Below are positions 1 to 64,000 of a stretch of DNA of 64,000 bases, in pieces. This DNA comes from Macrotrachela quadricornifera (lineage: Eukaryota > Rotifera > Eurotatoria > Philodinida > Philodinidae): positions 45,559-109,558 of the forward strand of contig JAJEKB010020254.1 in NCBI GenBank assembly GCA_022393335.1. The letters are read 5' to 3'. How positions within the stretch are numbered: position 1 is the stretch's first letter; every line of letters begins with the position of its first letter. The notes beneath the pieces are model-generated. The model made no database searches. It was given only the letters and a program-made list of their open reading frames with translations, and was not told the DNA's origin. Made by a program: the position numbers and the translations under genes.

Positions 1-3000
1 GGATACAGTTCGTCAAACTGTATAAAACATATCAGTGAGCTGCTTAGACACACAGCAATGTGTGATTGCTCGATAAAATTGTCAAAAATACTGTCAACTT
101 AACTATCGTATGTGAAATATATTCAGATGTTAAAAATGTTTTCAACTAACATCGATACATTTAATTGTATAGTTAGATTTTACACATATATTTTTGTATC
201 TTTAGAATAGTTTTTAAAAAGTAATTTATTATTCTTACATTTTTCATTTCTTTGATAACTAAAGTTTGATACTGTATTATAGTTTTATTTACTTGTTTAA
301 ACAAAAGGGACAGATAGAAATTTCAAAGTAAATCTATTTATCTCAGATAATAAACTGAAAAACGAGTTGAATAGTCGTAAAGCATTGATAAAAACTTTAA
401 ACATTACAAAAATATAAGACGTTGAAATTTCTTTACTTCTGAAAGAATTAATTTATCTTTTTGTGCATTTCATTTTTCAGTGAGGAGCATAAAAATTAGT
501 TAAGATGTATAAATTTTATCGAATGGATATAGTCGAGAATTGTAAATCGTGTCTGGAACTATTTGATAAAAATTGAATAGACAAAAAAATCATTAAGTAT
601 TTTTTTCTTGATAGAATAGAACTCTCATCTATTTGAACGATACAATATTTTAATACCAGTATGATGATATTGTTAGATAACATATCGTTAAGCATTGTAT
701 TGTGAACGTTGGAAAGAAAACAGAACAGAGAAGGATGGAAACTTGAATGAATCCAAAAAAATATCTCTGTACAAATTAGACAGTTCTCATTGAATTCAAT
801 TAATTTGTTATTATTAAAAATATGATTTAGTTTTGATTTGAAATAAACATTCTTTTACTACATCTACAGATGTTTATAATAGAAATAATCTGTCATTATA
901 ATAATACTTTTTAAATAAAAGATATTGAAGATAATTAGAGTTCTAACGGTTAGAATTATATGAATTTAATTAAAAATACTAAATTCATATACATATCGAT
1001 TTTATCTCCGAATTTATTTGAAAGATTACTGATTTTTATTCTAACGTTTGTTTAAAATAATTGGATGATACTTTACAACGACTCTCAAATAGTTGTTAAT
1101 ACATTCAATACAATTTAATTCATCAATACATCATACTGCTGTTAATGTGTTAGAAATTTCCTGTTTTGACAGTTAAATAGTCCTTAGTTCATTATCTATT
1201 CCTTACAAAAATTAACTTCTTAAACTCATGTGCTGAATTTAAGAAGTTTTTTCGTCAAAATCATTCGTTTGTTTATGTTAAAAAATAGTGCACATTTCTA
1301 CTCATTCCTTGCCTCATCTCATCTCATCTCTGTTCTTACGTGAATTCTTCGTTAATATACACCATTCGACAATAGAAAAAAAGAGCGTTCTATACAGTGA
1401 TGTACTTATTATCGAAAAAATATTTTGAAAAAGACCTGAATTTCAACAAATATTCATGTGTTGATGCAGATCTTCAATAATTCTTGTTTTTGTCAACTAT
1501 AATAAGATCAAAATTGACTTTCAAACATATCATTGGAATGAATGTTAAAACTGTACAAAATAGACTATTTGAATGATTTTTAAAAAGAATGCTTGACATT
1601 GGAGACAATCTAACCACTTTGATTGACTACACTGATACTTACAGATGAGTTGCATCTTGATGAATATGCTAATCTTCATCTACATAAGGAGAACGAAATG
1701 GAACCGATATTAAAGGAGAGAAGTTCGATAACATATTTTTAGAAAATTTTGGCATCTTATTCAGTTTTTTGAGTTCTTTTGAACTATGTAATCTCTATCA
1801 ACTCGTCACCAAATCAGAAAGATGATCAAAAAACTCATCAATTTTTCTCCACTCTGGAAACATTATAAAATGAAAGTACCTTAGTAATGCTTGCTTCAAG
1901 ACAAAAGGCGAATGGAAATTTTTGGAATAACTTTTGATAGGAACAAGATATAGAGAGTTACACTTTTCATCGTTGAAACGAGCAGCCTTATCTTGTTTCT
2001 ATCGAAAGTTATTTCAAAAACTATCACTCACCTTTTATTTTGATATTGATTTGTTAAGATCTCATCTCTTTATAGTAAAATTTTTTAAAAGGATGTCATG
2101 GTTCCTATCAGGAACATCAGGAACATTCATTTTCGAACTTTGACTTGAGGCTTCACATAAACATAGATCGTAGTGATAGTAGTTTATTGTAAAAATTCTA
2201 GTTTTTTTTCTTGTCCATGTCGTAAAATAAGAATATCAAATATGAACATATAAACATAATCAACAAATTCATATTTTATGAATAATATTATTTCTTTATT
2301 CAAATGAAAAGGACGCTCAGGTAATTATTTAAGATTCATTTAGTTGTCTAGTATTGTTGGCGTTATTTACTAGAAAATATTCCATTTATAACAAAAACTT
2401 TCGAATTCGTAAATGAATTTTTTTCGTATATGATATTGAGAATCGTAAAAATTAGTTTTTGTGTTCATTATGCTACATTAGTTATGTTTTGAGTTCTATC
2501 TATTTGAATGATTTTGTTTACTCTTCAAGTATATTTCAAACAAAAAATAAAGAACTAATATGAAAAATAATCTGATGATATGCACGAGCGAGTGGTTGGA
2601 AGGAGCGGATTGCAGAGACACCGACTATCAAATGCGAGCTATCTTTAGTGCTTCACTTTAGTAAATCTGAAATGTCAGCTTGTTTAAATAATAGCAGCTT
2701 ATGAAAATACCTTCTCTATTTTTATACATGAGTCCCCCCCCCCTTCAATAATTGGAAATCATTCATTATTATCTACCAAAATCGATCTTAATTTTTAAAT
2801 CTATAAAGAGTCTGTGTGACATAGTTTTGAAAAAATACACTAGAACCAGACTCTGAATATTTGTCTCAAGGGCGGGCGAAAAAATTTCCTAGTGCTCCAT
2901 ATAGAAAATATTTAGAATCACATCGTATCTTTAGAATTTTCTAAATAATTTTTATTTGCAAAAGTTCAAATAAAAGTTTATATTTAGGTAAGAAATTAAA

Positions 3001-3446
3001 ATATTGAATGTTGGAGTGGCATAGTGTAATATGATACATTCGGCTTGGGTGAGCTGATTGGTAGGTAAACTGAAGGTGTAGACGATCGATACTCTACGTG
3101 TTCAGTTTTCTAATATTTCATTTAGAAAATCTTGCGAAGATCCAGCCAAGAACTTAATGCCATCTTGTAGAAAACCTAGTTCAATTTTACAAAAGTCATG
3201 CCATGATACTAGACAAAACCTTCGCAGAATTCCAATCACATTCTAAAAGATGAAAGCAAAAATCCATTATTTATTCGATTTCGAGTTTTGAAATTTTCAC
3301 ATGATTCTAGAATTTCCTGCCTATACACTTCTCTCAGAATTTAGTCGTTTCATCAGGAAAAAATAGCGAATTCTTGCAGGATCCTGGTCAAAGCTTTCAA
3401 GAACTTTGCGCTGAAACATCAAAGATTTTCCTTAGGACTATTATTT
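1..3446. other. Gene-poor AT-rich stretch
   Basis: I see no supported coding exon here. The open frames are short, with no domain and no convincing splice context. A run of nine C residues lies near 2735 and a weak tRNA-like block near 3012-3107 (listed separately). The right edge is set where sequence shared with the inverted NHL unit at 49.7-51.6 kb begins, about 3447. Confidence 0.6.
3012..3107 (+). repeat. Possible tRNA-derived (SINE-like) relic
   Basis: A box-A-like string (TGGCATAGTG) is followed about 65 nt later by a box-B-like GATCGATACTC, as in a Pol III promoter. I could not fold a credible cloverleaf, so this is at best a tRNA-derived SINE head and could be chance. Confidence 0.2.
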
Positions 3447-5251
3447 GAAACAGACAAAATGAATATTATTATTAATGAGAACAAAAGTAAGAGAGACAAT
3501 ATTTTTGAGTGAGCTCACCTATTCATTCAATTGAACACTGTTGGAAATTGTATAAAATAGAACTTAAAGAAATACGCTATCTTGTAGGTGAGATATAAAT
3601 GTTTTTTTTATCTCGATTTTCATAAAACAATGGATATGAAAAGAAAAAAAAAGACCACTAGAGAACAAGAAATCTCTGTATTTTTTCTATCACTATTTTA
3701 ATACATGATTTTGAAGAATGTTCTATATATGTCTTTCAAGGATTTTAAACTAATTCTAGCAAGAAATAGTTTCTCTCCAATTTATATTTTCTTTTTATTT
3801 GAGAAATCGTTGATATACACATCAATAAAACATATTGTAATGGAGCTTTTCTTTACGACAACAGAGAATGTTCTCTATTCTTCTTTTCTCACAATTCAAA
3901 GAAAATGAAAACTTCCTTTTGATGATCATCTTTTATCTTTCTTTTAGTACCACTTCGTGCCAGTTTGATAGATATTCCTCCAAATGCCACATGGAACAAG
4001 AATGGTCAAAGAATAGGAGGACAAAATCCAACACTCTCTGACCCTCAAGGTTTATATGTAGATGATGAACAAACAATTTATGTTGTTGATTCTGAAAAGC
4101 ACCGTATTGTGGCATGGAAATCGGGTCAAACAAATGGACAATTAGTGGCAGGTAGACATGGACAAGGAAATGGTACTCATCAACTGGACAGACCAACAGA
4201 TGTGATTGTGGATAAAGAGAGAGATAGTCTTATTATTTGTGACCAGGGGAATAGGAGAGTAGTTAGATGGCCTCGTCAAAATGGAATATGTGGAGAAATA
4301 ATTATTTCGAATATCTCTTGTGCGGGTTTGACAATGGATGACAATGGATTTCTCTATGTCTCTGATAAAGACAAACATGAAGTAAGAAAATATAGAATGG
4401 GTGAATCCCAAGGAATAGTAGTAGCAGGTGGAAATGGAAATGGAAATCGTCTTGATCAGCTTCATTTTCCCACTTACATATTCGTCGATCGAGAACATTC
4501 AGTATTTGTGTCTGATCATTTTAATCATCGTGTGATGAAATGGATAGAAGGTACAAAAGAAGGTATCGTTGTTGCTGGTGGACAAGGAGAAGGAAATAGT
4601 CTGACACAATTGTATTATCCTTATGGAGTTGTAGTTGATCAATTGGATACTGTTTATGTAGCTGATAGTTGTAATGATCGAATTGTACGTTGGCTTAAAG
4701 GTGCACAAGAAGGAAGTGTTATTGTTGGTGGAAATGGTGAAGGAGCACAAGCAAATCAACTCAATTGCCCTATAGGATTGTCATTTGATCGACAAGGTAA
4801 TCTTTACGTTGTTGATCATAATAACAATCGAGTACAACGATTTAACATTGAGATACCATGAAATTAATGAGATGAACTGATAAATTTTATTTATTTTCAG
4901 CTATTGATTATACCATTTTGATTGCTGTGTAATTTTAATTGAAAAGAAATAAATGAATTGATATACATTTATATTCACGTGCGCGCCACCAAAGAGACCC
5001 TGGTTGTTGTAGGCACAAAGGCCAATAGCGGTAAGACCATGTACGTACATAAAAGGTCTTTCTGTTGTCTTTGTTCAACAAGAGCAGTATCTCTCTGGAT
5101 TGAATTAATGTAGAAAACACACATTAATTCAATGCTAAAGGAAAAGTAGTTAGAAGAAATGGACAGTACTCACCCTCACACCTTTGGGGAAAAATTTGGG
5201 GTGGAAATAAGTATACTACTCTTTCTGTTCCAATGTAACAGTAGTATGTTT
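3447..5251 (+). repeat. Copy 1 of an inverted segmental duplication (NHL unit)
   Basis: This block matches the reverse complement of about 49745-51637. The match covers not only the NHL exon but also about 500 bp upstream and about 390 bp downstream, for example the string TGAAACAGACAAAATGAAT at the upstream edge and CTTTCTGTTCCAATGTAACA near the downstream edge. Compared with copy 2 there is a deletion of roughly 45 bp near 3884. The right edge coincides with the first base of a hAT-like terminus at 5252, so the match was probably interrupted by that insertion. Confidence 0.8.
3948..4861 (+). CDS. NHL-repeat protein, 3' terminal exon (copy 1)
   Basis: This is a beta-propeller-type protein of NHL repeats, a family that serves as a binding scaffold; the partner is unknown. 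The exon encodes about 304 residues. About six repeats of the pattern G-(L/V)-x-(V/F)-D-x-x-x-x-(L/V)-Y-V-x-D-x-x-N-x-R-(V/I) are visible, for example GNLYVVDHNNNRVQRF at the C-terminus, separated by Gly-rich VAGGxGxGN linkers. There is no ATG at the open start. A pyrimidine tract and TTTTAG at 3942-3947 form a splice acceptor, so the reading frame begins PLRASLIDIPP after an upstream exon that I could not identify. The stop is TGA at 4859. A close inverted paralogue lies at 50150-51063. NHL genes of this form are strongly expanded in bdelloids (family knowledge). Confidence 0.85.
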
Positions 5252-6300
5252 CAGAGCTCGGCATGAGCCACAAAAATGTGACCCGATCCGAGGTTAAAAT
5301 TTTTTTTCGGTATCCGATCTGATCAGAGTAGTCAAATGTTGTTTTAGGATTTATCTCAATTTGAAACTACACAAACATGTTTTTGACAATTAATTCGCAG
5401 CTAATGAGCTTTCAAAGAAAACAATTATTTTCTAATTTTAACAATCTATTCTTGTTATTTTCTTCTATTTCATTTTCTTTGTTGAACGCAACAAAAGAAT
5501 ATCATCTACTAGGTCTGGTGAGATGACCGATCGGCGTTCGGAAATGATTTGTTCTGCAACGCTGAATGAGCGTTTAACACTTGCTGATGTTCCCGGCACA
5601 GTGAAAATTTGTGATGCAACTTCTGCTAAATTTGGTAAAGAATCAGACATTGTTTTCTAGAAACCCAAGTATATCATTGGTATTTGTTTCACGATGATCC
5701 ATTTTGAGATATTGTGATAATTCGTCTTGTTGTTTAGAAACTCTTGGGTTATTCACATATTTCCGTAGATAATGACAGTTGTCATCATCATCACTACTAC
5801 TACTGGTCGCTTGTGCTGAAGAAGCAACGGATTGACTTGCTGCTTGTAATCGTTTCTTCAAATATCTTTGTGCTTGAGTTTGTTCCGATTTCGTTGCCCC
5901 ACGTAAAGTACGATAATTTGGATTGAGCATTGCAACTGCAAAATATATATCTTGTAATTCTATTTTACGTTCAAGAATGGTGAGACATTTGTCTTTTAAG
6001 AAACATAGTATTGATGAATCGATGGCTGATGTTTTAAGTTCATTTTTCAAATACCATACACATGGTACTATTAATGGTAATGTAGGACGATCTTTTGCTT
6101 GAAGATCGGCGATAACTCGTCGAAATGGTTCAAGAAACCAGATAATATCCTATGAAATAAAAAATAAGAAAAGACTCCTTCATAATGAAGTAAGTTAATA
6201 TTCGAGTAGAGTTATTGGAACAACTAACATCTGTGTAACTCGGGAGTTGTTTTGAATGACTCGATTAAAACGTAAAGTGCAATTCATCGAAACATAGTTT
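5252..6300 (-). mobile_element. Degraded hAT-family DNA transposon, 3' part
   Basis: The element is read on the minus strand. It contains the hAT transposase C-terminal exon (separate entry) and a candidate terminal sequence starting CAGAGCTCGGCATGAGCC at 5252; hAT termini typically begin CAG(A/G)G. This terminus lies exactly where homology between the two NHL units stops. A weak further upstream exon may lie at about 6190-6300 (minus), where a frame containing NCTLRFNRVIQNNSRVTQM resembles the hAT core around the usual TRWNS region. I did not find the other terminus, and the remainder seems replaced by unrelated repeats. Confidence 0.55.
5465..6149 (-). pseudogene. hAT transposase C-terminal exon with a frameshift
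   Basis: The exon starts after an acceptor (TTTCATAG, minus strand) at 6150 with a frame reading DIIWFLEPFRRVI. It continues through a segment with a Ser/Asp-rich insert and then the hAT dimerisation region: LAEVASQIFTVPGTSASVKR, then FSVAEQIISERRSVISPDLV. The family pattern is LAxxxLxIPxTSAxxERxFSxxxxxxxxRRxxLxPxxxxxLxxLR. A frame change occurs near 5645-5650, where one frame ends at LENNV-stop and the next continues SDSLPNL. The RNase H catalytic part that should lie 5' is missing or unrecognisable. This is a fragment of a dead or non-autonomous copy. Confidence 0.8.
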
Positions 6301-6389
6301 TTACTTTAAGAATTTTTTGATTGATAGCCGTGAGCATATCAAACTTGTTCGCTTCCGATAGGATAACAAGTAGTGTGGATCGAGACGAT

Positions 6390-6760
6390 CCACTAGGTCC
6401 CTTGATTGTAGCTTCGGACTAATACCCTAGCGACACATATATTCCTTTCACAAATTAAGATTACGACTAAAGCTAACGGGATAGCTCTCGATAATAAAGA
6501 ATACTACCGATACATAATAGTTGAGAACCTATGGGGACCCTCAATATATAATAGTTCAGGACCCAAGGGTAGCCCAGATATATAGTGCTTCACGACCTGC
6601 CCGTACTAGGCTACGTGAACATGTGTGAGTCCTAGCAGTGATGTGTTCTGATTAGTGGAAAAAATTGACCAATCCCCGAGGTGCGAACAAACACAAACAC
6701 ACCGACAATTTCGGGTTTTAGACCCTGATCTACAGTCAAGGGAATTATTTGACATAATAG
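6390..6760. repeat. Dispersed repeat, second copy near 41.23-41.34 kb
   Basis: The strings CTAGGTCCCTTGA (about 6399), ACTAATACCCT (about 6418) and CTACAGTCAAGGGAAT (about 6730) recur with the same order and nearly the same wording at 41230-41335. The copy here is longer and contains a small tandem array (6510-6614). The element class is not recognised. Confidence 0.55.
6510..6614 (+). repeat. Three degenerate 34-38-bp tandem units
   Basis: Units begin near 6510, 6544 and 6577. Each follows the plan ATAxATA(A)TAGT-T-xxGxxCC-xxxGGG/CCC-xxCC. They are imperfect and have no coding capacity. Confidence 0.5.
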
Positions 6761-6859
6761 TCTGAGAACAATATTTTCAAGTTTTCATGCACAAACTCCT
6801 ACCGAGTGATGATCTTTGACATAGATATAATAAATAAGATTTATTCCATGAAGAAGTAA

Positions 6860-7072
6860 ATTAAAAGAATGATTATCATTTATATATGAATCACAGATAG
6901 CAAATATTTCTATAAAAGGATAATAGGTGAAGATTGGACGTTAGCTATCTCTCTTTCAAATGATTAAGAAGACTGAAATATAAAATAATTACAATCGAAA
7001 TTATGTTCAGTAATAATCATACAAAATTTTATTTCAGAAAAGGACGAGCGAATCTGTAGGATGAGCGCTGTT
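6860..7072 (+). repeat. Partial copy of the inner end of the 46-61 kb inverted-repeat family
   Basis: The block resembles 48985-49198 and the reverse complement of 58085-58300: a CATTTATATxTGAATC block, then ATTTCTATAAAA, then GCGAATC(T/C)GTAGGATGAGCGCT at the end. It defines the terminal end of a repeat family present at least three times in this window. Confidence 0.6.
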
Positions 7073-7076
7073 TGTA

Positions 7077-7872
7077 TTTAACTTTATCAAATTATTATTT
7101 TTTTAAATGATAGGTAGATACATCGAGTTTTTTTATCCGAACAAGTTTCATAAATACTATTCTAAGATATCATGTTTCACCAATATAGAAAATATCGACT
7201 TATTTCTATTTGCAAAAAAATAAGTTATATGAGGTTGATTGTCAGGCACTTTGTATTTGAATTTTCATTCATTTAATACATTGTATTAAAAAAAACAAAA
7301 TATGCTAAAAGATGGAGCATGAAAAGCTCTACAAATTATATAAGATTGGTTACTTAATAATTGCGTTTTTGCTTTCAAACTAGACAAAACTTTGAGCATT
7401 CAGATTTCGATCGTGCAAAAACGATGTTCTTTTTAATGCACAATGAATTAGTTTTTTTCTTATTTCACCTTTTCATCGACCGATGTACCTTAATACAGAA
7501 AAAAGCAAAGTATACCAATCTGCGACTGATTTTTGTCATTACGAAGACATCATTTTTCTTTCTAAAATAACAAAATTTCTTTTTTCATATATAAAACAAA
7601 ATGTTTTTTGTAAATTGTAGAGTTTTTCATGTTCCATCTTTTAGTATATTTTGTTTTTTTTAATACAATGTATCAAACGAATGAAAATTCTAATACAAAG
7701 TGCCGACATTTAACCTAATATAACTTATTTGTTTGCAAATAGAAATAAGTCGATATTTTCTATATTGTTGAAACATGATATCTTAGAATAGTATTTATGA
7801 AACTTGTTCGGATAAAAAAAACTCGATGTATCTACCTATCATTTAAAAAAATAATAATTTGATAAAGTTAAA
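7077..7872. mobile_element. 796-bp foldback/MITE-type element with about 266-bp inverted arms
   Basis: The left arm 7077-7342 and right arm 7607-7872 are inverted copies of each other with few differences. The termini are TTTAACTTTATCAAATTATT and its complement. The element is flanked by TA on both sides (7075-7076 and 7873-7874), consistent with a TA target duplication as made by Tc1/mariner-type transposases. The unique centre of about 264 bp encodes no recognisable protein. Non-autonomous status is inferred. Confidence 0.8.
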
Positions 7873-8479
7873 TATAATAGTGGAAATATCATCAAAAACT
7901 TTTAGGAAGGAACTTTCAGATACACTGTAGATACTAAATGCAATAATAATAATTTCAGCTGGATCATATCAACCACATGAATTATCTTGTGAAGTTTTTT
8001 GTTGGCAATTACATTATCGAACAGATGATTGATATGTTTTCTGACTAATCCAACGACCTTTTATACATCATCCAATGTATATATAGAAGAGTAAATAAGG
8101 AAAGTATTATGTATATCCTTCGTACTTCCATCTAGATAAGTATAACGAAGAAGATGAATTGTTACAAACGAGAAAGAAAAAAAAAAGATTGATCTAGATA
8201 TATACGAATAGATAGATTCTGCAGAAAGGGAAAGATAATATACTTAGCTTTATATCTCTACATGAGAGGATAAATAGAAAACAGTAAAAACAAGAATTTA
8301 TTTGTCGATTTTTTTTCTTTATGTTAGAAAACATCAAAGCCTTCAAAACTTACTGTAATCTTTAATTATTTTTCATATAGATACATGTATGAAATAACTT
8401 CTCATGTTTAACAAGGCGAGATAATAACAACAATACAAATAAATCAATAAAACAGTTCCTGATTCATCTTTTCGTAGTG
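7873..8479. other. Intergenic; nothing recognised
   Basis: AT-rich sequence upstream of the superoxide dismutase gene. No exon, repeat or clear promoter element was identified. Confidence 0.5.
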
Positions 8480-9772
8480 ATGATGAAATTTATTTCATTA
8501 TATTACTTCACATTAAGCACGCTTATCATCTGTATTGATGGTAAGTTCATGAAGAATTGACTCATTCCGATTAGAATTACTCAATAAAAATATGCACACA
8601 CTTCTTTTCTCATCGATACAAATTCGATTCGACTTTAATGTAATCTTCATGTATTATTTTTCAGTTGCAACATCTTTCCCGTTCGAAATGAGAACATGGA
8701 TTGCTAGAGCTGATTTACATGTGGATTCGAGTCCATTGCCAATCGGTACATTGACCTTTACACAATCAGATTTTCTCGGTTCAACTGTTCGCATAATGGG
8801 TACATTGTTTAATTTAATACCAAACACAAGATATCATGGATTTCATGTGCACATGTTTGCATTACCTGATGGCGAATGGAATTGTTCAAAAGCGGGTGAT
8901 CATTGGAATCCTTATGGTACTAGTTTTTTTTCTCTTATCTAACAATATTTTCTAACATTTGACTAGGTAAAATACATGGTGACAGATATGATCCTATTGA
9001 ACGACGACATGTTGGAGATCTTGGAAACATTTGGTGAGTATTTTATTGTATAATATATAGCGATTACTTTTTCTAAATGGTCCTTTTAAAGGTCTAATCA
9101 ATTTGGTGTTGTGATAATTGATTTCGAAGACTCAATTATTCAATTGCATCCTTTATCAACTAGTTCCATTCTAGACAAATCAATTGTTGTTCACAAAGAC
9201 ATAGACGATCTCGGTCGTGGCATATATAGTGATAGTAGAACAACAGGGTACAGACAGACAACACATTGATGATTGATATAAGTACTCATTTTGATTATTT
9301 TTAGTCATGCAGGTGCTCGAATTGCCTGTGGAAATATTCGAATAATAGATAGAGGTTTGTTCTGATCGTTTTTCTTCAACATGTCATTCTTAAGGTATAT
9401 AGTATAACTACCTGTACTTTGCTTTATTAATTCATAGATAGGGAGATTATAAATAAACACAATCCTATAAAATTGAAATCTGTTTTTGCAGTAATGATAA
9501 CATTTGTAGGATTAAATCAACGAAATTTTTTACCGGCTCTTTCTGATCAAAGTAATCAACTACAACAAGCAACATGGCGACCATTCCTCCTTCCACGTTC
9601 TTGCGACTGTATGAGCACAACCGGTCAATGTGTGTCTTATGGTAGTTATCAATGCTCTTTTAGTCATTGGACAACCATCGTACAATGCATTGGGAAAAAT
9701 AAATGGATCTCGATTGGAAATTGTCCGTCCTCTTGCAGATTATTGGCAAATGGCGAACCCTACTGTATTTGA
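8480..9772 (+). CDS. Secreted Cu/Zn superoxide dismutase with Cys-rich C-terminal extension
   Basis: The product converts superoxide to hydrogen peroxide and oxygen. Predicted exons are 8480-8540, 8665-8916, 8967-9033, 9092-9247, 9305-9354 and 9492-9772. They join in frame (867 nt, 288 residues). Residues 1 to about 20 form a signal peptide, so the enzyme is probably extracellular. The metal and active-site residues are all visible: the copper pair in GFHVHMF, the bridging and zinc His in GDHWNPYG and KIHGD, HVGDLGN (His and Asp of the zinc site), VVHKDIDDLGRG (fourth copper His), and GHAGARIACG (active-site Arg and disulfide Cys, paired with the Cys of NCSKAG). After the domain should end, exon 6 adds about 90 residues with about 9 cysteines, starting at the RSCDCMSTTGQC block. 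That tail is not part of normal SODs and I do not recognise it. The start ATG precedes the hydrophobic leader. The exon 5 donor is GTTTGT. An AATAAA lies at 9966. Confidence 0.93.
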
Positions 9773-10942
9773 CTTAAACATACTTTCTTCTCGCACAATG
9801 CTTTTCTCTATCTTTTGGTAGCAATTTTTCATCTATACGAAAAATATACGACCTTTCAATAGATTGTCCTAGAAATAGTTTCATTAATTGTCTGCTTGAT
9901 TTCTCGTATGTCTGCATTTCATTGATTGATCGAATAATGATCTCGGTACAATACGAGTTCTTTCGAATAAAATTCGATCAAAGGTAATGGACGTAGAAGA
10001 ATCGATTGGTACCGTTACTTTTCCAAGATTTTTTTGAACTAATTGTTTTTAGTAGAAAAAAAGGGTGGTTTTTTGTAAAGACATATTTTTGCAATAAAGT
10101 TTTATCAAAGCCTTTCGAGATCTAGGCATCTCTCAGTATAATTTTTACATATATCCGACTTTTTTCTGTTCAAGCTACTGAACTGAAATGCCTCATTGAG
10201 CTTAATAGAAACCGACAACAGTAGTGTATTTCCTTTGAATTTGAAATTCTCTAAATGAATGGTATAGTGATAGTTCTGAAACGTCATTTCTACGAGAAAG
10301 TGCTAAATGAGTTCTTAGACGAGTGTTACATGTAATATTTCTTACTCATCGTAAAATACGATTCTAAATAAGAATTGAAGTAAATGGCCAAAAAATTTGA
10401 TTCTTAACCTGGCATACAGATCACTACAGACGTTTCAAAATGTCTGTTATTCAGAAAAAAGGAGTTCTATAGAACATGTTTGTAGATTTTATTATAGGGG
10501 ATGCTTTGAAAAATTGCCTATATATAAGAATATAGAGGCTCTGTTCATACAGCCGTTTTAACGGATGAAAAAAAGGAATGTTCTCTCTTTTAGTGAAGAT
10601 GATTAATGAAAGGAAAAAAACAGTATTAGGGAAATTTGTCAGTGTAGTCCTCAAAAAAAAACTTAAACAGCGAAACGTCTCTCTTTAAATAATGAAATGC
10701 TGTTGAATTTGTGAGGAAAACGTTACCGAAGTAGAAAGCAGAAATACGTTTTTCTTATATTAATCTTTATTCTATTAGAGAAGTTTTGCAAGAAATCTGT
10801 CAATAAATTTGAAAAATATTCAATAAACTTTTCTTTCTTTACTGTATCCAAAATATTTAAAAGAAACAAAATGATGACAAAAAATATTTATGTCACCGAC
10901 TTAGCATAAGTTTCTCGTATTCCATTTTTGTCATTTATATTC
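9773..10942. other. Intergenic, with one copy of a dispersed AATCGATTGGTACC repeat module
   Basis: About 9967-10065 carries the module described in the 44-47 kb array: AATTCGATCAAAGGTAATGG, then GTAGAAGAATCGATTGGTAC. The rest is AT-rich with no supported exon. Confidence 0.5.
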
Positions 10943-11224
10943 TTATTTTTTCTTCCATCCAGGTTCTCCTTGTTTTTGTAATTCTGTTTTCTTTTGTCCG
11001 TATTGATAATGACTTCCATCCTTCAATATATCTCCATCTTTATTGGCCGGATGATAATGAGGATATTCTCCTGATTTATGTGCAGTATGATGAACTGGTG
11101 TACGACCTCCACTATGACTTCTTGCACGATCTCTTGCTTCAGCTCGACTTGGAGAATGATGAAAATGTAGACGAGGATCTCCACTACCACCAATCTGTCG
11201 ATGAACATCATCCTGACGACTTGA
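10943..11224 (-). CDS. Orphan His-rich terminal exon, possibly of horizontally acquired toxin-like origin
   Basis: On the minus strand a strong acceptor (TTTCTGCTTGCTAG, ending at 11225) precedes an open frame of about 94 residues to a stop at 10943. It is very polar and basic. It contains SSRQDDVHRQIGGSGDPRL, HFHHSPSRAEARDRARSHSG, PVHHTAHKSGEYPHYHP and a KDGSHYQYG end. The dense H/R/G pattern and HxH/HxHP motifs look like a folded small domain. They recall C-terminal domains of bacterial secreted polymorphic toxins, but this is pattern impression only and no family is assigned. I found no upstream exon or start in the next 500 bp, so it is either the last exon of a gene with a long intron or a stranded fragment. 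It is flanked by the SOD gene and a repeat-rich spacer. Confidence 0.5.
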   Translation of the reverse strand, partial: SSRQDDVHRQIGGSGDPRLHFHHSPSRAEARDRARSHSGGRTPVHHTAHKSGEYPHYHPANKDGDILKDGSHYQYGQKKTELQKQGEPGWKKK

Positions 11225-11548
11225 TCCTAGCAAGCAGAAATAAAAATATGCTAAGTGTTTCAATACAACGAGCTGAATTTTATTTAATTGAATGGCATAA
11301 TGATTAAAATTAATTTAGGAGGAAAATTCCTGACTAATATGATCTTTGAAATCAATCACTCGATTACTTATTGTTAAGCCGAATTTTAGCCAAAAACGGT
11401 TCCACGCTTGAAATCTTTTTTAGCTAGTCCTTGAGCTTAAAAATGCATTTATTTTGTGAAACAGGATCTGAAAGAGTGTTGAAATGTTTAGGGGTAGGAA
11501 TTCGCACCCCCCACCTCCCCCACAGACCGTGACCGACACACAAAAGAA

Positions 11549-11583
11549 CTATCAAAGTATTTATTTACTAAATACTTTGATAG
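11549..11583. repeat. Perfect 15-bp inverted repeat with 5-nt loop
   Basis: CTATCAAAGTATTTA, then TTTAC, then the exact reverse complement. This is a perfect hairpin, but there is no downstream T run or gene context to assign a function. Confidence 0.75.
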
Positions 11584-11765
11584 AAAGGTACAAATTCGAT
11601 TGAATTCTATTTATCGTATCATCTCAGAAAAAAATCTTTGCACATTTAAAACATAACATAAAAGATCTCTCTCTATATGTATATATTAAATTTATTATAG
11701 AAAAGGCAAGGTTTTCAAGTACTCTGCAGTAAACTTGTTATTAGAGTAAAAACATAGTAAGAGCG

Positions 11766-12236
11766 ATGATTCAAACATGTCTCATATGTAACATGGGAAT
11801 TATTTTAAATTCAGATGATGACGTGGTTCACCATGGATACATGTTTCTCGAACATAAATTGTGGTATTTCGATCAATATCCACATAATATAGCATGTTTA
11901 ATTTCGAGATTACCTTCAAATTCACTTCTTTTTAAATCATTGTTTTTATTCCTATCTTGTATACATTCTATGTTATTTAACAGACACAATAAAGTTTTTA
12001 GTACTTATGCGTTATTTGCAATCCATATTGACTATAGAAGTATATCGGACTTCGAAAAAATGATGTGTGATACTGATTGCATTTATTCACAATATAACAA
12101 GTTTCATCGTGTTTCACATTTTTATTCCTGCAGAAATTGTGCTGAAAGCTTTTCTATGAGTAAAGGTTCTACGATATTTGTTATTTGGGAACTAAACTTT
12201 TATCAATTCGAAGAAAATTTGTTATATAATAGATGA
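11766..12236 (+). CDS. Hypothetical 156-residue open frame
   Basis: A single ATG-initiated frame with a CLIC motif near the N-terminus, a hydrophobic block at about residues 55-70 and a YSCRNC motif near residue 120. I recognise no family, it has no obvious neighbours on the same strand, and its composition (Phe/Ile/Ser/Leu rich) is what AT-rich noncoding DNA can produce. It may be spurious. Confidence 0.15.
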   Translation: MIQTCLICNMGIILNSDDDVVHHGYMFLEHKLWYFDQYPHNIACLISRLPSNSLLFKSLFLFLSCIHSMLFNRHNKVFSTYALFAIHIDYRSISDFEKMMCDTDCIYSQYNKFHRVSHFYSCRNCAESFSMSKGSTIFVIWELNFYQFEENLLYNR

Positions 12237-12762
12237 AGAGTGAAAACAATTATCATTTATTACAGTGATCCGAATCACTTTTACATTCGTAATATTGATA
12301 CATTAAATTTGCGAAGAAATGACATTTTTTATTTTTATTTTTGTTTTGAAGTTCATGAATGAGAAAGATGATTGACTAGTTCGACTATAAATATTCATTT
12401 TTGAAAAAGTTCGTCTTGTCTGAATAACCATTCAATCTGGTGCCATCTGACTAACAATTATTCTTAGTGATTTCAAGCAATTAAAATGAACCTTGAAAAG
12501 TACATGGATCAATTACAGACAAAATCGTTCTTATACACAAATATACCAAGAGGTATAGATAAAATGGCAGGGTCTTTATTTTCACTGTTTCGCTTTACTT
12601 AATTGTTTCTCTTACTTTTTTTTCTAATCAAAATATGTGTCGTGAAGTGCTCTGCAAAATAGTATATTTCATTTAAGTAATTTAGTTTTCATTATTTTAT
12701 AAAAACCTATAAAATTGTTTTTTAAAACTGAACGTCACTGTCCAAAAGAGATTTTCAGCGTA

Positions 12763-12915
12763 ACGTTTCATACAAAGTAGAATTCATGGCATAGTGATTT
12801 GAATTGATTATTTGAGCCAATCTGATGCTAAAAGGCAGTGAAACATCAAAATTACCTGCTAAAAAGGAATGTAATTTACTCTATTTAGAATGAATTCTAC
12901 TTTATACAAAACGTT
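12763..12915. repeat. Short inverted-repeat (MITE-like) element
   Basis: The arms are AACGTTTCATACAAAGTAGA at 12763 (continuing ATTCAT) and its near-complement at 12890-12915. Each arm is about 26 bp, with three mismatches, separated by about 100 bp. No coding capacity. Confidence 0.5.
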
Positions 12916-13104
12916 GCACTCACGAGGCACAGTGAGGAGCTTTCGCATACGCAGGCGGACGTACGGTTTTTTTTATCAGAAATGGCTTTCTTTTGCTAAT
13001 AAATAACTGTATACCACTCAGAGAACCATCCTTAAGAAAATAAAAGGTTTTTTCAAAAAAACATTTTTCGGCAAAATTGAATTTCACGAAAATGACTCTT
13101 TTTA

Positions 13105-15060
13105 TATATGATCCGATGCAGATTGACGGGGTGATCCTGAATATCGCCTTAGTTTTTTTTTTCAAAGTGTGATATCCATGCCTAAAACTGGATTTTCGGT
13201 CAAAAACCGTGGTTTTTGGAAAATCTGCAGAATAGCCTAGAAACAACTTCACGAGTTGGCGCTATTATCAACATTAGAGTACATATGTAGAAGTATCTGG
13301 TAAAAATTTAAGCTCGATCGGACGCTACCCGTCTGTAGGGTTTACAAAGTCCGAAACGGCAAGGTTTCAGGCCTGGATCTACTGTAAACATGGGTCAAAA
13401 TTTTCATTAAAAGCTGTTATATATATATAATTCGATGCAACTCGATGAGCTGATTCTGAATATCACCTTAGTTTTCCTTCAAAATGTAACACAGGTGCCT
13501 AAAACTGGATATACATCCAGGAGTATGTGGTAAAAATACGCGGTTGATCAGACGTTACCTCATTGTAGGGTTTACGATATACAGAACGGTATATTTTCAG
13601 ATAAGTTTCGGGACCCGAGATCTTTTGTTTTCTACTCTATTATAAATTCAATTTGGATCAGTTTTTTTTTAACACAAGGACCACCTATGAGGAAGCTTTT
13701 GTGATATCGTTTGCTTGTGCAATATTGTTTCATATTGCGGAGCGGATTCACTTTTTTTATTTATGCTGATTTCTAGGTCCAAGCCTTGGTAGGCTATTTT
13801 CTTGGGCTCTATAAAACTTTGAGAATCGCTATTTTAGGAAATGATAGATCATATATGTATGTATCTACGCAAACGGTTAGATTCTGCAAAATAATACTTT
13901 CGTATATGTCCGCCTGGCTCCCCACTGTGTACCCCAGGTAAAATTCGATGAAAAATGAAAGGTATGAAACCAAGCTGAAACAAATTTTTTCTAACTCAGT
14001 TTTTTGAGCTGATTCTGAATATGACACTTTTGAAAATGATACGCGGATGATAGTGTTTGATAATCGTTAAATATGGGTCCTAAAACCATATAAGTGAGCG
14101 CTCATGCGTGATAATATGGTAAAAGTGCTTTAGCAGATATCGATTTTCGTTTTGAAAATACTCTCAGTAGAGTGAACATGTTGAACCACGTATATGATAA
14201 AGAAGTCTTGCTAATACACCTTGCTGAAGTATGCTTTCATATGGCTGCAAGAATCACAACTAATAACATGAGGATTTGACCGGAATGATGTCTACCGCTG
14301 ATCTATTCCGCTGTTGGACATTTGAAATTAATACCCAATGCATCGTTCGATGCAGAATTGAACGGCCTACGATATGAGTCTATTGATTTGTTTGAAGTTG
14401 TGAAATATAATGCATATTTTATTAAAATACCATTGGACAAATGCTTTGGTTATGTGCGAAAACTGAGTAATTGTACTTTTTCGGTAGTATTTTGGAACTA
14501 TAGATGATTCCATATATATCATCTTGTAGAGCAAGTCAAGTTCTATCAATTGGTGTATAACTTAGTTTGAATTGTGGAAAAAAATTGAAAAAAAAATTAA
14601 AAATATAAATATTATATAGCAGTGATTTTTCTCAAAAATAGATAAAAAATAGTGTTAGTTGTCAATCTTCGAGTTTATCTTTTGCACCGTGAGAACGTTT
14701 TGAAGAAACGCCTAATATATGATTCGATGCAGAATCGAATGGGCTATAAGATGATGTGTCGATATTTTTGGCAATCGATTTCTCACTAGGTCGTTTGGGC
14801 AAATTACTGAGAACTAATGGATTTTTGAAGTTGCCAAAAATAATGTATTTTGAGTATTCTCCCTATATTTTGAGACAATTAGAAAATGCCATATAGGCAG
14901 TTTTGCAGAGCAACTCAAGCTCTATCGAATGGTATATGACTCAATTTGATTAAAGAAAAATTTATATGAAAAAAATTCAGAAAACAAAAAAGTTCAATTT
15001 TGCCCATTTTTCAGGGTCATTTTTGGGAGTGGTATGGTTCCATATACCTTAACTCTCTTA
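13105..15060. repeat. Array of degenerate repeats sharing a CGATGCA...CTGATTCTGAATATC motif
   Basis: Two long units (13105-13395 and 13425-13610) share, in order, TTCGATGCA, GCTGATTCTGAATATCxCC, TTAGTTTT, TGCCTAAAACTGGAT, TCTGGTAAAAAT or GTGGTAAAAAT, and TGTAGGGTTTAC. The first unit has an internal insertion. Partial units occur at about 13990-14030 (GAGCTGATTCTGAATAT), about 14340-14400 and about 14715-14780 (TTCGATGCAGAATxGAA). No protein is encoded in a conserved frame. Confidence 0.6.
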
Positions 15061-16600
15061 AAGTAAATCTTTAGACCGTTATATTTTGGATTCATATATG
15101 GGTCAATAATGCCTAAGTTCCTATGGGGTCAGATCCAAAATCCGTTGACTCCCATGTTTTGACCTATATAGAAAATCCTTGGTTTTCTCATAGAACGTCT
15201 CTTAATTATTAATTAATTAATAAAAACTGACCTCAGATTCAAAACTCCCGCCTTCAATTACTCTTTGGTCAAGTTTTATGGAAAATAATCCCTTTTATTG
15301 TCACCTAATTCTTGGACCAATCAGTGAAGTGCGGATATACAATTAAGAAAGCAATCAGACAATTTATGTTTGCAAGACTCTTCTCTACGAGAAATAGAAT
15401 ATCGTTTGATAGAGAATTTCATGAGCCACAAAATCGTATATAAAACATATAGAAAAATAAGATGGGTATGTCATCCACTGGAAAGATATTTACTTCAGCT
15501 GGAGCTGATGAGTATCACTTATAAGTTGATGAGCTGCAAGAATAGTACTTACCTGTATGGGTCTCAACGATCTTTACTGACCTACATACTGAGACAAAAT
15601 GGTCAGTCTAGATATCGAAGTTATCCTAGCAAGGCAGGTTTCCTAAAACTCTATTCTTGGTCATCGAACCGGCCAAGTGAATGTTTCTTTTTCTCTCTTT
15701 TGCCATTGTTCCTGACATATATATATCCACACATTTGACTTACTTTTTATTTGACTTTCCCTACAGTCGAAGAAATAATAATCGGTAGTCTTACTAATCA
15801 TCTTTATCAATTATAACAGCAATTACTGGATTTTTCTTATGCAAGTTTGATCAAAAACAATCTGTCGTGATTATTGATTAAATGATGTCTTTAAGTTATC
15901 ATCTTTAATTATTTTTACCCTTTTCTCCTTCATTCTTATATAAATATATGAATAATTCTGTTCAACTGTCGTTTATTAAATATTTTAACATACATTATTA
16001 TTTTTCTTTTTCTTTATGCTATTCTATTCTTTTCTCTAAGCATATCAAAGAATAAATATCAAAACTATACATCGGTTCTATTATTTTTAAATACAAAAAA
16101 GATTTTTGTAATACTTTGGTAAAGTTTTAAAATTGAAGAACGTTTGATATTTTGATAGATTCAATTATCTATGTATTTGAGAAACTGATTCTCAATTGTA
16201 ATCATTTTTTATTCTATTCAAATAAATATTAGAGAAGATTTTAATCTCTTATTCTCATATTAGATTATATATTATTTCTGCATTTGCATTGAATTTCAAT
16301 GTAAACTAATATTTAGTTCAAAAACTGAATTTAGAATTTGATTAAAAATATCAGTATTCATTTGTGCATTTACAATAAATACATTATCTAACATATACCT
16401 ACGTAAAAAAATGAACTGACTTCTCTTCTAAAATTTAGTTCTGGCTAACATGAAACGAGATGTAAGTTACCATCTGTTCTAGTTATAAGACATAATAGAA
16501 CTGTTAAAAGCTTTAACTCAGGATATAGGAACAAACTGTTATAATCAACAACAACAACCATGGTTTTTCATGGACAAATAATCTAAATCAGCATTGTCCT
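15061..16600. other. Intergenic; nothing convincing
   Basis: AT-rich DNA upstream of the receptor gene. A 122-codon open frame at 15370-15738 has no domain and was rejected. Confidence 0.5.
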
Positions 16601-16603
16601 TAA

Positions 16604-16615
16604 TATATATAAAAG
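16604..16615 (+). promoter_or_regulatory. TATA-box candidate of the receptor gene
   Basis: TATATATAAAAG lies 74 bp upstream of the ATG at 16689. In AT-rich DNA such strings are common, so this is suggestive only. Confidence 0.35.
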
Positions 16616-16688
16616 TTGAGAGAAAAAAAAATCAAACGCTTCAAAATCTTTATTCTATTCTTATTACAATTCATTCTAGTATTAGACG

Positions 16689-19600
16689 ATGCTTATCGCC
16701 AAAAATTTCTTTTATTTAATTTTATTACATTTGGGAAATTCTTTTCCTCAAATCAATTTTCATCTTACTGATTGGATAAGTAATAATAAGAACGATGTTG
16801 TCATTCAATATGATTGCCTTTATGTTGCTACTACGATCAAAAATGAAACTGATCCTCGTCAAATAATTTCTTATTGTCTAACTGAATGGTCATCAAAATG
16901 GAATATTTCACAAAATAATTCTCATCAAAAATTAACTTTTGATGAACTTTACAAAAAAAATATCACTAGTCAACAATTATATCTTTGGTCAGCACCAATA
17001 GATATTATTGAACGTTATCAGTTTTATTTAAATCAATTTTCAACTTCAAATGAATCATCTTTAATGGGAACATTATTATTTTATAATTGTACATCACCAA
17101 GATTTGGTTCACAATGTCAATATTCTTTTGATTATTATAAATCTTATCATTCATCAATAAATGAAATTATTTATGATTTTTATCAAGATGAATACAATCC
17201 TACAGATTTAACATGTTATAATCATTTAGTATGCAATCGTGGATCTACATCAATATGTCTTGATTGGACTGAAATTTGTGATGGAACTCGTGATTGCCGA
17301 GATGGAATTGATGAAGAATCTTGTTGGCAAGTTAAATTTAACGGCTGTGAAGAAAATGAATATCAATGTCTTAATGGACAATGCATATCGAAAATATTTT
17401 TCCTTGATGGTGGGAATACATTTGAATGTGTCGATAGATCAGATGAATTTGCCGTGGGTAAGATAAGTCGTGGGATTACTTCAAGTGTTCATTACGGTGA
17501 ACCAGCAATTGTAAATGAAGATATTGCATGTCCAGTACGATTCAAAGATCTCGATTTACAATTGACAAGTTCGTGTCTCTTCAAGCGCAATAAAATATTG
17601 GGAGAATTACTATTTGATGACAAACTCAATGGAACATCTGATGATTGTCGGTTAGCAGTTAAGTGCCAGTTTAACATGGAAGATGACATGAGTGGAAAAT
17701 GTGTCACCCTTTGTTCCAATGAACCATGCAAAGCAATAATAAATCAGACTTGTCCAGATATGTTCATTGCACCAGCTAGCATAATTGCCTTTGGTCATAT
17801 GTTTTTTATCTACAATAAAGATGCGATTTTATCCGAAGTTGGTCTACCACCACCTAATTATATATGCTATGATGATCAACTCTGCGATGGATTATATCTC
17901 AAAAAATCATTAATTTCATTCAATAATGCCACATGTCATCGACCCGAAGATTTTCCAATAACATTCAATTCAATTCACTGGGGTAGAAGCGATTGGTACG
18001 GAGCATTCGTTTTACCACTATATCAGCATCTTTCTCAATGCAACAAAATTGTCTCGAATGATTCTGCAAGTTGTAATGAATTGACTATGTATAAATGTCT
18101 TAACTCATTAAAATGTATATTAAAAGGTCAAGTTTGTGATCAAATACGTGATTGTGATTATGGAGATGATGAAGTATGTCCTTTGATCAATGGTTCATGT
18201 TCTTCATATGGTATAGAAAATCTTTTCGCATGTATGACAAACAAAAGATGCATTACTCAATCATTGGTCAACGATGGTTTCTGCCATTGTGGTCGTGATA
18301 AATCAGGTGTGTGTGATGATGAAGATCTAGATATTTACTACAGTAAAACTCAAATATCATTTCCAACTATATGTGATGGTTTTACAGAATTATCGCCTAT
18401 TATTATTGATGGAGAAAATGTAACAGATGAAACAGAATGTGAATATTGGGAATGCAATAATACTTATACACGATGTGATGGATTTTGGAATTGTTTAAAT
18501 GGAGCTGATGAAGTTAATTGTAATGGATTATCGCCATTATTAAATTGTTCAAATCATGATCATGTTTGTGTCTCACCTCGTACAAATCAATTTATGTGTT
18601 TGCCTCTTGAAAAAGCTAATGATGGTAACATTGATTGTCTTGGTGGTACTGATGAACCGAAATTATGTCGATCAAATACTAATCAATACAATTCTAATAA
18701 TTTTTACTGTAATACTTATCAAAAAGAAAGTTGCATCTCTTCCATATATTTATGTTTTTCAAGCAATTGTAAAGACGAAAGTGATATAAAATTTTGTGAT
18801 AAAAATCGAAATATTGAGATAATCTGGGGTATTTGCTCAGAAGGTTATAAAATTTATCGTTCTGATATCGAAAACTTCTTTTGCACTCGGAAAATGGATA
18901 AAGATAAATCAAAAATTAAAAATTTTTCACTTGAAAAATTAACAAAATCAACGATTAATTCAATACAAGAACGTACACATACAATAAGTTCCCATCGTTC
19001 AATTAGACAAACATTTGTACAACATCTTCAAGATTTATGTCATCGTGGTCTTCCTTTACGAATTTGGTTAGATGATAATAAAAAGTTAAGTACTATAGTA
19101 TGTCTTTGTCCACCTAGTTCTTATGGTGATCGATGTCAATATCAAAATCAACGAGTTAGTCTTACAATACAATTTCAAACATTTGCTGATTCTAGACGAA
19201 TGATATTTGCTATTATTATCTTACTTATTGATGATAGTAATGAACGAATTATTCATTCATATGAACAAATAACTTATGTTTATATTAAAAATTGTCGAAC
19301 TAAATTTAATGCTTATTTTCTTTATTCAACTCGACCAAAACATTCTGGAAGAAATTATTCATTACATGTCGATATCTATGAAAAAATATCACTTACATAT
19401 CGAAGTAGTATGATAATTCCAATTAAATTTTCTTTTTTACCTGTATATCGTAGTGCTGTTCATCTCACTATTCCAGGTATAGAAAATGATAAGGAAATTT
19501 GTTCAGATTCTAAATGTATAAATGGTCAATGTATGAGATATTCAAATAAACCAAATGATTATACATTTTGTCAATGTTATAAAGGATGGTTTGGAAAATA

Positions 19601-21467
19601 TTGTGATATTCAACTTAAATGTACATGTTCATCGGATTCATTATGTCTTGGAATTTTATCAAATAATCGATCTATTTGTGTTTGTCCTCTTTATAAATGG
19701 GGTTCTCAATGTATTCTTAATAATACTATATGTAATTTTAATGGAAATAAAACATGTTATAATAATGGTCAATGTATACCAATTGATGAAAATAGTGCAT
19801 CACTCAAACAATTTCTATGTCTTTGTCCAAAAGGTTTTAGTGGAGAGAGATGTGAAATACCTGATAATAAAATTATTTTATCATTTGATAAAAATATTAT
19901 TTTACCAGAAGTACTTCTCATTCATTTTATTCGAATAATTGATAATGGACCACCTGAAAATGGTTCAACTTTTAAAACAATCCTTACTAATCGAACTTTA
20001 ATTACAATCGAATGGTCAGATCCATTTCATATTGCTTTTCTTGAAATGTATCATAATTTTTATTTGATTACTATTCAAAAGATATATAATCGATCAACAA
20101 CAATTATTCGAAAAATAAGTTCATCAGATCGTTGTAAACATATTAGAGAAGTATTCAATGAAACTATTTCCAATCTTCATCTTCTTCGTCGTATTAAATA
20201 TTATCATTTAGCATGTCAAAATGATTCATTACAATTACCTTGTTTTTATGATGATAATTATTTTTGTTTATGTTATAATTATGGTAAAAAACTTTTGGCT
20301 AATTGTTTTGAATTTAATTCATCAATTGAACATAATTGTTTTGGTTTAACTAATTGTAAAAATGGAGCAAAATGTTTACAAGATAGACCTTTTTGTCCAC
20401 AAAAATCGATATGTGTTTGTCCAAAATGTTTTTATGGAGAACAATGTCAATTTAGTTCACATTTATTTGATCTTTCATTGGATGGTCTTTTAGGTTATTT
20501 TATTCAACCAAATGTTAAAATTAAATATCAACCATCTATTGTTAAATTTACGATAGGATTAACAACTTTAATGATTTTAGGAGGATTTATTAATAGTATT
20601 CTATTAATAATAACATTTAAAAATAAAGAACCACGAAAAACTGCTTGTGGAATTTATCTATTAACTTCATCAATCATCAATTTAATTAATATAATTATTT
20701 TTACATTGAAATTTTGGATACTTATTATTGCTCAAATATCATATATTACAAATCGATCATTTTTATATTTTCAATGTATCTCAATTGATTTTATTCTACG
20801 AATTAATCTTAGTATGGATCAATGGTTAAGTGCAAGTATATCTATGGAAAGAGCATTGACCATAATAAAAGGAATTAATTTTAATAAAAATAAAAGCAAA
20901 AAAATGGCTAAATATATTATTTTTGTTTTATTATTTTTCATCATTATTACAACTATTCAAGATCCTATTTCTCGACGTTTATTTGATGAATATGATGATG
21001 AATTTGATAGAAATAGAATTTGGTGTATTGTTAATTATTCATCTAATCTTCGAATATTTAATTCAATTACAGTTATGTTTCATTTTTTTGCACCATTTTT
21101 TATCAATATATTCTCGGCTATTACAATTATTGTTAAAGGTGCTCAACAACGACAAACTGTGCGTACTCAACAAACTTATCAAAAATTATTATATGAAGAA
21201 TTTCGACAACATTTTAATTTATTGATTTCTCCAATTTGTTTCATTATTCTTGCTATACCACGTATAATTATTTCTTTCGTTTCAGGTTGTATGAAATCAA
21301 TTAGTGGTTCATGGTTATATCTTATTGCATATCTTATTTCGTTTATTCCATCATTGGTTACATTTTTAGTGTTTGTTATTCCATCAAAAACTTATAAAAA
21401 AGTATTTTACAATGCTCTCAAACAATATCGAAATAAATTACAAATGCGATTTCGTTCTGTTCTATAG
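16689..21467 (+). CDS. Large LDLa/EGF-ectodomain seven-transmembrane receptor (rhodopsin-like GPCR)
   Basis: One intronless frame of 1592 residues, predicted at the plasma membrane. It has an N-terminal signal peptide (MLIAKNFFYLILLHLG). LDL-receptor class A modules with the Cys-xxx-DGxxDCxDGxDE-xxC plan lie at about 176-212, 219-253, 462-497, 584-611 and 620-660. EGF-like modules follow: a CLCPPSSYGDRC end near 805-816, then about 938-973, 978-1008, 1014-1055 (CLCPKGFSGERC) and 1217-1253. A seven-helix domain spans about 1288-1580. TM1 is IGLTTLMILGGFINSILLI. At the end of TM3, MERAL takes the place of the E/DRY motif. TM7 carries LISFIPSLVTF and a basic tail follows. Ligand and G-protein partner are unknown. 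The architecture (LDLa plus EGF plus 7TM) recalls relaxin-receptor-type or expanded lophotrochozoan receptors, but without leucine-rich repeats. The whole frame is open, so it is probably functional. Confidence 0.9.
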   Translation: MLIAKNFFYLILLHLGNSFPQINFHLTDWISNNKNDVVIQYDCLYVATTIKNETDPRQIISYCLTEWSSKWNISQNNSHQKLTFDELYKKNITSQQLYLWSAPIDIIERYQFYLNQFSTSNESSLMGTLLFYNCTSPRFGSQCQYSFDYYKSYHSSINEIIYDFYQDEYNPTDLTCYNHLVCNRGSTSICLDWTEICDGTRDCRDGIDEESCWQVKFNGCEENEYQCLNGQCISKIFFLDGGNTFECVDRSDEFAVGKISRGITSSVHYGEPAIVNEDIACPVRFKDLDLQLTSSCLFKRNKILGELLFDDKLNGTSDDCRLAVKCQFNMEDDMSGKCVTLCSNEPCKAIINQTCPDMFIAPASIIAFGHMFFIYNKDAILSEVGLPPPNYICYDDQLCDGLYLKKSLISFNNATCHRPEDFPITFNSIHWGRSDWYGAFVLPLYQHLSQCNKIVSNDSASCNELTMYKCLNSLKCILKGQVCDQIRDCDYGDDEVCPLINGSCSSYGIENLFACMTNKRCITQSLVNDGFCHCGRDKSGVCDDEDLDIYYSKTQISFPTICDGFTELSPIIIDGENVTDETECEYWECNNTYTRCDGFWNCLNGADEVNCNGLSPLLNCSNHDHVCVSPRTNQFMCLPLEKANDGNIDCLGGTDEPKLCRSNTNQYNSNNFYCNTYQKESCISSIYLCFSSNCKDESDIKFCDKNRNIEIIWGICSEGYKIYRSDIENFFCTRKMDKDKSKIKNFSLEKLTKSTINSIQERTHTISSHRSIRQTFVQHLQDLCHRGLPLRIWLDDNKKLSTIVCLCPPSSYGDRCQYQNQRVSLTIQFQTFADSRRMIFAIIILLIDDSNERIIHSYEQITYVYIKNCRTKFNAYFLYSTRPKHSGRNYSLHVDIYEKISLTYRSSMIIPIKFSFLPVYRSAVHLTIPGIENDKEICSDSKCINGQCMRYSNKPNDYTFCQCYKGWFGKYCDIQLKCTCSSDSLCLGILSNNRSICVCPLYKWGSQCILNNTICNFNGNKTCYNNGQCIPIDENSASLKQFLCLCPKGFSGERCEIPDNKIILSFDKNIILPEVLLIHFIRIIDNGPPENGSTFKTILTNRTLITIEWSDPFHIAFLEMYHNFYLITIQKIYNRSTTIIRKISSSDRCKHIREVFNETISNLHLLRRIKYYHLACQNDSLQLPCFYDDNYFCLCYNYGKKLLANCFEFNSSIEHNCFGLTNCKNGAKCLQDRPFCPQKSICVCPKCFYGEQCQFSSHLFDLSLDGLLGYFIQPNVKIKYQPSIVKFTIGLTTLMILGGFINSILLIITFKNKEPRKTACGIYLLTSSIINLINIIIFTLKFWILIIAQISYITNRSFLYFQCISIDFILRINLSMDQWLSASISMERALTIIKGINFNKNKSKKMAKYIIFVLLFFIIITTIQDPISRRLFDEYDDEFDRNRIWCIVNYSSNLRIFNSITVMFHFFAPFFINIFSAITIIVKGAQQRQTVRTQQTYQKLLYEEFRQHFNLLISPICFIILAIPRIIISFVSGCMKSISGSWLYLIAYLISFIPSLVTFLVFVIPSKTYKKVFYNALKQYRNKLQMRFRSVL

Positions 21468-22620
21468 CACGTTAGTATAATGAAAGAATTTTTTTTTTCA
21501 ATCTATACACATTACATTTGAATAATATAAAGTTCAATAATTCTAGTATGACTAAACATAATATAAATGTATTTATTTTCATAAGAATTCTTGTATATAA
21601 GATATATGAGAGCAATATATCTGTAATTTAACACATCCATGGCGATTCGATATTCTTAGAAAATAACTTTAATAAATTCATTTTCATATGTATTCACTAG
21701 CTCACAAATATACTAGTTGGCCTTTTCAGTATGTGCTACTAGGTCTTTTTCTTGATTATATTATAACATAGGCTGTCTTTCAGATTGAACTGAATGATTA
21801 CTGAAGTTTGCCTTTCTCTTTCTTACGTATTTTGCAGTAAAAACAAGATAAACGAAACGAAATTTCGATATCTTTCTAACTGATGTCGCTTGCAATGACC
21901 AAAAGTTTCTATGACAATAATATCACAGACCTGATCTGCACGAGCTAATAAAAATCCAAACTTGGCTCAATTCATAAGCGTTGTAATAACGGCCTATTTA
22001 GTCTATCAAAACAGTTCTTTTAAGCTATGACAGGAAGTTACCGAAAGTTTCCCTAAAGGAACTTCGCAGATCCAACTTTCGTCATTGGAGGACATCCATT
22101 GGACTCTCGTCAGTATGCTCTTCTCTACTTTCATCAATTGATGAAAATCCATTAAACTTTCTCTAGCACATATCTTAATCTTCGTCAATATTGCCGACAG
22201 TCCATTGTATGTTCGCCAATATTACTGAAAGACCATCAAAGTTTCGCCAATTTGAATAACTCTTATGTTTGTTTAAAGGATTGGTATCAAATACATTCAT
22301 AAGTGTATGTGTCAGAGTACACTTTAATAATATTGATCATTTTTTCTTACATCTATATCACCTTCATATTGTTTTGCGCAAATTGGCGAAAGTCTTATTT
22401 GACGAAGAGCGGAAAATCTATGACAGGTTGTGCTACAGGGCCCAGCAGCTAATTTTAGGATTCTATTGATGAAAGTTGGACTTGTTTTAACATTATCGAT
22501 TTGGTCACAGAAAATGTCACAGTTGCTCTATAGGTCGTATCAGAAATTGACAATTGAAGAGAATCATTATTTCGAATTTGAGAAAGTAATCCATGAAAAA
22601 TTGAAAGATTTGTAAAATCT
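21468..22620. other. Intergenic with a small degenerate repeat cluster
   Basis: No supported gene. At about 22080-22260 four related strings occur: ACATCCATTGGACTCTCGTC, AAATCCATTAAACTTTC, CAGTCCATTGTATGTTCGCC and AAGACCATCAAAGTTTCGCC. They are spaced about 54, 53 and 35 bp apart. A reverse-complement counterpart lies at about 22375-22410. Confidence 0.45.
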
Positions 22621-22666
22621 TCTAGGAACAAATAACAAAGCAATAATTAAACCTTTTCCACGGGGT

Positions 22667-23203
22667 ATGAATCATGTTGGTATATCAGTAACAGACATTG
22701 ATGCAGCGATGACATGGTATCACGATGTACTTGGTTTCACGATTATCAGCACACCAACAGACATTATTGTCAACAATTTGACAAGTATGGGTGTTTTACT
22801 CGGTCAACTGTACGGTTCGGAAATGAAACGTGTGAAAATGGGTCATATGGCAGCTGGAAACGGTGTTGGTCTTGAGTTCTTCCAATTCATCGATCCACCT
22901 ACTGAGCGTTACAATATCACATCAGAAACAAATCAACAATTTGAATACAGGCGTGCCGGATTTTTCCATATATGTGTCACAGATCCTAATCCTGAAGATC
23001 TTGTACAACGAATTGTCCAAACAGGTGGCAAACAAATCAGTCCTGTACTAAACATTTTTACTAACGAGACTTATCAAACTGTTTACTGTCTTGATCCATT
23101 TGGAAATCTAGTCGAAGTGATGTCCGCTTCCTATGAACGTACACTGAGTAATCGGGATTCGAAGGCAACGAGTATTGGGTCATCAGCTAGAAGAACCATA
23201 TAA
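22667..23203 (+). CDS. VOC-superfamily (glyoxalase/bleomycin-resistance-fold) protein
   Basis: A vicinal-oxygen-chelate-fold protein of 178 residues from the first ATG. The frame probably begins slightly upstream: PFPRG precedes MNHVGISV in frame, and a TCTTCTAG acceptor ends at 22625, so an earlier exon is likely. The paired beta-alpha-beta-beta-beta modules and the usual metal ligands are visible: His in NHVGISV, Glu in GLEFFQF, His in GFFHICVTD and Glu in LVEVMS. YHDVLGF and LDPFGNLVEV are typical VOC signatures. The substrate (methylglyoxal-glutathione, a catechol or another) cannot be decided. The closest remembered forms are bacterial and fungal, so horizontal origin is plausible but untested. 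The C-terminal 25 residues are Ser/Arg rich. Confidence 0.85.
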   Translation: MNHVGISVTDIDAAMTWYHDVLGFTIISTPTDIIVNNLTSMGVLLGQLYGSEMKRVKMGHMAAGNGVGLEFFQFIDPPTERYNITSETNQQFEYRRAGFFHICVTDPNPEDLVQRIVQTGGKQISPVLNIFTNETYQTVYCLDPFGNLVEVMSASYERTLSNRDSKATSIGSSARRTI

Positions 23204-24072
23204 ACGACATCATTTGAAATGACTGAACCTTTTTTCGCACATAATATCTGCAAGCTTCGAATATATATATATATGTTATACTTCTTATCTTATACTAGAT
23301 TGAATAAATTTATTCTTGAAATCGATGCTTGATGAAAGTTGTATTTTGCACTATCGGCTATGCTTGTTTTCGAATAGTTCTCTAAAGATAGCTACTACTT
23401 TACTCTGACAACTATCTAAAAATTTTTTGTTCAGTTTAATATTACAACCATTTCATGATCGTACTGTGTGATTTTTCTTACGTAATCAATGATAAATGAT
23501 GTTTTTTATTTTTGAATTGACATACAATATTGTTTCTACTGATGAGCAACAAAGAATGAGTCAGTATTTAATCGAAATATGCTTTAAGTACTTCAAAAAT
23601 GTTATATCTATCTCCAAACGCATTGTCCAGTTATCTACTATTTGTATAATCAGTTATTCAGCATGATGACTTAAAATACGTGATTTATTTATTATAAATA
23701 TATAATTTTAGAATTAAACTAATGACCATCCGATATGTGTATGCTAAACGAAAAACAGTACTTTTCCTGGTAGTAATCGATCTAGCAATAAATATTTTAC
23801 GCGAGTAATTTGTCAATATATTCTTTGTTTATCTATTCATAGTCGCGATGATATTGTTGTTGTTAAATAAAATAAAGAGACTCTTGCATCTAGATCGTTC
23901 TACTATTCTTTGACTACTATATATATCAAATTCGAGATATGTCTCCATCACTGCTCTCAGTAGTAATGTTTATTATGCTATGATATACCTTGAAAACATA
24001 ATCTTATATAGAAGGGCATGACTAAAAGACCAAGGAAAGAGTAATGAATAGAATAAATGGAAAGAATACTAT
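23204..24072. other. Intergenic; nothing recognised
   Basis: AT-rich DNA with a short TA microsatellite near 23265. No supported exon. Confidence 0.5.
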
Positions 24073-25158
24073 TTAGGTCTAAGCAAAATTTCTGGCAACA
24101 TTATTGACAATTTTATAAAACAATTAATATTGAAGAGATTTTTGCATGGATAAATAGTGGAATGTCTTGTGTATAATAATATGTATATATAGTTATTGTA
24201 TTTTTTCAGATAAACTTTCATTCGAACGATTTTGGAGACAGATGCAAAAACCATTCATGAAAAGCTCGCAATACCTTTGAGACCCAATGCTCTATCACAT
24301 AGAATAGTTGCCAGGTGGATAAAACGTTTTCGTGAAGGAAGAGAAGATGTTAATGATGATTCTCGATCTGGTTGTCCGGTTTCCGAGCTGATAAATGAAA
24401 ATATCGAACTGATAGGACAGGTTATCAACAATGATTCAAATTCAACTTATGATGAAATTATAATGGAGACATTTTTCTCGTATGGTACAATAGAACGAAT
24501 TATCCACAACTGTGGAAGAAATGAGAAAATTAATATTACTTTGCGTGCCCCATGAATTCAATGATGAACAAAAATAAGCACGAGTTGAGATGCATCGTGA
24601 AAATTTGGCAAAAGTTCATGATAGTTTCTGTCGATTATGTAATATCAAATGGTTCCGTTCTTATGCACGCTGTTGATAAAGGCAAGACTGTAGATCACAG
24701 CTATTATATTGAAAATTGCCTCAAGTCTATTGTCAAAGAAATATGGAAACAAAGAAAATCATCAGGTACAAAGGTATTAAAAAGCTTCAAAACAATGCTT
24801 GATCCCATACTGATTCCGATGTTATTGATTATTTTACAGAAACAGGCAACAATATAATGCCACATTCACCATATTCATCTGACCTTGCCCCAAGTGTTTA
24901 TTGGTTAAATGATTACATCAAGTGTAATTTAACTAATCAACCAAACGAAAAGTCCTTGGCTTGTGCGGTTTCCCAGGTAGTGAAAAGTCTTTCAGAAGAT
25001 GAGTCTAAAAAAAACTTTTGACAAACTATTAGAAATGATAGAACTTTGCATAAATAATCATGGTGACTACCTTGAACATTTAATAAAATAAAATGAAATT
25101 TATCTCTCTGTTTTTATATTTTTTTTTAATGTTGCTAGAACTTTTGGTTACCACTAAG
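24073..25158 (+). mobile_element. Dead mariner-type transposon with recognisable TIRs
   Basis: The left terminus at 24073-24102 (ending CAAAATTTCTGGCAACATT) and the right terminus at 25129-25158 (AATGTTGCTAGAACTTTTGG) are inverted copies differing at about six of 30 positions. They enclose the transposase pseudogene below. No clean TA duplication was confirmed. Confidence 0.75.
24220..25091 (+). pseudogene. Mariner transposase pseudogene
   Basis: The N-terminal helix-turn-helix region is clear at 24232-24540 (ARWIKRFREGREDVNDDSRS, then TYDEIIMETFFSYGTIERII). A stop codon follows shortly after, near 24571. The stretch that should carry the first catalytic Asp (the usual GDETW block) is missing. 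The frame resumes with HAVDKGKTVDHSYYIENC, shifts near 24780, and ends with PHSPYSSDLAPSVYWLND and a terminal INNHGDYLEHLIK. It has at least one internal deletion, two stops and a frameshift, so it is inactive. Confidence 0.9.
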
Positions 25159-25443
25159 TTTCTCTGACTGATTCTTATTTTACAAAACGTTGTTCAAGGT
25201 GACATTTCTAACGTCACTTTTTTTATTTTTGACAAGACGATCAACGGATCATTAATCAAAACATAGAAATTGTAATTATAATCTTGCATCGATATGATTA
25301 TTTTTCTTAGCCTGAAAAATTTTAAATAACTTCTACCTCTTTATTTCACAAAGAATATGAGTTAGAAAAAAAAATCAATCTTTTTATCGACATGATAATC
25401 GTTATCTATCAATATAGAATAATTAGATATTTTAGAATTTCAA

Positions 25444-26541
25444 TTACAGATCTTTTTTATTATTGTCTACTGTTTTCCATGCTTCTTGTAATGCTGGCAC
25501 TGCTGTTCCACTTGTCTCAGCCAATAAAGTTGCTTCTGTTCCTGCTTTTGCTTTAATACTACCATCTGGATTTAATTTTGGATTATTAGCAGCTGATGAG
25601 ACATAAATATTCCATAAAGCGCCAGCTAAACTTCCAACAATTGGTCGATAATTCAATGGTATATAACGAAAATTCATAAATGAAATGAATGGCCAATAAC
25701 ATGATCCAGCTACAAATATTTTTGGCATATCATGCTTTATTTTTCTTCGAGCTACACGAAGAGTATGACCTTGCAGTAAAATAATCGCTGTGAATACAAG
25801 ACTTATATTAAGAGGTGCAAGTAGTGTATTGGTCAACATTTTCTTTGCAATCTGGATACCTTGTTTACCTATTTAACATATAAAAAAATAAACGAATGAA
25901 TATAGCGTACCATCGTATTTCTAAATGCAACTTCGACCTCAATTAATTCATTCTATTGTAAACCTTACGTGCTCCCTGTAATACATATATATGTGCGCAA
26001 ATGTATTCATCGGATAAAGGCTGCAATAATATCCATTTATAATATATTTTTAGAACAAAAATGAAACTTCTTTGTAAGTAAAAAAATAAGATCATATTTA
26101 AATATTACTTTAAAAAACTTTGATTTTCACAAAAAAATGTCGGAAGTCAAAGCACAAAGGAAAATACGTGTATACTAACCTGGAAACAATCGCTCAACTA
26201 CTCTTGCAAGTGTAAAAGACCAAGGTGTTGATACAAGAACAGCTGTCGTACACATAACTCGCGACCGTTCACGATCCCACCATGATAGCAAAGAAGATGA
26301 TGATGGTGAAATAGTTTCACCAGTTGGACTCTTCTTACGACTTTCTAAATATTGACATATTAAATCACCGGTTGTTACACTTGTACCAATTGCAATTGTT
26401 GTGAAGACATAAGGTTTGACTAAATTACGCCAACCTATTCAAAAAAAAATTATTACTCGAATAGTAGAATTGATAGTTTATAAATATACCTTGTAGAGTT
26501 TGAGTTGCAACTTTTGTAATATTAGTACCAAAAAACGTCAT
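25444..26541 (-). CDS. Mpv17/PMP22-family membrane protein
   Basis: A three-exon gene on the minus strand: 26490-26541, 26180-26434 and 25444-25868. All joins are in frame (732 nt, 243 residues). The start is MTFFGTNITKVATQTLQ. The conserved C-terminal signature of Mpv17/PMP22 proteins is present: WPFISFMNFRYIPLNYRPIV followed by LWNIYVSS, where the family has W-P-x-x-x-x-x-N-F-x-x-(V/I)-P-x-x-x-R and W-(N)-x-Y-x-S. TTGDLICQ matches the N-terminal GD(x)xxQ signature. Exon 2 carries a Ser-rich insert. Family members are four-helix proteins of the inner mitochondrial or peroxisomal membrane that affect solute permeability. The tail after about residue 200 is Ala/Thr rich and not conserved. The ORF is intact. 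Confidence 0.88.
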
Positions 26542-27204
26542 GAAGAAGAAAACGTTGAGTCGAGCAGTATACAAAAAGAAAATGAAACATGTGAGTAAGA
26601 AAGAGAAAAAGAAATAATATAACGCGTGACAGGGTTAAACAGTGTAGATACATCGATCGTTAATGACGCTACCATATATTTTGAGTTTTTTTTTCTTCTG
26701 TTCTCTTCTATCATTGCACGCACGTCTCTGCATACTGTGTCTATGCTGTTCTGTCTTTTTCTTTCTTCTCTCATCAACCATATAGTTATACACGAATGTA
26801 TGAAATGACATCTAACCACATCGTCATTTATTGGTTTAAATAAACTTGCGAATCATAGTTTGTGTCGTTCTTCCATACTTGAATTTATTTATGAATGAGT
26901 AGTATACGGACAGAAGGCGAAAAAAAATTATATACATATAAAATAACAACACACTAATGCACTAGGTGTCGCCTTATTTCTTGCCACTTTTTTCAGCGTT
27001 CTCCTTAATACTGAATATTGATAAACTAGAGATACACTTCACTATGAAGTTAGATTTTTCGGCCTCATTCTAGTTTCCGAGAAAACTGGTATTTATGACG
27101 ACCAATAATAAGCTATGGATATTTTTAACCAATGAGAGATGCGCGTACTAACACGAACAGCTGTGTATGTACAGTCTATTCATCGTAGTCATTCATAGGT
27201 AATA
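26542..27204. other. Divergent intergenic region
   Basis: This separates the minus-strand Mpv17-family gene from the plus-strand PIN-like/CXC gene, so it probably holds both promoters. Two CCAAT strings lie upstream of the right gene (separate entry). No exon. Confidence 0.5.
27102..27133 (+). promoter_or_regulatory. Paired CCAAT-box candidates
   Basis: CCAAT occurs at 27102-27106 and 27129-27133, 70-100 bp upstream of the proposed ATG at 27205. Spacing and orientation fit a core promoter, but experimental support is absent. Confidence 0.3.
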
Positions 27205-30200
27205 ATGCCGTCAGAAGTGGTTCATTGTGCTATATGTGATCGACGAGAGCGAGGTGCACGTTCAAAATTTACAACAATTGGAACTTTTGAACGTCAAGAA
27301 AAAGTTTATCAAGGCTTTATACAACGTCATGGTCGCTCATTACACTGCTCATTAATCAACAAAAAGGTTCATGTATCCTGTTATAAAAATATATCATATA
27401 ATTTAGAAGCTGTATCCAATATGAACACAACTGGTCGACCTAGACTATACAAACGTCCTTCTCGCAAAGTTATAACTTCAACAACTGCATCTCGAAATGA
27501 CACAAATTTATCTATCGATTCTGAACAATCAAACATTTGTAAAACTGATCCAAATTCTATTATTATCAATTCCAATTTAGACCTTCATATTATTAATAAT
27601 TCCTCGCCATTATCAGAAAAAGAGGTAAGATAAATTAAAGTACTTGTTTTTAATTCGATTTGTTGCATCATGTACTTTTAGAATGATGACCTTCTAGTCA
27701 AATCGGAAGTGGTGAATGAAAATGAAAAAAAATCTCCAAATATTTCCAATTATATATGTTGTCAACAACCATTAATAAACTGTTCATATCGAGATATTTC
27801 CTCTTTTCAAATATCCGAATATAATACGCCATTTACTTTAACATCAGCACCAACGTCTTATATTTCTTGCATCTCGAACATTGTATGTAAACAGTCTTTA
27901 ATACAATTAGATGATGATCAAATCTCTCCAGCATTACCAATTGATTTGAATGGAAAACAGTTAACCAAAGTATGCTCAAGAAACGATGTAGTAAGTTTTG
28001 AAAATTATGATTTCTCATAAACTGTTGTTTTTTTTATAGTATCAACAATCAAACACCCATTCTGATTGTGTATCTCTCGACGATAGTCATAATGAAGGTA
28101 TTACAACGATCAGCAGTATACCAGAAGAATTAGAACCAAATGATTTAAATAGTAATTCTTCAAACAACGAAGATAAACAATGCTATTCAACAGTAAGTAT
28201 GAATCTTCATCAATTGATTTCAGTATCTTAAATCAAGAAAATTTCTTTTAGTTTACTAGTTGTAGATCAATTATAACAAACGAATTCAGAAATTCATCGT
28301 CGATATCATCAGAAACTAATTTAATATATGATGATGCCAATGGCCTTTATCGAGATCAACGTGTAACACAATCTAGTAGACGAAATATATGCAAATCAGT
28401 AATATTGAAAGTAATATAATTCTTTTTGTATTAGTGTACTGTTCTTTTTCGCTAGACTTGCCGTACCAAAAGAAAACACGTGTCTAGTCCTCGTCGATCA
28501 AGTCGAATTCAGTCAAGAATTGTTAGCAGTTCATCCTGTCCAAAAGCTGTTGATACTTCTGCTTGTTATCCTACTGCCTTTGATGAATTATGTATTTGGC
28601 TAATGAAGAAGTTATATTATAAAGTTTATAATGTGTCGATGCTCAATATAAGTATTAAATACAAAATTATCGCTCGACGTCGTAGAGAAAAACCAAAGAA
28701 ATATTTATTTAAAACATCATTCATTCAATACCGTCTTAAGTGGAGATATGGTAATATACTGCATTTTGAAAAGAAGAGCAATGATAAAGTGAGTAAACTA
28801 AATAACACGTACTACACTCACTAAACAAAGACTCCTAGACGAATAAACACAATGTTCTTTATTACGTAATTTTTTTCTATATATTTTAGGATGTATTCGT
28901 TAGTCTGTCGAATTCCTCAACTTATATACGAAATGTTACATCAAAACCAAAAATTTCGGAACGATTAAAAATGCCTGATTCAAATAAAAACCAACGTACG
29001 TGTGAGCAGTTTATAGATCTGATTGAACAACTTCGAGATTCAATTAAAAACAATACTAATTTTTGTCGGTCGATGAAATATGATACATCATTATTAATCA
29101 ACTTCGATTCAAGTTTATACTGGTCATGTGTGCCATTATTGCTCAGAAATTTTATTGGTCTTTTGACATTAAACGATAAAAAATTTTCAAATATGAAGAA
29201 AAACTTTGAATTTTATGATATTAAAACGAAAGACTTATTCAAAACATCTCCTAAATGGTTAAAGATAGCAACCATATGTTACGATTTAATCTATGCAAGT
29301 AATAGTCAGAACATAACACCGAAACATTGTAAGTGTATTTTTGTGTTGAATAAAACTCACATTTCGTTCCATTTAGATCTACTTGGAAATGAATTTTATC
29401 GACATGAACGATCTGAACAATTGTTAACTATTACCAATAGACTTGGCCATACTCCAGCCTATAAAACTATTGTTCGACTACAAACAGAAGCAGCAAGAAG
29501 ATCCCAAACAACATCCGATCCATTCATTTATGCTCGTCCATATCAATCGCCACGTAGTCACAACTTTATTATTAAAGTCGCTGATAATTTTGATTTAAAT
29601 CCAGATCGCCTACATGGTGAAAGAAGTATTCATCTCCTGAATCAAATTATTGTATCAACACCAGAAAATGATGAGCTTCCAGTGGTGATTTCTGAGTGTT
29701 TGAATGAATTATTGGATATGACAGTGGAATCAGACACTTCTATTAATGTGAGTACACATATTTCTTTTGTAATATTATTACAAAAATAGAAGCTGATTTT
29801 TTAGACTTCTCAAGAAATTATGAAAACATCAACAAATATTTCTTCTATAAATTTTTCGACTGAAATGTTTATCAATCATTCTTTACAATTACCTCTTCTA
29901 GCGTATGGACTCGTAAAATATGCTAATGATACCACTCGTCCTTCATTAAATTTTTTATCTTCATTAATTCCAGTTTTAATTCCAATCATGTCTGGATTTT
30001 TTGCTACTTATTTAAATACAGAACAACGACCATTGCACCATATTTCATTTATGACTCCAATCCATGAAGATCCAAGTTCACAAGCAGCAGCAAAAAAATG
30101 TCTTGAAGAAACTAAACATCTTTTTGTTGATTCAAAATATCAAAAGCAAGGTGTTTTGGTCGTTGATGAAAAAATCTATCGATCCTGTATGAAGGTAAAC

Positions 30201-33200
30201 ACCGATATGTAACTATGTAATAACTTATGATTTCTTATATTCTCTTTGTTTGAATAGTTGAAACATAATGAACCTGATACGTTCCAAAATATTTTCGTGT
30301 ATGCCGGCGATTTTCATTTAATGAAGAACATGATGGTAGTCATTTGGGGTGTGCTACAAGGTTCAGGTATTGAAGATGTACTTGAAAATATATACAAAAG
30401 TGCCACATTACGTTCTATTGTCGAGTAAGCTTTTTTATGCATTACGAATAACTATTGTTTGAGATAGATTTAATATATTTTGTTTTATTTAGAGTCCACC
30501 ATTTTAATAAAAGTTTAAGGTGTTTGAAATTATTATATACAGCTCTTCATATACTTTGGTTAGAAGCCTTTTTTGATGAAACTATGATCAAAAAAGAAAC
30601 AATTAATTGTGTTAATCATCTAAAATCAACGATGAACAAATTACCATCAGAATTTGCATCGGAAAACGTTGCTGAAATATGGTTTTTGCAACTACTTGAA
30701 CATATTGAACGAAGTAATCTGTCTAATCATCTTCACGAATGGACCAGTAACTCGATCGAAACTAACTCCACTTTTCGTCTATGGTATTTTGTGCTGGATA
30801 AACTTCTTCAACCACTTTTTCGGTTATATATGTCTATACGTACATGCAATTTTGCCGCCAGAAATGCTGCATTATTTCAATTTGCACCCTTATTCTTTTC
30901 AACTAACCATCGTAACTATAGTCGACTCGCTGCTCAACATCTATTTGATTTACAGAATTCCTCATCTTATTTACTTGAACGACTGGCATCTTCTTTCGCA
31001 GTTACCCGTTCCAAGCGGCGATTTTCTAGTAAGTTCATTCTTGCTTTTCTAATTATATGTGCACGGTAATTTCAGGCATCGCTCTGGATCAAACAATCGA
31101 GTGTACTATAAATAAATATGGAAAGGGTTATGGTGGAATAAATGGTCGACTTAACGAACAATCAATTGAAAACTGGACACATTCTTTTACTTTTCGAGCA
31201 CTTTTAACCACAACTTTTCAAGAAATATGTGGCATAGAGACACAAAACAATTCCGTCGATTCTCATATCGAATGTTCTCCAAATCGAAAAGCCATCGATG
31301 ATAGTGACTTATCAATTATTGTCAACAAGCTTCGTAATGAAAATCTATTTACTAAAACAAATTTACAATGCCGTAAGATCCTCTCCGGTCTTATTATTCA
31401 TGATGATATTATTTTAAACATTACATCGTTACATGATCGTGGTACACAAGCTATGTTAACATATATCTACGAACGGCTGATCCATAAAACGACTCCAATT
31501 GATAGTCCACTCAAAGCAATGCCTTCTTTGAGTAAGTCGTTTGTATAATCTAGAGATAATAAAGCACAACGAAATCTTATTCTTTTCCTAGAACTTAAAC
31601 ATGCAGATACATATTCATCTAGCAGTTTTAGTGGAACAAACAAGAGTCGTTTTCTTTCTCAAAAAATCAAAAACTACAACGAACTTGTTAAATTAGCAGA
31701 TACAGAAATACGTCGAACAATTATCATAGCTCAACAACGAAACTTGAAGCCATTATCCCAGTTTTTTGCTTTTGAATTCTCGCCAGTACCATTATCTCTA
31801 TGTGATAATCAGCATATTGATTTACTTAATCAACAGACAAAAGCAAAAGCAATTGAGTTCTTGAATAAGATTTTTCCATCATCGTTTTCATCCTCATGTT
31901 CAATTTATACTGATCAAACTGCAATTGTTATCGATGGTGGTAGTCTTTTGGAAGCAAAACCCCATCCACAAACGAAAACAATAAGAGATTATGCGATCCA
32001 GCTATTAGAGAAAAGTATTCGTCAATACTTCGATATGCATGTAAGTGAATTATCTTCAATTACTTGTCTTTCTTGATTTTTGTTTAGGATAGAGTGGATA
32101 TTGTGTTCGAAAGTACTAACAACAACATGATGAAAAAGTTTATTCGAAGACATAATCTTGATGCTCAGAAACGTACATACCAATTGAAAGGCAATGATTT
32201 AATAGAATCACCATTTAAAAAATTTGTTCATTACAACCGAGTAGCTCTTTGTGAATGTATTCGACAATGTTGGATGGAAGTAAATTTAATTGAACGTATA
32301 CCACCAGGTCGTGTTTTAGTAATTGGTGGTCCTGACACAACCGCTGTGAAATTGATGAATGGAAAGAAACCTGAATTAGATTATCTGCTAGAATCGAACC
32401 ATATTGGAGCTGATACTCGAATATTACTGCATGTTAATGTCATCAGTCTTGATCAATGTCATAAAACAGTTTTTATCAAAACTACTGAGTAAGTTAAATA
32501 AAATATATTTCTTTCAATCTACATATGAACAATAATATCATATGTCTTTTCATGTTTATGTTTTAGCACTGATGTTATTCTACTTGCTATCGCATTTGGA
32601 ACTAGTATTATTCTTGACCATCTTATCATAAGGTCAACCAATACAAGAACAAAAAGAGATACTTTCATCAATATCAAATCTATTGCTACTGATCTTCGAA
32701 ATTTATCTATCGATCCTACATCTCTTCTCGTTCTTCACGCTCTTTCTGGATGTGATAGCACCTCATTTATTAGAGGTGTCACCAAAGAAAAGATATTCCA
32801 ACAATATTTTGCCGATCCAATTCGATACTTATTCATTAATAAATTAACTTCTACTTCACCACCTGATGATGCGATTGCTGCTTCTGAACAATTACTTATT
32901 CAATGTTATTCTTTTGGGCGTGTGGCTCATTCACTTGACGAACTTCGTAGTATGAGTAAGTTTAGTTATTAAATAAATTACTTCATTAATTTTTATGAGA
33001 ATTCTTTTGATTTTATAAACATTACTGTAGTGGCTGGTGCACGTACAAAGGATCGAGCTCGTACTACTATTGCTGCAACTTTACCACCGTCAACAGCTGC
33101 ATTCAATCAACATTGTTTAAGAGCCGGCCGACAAATAAAGATTTGGATTGATTGCTTAGATTCAAATCCAATTGTTCCACCTATGATTAATTCAGGTTAT

Positions 33201-34317
33201 GAGAGTACTGATTTTGTTGGTGAGTTCAAAATAAAATGGACTGATCTTCCTGATAGGCCTATAGATTCCCGTCTTGATTCCTGTGGTGATTGTAAAACAA
33301 ATTGTGCTCGCTGTAAGTGTTGGAAAAACAATGTTCCTTGTACTTTTTATTGCAAATGTAATGTAAGTTCATGCACCAATCAATCAAATATTCAAGTTTG
33401 TGTAAAAACTTTTACTTCCATTACAATTGTCTATATACTAATATTTAGAATATTGTCCCGTTCCCTCAAAATGACTCATCTATAAGTATTAATGGTAATG
33501 ACGCGTACTCTACAGATGGTTCTATGCTTGGAGATACAGATTCTGAGCAAGCTTCCATAGTGTCAGAATCTGATAATATTTACGATCTGGTAAGTATCAG
33601 CTCAATTAACAATAAAATTTTTCTTGCATTCTTTCTTCTTCTTTCTTATTATAGACCGACGATTCTGATTTTGATATCCAGAAATCTGATCCAAGTGTTA
33701 ATATGTCTTCTTTCAACGACGGTTTCATAGATTCTGCAGCCACCAAATCAGAACATGATGTGTCTTCTCATATACTTCACGATCATAATTATCACTTAGG
33801 ACTTATTCGAAAATTTCATTCGTCTTCGCAACAATGGATATTAGTGAAGACATTTATAAAATATTTTTGTTTCTGTTTTAGTGATTTTGATAGAAATTAT
33901 TCAGATTTTTTGTCTAATTGTGGGACATCCTTTAAATATGTCTTTATTAGCTATTCTGATGATGATGCTACACTTGATTTATGTAGCACCCCAAAACGAC
34001 AACGAACATCATCTACAACTCCAGTAATGTTTTAAAACTCTTGCTTATTAAACATCGTTTTCATCTATCTTTTAGAACACTTTTGACAACTCACTGCAAT
34101 GTTCTACTCCGTATCTACACTCAAATCTTAAGAACCAATCGACAACAACTGAAGCTTCACCCATTTTTGTAAGTGTAGCCGTTTAATTGTGTAATTTATT
34201 ATTTTCTCTCTATTTCTGTTGTAGAAAACACCTCTTTTACCATTGAAATCAAAGAAACGACCAAGAGCGATCTTCAGAAAAAATTATGGAAAAAAAAATG
34301 TACAACACACGCAATAA
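27205..34317 (+). CDS. PIN/FEN-like and CXC-domain protein of an uncharacterised multicopy family, 19 exons
   Basis: Predicted exons: 27205-27624, 27682-27990, 28040-28192, 28252-28410, 28456-28788, 28890-29328, 29377-29747, 29805-30194, 30258-30424, 30493-31028, 31076-31531, 31592-32040, 32088-32488, 32567-32955, 33031-33395, 33449-33589, 33655-34023, 34076-34168 and 34225-34317. Every junction keeps frame, giving about 2010 residues with no internal stop. Residues 1-65 hold a C-x2-C ... VHVSCY cluster, probably zinc binding. A Ser/Asn-rich low-complexity part follows to about 400. The conserved central region includes TNRLGHTPAYKTIV (about 625) and YAGDFHLMKNMMVVIWG (about 878). A nuclease-like region runs VIDGG (about 1357), GADTRILLH (about 1501), TDTDVILLA (about 1528) and LHALSGCDSTS (about 1588). 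A CXC cluster (CGDCKTNCARCKC) lies near 1741, followed by an acidic/Ser tail and a basic end. I know this arrangement from multicopy uncharacterised proteins of corals, sponges and molluscs. PIN/FEN nuclease kinship is my inference from the Asp pattern. The usual Glu before ADTR is Gly here. Ambiguities: exon 4 could end at 28398; exon 15 could end at 33362, which would remove the last CXC cysteine. Confidence 0.85.
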
Positions 34318-34535
34318 TTTATTTTTTATAATTATTATTATTTATTTATTATTTTTTTTGTATAAATTAAAAATATATTTATAAGAAATAAATATTATTA
34401 TTATTATTTATTTGTTGTTTTTTTTGTATCAATTAAGAATATATTTAAAAGAAATAAATATTATTATTATTATTTATCTATTGCTTTTCTTGTATCAATT
34501 AAGAATATATTTAAAAGAAATAAATATAATGAGTA
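34317..34535 (+). repeat. About three tandem units of 66-67 bp
   Basis: Units contain (ATT)n, TTTTTTTGTATCAATTAAGA, and ATATTTAAAAGAAATAAAT. The second and third units are nearly identical; the first is more diverged. They directly follow the stop codon of the PIN-like/CXC gene, and each supplies an AATAAA, so they may act as the poly(A) region. Confidence 0.8.
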
Positions 34536-36600
34536 AAATAATCATAAAGTTGAAAAATAACTTAAATTTGATAGATCAAATGCCAAGAAAATAATTTTTC
34601 ATTACATATAAGCCGCCATTTTGCATTGTCATCCAGTGACGACTCCTCCACATTGATGTTTTATAATTGGATTGGTCGCAGTATCTTGCTAATTTCTCTG
34701 CATAGACAATTTTCTGAAAGACACCAAAAACGTCGTCCGATAGAAAAAAATTTTCTCTATCGATTAGTGTCAATTAAAAGTTTGGCCTCTTAAATTTTTT
34801 TTAGTGCATTGTCTTTTTATTCGCTTATTTCACTATGCTTCTTTCCCTCAGTCTGGGCACTAGAGTAATGGATTATTAGGATTAAAATTCCGAAAGTTGT
34901 AAAAACGTCATTTATACTATTTCCATCTGTCAGTTTAATTGATGCGAAAAAATATATTAATACACAAATATTCTCCAATGGATTTTTATTAATTCATCGT
35001 GCTTGAATAATTATCTCGTCGGTAATCGTCACACTATATGAATATTAATATTTGATGTATTATTCAAATTACATTTTTATAACATTACGTTAGTTACAGT
35101 GGATCTTGAGTCTTAACATGATAATTAATAATTGAAACATCAACGAAAATGCTTCATTTTATAAAAAATGAATGTCTGCAAAACAAAACGGTGAATAAAA
35201 TCTGAACATAATTAAATTTCTAGATTTTTAATACTTTTCAATGGAAGAAATATCAAATTAATTGAATAATTAGCAAATGAATCCACTAAAATATATTCTA
35301 GATGATGAAATCGATTAGAAGGACAATAGGATTTATCTCACGAATATTTTAGAAATTTAGTGGTGTTTGTTGATAATTCAAAAATCACGTACATAGTTTT
35401 CTGATTATTTCCGATATACGTCAATAACTAATTTCATTGGGACCTGTATTATCTACCACACAAAAAAACTCGATCAATGGAACTTCTATGTTCTTATATA
35501 ATCCGACAAGTTCCGATACCAATGATTGAATAGTTTTATTAAGAAATCTAATCTCAATCCGAGCATTTCTTGATATCAGATTACCCTGAATCATATTGGA
35601 ATCCAACAAAAAGTTACTGACCAAATTTGACACGCCTATAAAGCTCTAACCTCGATGAGCTTTACTTCATAATTGTATGCTTAGATTAATATATATTGCG
35701 TAATCTTTCTTTCTCATAAAACTTTCAACTTATTCATCTTTTCAATTAGCTTCAACGATAACTATTATATGAAAAGCTGAATCTGACTTTTAAAATTCTA
35801 TAATTTTTGATATCACATATTATCTTTAGATTATTTCTTTGTAATTAAACTATTTGTAATCGTCACGTACAACAAATTCTATTTCTTCTCATGTAGCTGT
35901 ATACATAAAAGAACAGTTTTCATAGTATTGTTTATTAGTAAAATGAAGTTAAAAATATGTGAGTTCAATATTTCAGATCTATAGGACTGCACTAACAAAC
36001 TTTCTTTTTTCTTTTTTTCTTCAGGATCAAAAGAAAAAAGTTACATCTAGTTTTTCCTAATCATTTTTTATTTTTTTAGTTCATTTACAAAAAGTGTCAG
36101 TGATTGATTAATATAATTTATCATCATTCGATGTTGTTTCGAAATTCAATTGTCTTCGAACACTTATTTCTAATAATATTGAACTAACGTACACAAACTC
36201 TGTACAATAATTCTTCTGCTTTTTATAGGAGTTTTGCAAATCGAGTCTAGACTCAGAGGTTGAGATCTACTTGTAAAATTCTTAACAAAAAAATCTCGGT
36301 ACATGCCTAGCCAGGATTTATTCGTTCGTTATTATTAGTCCTCTAAATGTCTAAAATCAAGCTAATCTTTTCTATCAAATATTTTGTTCACTAGAACAGG
36401 TTTTTTTTATTCAGTTCTTCTAAAAGTCTTAGTTTGAGCTTAGGTACACGTCGTATTGACGGATGACCTATTATAAATAGGGTATTTACTGGTAAATGAA
36501 ATTTGTTGCAGAATGCATTAAATCATTCGAAGAAAATGATCTTTAAGTATCAACACAAGAGCAGAAAAATCTGCTTTAATTTTATTTGTTTAAATTAAAA
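34536..36600. other. Intergenic; nothing firm
   Basis: AT-rich. On the minus strand AAAATGGCGGC near 34610 matches the general YY1-type consensus, and CCAAT occurs about 60 bp upstream of it (near 34670), but no gene follows. A 70-codon minus frame at 35421-35633 has no recognisable domain. Confidence 0.45.
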
Positions 36601-36604
36601 TGAA

Positions 36605-38062
36605 TTACAATTTTTTTCGTATTTCTTCAACTAGATTTTGATATTCTATAATGTGTGAATGATTATCAGCTAATTTTTCTTGAATAGAGTTATAAACTTT
36701 AGCTATATTATTATGTGCCATTGCGATATCGGGATGATTTTCAGAAAATATTTCATTGAAGATATCAAGTGCCAACTTATGGTATGAAATTGCTTTTGGA
36801 AAATCTTCCATCTTGGCATACACGATACCAATATTATCATAGCTCATGGCTATATGTGGATGATTTGAAGAAGATATTCTTTCCTCAATGCGAGTGACTT
36901 CTCATAGTATTGTAATGCATCATCATATTCTGCTTTGCTGACTTTAACCGATCCAAGTTGATTATAAAGAAATGAAGGTTCCTTGTGGTTATCAATTGTT
37001 GTTACGCTAAGTAGCATTCGATAAACTTCTTCAGCTTTATGAAAATTTGCGGTTTTAATTAGCAATTTACCAAGTCGATGTCAACCTGTACATCCAGTCA
37101 CTTCCTCTCGCATACGTTCGGTAAGAATACTAAGTTGTGGATCGGTGTCTGTCGTCAATGTCAGTTCTACCTGCCATAGACCATTTTCTAGTTGTTTAAA
37201 TGCACCAATTCGAAAAACTGAATACATGGAGAATAGAACCTCTTCTTCATTTTCCTGATAATAACTTACATTATCAATTTGGGCAAAAGGTATCGATGGA
37301 GTCGATGGATTAACTATAATTTGGAAAAGAACTCCAGTTAATTCAGGTCTATTGATCTTTGTAGTAGTGACAAATTTTAATGAAATTTCTTTATTTCTGC
37401 TTGTACATTGTCCTCGATATAGAATAAAGGAATTTTGTTGTTCTTGAAATTGTTTCAAATGAAGTTCTTCAATATGTTTATGGATATCGCGAATGAAAAA
37501 TCCCATTTTGACGATAACATTCGTTTCTAATGTGCATAGAGCACGATTAAGTATTTGATACGTAAAACCTTCAAGAGTATACCACCAAATAGGAGTATGT
37601 TCAATATATTCTCGTTCAAATTGCTCGATAATTTTCAATTGTGAATCATCGCCTTTGTACTTTTCTCGACAGTAATTAGTCAAATCTTTGATTGATTGGT
37701 CATTATAATCGAATTCTAGTAAAATTTCTTTGAGTAATGTGGAATACATAAGTGATGCTAAATCTTGATATATTGATGTATCACTCATCGATACAAAATT
37801 CGTTGAAATAAAATCTTCTTGATTATATTGATTCGTGTATTGTTTGAGCAAATCGTAAATCTATTGTATATCTGTGTAAATACCGATAACTTTCGACCAT
37901 TCTTTGGCCCATGAATCGTGATCCAGAATAATCAGACAAAAGATATAGATGCATTGGACACATGACATATTTAGAACTTGATTCATGTAGCACGACTTTT
38001 AAAAGAACCGAGCATTTTAAATGATGATTTAACTCAACACGATTTTCTTCCAACGACTAGAT
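36605..38062 (-). pseudogene. Broken ADP-ribosyltransferase-TPR gene
   Basis: On the minus strand an acceptor at 38063 (TTTCATCTAG) opens a frame with SLEENRVELNHHL and GQRMVESYRYLHRYTIDL. A frameshift near 37845 moves it to QEDFISTNFVSMSDTS and the ART core. The core has the catalytic Arg (FILYRGQ) and NEEEVLFSM (ExE region), but the segment that should hold the Ser-Thr-Ser motif between them is deleted: RGQ runs almost directly into NKEISLKF. At 37081-37083 a TGA interrupts TGCTG-HRLGKLLIK, where relatives have Trp, so TGG to TGA is likely. TPRs follow, with another frameshift near 36885, and end YQNLVEEIRKKL. Compare the intact relative at 54327-56640. Four lesions make function very unlikely. 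Confidence 0.88.
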
Positions 38063-38329
38063 GAAATCATATATTAGATACAAGATTAACTTTGATGAGA
38101 AAATTCGCCATTAAAATAATCATAGCCATTGATCGAAACCTTAATTAAATCTTAGCTAGTCGTGGGTCGAATGATCTAATCAAAGTCTGTATTTATATTT
38201 ATGATATAGCGATGGTGACCCAGGTACTTGACTAATACATCTATCTCTAAAGAAGTACTACCTGTTATTAGAGAAAAATTTCCCATATTGAGTTGCTTAT
38301 ATTAAAATATAGCAATTATTAAAAAGTTG

Positions 38330-38509
38330 ACCTGTCAAATTTTGTTGATTATTTTTAACTTCATTAAAGTTGACTGAAGTTGTCAACGATTTGGATGATG
38401 ATGATGATGATAATAGTTCGTTATTTGTTTTAACTTTAAAACAGTTCATAGATGATTTCACTTTTTCTTTATTTGAAGTATTATGCATAATTGATTTCCC
38501 ATTGCCCAT
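38330..38509 (-). pseudogene. Probable first exon of the broken ART-TPR gene
   Basis: An ATG at 38507-38509 opens MGNGKSIMHNTSNKEKV and a Lys/Asn/Ser-rich stretch with a run of serines. The Met-Gly start with Ser at position 6 fits an N-myristoylation signal. A weak donor (CAG/GTCAAC) follows NNQQNLTG. Assignment to the downstream pseudogene rests on position and strand only. Confidence 0.35.
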
Positions 38510-41500
38510 GTTTTAGGTATGATAAGTAGTGGTGAAATATAAGTGTTACGATTCAAACGAAGGAGAAAAATGTCCTCTTGCGATTTTAATTATGATATTG
38601 TGTGGCCATGCGTATCTTTTTGCTTTTTGATATAATGAAATATGTATGATGCATAAATTTCATGTATGAAGAAAAAACCATGTTTATTACATATGTGAAG
38701 AGACAGATAACAAAAAATGTTTTGAAAGTATTTCAGATTGTTATTCCACTTTGCCATCAATTGTTCAATGAAAGGTAAAAAAATAATGTAATTCTACTCA
38801 AAAAAATTCATGATTTGAAAGAATAAGCTTTCTTCATCAGCTATTCTTTATCGTATGACTTATTTATTTTCAGCTTTAGTCAGATGTCGATCTGTTCCTA
38901 AATTTCGTTCATTTGATCATGAAATGAGTATATGAGTACGTACAAAAATAATTAGAAAGGTTTCCAACAAAATGAACCCTACAAACTGTTAATGAACTCT
39001 TAGAATAGTGAAACAACAATATAGAGTATTGAATCTTAATTCGATCACAAATTTTAGTACTTTTTAAAAAAAAGTTTTTTATCAACTTTGGTCTTTATCT
39101 TCAACCTTCTATTTGCGTTGCTTCTGTGACCAAATCAGGGCGCTCAGCCTCACTCGATTACTATAGCTATTTGTTTGTTCTAATTTAATCATTTTATAGA
39201 AAAATGTATGATATTTTCAGTGGGAACAATTTACCTAATAACGATATATTCAATCACAACTATATTTTATATATCATGATAAGTCAATTTTTAGTGTCTG
39301 AGATCTTCCTCAATATAAGAATATATATATAAGACTTGTGAAAACAACCATGATTTTCGATCGATAATTAATGAATACCGAGCCTAATAGATCCGTGTGC
39401 TCACCAACAACGGTTTTTTATCTCACACAACGAATTTTTTGGTTGGAATTTAGTGTTCAAACAGGGTCACAAAAGTCACTATTAATGAGCGTACGAATCC
39501 ATTGGGTTCGATATTCCTCAATTATGAACCGAAAAATACAATTGTTTTGGCAAGTTTTATATATATTCTGATAGAGAAAGTTTTACATGGATAACAGCAG
39601 TTATAAACGTTAAAAAATACTCACGACGTTTCTTTTTACTTGACAAGATTTCAGAAATAATACGGTTGTCGGAATCAGGATACTGAGTTTTATTTCTTTA
39701 ATTCTGTCGACAAAATTCTATCCTTTTTTGTTTGAACTCACACGAGATTATTTCACATCCGATAAGAGGTATTTATATATGTATGAAACCTCTGGATTCG
39801 GTATGAACGCCTCGATCATATGCAAAGAAAAAAATCCTAACTGGAATTAGAATAAAAGATGTAAACGTCGTTTATTCCTTGAAGAACTAAAAACGGATTT
39901 AGACTCACCTCTTCTGGATTATCACTCAAAAAACCTTCACAAATTTACACAAGCAAAATTCAAGTGAAAACGATGCGCACTGTGTCATTTTTCTAAGAAC
40001 AAAAAAACCTCAAATAAGTATTACAAATGTTCAAAATGAAGAAAGATAGTCATTCTGATAATTCTTTTTATTAAATCGTATATGTTAATTGCATATTTAT
40101 ATTTAAGTAGAGATACAAAAGTAAAATAATGATCATATAAAACTATATCATACCAGCAAAGTGCAAAAAAGGCTTGGGACTACTAGGATTAAATCAGATT
40201 TCTGCTACACGACCTCATCATAATGGTTTATGCATAGTTCAGATACGAAATGAGATATATTTTAGTTATCTCTGCAGAAGTATAAAATAAACCTGTAACT
40301 GCACAATAACGATCGTCCACTTCTTGAGAGATAGGTAATTCAAATTTTGTTTCTGATGTGTACATAATCTTATAAGAGGCATAAATCTAATGGAACAGTA
40401 CTATTGCATGAATAATTTCGAATGGTATAAATCTAGTAGAAATCAAAAAACGCCAAAAGTAAAAAAGACCGAGAGTCACATTAATGCAGCTTCAGCACAC
40501 CCATTAATCACCATCGCGTGAATAATTTGCTAAAGTACTATGTCCCGCATTTGTATATAATTCGTGTATGCTTAAATGCATTAATCATACTTCCGATATT
40601 TTTTATTTCGACGTTTTTTATTTCTACCAAACTTATACATATAATAATTTCTATACAATAATTCTTAGACGATGGTGTTTTATTAATAAATACACGTAAA
40701 AATTTGTTAAAACTTGAAAGATGTTTCTTTTCCTCTTGGCAAATAACATGCATCATAAACAAAATTAGACACAAACTGATTTAAAGTAAAATAGTATGAA
40801 AAAGCTTGCTAATTTATCCAATTTTTAAAATTGTTTACTTCGTTCTCATTTTGGACTGGTGAGCTATTAATATATCTGGAAAGTTATAACCTTCAGATGT
40901 TTATTATAATCTAGGACAAAAAAAAGCAGTTACTGTCATAATTAGGAACAACGTTTTTTTTAGCTACTCTTAAGTATCGTCATTTGAAGGTCTACATTTT
41001 GATAAATGAAAATAGAGTTGTCGTAAACCTTTAAATTATGAGAGAACTTGATCCGCTCTACAAAAACGTCTCACACACCTTCCTTCCATTTCTCCTTAAA
41101 AACATCAAAATATACTTTATTCTCTAAAGTTTCTCATGAACTAATAATTTCGCCATGAAAACATAGAAAATGAAAGACCAACAATATATCATTTGAAACA
41201 AGAGAATCCAGAGAATCCATACATATGTAGAAGTAACCGCTAGGTCCCTTGACTATAGATTCAAATTAATACCCTGCTGACGAACACATTCATTTTAGCG
41301 ATTAAGATTCTGATTACAGTCAAGGGAATAAACATTATTTCATATGAAAGGTCATCGAAAACGAGTTTTATTGGTACTAAATAATAAAATTTATCGAAGT
41401 TTTTCACTATGGAACTTAAAACACTTTTAGAAATTTGATACTTTTTTGCTGTAGAAAATGAAAACATGAGTTATTCAAAAATGGAATAAAGGTTTTTTTT

Positions 41501-41753
41501 CGATATTTTTATACGGTTCGATAGAGCCCATCGAGTTCTACAAAATTGTATATATTAAAATTTTTTTGAGCTGTTTTTCTGAGACGAAAATCTCAAAAGA
41601 CGGCTCTAAGTTTCTCAAGCTATAACAATCAGTTTTGTTTAAGTCCACAAAGTTTCATTTCGAATAAAATTCACTAATTGCCATGTTTTATGATCGTTGA
41701 AGTACTATGAAAACAATTGCATTTAGATTTTTCAGAGGCATCGAAATAAAATC
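38510..41753. other. Long intergenic region with one dispersed repeat copy
   Basis: No supported exon. 41230-41335 carries a copy of the repeat seen at 6.4-6.75 kb (TAGGTCCCTTGACTATAG, then TTACAGTCAAGGGAATAA). The remaining open frames are short and featureless. Confidence 0.5.
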
Positions 41754-42905
41754 ATGTTAACGAATCTACTAATCTGCTGCTTAATTGGTATGAATGTTGT
41801 TGCTGATGATCGACTTAGTGAAGTTGCTCAATCACCTGTCTATCAATGGAATGGCATTGCTTTAACAAAAAATAACCGAATGTTTGCTTCATTTCCCCGT
41901 ATACTTAGTGATATGACCCCTTCCGTTGCTGAAATATTACCTAATAATGTTCTTTCAGCATTTCCTGGCGGCGAATGGAACACATTCAATCCGACAACAT
42001 CATCAGAAAACGTAGAAAATCGTTTTGTTAATGTAAATGCTGTTTTCACTGATTCATACAACAATCTTTGGGTTGTCGATAGTGGCATGATTGGGAATAG
42101 AACAATCGCCAACGCTGCAAAACTTGTCAAGATTAATCTTCAAAACAATACAGTCGAAAGAATTTATTCAGTTTCAAGTCTGAACCCACCGCAAGGATTT
42201 GCTTTAAATGATGTGCGAATTGGTTCTCATTATGCTTTTATGACCGAATCCGGTCTTGGCTCAGTAGTTATTATTAATTTACAAACCGGTCAAGTGCGTC
42301 GTGTTCTAGACAATCATCCATCAACTAAATTTGTTGATCCAACTGTCGTTCGTACGGAAGGACGAGCGTTCCTAGATGAAAAAGGCCAACCGAAAAAAAT
42401 GCAGAACAATGATCTTGAACTAACACCTGACGAGAAAACTCTTTTTTATAGACCACCGTTCGGTTATAACTGGTTTCGAGTATCTACCAATGATTTGATA
42501 AATGAAACGATGACTGAATCTGAACTTGGGAATAAGGTTTTGACTAGTTGGAAAACGATGCCCACTGGTGGAACAACAATGGATGATGCAGGTAACATTT
42601 ATTTGATGGATGTAGAACGACAAGCTGTTTGGCAACAGAATTACATTGATGGATCTTGGAAACTACTTGTACAGGATGAAAGAATCATCTGGGGTGATGC
42701 ATCAGATATAAGTGTAGATGGATTTTTATACATCCCAATGTCACAAATGAATCGCGTACCGGATTTTAACAACGGTACAAATCAAGTCGAAAAACCCTTT
42801 CGTCTATACAAAATAAAAATAAATTCAGTTTCATCTAGCACCACAAATGTACCAATACTCATTCTATTATCATTAAGTTCTTTTATTATTTTTTTGATGC
42901 AATAG
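41754..42905 (+). CDS. Yellow/major-royal-jelly-protein-family secreted protein
   Basis: A 383-residue intronless frame. Residues 1-17 are a signal peptide ending around VVADDRL. The body is a six-bladed propeller of the MRJP/yellow family: NLWVVDSGM, LVKINLQNNTVERIY, PQGFALNDVRIG, YAFMTESGLGSVVIINL, FYRPPFGYNWFRV, and GGTTMDDAGNIYLMDVE. In insects yellow proteins act in pigment (dopachrome conversion) and related bacterial and fungal proteins are annotated as gluconolactonase-like; the activity here is unknown. The C-terminus is Ser/Thr rich and then strongly hydrophobic (ILILLSLSSFIIFLMQ), which fits a GPI-anchor signal. An AATAAA lies at 42932. Being intronless and of bacterial/fungal-like type, it is a candidate for horizontal acquisition, untested. 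Confidence 0.88.
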   Translation: MLTNLLICCLIGMNVVADDRLSEVAQSPVYQWNGIALTKNNRMFASFPRILSDMTPSVAEILPNNVLSAFPGGEWNTFNPTTSSENVENRFVNVNAVFTDSYNNLWVVDSGMIGNRTIANAAKLVKINLQNNTVERIYSVSSLNPPQGFALNDVRIGSHYAFMTESGLGSVVIINLQTGQVRRVLDNHPSTKFVDPTVVRTEGRAFLDEKGQPKKMQNNDLELTPDEKTLFYRPPFGYNWFRVSTNDLINETMTESELGNKVLTSWKTMPTGGTTMDDAGNIYLMDVERQAVWQQNYIDGSWKLLVQDERIIWGDASDISVDGFLYIPMSQMNRVPDFNNGTNQVEKPFRLYKIKINSVSSSTTNVPILILLSLSSFIIFLMQ

Positions 42906-43489
42906 ACATAAATTATATGGAACAATCTAAAAATAAATGTATTTTTTACGGAATTTATTTTTCTACACACGTATTCGTAATGAGAGACACTTTGTAGGTT
43001 GTATAATGTCCTTTATATGTTGATGTGTATATATTTGATTTTAAACGTTAAACAGACAATCTTTACATAGAAAACAGGTAACTATTTATATAACATGTTG
43101 GCAAAGGATGGACTGAAATAAACCAAAAGGATCTCATATAGTCTTGGAAAAATACATACAATGTTTCCAGTATTGTATCTAGCCGGAGGGCATAGGACAT
43201 TTTCCCGTTCCGAAGTCCGCATTGGGCTTTACGGAGAAAAAAAATATTAAGAAAGATACCTGTATAATTTTTTTAAAATTAACTCTATGAGAGATTTCTG
43301 CAGAAATTGTCGATAAATATAATGTTCTCAAACCAAAACAAGCTCATTTTTTAATATAATCTAAACAGCATGTGCTGCTAACTTTCATTCAGATGTAAAT
43401 TGTTTTTTTCTATTTTGTTGCTATAAATGTGATAAGACTATTGTATTCTTTTTCTTTCTCTATATGTAGATCAATACCTCACTCAATTA
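42906..43489. other. Intergenic; 3' flank of the yellow-like gene
   Basis: Contains the AATAAA at 42932-42937 and otherwise no recognised feature. Confidence 0.5.
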
Positions 43490-43845
43490 GATAATTTTCG
43501 GTCAAGATAAGCTACATGTAAATGGTGCTACATATAAGAAATCACCATTGATGATCGTCTCATGTTTGTCTCTACGAAGGATATTCCTATCGATGCATGA
43601 CGCCATAAGACCATATTTTCCTTTCTAAATTACTTATACTGATTGAACATTGATCATCAATGTTCACCATCTATTAGTATTTGTAAATTATATCTGAGAT
43701 GTCCGAATATCGCTTAATGGGTCACTGGATTCATCTCGGTAAAGCTTGGACGGAATCTAATTGGTCAAAAGATTCTAGGATGAGCTTCATCTATTTTGGA
43801 ATGTAGCGTGTATATGTAGCTTATCTTGGCCACAATTTTTTGCCG
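43490..43845. mobile_element. Foldback/MITE element of about 355 bp with a central hairpin
   Basis: The left end (GGTCAAGATAAGCTACATGT at about 43500) and right end (ATATGTAGCTTATCTTGGCC at about 43815) are inverted copies over about 42 bp. The exact centre (43644-43666) is a perfect hairpin with 11-bp arms, TGAACATTGAT and its complement, around one base. No coding capacity. Confidence 0.65.
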
Positions 43846-43927
43846 AATGAATAATGCCATACATTTAAAGATTTGTATGTAATTTAATTACCCTGGTCGA
43901 ACTAAACGATCCATAACCGGTTCGCCA

Positions 43928-44010
43928 TGCGGCTATAATGTCATATTATTCGGTTCTATGTTAATCGGAACATTAACATAGATCCGGATACTATGACATT
44001 ACGGTCGTGT
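43928..44010. repeat. Imperfect 36-bp inverted repeat
   Basis: TAATGTCATATTATTCGG pairs with a right arm ending CTATGACATTA, joined through TCTATGTTAA and its complement around a loop of about 8 nt. About 28 of 36 positions match. It may be a small MITE or a structured RNA. Confidence 0.55.
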
Positions 44011-44269
44011 AACAATTTATTTTTATAGTGATTCTCTACAAATACTGATACTACACATCTCTAATGTAAAACGTTTTAGGTACCAGCAAGTTACGTCCCC
44101 CTGCTTTTGTGACGTCAGTACGCTCCTGCGTGTATGTAAGATCAATCAGATAACGATGTTTAGTGGAATGTGTTGGCTTAATGTTTCATTCAATGCTAAA
44201 ATGTTTCTCTTAATTATTGTCACTATCCCTGGTGTCACTTCCTATAATTTGTCAACCTCATCTTTCAAA

Positions 44270-46310
44270 GTGCATCGTCATTATTCCCTTTTCTGAAAGA
44301 AAGAGTAACGAAGCGTTTAAATACGCCGGCTAAAATGCTTAAAGTTTGTCTGTCCGACCAAGCCAATAAGAATTCAGTATTCGCTAAACCAATGAATATC
44401 CACCAGTAGTTCAAAAAAAATTCAATACATAGGTTTTTGGGGTCGAGGAATCGATTGGTGATGCCAGTTTTGTAAGTTTTTTGAAATTAATATTTTTTAA
44501 ACCCAAAGGATAGGCTTTCTTACGAAAAAAACCTTTTTCCGTATATAGTTTGACCAAAAGTAATTGACGTCGAGCATTTATATTTTAACGTTGTTGTCTT
44601 TCTCGAGGCTTACTTTTATGATTGGTATTGAACAGTCGGCTCATAAATTTCGAATTATTTTCTTTTTACATTTTTGATTTCATGTCAAAAATTTTGGATT
44701 CAAACAATAAACTAAAATAATATTAAGGAATGATCGAAAATATATCTTGAAGAATTGCATTTGGCAAAGAACGATTCTAGTAATTAGACCAAGTCTCAAT
44801 TCACTATCTAGTTATATCGTTCATTGGTATTCTTTTTTTTTTGAAAGAAAGGGTTATATCGCAGAAAATATGCTGCTGAAAATTAATAAAGTTTGTGTGT
44901 CTGTTCAAGCCATTCAGAAAAAAGCATGAATTTTATTAATAAGAATAACTGTTAATCTTTGCTACATTCGCTGAACAAAAGATTTTCGGGGTCGACGAAT
45001 CGATTGGTAATATTAGTTTTCGAAAATTTTTTCCAAATAATTTTTTTCGTAAAAGAGGTTTTTTAACAAAAAAATGGATTTTTTATAAAGTTTGACCGAA
45101 AGTGTTTGGGGTCGAGGAATCGAATGGTACTATTAGCTTTTTATGATTTTGCAAACATTTTTTTACTCTAAAAAACGGATTTTTTGATAAAACTTGACCG
45201 TCGCGCTTTTTAAGGATGAGGAATCAATTGGTGTGATTAGATTTCAAAAGTTTTCAACTTTATTATTTCGTCGACTGAAGGGAGAGTGATATGGAAAGAA
45301 GTGAAATGCATTTATTTGTTTGCACCAGGTCAAGGATCAAAAAAACATCTTCTTAGAGGAACCACCAAGAAATCTCAACTTTGAAAAAGTCGAATCTTAA
45401 TGTTTCAGCAAAGGTTTTCGAGGTGGAGGAATCCAATGGTACCATTACGTTTTGAATTTTTTTAAATAACTTTTTTTACTAAAAGAAGGCTTTTTTACGA
45501 AATAATGATTTGTTTCATGGATTGGGGGAGAGATCATAAAACAAAATAAGTTTGTAATTATACAGATATACTCTCTTCTAAAGTTTCTCTGTATCTTTCT
45601 GTGTTCAAACCAATCTGAAAACATTATCAGCTAAATTAATATCAAAAGCTTGTAATATTCCACTTGAAAACTATATGAAGGGTAAAGAATTTTCATCTAG
45701 AGTCAAAATTGTGACTAGTAATAAGTTACTAAACAATTAGTAATTAATTTTACTTTTTCTCCGAAGAAGTTTTATCCAAGATGGTCAAAGATCAACAAAT
45801 GAAAACTGAGTTGGTTTGCCAAATAATTAATGGTAAATAATATAAACTGTCTTCAGTAATACTCCACCAAAGACAATTGACTATGAGGAATCGAAATCTG
45901 GAATTAGTTTTTCAATATTGGTAGATATTAAATAATGATGAATTAATTAATCATCATTTCTAATAAAACTTAACTTATCGTTATCGAGCATGGAATATAC
46001 GAATTCGAAGTCAGTAAAAATGTTTGCGATCTATTTCTTAGCCTTCTTTGATGAACTGTTTCTTGTTTCAAGCTGGACTCACAGATATTCGAAGGTCCTG
46101 AATCTATTTTCGATATTAATTCTTATATAAACAGTTTTCTTTATTGATTACTATATGTCGCATCTTAGAATGAGATTTACACAAAAATATATAAAAAAAC
46201 AAAATGACTGTTTGAAGTTCTGCTGTCGAGTCTCCATAGATGTCAACTGTAAAATTATATTCCAAAATAGACGAAGCTCTTTCGTAGACTACAATGTGTT
46301 CTTATTGAGA
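44270..46310 (+). repeat. Degenerate tandem array of an AATCGATTGGTACC-type module
   Basis: The core GTCGAGGAATCGATTGGTxx(T/C)xxTTAG recurs at about 44450, 44993, 45113, 45218 and 45427. It is typically preceded by AAAGTTTGACCxAAAGT and followed by a T-rich tract and (T)nACGAAAAAA. The best-defined unit is about 100 bp (45076-45176). A longer module (CTGAAAGAAAGxGT ... AAAGTTTGTxTGTC ... CAAGCCA) recurs at about 44295 and 44835. Related modules continue inside the inverted-repeat arms and at 9.97-10.06 kb. Confidence 0.65.
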
Positions 46311-49198
46311 AGAACTTAAACGAGATGCGTCCACTAACCTCAAAGCTAAACAAATATCGGCTGATATAGTGGCATTATATATGCAAACGACTAGACGTTG
46401 ATTTAAGAGCTTTATCGTAAGTACAATAAGTGAGAGTTGAGGCACTTTGAGAAAATGGCGAATAATTCGATTCTTGAAGTAAAATAATTCTTTATTAGAC
46501 ATTTGACGTAAAAAAAACCTAATCATTAAAAGACTTCTGAATCCTAATATGGTATTATTTGCTTATTGTTATTCCGAATTTCTGCTCACTTAATTCCGAA
46601 CATCATGCGTTTTTTCTTATATCGGGAAATCTCAATGTAAAGTTGGGGCGAAATGTTTTATTCCTGTTTTGTTGATTGAGAGGGGGAGTCATATGAAAAA
46701 CATAACTCTTTGTGTATGCTTATTCAGGGTACAAGGTCAGGCTAAAGTAGCTTAGCTAAAATTAATGGGAACGTTACGTTTTGTCTCAGTTTTTTATTAT
46801 GAACTCCAGTTAAACTTAAGTCCAGGCGACTCATGTCCATACTCTATCGATGCATCAGAAAAGTCAAAAAATGTTATCTGTAATGAGAAAATCGTGGGTG
46901 CTTGATATTCTTTGCACTTAAGATTAATAGTTTTGGTTTTAGAAGTCATAAAATGTGGGAGATTCGTTTAGATTGAGGTGCGTCACATTTGTTGACCATT
47001 TATCTATAAATGATTCTCGAAATAAATAGAATGAATTCAGTCGAGGGTTAATCGAGTCATCTTTGACGAGCGTACTTGTTTGTAAAACAAAGACTAAGAA
47101 AAAACGGTTTTTCATAAAGTTTGATCAAAGATTGTGTAAATCAAGAAATCGATCGATAGCACTAGTTTTTGTAAAAATTTGAAAGGAGTTTTTGATTATA
47201 CAATGTTCTTTTCTAAAGAAATAACGATTTATTTCCCTAACTGAAGAAGGGTTCACAAAGCATAAAATAAGTTTATAGTTTTACAGGTATGCTTGTTCCC
47301 AAAGTTTGTCGGTATGTTTGTGTATTTATCGCAATCGCAAAATGGTATTATCCAGATTGATATTTAAAACTTGTGATGTTGTATAAGAAAACTCTACGAA
47401 GGGTTATCGAAGGTATAAAATTTGAATCTCGAGTCAAATTTGAGGTTAATAATAAGTAAATAAGACAATTCATAGTTTGTTTTGCTATTTTTCTTAAAAA
47501 TTTTGATTCAAGATAACGGAAGATTGATAAATCAAGACTGAATTGGTTTTAACAAATAATTATCAATAAATAACATAAACTGTCTCCAGTAAAAAGTCAT
47601 CAAAGTTAATTTGCTATGGAGAACTCAAGTCTGATGTTAGTTTTTCAATATTGTTAGTTTTCAATTAATGATAAATGAATAAATCATAGTTTTTGATAAA
47701 ACTTGACTGACTGTTGCCAAGTACGGAAAATCTGAAGTCGCAGTGAATAAAAAGCTGTTTTAATCTATTTCTTAGCTTTTTTAATGAACCCCTTGTTATT
47801 TTAAGCCTGGATTACGAATAATCAAGGGTCGTGAATTGATGTTCGCCATTGATTTTAATAGAAACATTTTTCTTTGTACATTACTATACGTCAGAATTGT
47901 GAGTAAGATTTATACAGGAGTATGTAAAAAAACAAAGTCGCTCCTTGATATCGTGTTGTTGAGTCTTCATAGACATCAACCTAAAAATAACATTCAAAAT
48001 AGACAAAGATTTTTCCTAGACCACAATTTAATGTACTCTATTGGTAGCAGTTTTCAAATAATTTTTGTTTTTTAGTTCTTTAGTGAGTGTATTGACAGAT
48101 GTCCAGTCATTTTTTGTGAAGAATTCAAACAAGATGCATCTATTCCGTTCAATCCTAAAATAATATTAAAGGATGTGGCGATGTTAAATATGGAAACGAC
48201 TAGACGTTGACTTAGAACATTATTTCAAAGCATAGTCTTAAAATAAGTCTTAAATAATTTAAGTGGATTTTCCAAAAAACCTAATTAACCTTGTTTAACA
48301 AGGAATCCGACAAAATATCATGTTCCAAAAAGAAAAAAGAAATTGAAAACTGATGAAAACTACACAATGTTATCTGAGTGTTGGAAGTTTTCGAATGCGT
48401 ATCGATATTTTATGAGTTAGCTACTTTTGTGCGCATGAGAATTCTAATGTGACAAATGACAGCCAGAAAAACAAAGCTTACATGGAAACGGCTGTCGTGA
48501 GTGACCGACCGGAGAGAAGCCGACGAATGACTAGTCATTGATTTAAAAGGTTTATCATAAGCCCATTAAATGAGATTTGAAGTACTTTAATAGATTCTCA
48601 CATAACTCGATTCTTGAGAAAAAATAATTCTTTATTAGACATTATATGTAACAGAGCATATCCAATAAAGGAATTGTGAATACTAACATAGTATTATTTG
48701 CTTAGTGCAGCATAAGCAGCAGTAGGTATGAAGTTGTGTCGTCCTAAAACTTTAAAAAGCTGTCCAGAATTCTCTGGTTTGGAAAAAGATATTTTTTTAT
48801 GTGATTGTGGTTCGGAGTGATTGCCACATGATCGTGCTACGGAACTTGATGAACAAACTGAAACATTTGAACCACATCTAATTCTTTTTTCTTAAAGAAA
48901 CAGTCGTATAGCGATAAATATTGTGCTTAGAAAGACATGAATATTTGTCTCTCCGTTTTGTTCAAATAAGACAAAGAATTCGAATTTGAGATTTACTTGT
49001 CATTTATATGTGAATCTATATAGGGATATTTCTATAAAACGATCATCACTAGAGTGGATGTCTGTCTCGTAGCTTTCATGCAATCAAGGGGATTGAGATA
49101 TAAGATAATTCAAATGAAAATTATTGTGAATGATAATCACACTAAATTTTCTTTCATAAAAGGGTCAGCGAATCCGTAGCATAAGCGCTACTTGTGAA
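46310..49198 (+). repeat. Left arm of a long inverted repeat (about 2.9 kb)
   Basis: Matches the reverse complement of 58085-61545, with roughly 85-90 % identity by eye in sampled stretches. Anchors include TTTAATTxxxGATGC-type ends at 46318, CAATGTAAAGTTGGGGCGAA at about 46633, and GAAGAAGGGTTCACAAAGCA at about 47245. The inner end is GCGAATCCGTAGCATAAGCGCT at 49170-49195. The arm carries its own internal direct repeats: about 46315-46440 resembles 48118-48230 and in part 48485-48620, and about 45500-46260 resembles 47220-48060. No intact coding frame of a transposase was found. Confidence 0.8.
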
Positions 49199-49744
49199 AT
49201 AAAGTTCTTCAATATCTATTTAAACAATTCGGTGATCAAAAGTATCCTTTCTCGGTAATCATTAGCATCTTTTTTTTCCACTTTTGATATTTTAAATTTT
49301 GAGGTTATCAAAAGTATCTTTTTCCGATGATCAAAAAATTGTCGCCTTTTATTTACTTTTCTTTCGTTTATTGTTTCACGTATATGCCATATGAATGAAA
49401 ATTAACGACAAACATGACCGCCAAAATCAGCTACTTGGCAATAAATGATCAACGTCATAATATTATATATATGAGACTGATATTTATCATTTATTTCAAT
49501 AAGTTAAGTAAGTCTCTTAATGATAAATTAGCTAGAGTCAAATAGGATTCTTAAAATTTTTTTTTTAGTTTTTCTTCAACTGAGTAGTTTTTTTTATATT
49601 TAACTTGTTATTCATTATCAATCAAATGACTCGTTCTGTTCCAAATGTAACAGTCATTTAACTGATAATCAATAACAAATTGAATATGAAAGAAAACTAA
49701 TCAAGCGAATGAAAAACACCCAAAATTTAAGCATTTACGTATCT
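49199..49744. other. Spacer with an imperfect inverted repeat
   Basis: 49597-49688 forms an imperfect stem: TTAACTTGTTATTCATTATC against a right arm with GATAATCAATAACAAATTGA, loop TCGTTCTGTTCCAAATGTAA. No exon. Confidence 0.5.
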
Positions 49745-51637
49745 TTTTCGGAAATAAATATACTACTGTTACATTGGAACAGAAAGAGTAGTATATCTAT
49801 TTTCTTCTAAAACTTTTCCCCAGGGGTGTGAGGGTGAGTACTGTACGATTATTTCTATTAATTTTCTTTTAGTGTCGGATTATTGCATGTATTCCGCATT
49901 AATTTGATCCAGGCAGATCCTCATGTGTGGGACCCAGACATCAAAAAGACCTCTATGACGTACATTGTCTTGTTGTTGTCGATCTTTGCGCCACCCACAA
50001 CCATGATCTCCGTGGTCGCACGCGCGAATATAAATATACATCAATTTATTTCTATCCATTTATTCCTTTTCAGCTAAAATCACACAACAATCTAAAAATT
50101 TAATCACTAGCTGAAAATAAAGAAAGTTTATCAGTTCATCCCAATGAATTCATGGTATTTCAATGTTAAATCGTTGTACTCGATTGTTATTCATATCAAC
50201 AACATAGAGATTACCTTGTCGATCAAACGACAATCCCGTGGGAAAATTGAGTTGATTTACTTGTGCTCCTGCACCATTTTCACCAACAATAACATTTCCT
50301 TGTTGTGCTCCTTTAGGCCAACGTACAATTCGATGATTATTACTATCAGCTACATAAACAGTACCCAATTGATCAACTACAACTCCATTAGGATAATACA
50401 ATTGTGTCAAACTATTTCCTTCTCCTTGTCCACCAGCAACAACAATACCTTCTTTTGAACGTTCCATCCATTTCATCACACGGTTATTGATATAATCAGA
50501 CACAAATACTGAATATTCTCGATCGACGAATATGTGAGTGGGGTAATAGATCTGATCAAGACGATTTCCACTTCCATTTCCACCTGCTACTACTATTCCT
50601 TGGGATTCACCCATTTGATATCTTCTTATTTCATGTTTTCCCTGATCAGTGACATAGAGAAATCCATTGTCATCCATTGCCAAACCCCAACAAGTGATAT
50701 TCGAAACAAGTATTTCTCCACTTGTTCCATTTTGACGAGGCCATCTAACTACTCTTCTATTATCCCGATCACAAATAATAAGACTATCTCTCTCTTTATC
50801 CACAATCACATCTGTTGGTCCATTCAATTGATGAGCACCATTTCCTTGTCCATGTCCACCTGCCACTATTTGTCCATTAGTTTCACCCGATTTCCATGCC
50901 ACAATACGGTGATTTCCACAATCAGCAACATAAATTGTTTGTTCATCATCGACATATAAACCCCAGGGTTTAGAGAGTGTTGGGTTTTGTCCTCCTACTG
51001 TCTGACCATTGTTGTTCCATTTCGCATTTGGAGGAATATCTATCAAACTGGCACGAAGTGGTACTAAAAGAAAAAGAAAACATGATCATCGTCAAAAACA
51101 ATCTTTCATTTTCTTTGAATTGTGAGAAAAGAAAAACTTCTATAATTCTGTTTCTCACTCCGTTTGATGTGAAAGAGAAGAGTAGAGAAAATTCTCAGTT
51201 GCTGTAAAGAAAAGTCCTATTAAAATATGTTTTACTAATGTCTATATCAATGATTTCTCAAATATAAAAGAAATATAAATTGGAGAGAAATTTTTCTTGA
51301 TAGAAGTAGTCTAAAATCTTCGAAAGACATATATATAGAACATTGTTAAATATCATATATTAAAATAGTGATAGAAAAAATAGAGAGATGTATTAGTAAT
51401 GAATATTTCTTGTTCTGTAGTGGTATTTTTTTCTTTTCATATTTGTTTTCTTGAAATCAAGATAAAAAATATTTGTATTTCACTCACAAAATAGTATATT
51501 TCTTTAAGTTCTATTTTATATAATTTTCAACAGTGTTCTATAGAACGAGTACGCAAGCCCACTCTAAAAAAGTTTTCTCTCTTACTTTCATTCTCATTAC
51601 CACCACTATTCATTTTGTCTGTTTCAAGTAGTTGTGA
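49745..51637 (-). repeat. Copy 2 of the inverted NHL-gene duplication
   Basis: Reverse-complement match to 3447-5251, including flanking noncoding DNA. It is longer than copy 1 at several small indels. Confidence 0.8.
50150..51063 (-). CDS. NHL-repeat protein, 3' terminal exon (copy 2)
   Basis: Same plan as the exon at 3948-4861: an acceptor at 51064 (TTTTAG, minus strand), first residues PLRASLIDIPPNAKW, about six NHL repeats, and end VVDMNNNRVQRFNIEIP. The two proteins differ at scattered positions (for example NAKWNNNGQTVGG here against NATWNKNGQRIGG) with no indel in the propeller, which suggests both stayed under constraint after duplication. The upstream exon and true start were not found. 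Embedded between the two long inverted-repeat arms. Confidence 0.85.
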
Positions 51638-52690
51638 AGAATGTGCAATATGATAACATTTGAACTCTTTGCTCACCAATCATATTAGTTTTTCGTATCA
51701 GACTTCTCAAAATACTTCTTGACGGACGTTTTCATAGTCGAGACTTCCTCTTAGAGCCTCCGAGGACTCCTTAGGGAATCACCAAGCTAATTCTCTGAGA
51801 GTGCCTCCTTGGAGACTTTCTCGAGAGTTTTTCTTTTTGTAATTTGATTCTATAAAGTGCATAAATGTTTTAAATATATACGAATATACAGCTATTTAGA
51901 TATATTTACACAGCTGATTCTAGAAATATCTGGTCGGTATAAAGAACAAGAAAAGTCAAAGAAAGAGTAGAAGTTTTGTTTTATTTTAAAATTGTTCAAT
52001 ATATTTTGCTATACCGTATTGGCACTTATTTCTGAATAGATAGTAGTTAAATTGTTAAATAGAGATAGAAACGTGATTCAGCAGTTACGCAAAGCTTACT
52101 AGAAATTTTGACAAACAGATCAGTTTTACTGAAATATGTCATGTATTAGTTGATAAAGACTTGTTCTTCACTATTTAATCCATTCCCGAAAAATCCTTGG
52201 GGCTTCTCCGGAAACTTCCTCTGAAATTCCTGGGAATTTAACAAGAAAGAATGGACTAGTAGACTTACTATCTACATTATTTAAACTAATTTTGCTAGGA
52301 CTGATCAAAAGTTCGTAGATTAATATATAAATTTTTATAAAATACTTAATACCAAAATATTTATTGCATGAATATATACGTGGTAAAAAATTTCGCCCAT
52401 AATTCTAAGTCTTTTAGATAAAGTCTGTAATATAGTGAATATTTTTCGTCCAGAGTTCGAGTGTATTTCTAAGTTTCGCACTTTTTCTTTTCTCTCTCAT
52501 ATAACATTTTTGATATCATACGTACTTAAATATTAAATGTAATCGCATATATAGAGTGCGAAATTATTCGATTCACTTTAATTTTTCCTGTGAATCAATC
52601 ACCATTTTTGAAAGGAACTTTACACCAAATATCAAACTCATCTTAAACCAGTGTCAAAATCTTATTTGAAATTTTTAAGAACATTATACA
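51638..52690. other. Intergenic; nothing recognised
   Basis: AT-rich DNA. A Ser/Glu-like purine-pyrimidine patch near 51740-51830 (repeated CTCC/GAG strings) has no open frame of note. Confidence 0.45.
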
Positions 52691-52692
52691 AA

Positions 52693-52860
52693 ATGATTGA
52701 TGAATTTAATCGATATTCTATCAAAACTCGGACTATTCACGAAACAGATGTAAAAACAATTTATGATGAGGTTACAGCACCATTGAGACCTGATGCTCCA
52801 GTATATCCAACTGTTACACAATGAGTAAAACATTTTTGCGAAGGAAGTAACTCAGATCGA
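52693..52860 (+). pseudogene. Mariner transposase N-terminal relic
   Basis: A short frame gives NRYSIKTRTIHETDVKTIYD, then APLRPDAPVYPTVTQ-stop-VKHFCEGS. This matches the N-terminal HTH of the mariner relative at 24.2 kb (TDAKTIHEKLAIPLRPNAL). Only this fragment survives. Confidence 0.75.
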
Positions 52861-53617
52861 ACTCATTCCATCGAATTCTGTCGAATCCGATGAAACTAAT
52901 GACATTACAACGTCTGATCTGGCTAGTTCTAATTTGTAATATATATGTGAAAATTGAGTTTAAAAGAAGTTTTATTACTTTTATATATTATTCATTTAGG
53001 TTCTCTATTCATTGTTCCGGTCGAAACAGTGAGTTAGAGAAAATGAATTTTTTTTCTTCATTTAGATTGATGAGCATTGAAATTAACAGGAAATATTTTG
53101 TTTAATTCTATAGTATTTTTTCTCTATTTTAGATCGAATATCATACTAAAAACCAATAGTGAGTATATTATTTAACAAAATAAACTTTTTCGTTTTTTTA
53201 AGTTGCATTTTATGTTAAGATTGACAAAATTCTAAAAAGTTTTTAAAAATTTAAAGAAGAGAAAATACAATGAAGCAAATAATGTTTGCGAAAAAAAGAG
53301 CTTTTATGATATATTCAGACTATTTCAACTACTTCTTTTATTAGTATAATTTGTTTGAACTTCGTGAAAAACATCATCACGATTGAGATAAACTTATATA
53401 AGTTGACTGAATCCCTCCCAATAATAGAAACTCCTCCCATATTAAAAGTCTCTCCCCTATTAGAAACCCACGCCGAAGACGTCGACCTGTCAGACATAGT
53501 AGAAGCCTCCTCATTTTAAAAACCTTTTGAGAGTTTTCTGGAAATTTTTATTACTATTTTCATAATAAAACTTCAAAAGCTGCAGAATTTTAAGGTAAAA
53601 ATGCACTAAATTCCGAG
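52861..53617. other. Intergenic; nothing recognised
   Basis: AT-rich DNA. No supported exon or clear repeat. Confidence 0.45.
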
Positions 53618-53812
53618 TGTTAGCTACAACTCGTGACGCAACCACAGAGGATCGGTACATCAGGACGTTATATTGGAATGTTGTCTCGTCTCAAGGTAAC
53701 GTCCAATGTAAGGCTCCGTAGCGAGGTAAGGATGTATCAATTGTAACTAACAATAGTAAGTTTCTATGGTATTGACTCTCTGTGGTTGCGCCGGGACTTG
53801 TGGCTACTAGTG
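53618..53812. mobile_element. 195-bp MITE
   Basis: The left end GTGTTAGCTACAACTCGTGA (continuing CGCAACCACAGAG) and right end CTCTCTGTGGTTGCGCCGGG (continuing ACTTGTGGCTACTAGTG) are inverted copies over about 35 bp with several mismatches. The interior is noncoding and less AT-rich than its surroundings. Confidence 0.6.
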
Positions 53813-54326
53813 AAAAAAACCTCTGAAGAAGTAGGCATGCATCAAATTCTAATTTCCCAGGTTTGGCCGTTAACATAGTTAAGTTTTCGACGTTTTTTTC
53901 GGACAGAGAAGCAAAGGTCTGTTTAAGTAAAATATAATTCCATAGAGTTAGAAACGCGACAAATCTAAAACAAAATATGTTAGTGAGCGTCAGTCAATCG
54001 CAAATATAACAAAAGATTTCGACGGAGGAGAAGCTACGAAAGAAATAAACTTATCAATTCACTACTACTATTGATGAACTGATGACTGGATTTATGGTAT
54101 ATCAGAAATCAATTTACTGTCTCTATAAAAATTTCCAGTATTTATTCCTTGAGTACGAGTATGTACTTGTACTTGTCAAGCTCTGTTTTGAGATAGTGAA
54201 TATCCAAGTTGCTCAATTTTCTGATCTTCCGAATGGCGTATGATCGTTGTTTGAGTATCCAATATCTCAAAAGGACATTTTTTGGGCTGAAATTTTTAGA
54301 AAATTCCAATATAAACAAAACATTTT

Positions 54327-56640
54327 TCACAAGAAACATCGGAACCATCTAGTCGGACCATGGTCCTGGTGCTGTACATCTCTACCTGCAAAAGTCGTAA
54401 CCGAGACAAAGAAAAAGTTTCGTGATAGTCTTACCTTTATTAACAGAGGCAAATTTCTCGGCATAGAGTGGCCACCAGTGCCATGGCGGGTCGAAACTTT
54501 GTTCCAGAAGTTTAAGAAGTTGATGTTTATTAGTTGGATCAAAGTGTATTTTCCGAATTATTAATGCTTGAGAGAAGTATTCTAATGCTTCATTGATTCT
54601 TTCTTGCTGAAGAAAGACTTGTGCAATATTGATTAAACTTTGAGCAATATCATTGTGCTCGGATGGAAGTAATCTTCTTCTCATGTCCAATGATGATTGA
54701 TGATTGTAAAGAGCTTCAGGTAATTTATGCATCTGCCAATGGACGAGACCCATATTATTCAAACTTGCTGCTATATCAAGATGAACACGTGATAATTGAC
54801 TTTCACGAATTCTCAACGATTTTGTATAATACTGTAATGATTCATAAGGTTCTTTCATTTTATAATAAACATTACCAATATTATTCAGTGTTGTAGCTAT
54901 TTCTAAATGATCACTGGCATAAAATTTTTTTCTAATTTCTAACGCTTGAAAGTAGAAATTTAATGCTTTGGGATACTCTTCTTTACGAAGAGAAATATTA
55001 GCCAAGCTGATCAATGGTCTTGCTGAATCTTTAACACGAGGTGGTTCAGCTCGAATCATCATTTCATATGCACGTTCAAAATTTTTCTGTGCTTCATCGA
55101 GTTCACCTTTACACAAATATGCAGATCCGATTTCATTATAAATTCGTGCAGTATCGTGTTCTTCATTTGGATTCTTTAATAAATTATTGAAATATTTTAA
55201 TGATTCATCATATTTACCCATTTCTATAAGTAATTTACCAAACATAATTACTTCACTCGTTTCTTCATTAGTTTTTCTGTTTGACTCAATATATTCTTTG
55301 GCTAATTTTAATCCTTCATCAGTTGCTTGCAATTTTACCACATACAAATCTAATTCTGCATCTTTGTTAACAAGTAAAATTTTAAATGTACTGCCAAGAT
55401 CAAACAAAACTTCTTGTTCCATAGCAAATTGACTGTCATTTGTAATATCAGCAAAAATAACTGATTTCGTTTCATGTACATTACATTCTATTTCATAAAG
55501 AATAGAAATTATATTTGTTCGTTTTGTGGATTGCATAGCAAATTTAATCGCAACATTTTTCGAAAGACTTGTAGAGAGAAATCCATTTGTTGATATTAAA
55601 TTACCTTGATTTTGTTTCAAACGCTCTAATTCTTCTAGTTCTAATTTTAAACCACGATAGAGCATTACAATATTTTTTTTATTTCGATTTTCTTTATTAT
55701 ATCTCGTAGCTAAATTTAATGATAAATCAGCAATGAAAAATCGAAATATATGTAGTTGTTCGATATCTTCAGTACGTAAGGCTTTGTTAACAAGTTTGTA
55801 CAAAAATGTTTCTCTCGTATACCAATAAATACTTTTATCTGATTGATAAGAATGATCAAATTCATTAATATGACCTTGTTCTTTCTCATTTCCACGATAA
55901 TAATGACGACAAAACTGAATTAATTGTTGTTTAGCGTTATCATCTCGTGGCATACGTAGAATAACATCTTTAAATAATTGAAACCATAAAAACTCTGCCG
56001 ATTCTTTCGATAAATCACGTGTCGATTTTTCTTGATGTTTATCATAGAAACTAAATGTATCTAATTGTCTTTGTAATAATTTTGCATTTTCTCTGATCGA
56101 ATCTTTCAAATCTGAACGTTCACAATATATACCAACTATGGATTTGTATTCTTGTAATAAATTTTGATATTTTTCGACTTTTAAACAGAAAACAAAGATT
56201 GAATCAACTTGTTTCAACTTATTAATTGCTGGCAGAATGGTAGATGCAGATTTTCCAGATATAATGAGAAATATTTTTTCGTTGGTAATCGATTTTATAT
56301 AATTAATACATTCCTGTTGATCTGAATAAAACATGACATAATTATTAATTTCACGTAATTCTCTTGCTGTCTGTTGTGTATCTTCAGTTTTACCAAAACG
56401 TGGATCACACCAAATCAACGTGATGCCTTCAAAATTTTGTGTTTGTGGTGCTTCTGGATATGATATGTTTAATGTGGTCGGAGTAGCATTGGATGGAAGT
56501 GATGTAGCAACTAACTCAGAATGAGTAGAATCATTAATGGACGAATCAAAATCAGATTCTTGTTGCTTTTGAATAAACATTGATTTTACTGTCGCACCCA
56601 CATATGTCATCATTTCTTTGAATGATTTGTTACCATCCAT
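54327..56640 (-). CDS. R-S-E ADP-ribosyltransferase fused to TPRs (intact copy)
   Basis: The main exon runs 56640 to 54435 and is open throughout (752 residues if read straight on to a stop at 54382). A 49-nt GT-AG intron at 54386-54434 would instead join SVNKG to RDVQHQDHGPTRWF and end at 54327; I favour the spliced form. N-terminal residues about 75-200 form a nucleotide-binding-like or unknown globular region (LIWCDPRF, IFLIISGKSA). The ART domain lies at about 310-470, with the catalytic Arg in VMLYRGLKLE, the FLSTSLSKN Ser-Thr-Ser motif, and MEQEVLFD as the ExE motif. All three are intact, so mono-ADP-ribosylation activity is predicted. At least five TPR/kinesin-light-chain-like repeats follow (for example IATTLNNIGNVYYKMKEPYE and IAASLNNMGLVHWQMHKLPE). 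Such ART-TPR fusions are greatly expanded in bdelloids. Target and location are unknown; there is no signal peptide, so cytoplasmic is likely. Confidence 0.9.
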
Positions 56641-57340
56641 TTGATTATCTACAAAAGGTAGAACAACATGAATATCCGATGCTAGAACAAGGCTTCTGTT
56701 AGCCTTTAGGTGGCGTGTGTGTGTTCTATATACAATCCTTTTACTTATTTTTTAAATGTACTAGAAACATATGTATATATAGAAAGAATGAAAATAAAGA
56801 AAAAGAGAACGAATAACAAGAACATATATGATGAGACAGAAATAGAAACAATATAAAAATAGAAGAATGTGTACGAAAGCGACATCACTTTGTAACATAC
56901 TCCCATTTGTTAAAAAGGCATGTCCTATCAGACAGTTTACTATGTAGAGAAGAATGAAAGACGAAAGAAAAGGATAAGTAATGATTTTATAAACACAAGA
57001 ATAAATAAACAAGAACAAGAAATAATCGACTAGAGAAAAAGTTTATGTAGACTAATATGTAATGTCAAATAAAGTGAGAGAGAAAAAAAGAGAAAAACAT
57101 TTGGTTTTTTTTCAGTTTAGCAATAACAATATACTGGAATCAGAAAAACAAAATAGGAGCAAAAAAAGACAACATTACATATGACTAGAAATAGACTAGT
57201 TTTGTATCAGAACAAGAAATAAAGGAGAATAATATGAGTTGATTCTGATCAGCTCATTTACATCTATTATCGATGCTAATGATAAAATTTAGAAACGAAA
57301 TAAAAATTTTTTTTTTGCTGTTTTTTGTATTGCACTAACA
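56641..57340. other. Upstream region of the ART-TPR gene; no exon seen
   Basis: AT-rich 5' flank. An upstream noncoding or short coding exon is possible but not supported. Confidence 0.45.
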
Positions 57341-58070
57341 TTAATGAGTCATATGACAATGTTTACGGTGACTATGACGATGATTATGAGATGATAGTGG
57401 ATGACGAGTTCGATTATTTTTCGTTTTAAATAAATTTTGGTTCGTTCTTCACAGGTATTAAACAAAGCTGGATCTCGAATATCAACATATAAAGTTATTT
57501 CACCACTTTCTTTTGATTTTACAGGATTAGCTACTCAAAAATCAATATTGTTTTTCTTCAAAATTGTTTTGATATGTCTCGTATTAAGTCGAGAATTGAT
57601 GTTGTGGAAGACTAGTTTGCGTTTTATAGTATCGGTCTCGTTGTTTTAATGTACATGTGCGATTGTGGATTGTTTTTCTTTTCTTCTGCTGTTATTTCTA
57701 GTCGATATTGAGTTGAATTATTTGTTAACTGACGGGTATTTGTTGATGTTGACGACTCATTTGATAAATTAATTATGATTGGATGATCAGCATTGGTTGA
57801 CTGTAAATTTCAATCATGTGTATCTGAATGAGTAGATGATGGAAGTATTTGTTGTTGTGTTGATGAAAATTTAATATTTTCTTCAAGAATTTCGATAGGT
57901 GGAGCTGTTGTTTGAATGAGAAATTTTCGATCATTAGAAATTTTTCTTTCTTTTTTATCATCTTCTTCATCAGATATTATTTCATAATTATTTGATTTTG
58001 ATTGCTGTTGCTCATCTAAAAAATTTTATTCTTCATTTCCTAAAAAATCAAATAGAGAAGATGGTTGAAT
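57341..58070 (-). pseudogene. Last-exon remnant of an unidentified gene, with stops and frameshifts
   Basis: On the minus strand an acceptor (TGTATTACAG at 58071) opens IQPSSLFDFLGNEE followed by a TAA. The frame continues NFLDEQQQSKSNNYEIISDE, later THSD-THD, a TGA, then NADHPIIINLSNESSTSTNT. It then changes frame to RKLVFHNINSRLNTRHIKTI, meets a TGA inside IDF-VANPV, continues GEITLYVDIRDPALFNTCEE, changes frame again, and ends in a His/Arg-rich tail RHPLSSHNHRHSHRKHCHMT-H-stop at 57341. Codon-like composition over three frames shows it was coding. I do not recognise the protein. The inner end of the right inverted-repeat arm starts only about 15 bp upstream of the acceptor, so the element may have cut off the rest. 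Confidence 0.7.
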
Positions 58071-58084
58071 CTGTAATACAAGAT

Positions 58085-61000
58085 AGTGCTCATCCTACGG
58101 ATTCGCTGACCCTTTTCTGAAAGAAAATTTAGTATGATTATCATTCAAAATAATTTTCATTTGAATTATCTTATATCTCAATCCCCTTGATTGCATGAAA
58201 GCTACGAGACAAACATCCACTCTAGCAATGATCGTTTTATAGAAATATTCCTATATAGATTCATATATAAATGACACGTAAATCTCAAATTCGAATTCTT
58301 TGTCTTCGATTGAGATTGATCATGTCTAGCACAGATATCTGACCATATTCACTGCTTTGGGACGTCATATTTTCTAATCCTAAACTCTGTCTTATTTGAA
58401 CAAAACGGAGAGACAAATATTCATGTCTTTCTAAGCACAATATTTATCGCTAGACGACTGTTTCTTTAAGAAAATGGAATTAGATACGGTTCAAATGTTT
58501 CAGTTTGCTCATCAAGTTCAGTAGCACGATCACGTGGCAATCACTCCAACCACAATCCCATAAAAAAATATCTTTTTCCAAATTAGAGAATTTGTGACAG
58601 CTTCTTAAAGTTTAAGGACGACACAACTGCATATCTGTTCCTGCTTACGTTACACTAAGCAAATAATACTACGTTAGTATTCACAATTCCTTTACTGGAT
58701 ATGCTCTGTTACATAAAGTGTCTAATAAAAAACTATTCTTCCTCGAGAATCGAGTTATCTGAGAATCTATTAAAGTACTCCAAATCTCACTTATTGCACT
58801 TATGATAAACTTTTTCAATCAACGACTAGTCGTTTGTCGGCCTCTCTTCCGTCGGCCACTCACGACTAGCCGTTTCCATGTAAGCTTTACTTTTCTGTCT
58901 GTCATCTGTTACATTAGGATTCTCATGCGCACAAAAGTAGCTAACTCATAAAATATCGATACGCAATCCGAAACTTCCAACACCCAGATAACATCGTGTA
59001 GTTTTCATCAGTTTTCAATTTCTCTTATATTTTCACTAGATGATATTTTGCCGGATTCGTTATCAGATAAGGTTAATTAGGTTCTTTGGAAAATCCACTT
59101 ATATTAATGGACTCTTGTCTCAAAATTATGCTTTGAAATGACGTTCTAAGTCAACGTCGCTACATCCTTCAATATTAGTTTAGGTTTGAAATGAATAGAT
59201 CAGCTCGTTTGAATTCCTCTCAAAAAGTTACTGAACATTTGTTGATACATTCACTAAGGAACTAAAAAACGAAAACTCTTCGAAAACTGCTAACAATAGA
59301 GTACATTACATTGTCATCTAGGAAAATCTTTGTTTATTGTGAATGTTATTTTAAGATTAAGATCTACGAAGACTCAACAACACGACATCAAGCACCCACT
59401 TCGTTTTCTTACATACCTCTGTATAAATCTTATCCAAAACTCTGATGTATAGTAATGTACAAAGAGAAATGTTTCTATTAGAATCAACGCCAAACATGGA
59501 TTCACGACCCTCGACTATTCCTAACTAAAGCTTAAAATAATAAGGAGTTTATTAAAAAAGTTAAGAAATAGATTAAAACAGCTGTTATTCACTGCGAATT
59601 TGCATTTTCTGTACTTGACAACGGTGAGTCAAGTTTTATGAAAAACTATGATTTATTCATTTACCATTAATTAATAACTAAAAACATTGAAAAACTAACA
59701 TCAGACTTGGCTTCCCCATAGTAAATTATCTTTGGTAACTTTTTACTGGAGGCAGTTCATGTTATTTATTATTATTTATCTGGTAAAACCCATTCAGTCT
59801 TGATTCATCGATCTTCTGTTATCTTGAATCAAAATTTTTAAGAAAAATAAAAAAATGAACTATGAATTATTTTATTTACTTATTATTGACCGCAAACTTG
59901 ACTCGACATTCGAATTCTATATCTTCGACAAACTTTTTTAGGGTTTTCCTATAGAACATTACAAGTTTTAAATATTAATATAGACGACACTACTTTCTGA
60001 TTGGGATAAATACACAAACATACCGACAAACTTTAGAAACAAGCGTACCTGTAAAACTACAAACTTATTTTATGCTTTGTGAACCCTTCTTCAGTCCGGG
60101 AAATAAATCGTTATTTCTTTAGAAAAAAACATTCTGTAATCAAAAACTCCTTTCAAATTTAAAAAAAAACTAATGCTATTGATCGATCTCTTGATCTAGA
60201 CAATCTTTGATCAAACTTTATAAAAAAAACTCGTTTTTTCGTAGTCTTTTTTTTACAAACAAGTACGCTCGTCAAAGATGACTCAATTAACCCTCGACTG
60301 AATTCATTCTATCTATTTCGACAATTATTGATAGATAAATGGTCGACAAATGTGACGCTGTAGCCAACTCAGTCTGAACGAATTTCCCACATTTCATGAT
60401 TTCTAAAACCAAAACTATCAAACTTAAATACGAAAAATATCAAGCACTCATGATTTTCTCACCATAGATAACATTTTTTGACTTTTCTGATGCATCGATA
60501 GAGTATGGACATGAGTCGCCTGGACTTAAGTTTAACTGGAGTTCATAATAAAAAACTGAGACAAAACGTAACGTTCCATCGATTTCAGCAAAGTTACTTT
60601 GGCCTGACTTTGTATCCTGAGCAAGCATACACACACTGAATTATGTTTTTCATATGACTCTCCTCTCCAATCAAGAAAACAGGAATACAACATTTCGCCC
60701 CAACTTTTCATTGGGATTTTCCGTAGCATTTATTCGTTACGATCTCCTGATATAAGAAAAAACACATAATGTTCGAAACTAAGTGAACAGAAATTTGGAA
60801 TGACAACGAGCAAATAGTAGCATATTAGGATTCAGAAGCTCTTTAATGAATAGATCCTTTTGACGTCAAATGTCTAACAAAGATTTATTTTACCTGATGA
60901 ATCGAATCATTCACCATTTTATCAAAGTTCCTCAACTTTCATGTATTGTACTTACGATAAAGCTTTTAAATCAATGTCTAGTCGTTCGCCGGCCTCCCTC

Positions 61001-61545
61001 CGATCGGTAGAGAGCTGCGGAGTCCACTTTTTTTTATTCCGATTCCAACTCCGACTCCGAAAAATTCCGAAAAGTTTTTTTATACAGAAATCTTTTCAGA
61101 ATAATGTTTTTTTTTCAAGTAGACCATTAATTTGAATGTCTTGGTTATATTATTTTTATTTCTTGAAATTTATTTATGAAATAAAAAGTATGTTCCATGT
61201 ATTATTAACGAAACTTTATAAATAACCTTCGTTTTGAGAAAGAAACAATCAAATTTATTTGTCTTGTAATCGGACTCCGATATTAACTCTGGAAAATCCT
61301 TCTTTTTAGTTCCGACTCCGAAAACTATTCTTTCACGATTCCCATTCCAGCTCCGACTCCGAAAATTTTCAAATTGTCAATTCCGATTCCAACTCCGACT
61401 CCGTCGAAATCGGATTTCGGAGGGCAGTGCAGTACTCTACTGGTCGACCACTCACCCCTAGTTGTTTGCATATTTAACGCCATTATATCGATTGATATTA
61501 GGTCAACTTCGAAGTTAATGGATGCATCTCGTTTAAATTCTGGCA
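58085..61545 (-). repeat. Right arm of the long inverted repeat (about 3.5 kb)
   Basis: Reverse-complement partner of 46310-49198. The inner end at 58085 (complement of GCGAATCCGTAGGATGAGCA) matches 49170-49195 and the partial copy ending near 7072. It is longer than the left arm because a GACTCCG-rich element sits inside it (60995-61455). Homology resumes at 61455-61540 and stops just before the MULE terminus at 61551. Confidence 0.8.
60995..61455. mobile_element. GACTCCG-rich non-autonomous insertion with short TIRs
   Basis: Present in the right arm and absent from the corresponding left-arm site near 46385. Ends are similar in inverted orientation: CGGTAGAGAGCTGCGGAGTC near 61005 and GCAGTGCAGTACTCTACTGG near 61427. 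The interior has many (A)ACTCCG(A) hexamers (TTCCAACTCCGACTCCGAAA at both sides). No open frame. Confidence 0.6.
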
Positions 61546-61550
61546 CTATA

Positions 61551-63811
61551 TCAATTCGTCGCCGCTCAATTCGTCGCATTCAATTCGTCGCAATCAATTC
61601 GTCGCATAACAATTCGTCGCATATTCAATTAGTCGCATATACAATTCGTCGCGTATTCAATTAGTCGCATAAGACGTCGTCGTGTGCTTCTCTCTCTCTC
61701 TCTGTGATAATTGCTTTTTCGACCTTCAATTTTTAAAAAAGAATAATTAATAAATAAAGATACTAAAGAGATTTAAAATATTGATATTCTCAAATGGGTG
61801 ATAACCTTAGTGAATGGAACAGTATTATGTGATTGTGTCTAATTCCTAACGATATCAACAGGCTAAATCAATCAGATTTTAATTGGATTTTGTGTTCTGA
61901 TAATGAACTAGACATAAGTTTATTAACAGAGATAATTATATTGTAGTTCTGAATTATGAGACTCAAAAATATAAATAAACGTTATTCTTTGAGCAAGAGC
62001 ACTTTCGATCAATACTGTCATAAAGCTATTTTCAACTATAATCTACTAATGTCTCTTATTGAAAAACTATTATCTGAAAAAGGAAAACCAATGGTCGTAC
62101 ATGCAGGTTATATTTACACTCAAGAACGAACTACAATAACAAAACTAATTTTTCGATGTCAAAATCGAAATTGTAAAGGTAATTAACAAAGCGCTGCTTT
62201 GATCTCATCAAAAGAAATATTTTTTTTAATTAAGCTCGATGTCACACAAACTTATCAATGGATACTTTTCTTTCTCAACCAACAACACATAATCATGCAC
62301 CCAATCCAGATCGTATTCCAGTTATTAAACTTCATAATGATGTTAAGCAACGTGCTGCAACTACTGATGAACCAACAAGCTCGATTCTCCATTCTGCTTT
62401 AAGAACATTTCCGCTGTCTGCCGCTGGCCAATTACCACGGAGTGACGTTATCACACAAACAATTCGTCGACAGCGTACAACACCAGCAACTACTCCAAAT
62501 GGTCATTTACCAGAAAATTTAAGAAAAACTTATCGTGATGAAGATTTTTTATTATATGAAGATAATGAAATGATAATTTTTTTTACAAGAACTAATTTAT
62601 CACTCTTAAAACAATCAAAACATTGGTTTGCTGATGGAACGTTTAAAGTAAGTTACCGATTAAGAAATTTACATCACTAATTAACGTTCTTTTAGGTTTG
62701 CCCTGATGACTTCTATCAGTTATTTACATTACACGCTTTAATGTCATCAGTTGTTATTCCTCTTGTTTATGGTCTCTTAGTTGGTAAAAGCACTAAAGAT
62801 TACAACAGCTTCCTCAAAAAAGTTCTCGAACAAGATGACTTTGATCCAGAATCAATTCAAACTGACTTTGAAAGTGGCACAATAAAATCAATTAAAGAAT
62901 CACTTCCAAATGTCTCGCACAAAGGTACGATTTATATTAATTTCAATTTTTTATATTAATTAATGTCTCTCTTAGGTTGTCTCTTTCATTTCGGTCAAAG
63001 TGTTTGGCGGCACGTTCAAGACAACGGCTTATCGAAAAAATATCAAGAAGATAACACTTTCCGAATTAATGTTAAAAAATTAATTGCTCTTGCTTTTCTT
63101 CCTGTTAATGATATCATCAAAGGATTTGATATGGTGGCTGCCGAATTCGATGATGATGATGATACCGAAAATTTACTTAATTACTTTGAAAAAACTTGGA
63201 TAGGTGAACCAAAAAGAAGAGGTAAAATTTTAATATTTAAATTAATTCTCTAAATGTACTTTTACATAGGAGTTGGACGAAAAAAACCATTATTTGATTA
63301 CAAATTATGGAATATTTATGATCGCGTCATTGCAAATCTTCCTCGTTCCAACAACGCTGTCGAAGGATGGCACAACGCATTTGCCACTCGTGTTGCTATC
63401 TCTCATCCAACAGTGGCTAAATTAACTGAAAAAATTCGTCTAGAGCAATCAAAATTTGAAATTGATATTGCTCAAATTCTTCAAGGTCATGAACCGAAGC
63501 CAAAAAAAGCTTGTTATCGTAAGCGTGACGAGCTCATTTCACGTTTGGTTCTTGGTTATGACCAATTACAAATTGATCAATACTTAAAAAACATTTCTCC
63601 TAATATTTCATTGTAAATTAAATCAATTTTCTCACTTTTATTTCATTCTGTATGTTCACAATTTTTCAATAAAAATTCTAAACTAATTAACACTTATCTC
63701 TCTTTCTCTCATAAGAGAGAAGCATGCGATGAATTGAATATGCGACGAATTGTTATGCGACGAATTGATTGCGACGAATTGAATGCGACGAATTGAGCGG
63801 CGACGAATTGA
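61551..63811 (+). mobile_element. Complete MULE/FLYWCH-type DNA transposon
   Basis: Terminal inverted repeats of 80 bp (61551-61630 and 63732-63811) are identical. They consist of tandem CAATTCGTCGC units with 2-4-nt spacers; about eight units stand at the left and six at the right. The element is 2261 bp and contains one spliced transposase gene. I found no matching 8-10-bp target duplication in the flanks (GGCACTATA against CTGTCCACC). Identical TIRs and an open gene suggest recent activity. Confidence 0.9.
61956..63616 (+). CDS. MULE transposase with N-terminal FLYWCH zinc finger
   Basis: Five exons (61956-62178, 62235-62647, 62696-62924, 62976-63221 and 63270-63616) join in frame to 485 residues. 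The FLYWCH finger is KPMVVHAGYIYTQER, then LIFRCQNRNCKA-RCHTN, then the His pair in TTHNHAP. The MULE-type catalytic region begins at KHWFADGTFKV (first Asp). IQTDFES holds the second Asp, and HKGCLFHFGQSVWRHV is the CLFHF-type motif common to this family. NAVEGWHNAF near the end is the other family hallmark and a candidate for part of the third acidic site. The protein should bind the CAATTCGTCGC-repeat termini and catalyse excision and insertion. No stop or frameshift was seen. Confidence 0.9.
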
Positions 63812-64000
63812 CTGTCCACCGATTTTAGATGATCAATTGCTCGATCGAAGTTCCATCGTTTCAGTGGAAATTTTTTCTTTTCTTTTTATTGTTATTCTTG
63901 TCGTTATTTTTATTTTTTAATAAAAAAATTTCAAAAAAAAATACCATTTTAAAGAAGATGTTCAGATGTTCAATCATGGTTCAATGCTCTTGGTTTTTTT
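63812..64000. other. Window end; nothing recognised
   Basis: AT-rich DNA right of the MULE terminus, with no supported feature. Confidence 0.4.

Follow-up and report, generated by a model that had tools for sequence, protein, structure and literature searches.

The DNA analyzed here, referred to as the window, is a stretch of 64,000 nucleotides that corresponds to C4071:45559-109558 of the rotifer's own genome (G000, 450 Mb). Its forward strand contains a gene of 19 exons (27205-34317), which encodes 2010 codons plus a terminal stop without any internal stop codon. The 18 introns are 45-101 nt long; all of them (18/18) are bounded by GT..AG, and each one restores the reading frame. The first-pass annotation had proposed 18 frame-restoring introns and an open protein of about 2010 residues; rebuilding the exon chain reproduced this result, with the quoted length obtained from the donor of intron 15 at 33396. 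An alternative donor of the same intron, at 33363, also keeps the frame and yields a model of 1999 aa, which lacks 11 residues of a cysteine cluster. The donor at 33396 is preferred because the cysteine cluster continues there in related proteins.

Exon 1 (27205-27624) provides the start codon and a Cys/His N-terminal motif. It is followed by exons 2 (27682-27990), 3 (28040-28192), 4 (28252-28410), 5 (28456-28788) and 6 (28890-29328). The first putative DDE residue, D674 (29583-29585), is encoded in exon 7 (29377-29747) and the second, D849, in exon 8 (29805-30194). A GxFH motif (H878) is found in exon 9 (30258-30424), a helical insertion predicted within the putative DDE domain in exon 10 (30493-31028) and the third putative DDE residue, E1101 (31099-31101), in exon 11 (31076-31531). 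A domain with a predicted FEN/XRN fold begins in exon 12 (31592-32040), which includes D1359. Exon 13 (32088-32488) encodes E1402 and G1501, where other proteins have D and E respectively, as well as D1503; the nuclease-type site residues D1528, D1530 and D1591 are in exon 14 (32567-32955). The CXC-type cysteine cluster (~33282-33386) lies in exon 15 (33031-33395), and exons 16 (33449-33589), 17 (33655-34023), 18 (34076-34168) and 19 (34225-34317), the last with the stop codon, complete the gene. Two Rotaria relatives, P0005 and P0002, have no counterpart of some 40 in-frame codons of exon 17 (~33841-33958), which may be an insertion or may conceal a further intron, perhaps one whose donor has changed.

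The splice frame, which the first-pass annotation had recommended for checking, was compared with 13 junctions in paralogues from the own genome; each junction was set to the splice pair with the best fit to the window protein. Eight of the 13 have the position and phase of a window intron (residue/phase 458/0, 604/1, 858/0, 1092/1, 1244/1, 1394/0, 1527/2 and 1657/1), and the ends of exons 5, 6, 8, 10, 11, 12, 13 and 14 are hence common to a paralogue. The paralogue copy behind the match at 1092 carries stops. Of the remaining junctions, four represent introns elsewhere, in distant copies, and the result for one was not clear-cut. The nearest open paralogue (C4427) can be aligned over 683 codons without a stop and is 58% identical; the differences at codon positions 1, 2 and 3 are 0.32, 0.23 and 0.50. 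Parts of five exons were used for the pairwise dN/dS, which is ~0.20; the dS of 1.6 is near saturation. Over a longer distance, the Rotaria protein P0005 can be aligned collinearly with the 1999-aa model from residue 1 to residue 1933 (53% identity). The substitution pattern shows signs of purifying selection on an open, spliced gene of 2010 codons.

Two further features of the window may be mentioned. A frame on the reverse strand (54385-56751) contains ADP-ribosyltransferase (ART) and tetratricopeptide repeat domains, and there is a weak ART match at 37084-37860. Arrays of the unit TCAATTCGTCGC occur at 61545-61671 and 63715-63811; they are nearly identical, in opposite orientation and ~2 kb apart, and the pair resembles the ends of a further element, made of inverted tandem repeats.

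Domains and relatives of the encoded protein

The protein is composed of a Cys/His N-terminus, a DUF6589-like centre, a FEN/XRN-like domain and a CXC cluster. This order is kept in nine long relatives that were aligned with the window protein, with an incomplete N-terminus in several of them. An initial homology search gave 14 proteins, every one named Rotaria or Didymodactylos. A profile search gave 18 proteins including P0028, which comes from outside this group, and P0028 as a query found 148 proteins, itself included. The 120 matches listed of these 148 include echinoderms, a hemichordate, cnidarians, the sponge Sycon, a bryozoan and a hagfish, and also a fish in a fused gene model. The first-pass annotation had described a multicopy family of corals, sponges and molluscs. 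The many animals among the matches listed and the several loci of the gene family in the own genome agree with this description, and cnidarians and a sponge are indeed present; the molluscs were not recovered, in that none is named among the 120 matches listed. Public names of family members include uncharacterized and Tesmin-like protein.

Five models (P0009, P0021, P0025, P0065 and P0125) fuse the family protein to unrelated domains or names and are probably mis-predicted fusions. They were left out of the residue counts, which cover the window protein along with 142 of 147 proteins; fused models were also dropped from the phylogenetic tree (139 of 143 rows). The tree places those 22 rows of the bdelloid set that it contains, P0016 and P0019 included, in one clade with a support of 1.0. 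In viral contigs none of 101 pattern stretches was confirmed as a relative. The same search of bacterial and archaeal genomes confirmed one of 135 stretches, on the planctomycete MAG contig L001 (JAJRVU010000273.1); this relative has an uninterrupted frame of 1466 aa, which is ended by the contig edge, and it is probably animal contamination. A sequence search of the PDB returned nothing relevant.

The cysteine cluster is located near the C-terminus as in Tesmin/TSO1-like CXC (TCR) domains. Pfam reports TCR in 10 and DUF6589 in 7 of 17 long animal relatives (E <= 0.01), and the CXC-type cluster named by the first-pass annotation was recovered in exon 15 and in the family. The window protein differs from TCR proteins in that neither its 1999-aa model nor a piece with the full cysteine cluster matches Pfam TCR at E <= 1. 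The window protein matches Pfam XPG_I weakly, at E 0.004 and with 17.9 bits, where the cut-off is 24.9. For the nuclease-like region, the predicted models of two relatives, P0011 and P0028, have a fold of the XRN/EXO1/FEN1 type, and the model of P0011 agrees with the PIN/FEN-type fold that had been proposed for this Asp-rich region. The region has in common with FEN1, EXO1, XPG and XRN this fold, as predicted in the relatives, and the order of the acidic motifs VIDGG, VFD, EAD, DTD and GCD. It differs from them by E1402 and G1501 in the window protein and by being part of a transposon protein.

The conserved central domain had been seen in the first pass, and its probable role as a transposase had been missed. 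This DUF6589-like centre has a conserved D/D/E set, and its predicted topology follows the RNase-H order; motif and model together suggest that it is probably a DDE transposase domain. In the fold search for the DDE part, Foldseek listed nothing at E <= 0.001 with the model of P0028. A second look was taken up by the nuclease domain, and the search thus excludes no family for the DDE part.

The two putative active sites differ in their conservation. Where a letter is present, all proteins of the bdelloid set have the putative DDE residues D674 (13/13), D849 (9/9) and E1101 (12/12); the denominators differ because exons are skipped or missing in several of the gene models from Rotaria and Didymodactylos. 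The FEN/XRN-like domain has seven acidic positions, which we take as equivalent to the seven FEN1 carboxylates. The relatives outside the bdelloids have D at 1402 (118/118), E at 1501 (118/118) and D at 1503 (117/117), and the corresponding values in the bdelloid set are 20/23, 20/23 and 12/23. D at position 1591 is found in 15 of 21 proteins of the bdelloid set versus 116 of 117 other relatives. Twelve Rotaria-named rows have a letter at 1503, and in 11 of them the D is lost; most Rotaria-named relatives have at least one acidic residue of the nuclease site changed. The window protein retains D1359, D1503, D1528, D1530 and D1591 and has two of the seven positions changed (E1402 for D and G1501 for E); judged from the aligned residues, the predicted active site of the flap-nuclease-like domain is partly lost in this protein. 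The contrast between a kept DDE site and a changed nuclease site is limited to the catalytic positions, because in a control with all columns whose conservation among the other relatives reaches 97% or more, the window protein differs at 17 of 41 positions in the DDE region versus 11 of 34 in the nuclease region.

The locus is a DNA transposon

A query with window positions 34540-35540 against the own genome matched six other places at 95-97% up to position 34862; from 34863 onward the match continues at 95% in contig C4356. At this locus (L046) C4356 runs unbroken from window position 34863 to window position 26901 and is devoid of the gene and of the gene's flanks. The C4356 flanks are 90-97% identical to the window flanks, from which we infer that C4356 is the homologous segment of the insertion locus. 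At the left boundary the window reads ...ATGAATGAG followed by TAGTATACGG..., and at the right boundary ...GGGCACTA followed by GAGTAATGG...; the empty site reads ...ATGACTGAGTAATGG... with a single GAG. The comparison base by base defines the element as 26900-34862 on the forward strand, a total of 7,963 bp with the ends 5'-TAGT...ACTA-3', flanked by the duplicated GAG at 26897-26899 on the left and 34863-34865 on the right. Copies that share either end give the same limits. The termini form weak, imperfect inverted repeats (26900-26918 and 34844-34862) with 12 of 19 positions matched, a value equalled by 0.2% of random pairs, and the 3' part of the element contains three copies of a 66-bp tandem repeat (34327-34527, forward strand). 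A general repeat search of the window missed the true element ends. A scan for 13-bp terminal inverted repeats with up to 2 mismatches found 9 pairs in the window (control mean 4.1, maximum 8); it also missed the true ends because they have more mismatches than the two permitted.

Further copies are dispersed in the own genome. With the left end as the query, eight other places start exactly at base 26900. Six copies, including the one in the window, have both complete ends, and all six are flanked by a 3-bp target duplication; in the five further copies these are TTA, AGT, ATA, GTT and TAA. Four of the five are short copies of 2,280-2,296 bp, at C4741 (TTA), C395 (AGT), C3951 (ATA) and C4275 (GTT), which have the same first and last base as the window element and are mutually 96.3-99.6% identical. 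Of the window element, the first ~506 bp and the final ~0.7 kb are retained in these copies at 90-96%, and their middle part of ~1.2 kb has scarcely any match to it. Because they still contain gene remnants, namely residues 1-67 from exon 1 and residues 1963-2010 (1981-2010 in one copy) from the end of the gene, the short copies descend from gene-bearing elements. The closest pair is 99.6% identical over 2,290 bp; a distance of 0.4% implies that something has moved or copied these elements recently. The fifth copy (C4499:26819-51834) has TAA at both outer ends and is interrupted by ~22.7 kb, which is likely a nested insertion. Among the incomplete copies, L066 lacks the last 13 bp and gave no duplication, no right end was found for L065 and L067, and of L050 (C1353) the right end alone was seen. 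A second high-identity copy was found in the own genome neither for the DNA of exon 7 nor for residues ~1326-1779.

The fixed ends, the target site duplication, the empty site and the dispersed copies show that the gene-bearing locus is a DNA transposon. An unrecognised mobile element had been among the options of the first-pass annotation; its argument for a host gene from a lack of terminal repeats no longer holds, in view of the short imperfect inverted repeats and the empty site.

Further family members were seen in other forms. The pairs L033/L034 and L035/L044 are 99% identical fragments of distant members, of 1,974 and 1,557 bp and with sharp ends, and the members of each pair sit at different places. 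An intron at residue 1657, present in L037, is absent from the two partial copies L040 and L043. An origin of these three pairs as retrocopies was considered and rejected, as neither poly(A) nor common ends were seen.

Nature of the element and alternative explanations

The gene very probably codes for the transposase-nuclease of a DNA transposon of the cut-and-paste type, likely an AcademX-like one, that is inserted in one of two matching chromosome segments. The nuclease of AcademX elements is XPG-like. According to PMC10045372, AcademX elements generate 3- or 4-bp duplications and AcademH elements 9 or 10, and these lengths are tied to the nuclease and the helicase that they encode. The rotifer element has an encoded nuclease and 3-bp target duplications in common with the AcademX elements described there, and it differs by its 18 introns and its changed nuclease site. 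By these features the element would most likely belong to the AcademX lineage of Academ. Academ is a known DDE superfamily, for which PMC10294476 describes 100 curated bivalve elements with checked terminal inverted repeats and target duplications. The word Academ is absent from the main text of a survey of bdelloid transposable elements (PMC7943196; word search). With a gene spread over 19 exons, an intron-rich lineage of the AcademX type would be easy to miss.

The likeness to Academ is one of features, no mention of DUF6589 was found in the literature searched, and the gene is exon-rich; all this would also fit a DNA transposon of its own superfamily outside Academ, with a DUF6589 transposase, a FEN-like nuclease and a CXC cluster. 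We regard such a separate superfamily as unlikely, since the nuclease and the 3-bp duplications agree with AcademX as described in PMC10045372. The rotifer element also has to be compared with other groups. The KDZ elements (Kyakuja, Dileera and Zisupton) are eukaryotic DDE-type DNA transposons with cysteine clusters, and the rotifer element, which also has a cysteine cluster, would from its putative DDE domain be of this general type as well. Zisupton itself is excluded on the length of its duplications, which is 8 bp according to PMC12730594 versus 3 bp in the rotifer element.

It is also conceivable that the gene is a passenger in an element that is moved by another transposase, and the four short copies, which have both ends without most of the gene, are compatible with such a situation. 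However, their remnants of exon 1 and of the last exons trace them to gene-bearing elements, and the protein itself has a complete putative DDE set. This makes a passenger gene very improbable.

We consider it extremely unlikely that the gene is a host gene or a domesticated transposase with a cellular role in repair or genome defence. Eighteen introns are unusual for a DNA transposon, and the eight junctions common to paralogues, the dN/dS of ~0.20, the single high-identity copy of the exons examined and the ordinary animal domains in adjacent frames all speak for a host gene. Purifying selection is, however, equally expected on a transposase across many transpositions, and the empty matching site, the 3-bp target duplication and the dispersed copies of both ends argue against a host gene. 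The first-pass annotation, which leaned to this reading, would have given it up for paralogues with transposon termini; the copies share both ends and are flanked by 3-bp duplications. A fixed host locus without mobile ends is rejected by the empty site, the GAG/GAG duplication and the copies that start at 26900.

For the AcademX-like transposon that we favour, the following mechanism can be proposed. The Cys/His N-terminus and the CXC cluster would bind the ends of the element, and the DUF6589-like centre with D674, D849 and E1101 would cut both ends and join them to the target with a 3-bp stagger. The FEN-like domain would process flaps or gaps that arise from excision or insertion. Because acidic residues are changed, two in the window protein and at least one in most Rotaria-named relatives, the domain probably carries out this flap step weakly, leaves it to FEN1/EXO1 of the host or has been reduced to binding DNA. 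The copies of 2.28-2.30 kb would be non-autonomous relatives, which such a protein could move in trans. We see about even chances that the element represents a recently mobile, intron-rich AcademX-type lineage of bdelloids, which is shedding catalytic residues of its flap nuclease, keeps its DDE residues and is passing the flap step on to host repair enzymes.

With these data a large animal family, so far named uncharacterized or Tesmin-like, gains a probable function, and one member is provided with exact ends. Recent movement can be tested with the near-identical short copies and the matching site that is empty. The kept DDE residues next to a changed FEN-like site open the question of what purpose the nuclease has in such transposons. 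An unusual transposon is added to those of the bdelloids, for which it has long been asked how asexual animals cope with mobile DNA. If the interpretation as an AcademX-type element that sheds its flap nuclease is true, DUF6589 would serve as the DDE transposase domain throughout the animal family.
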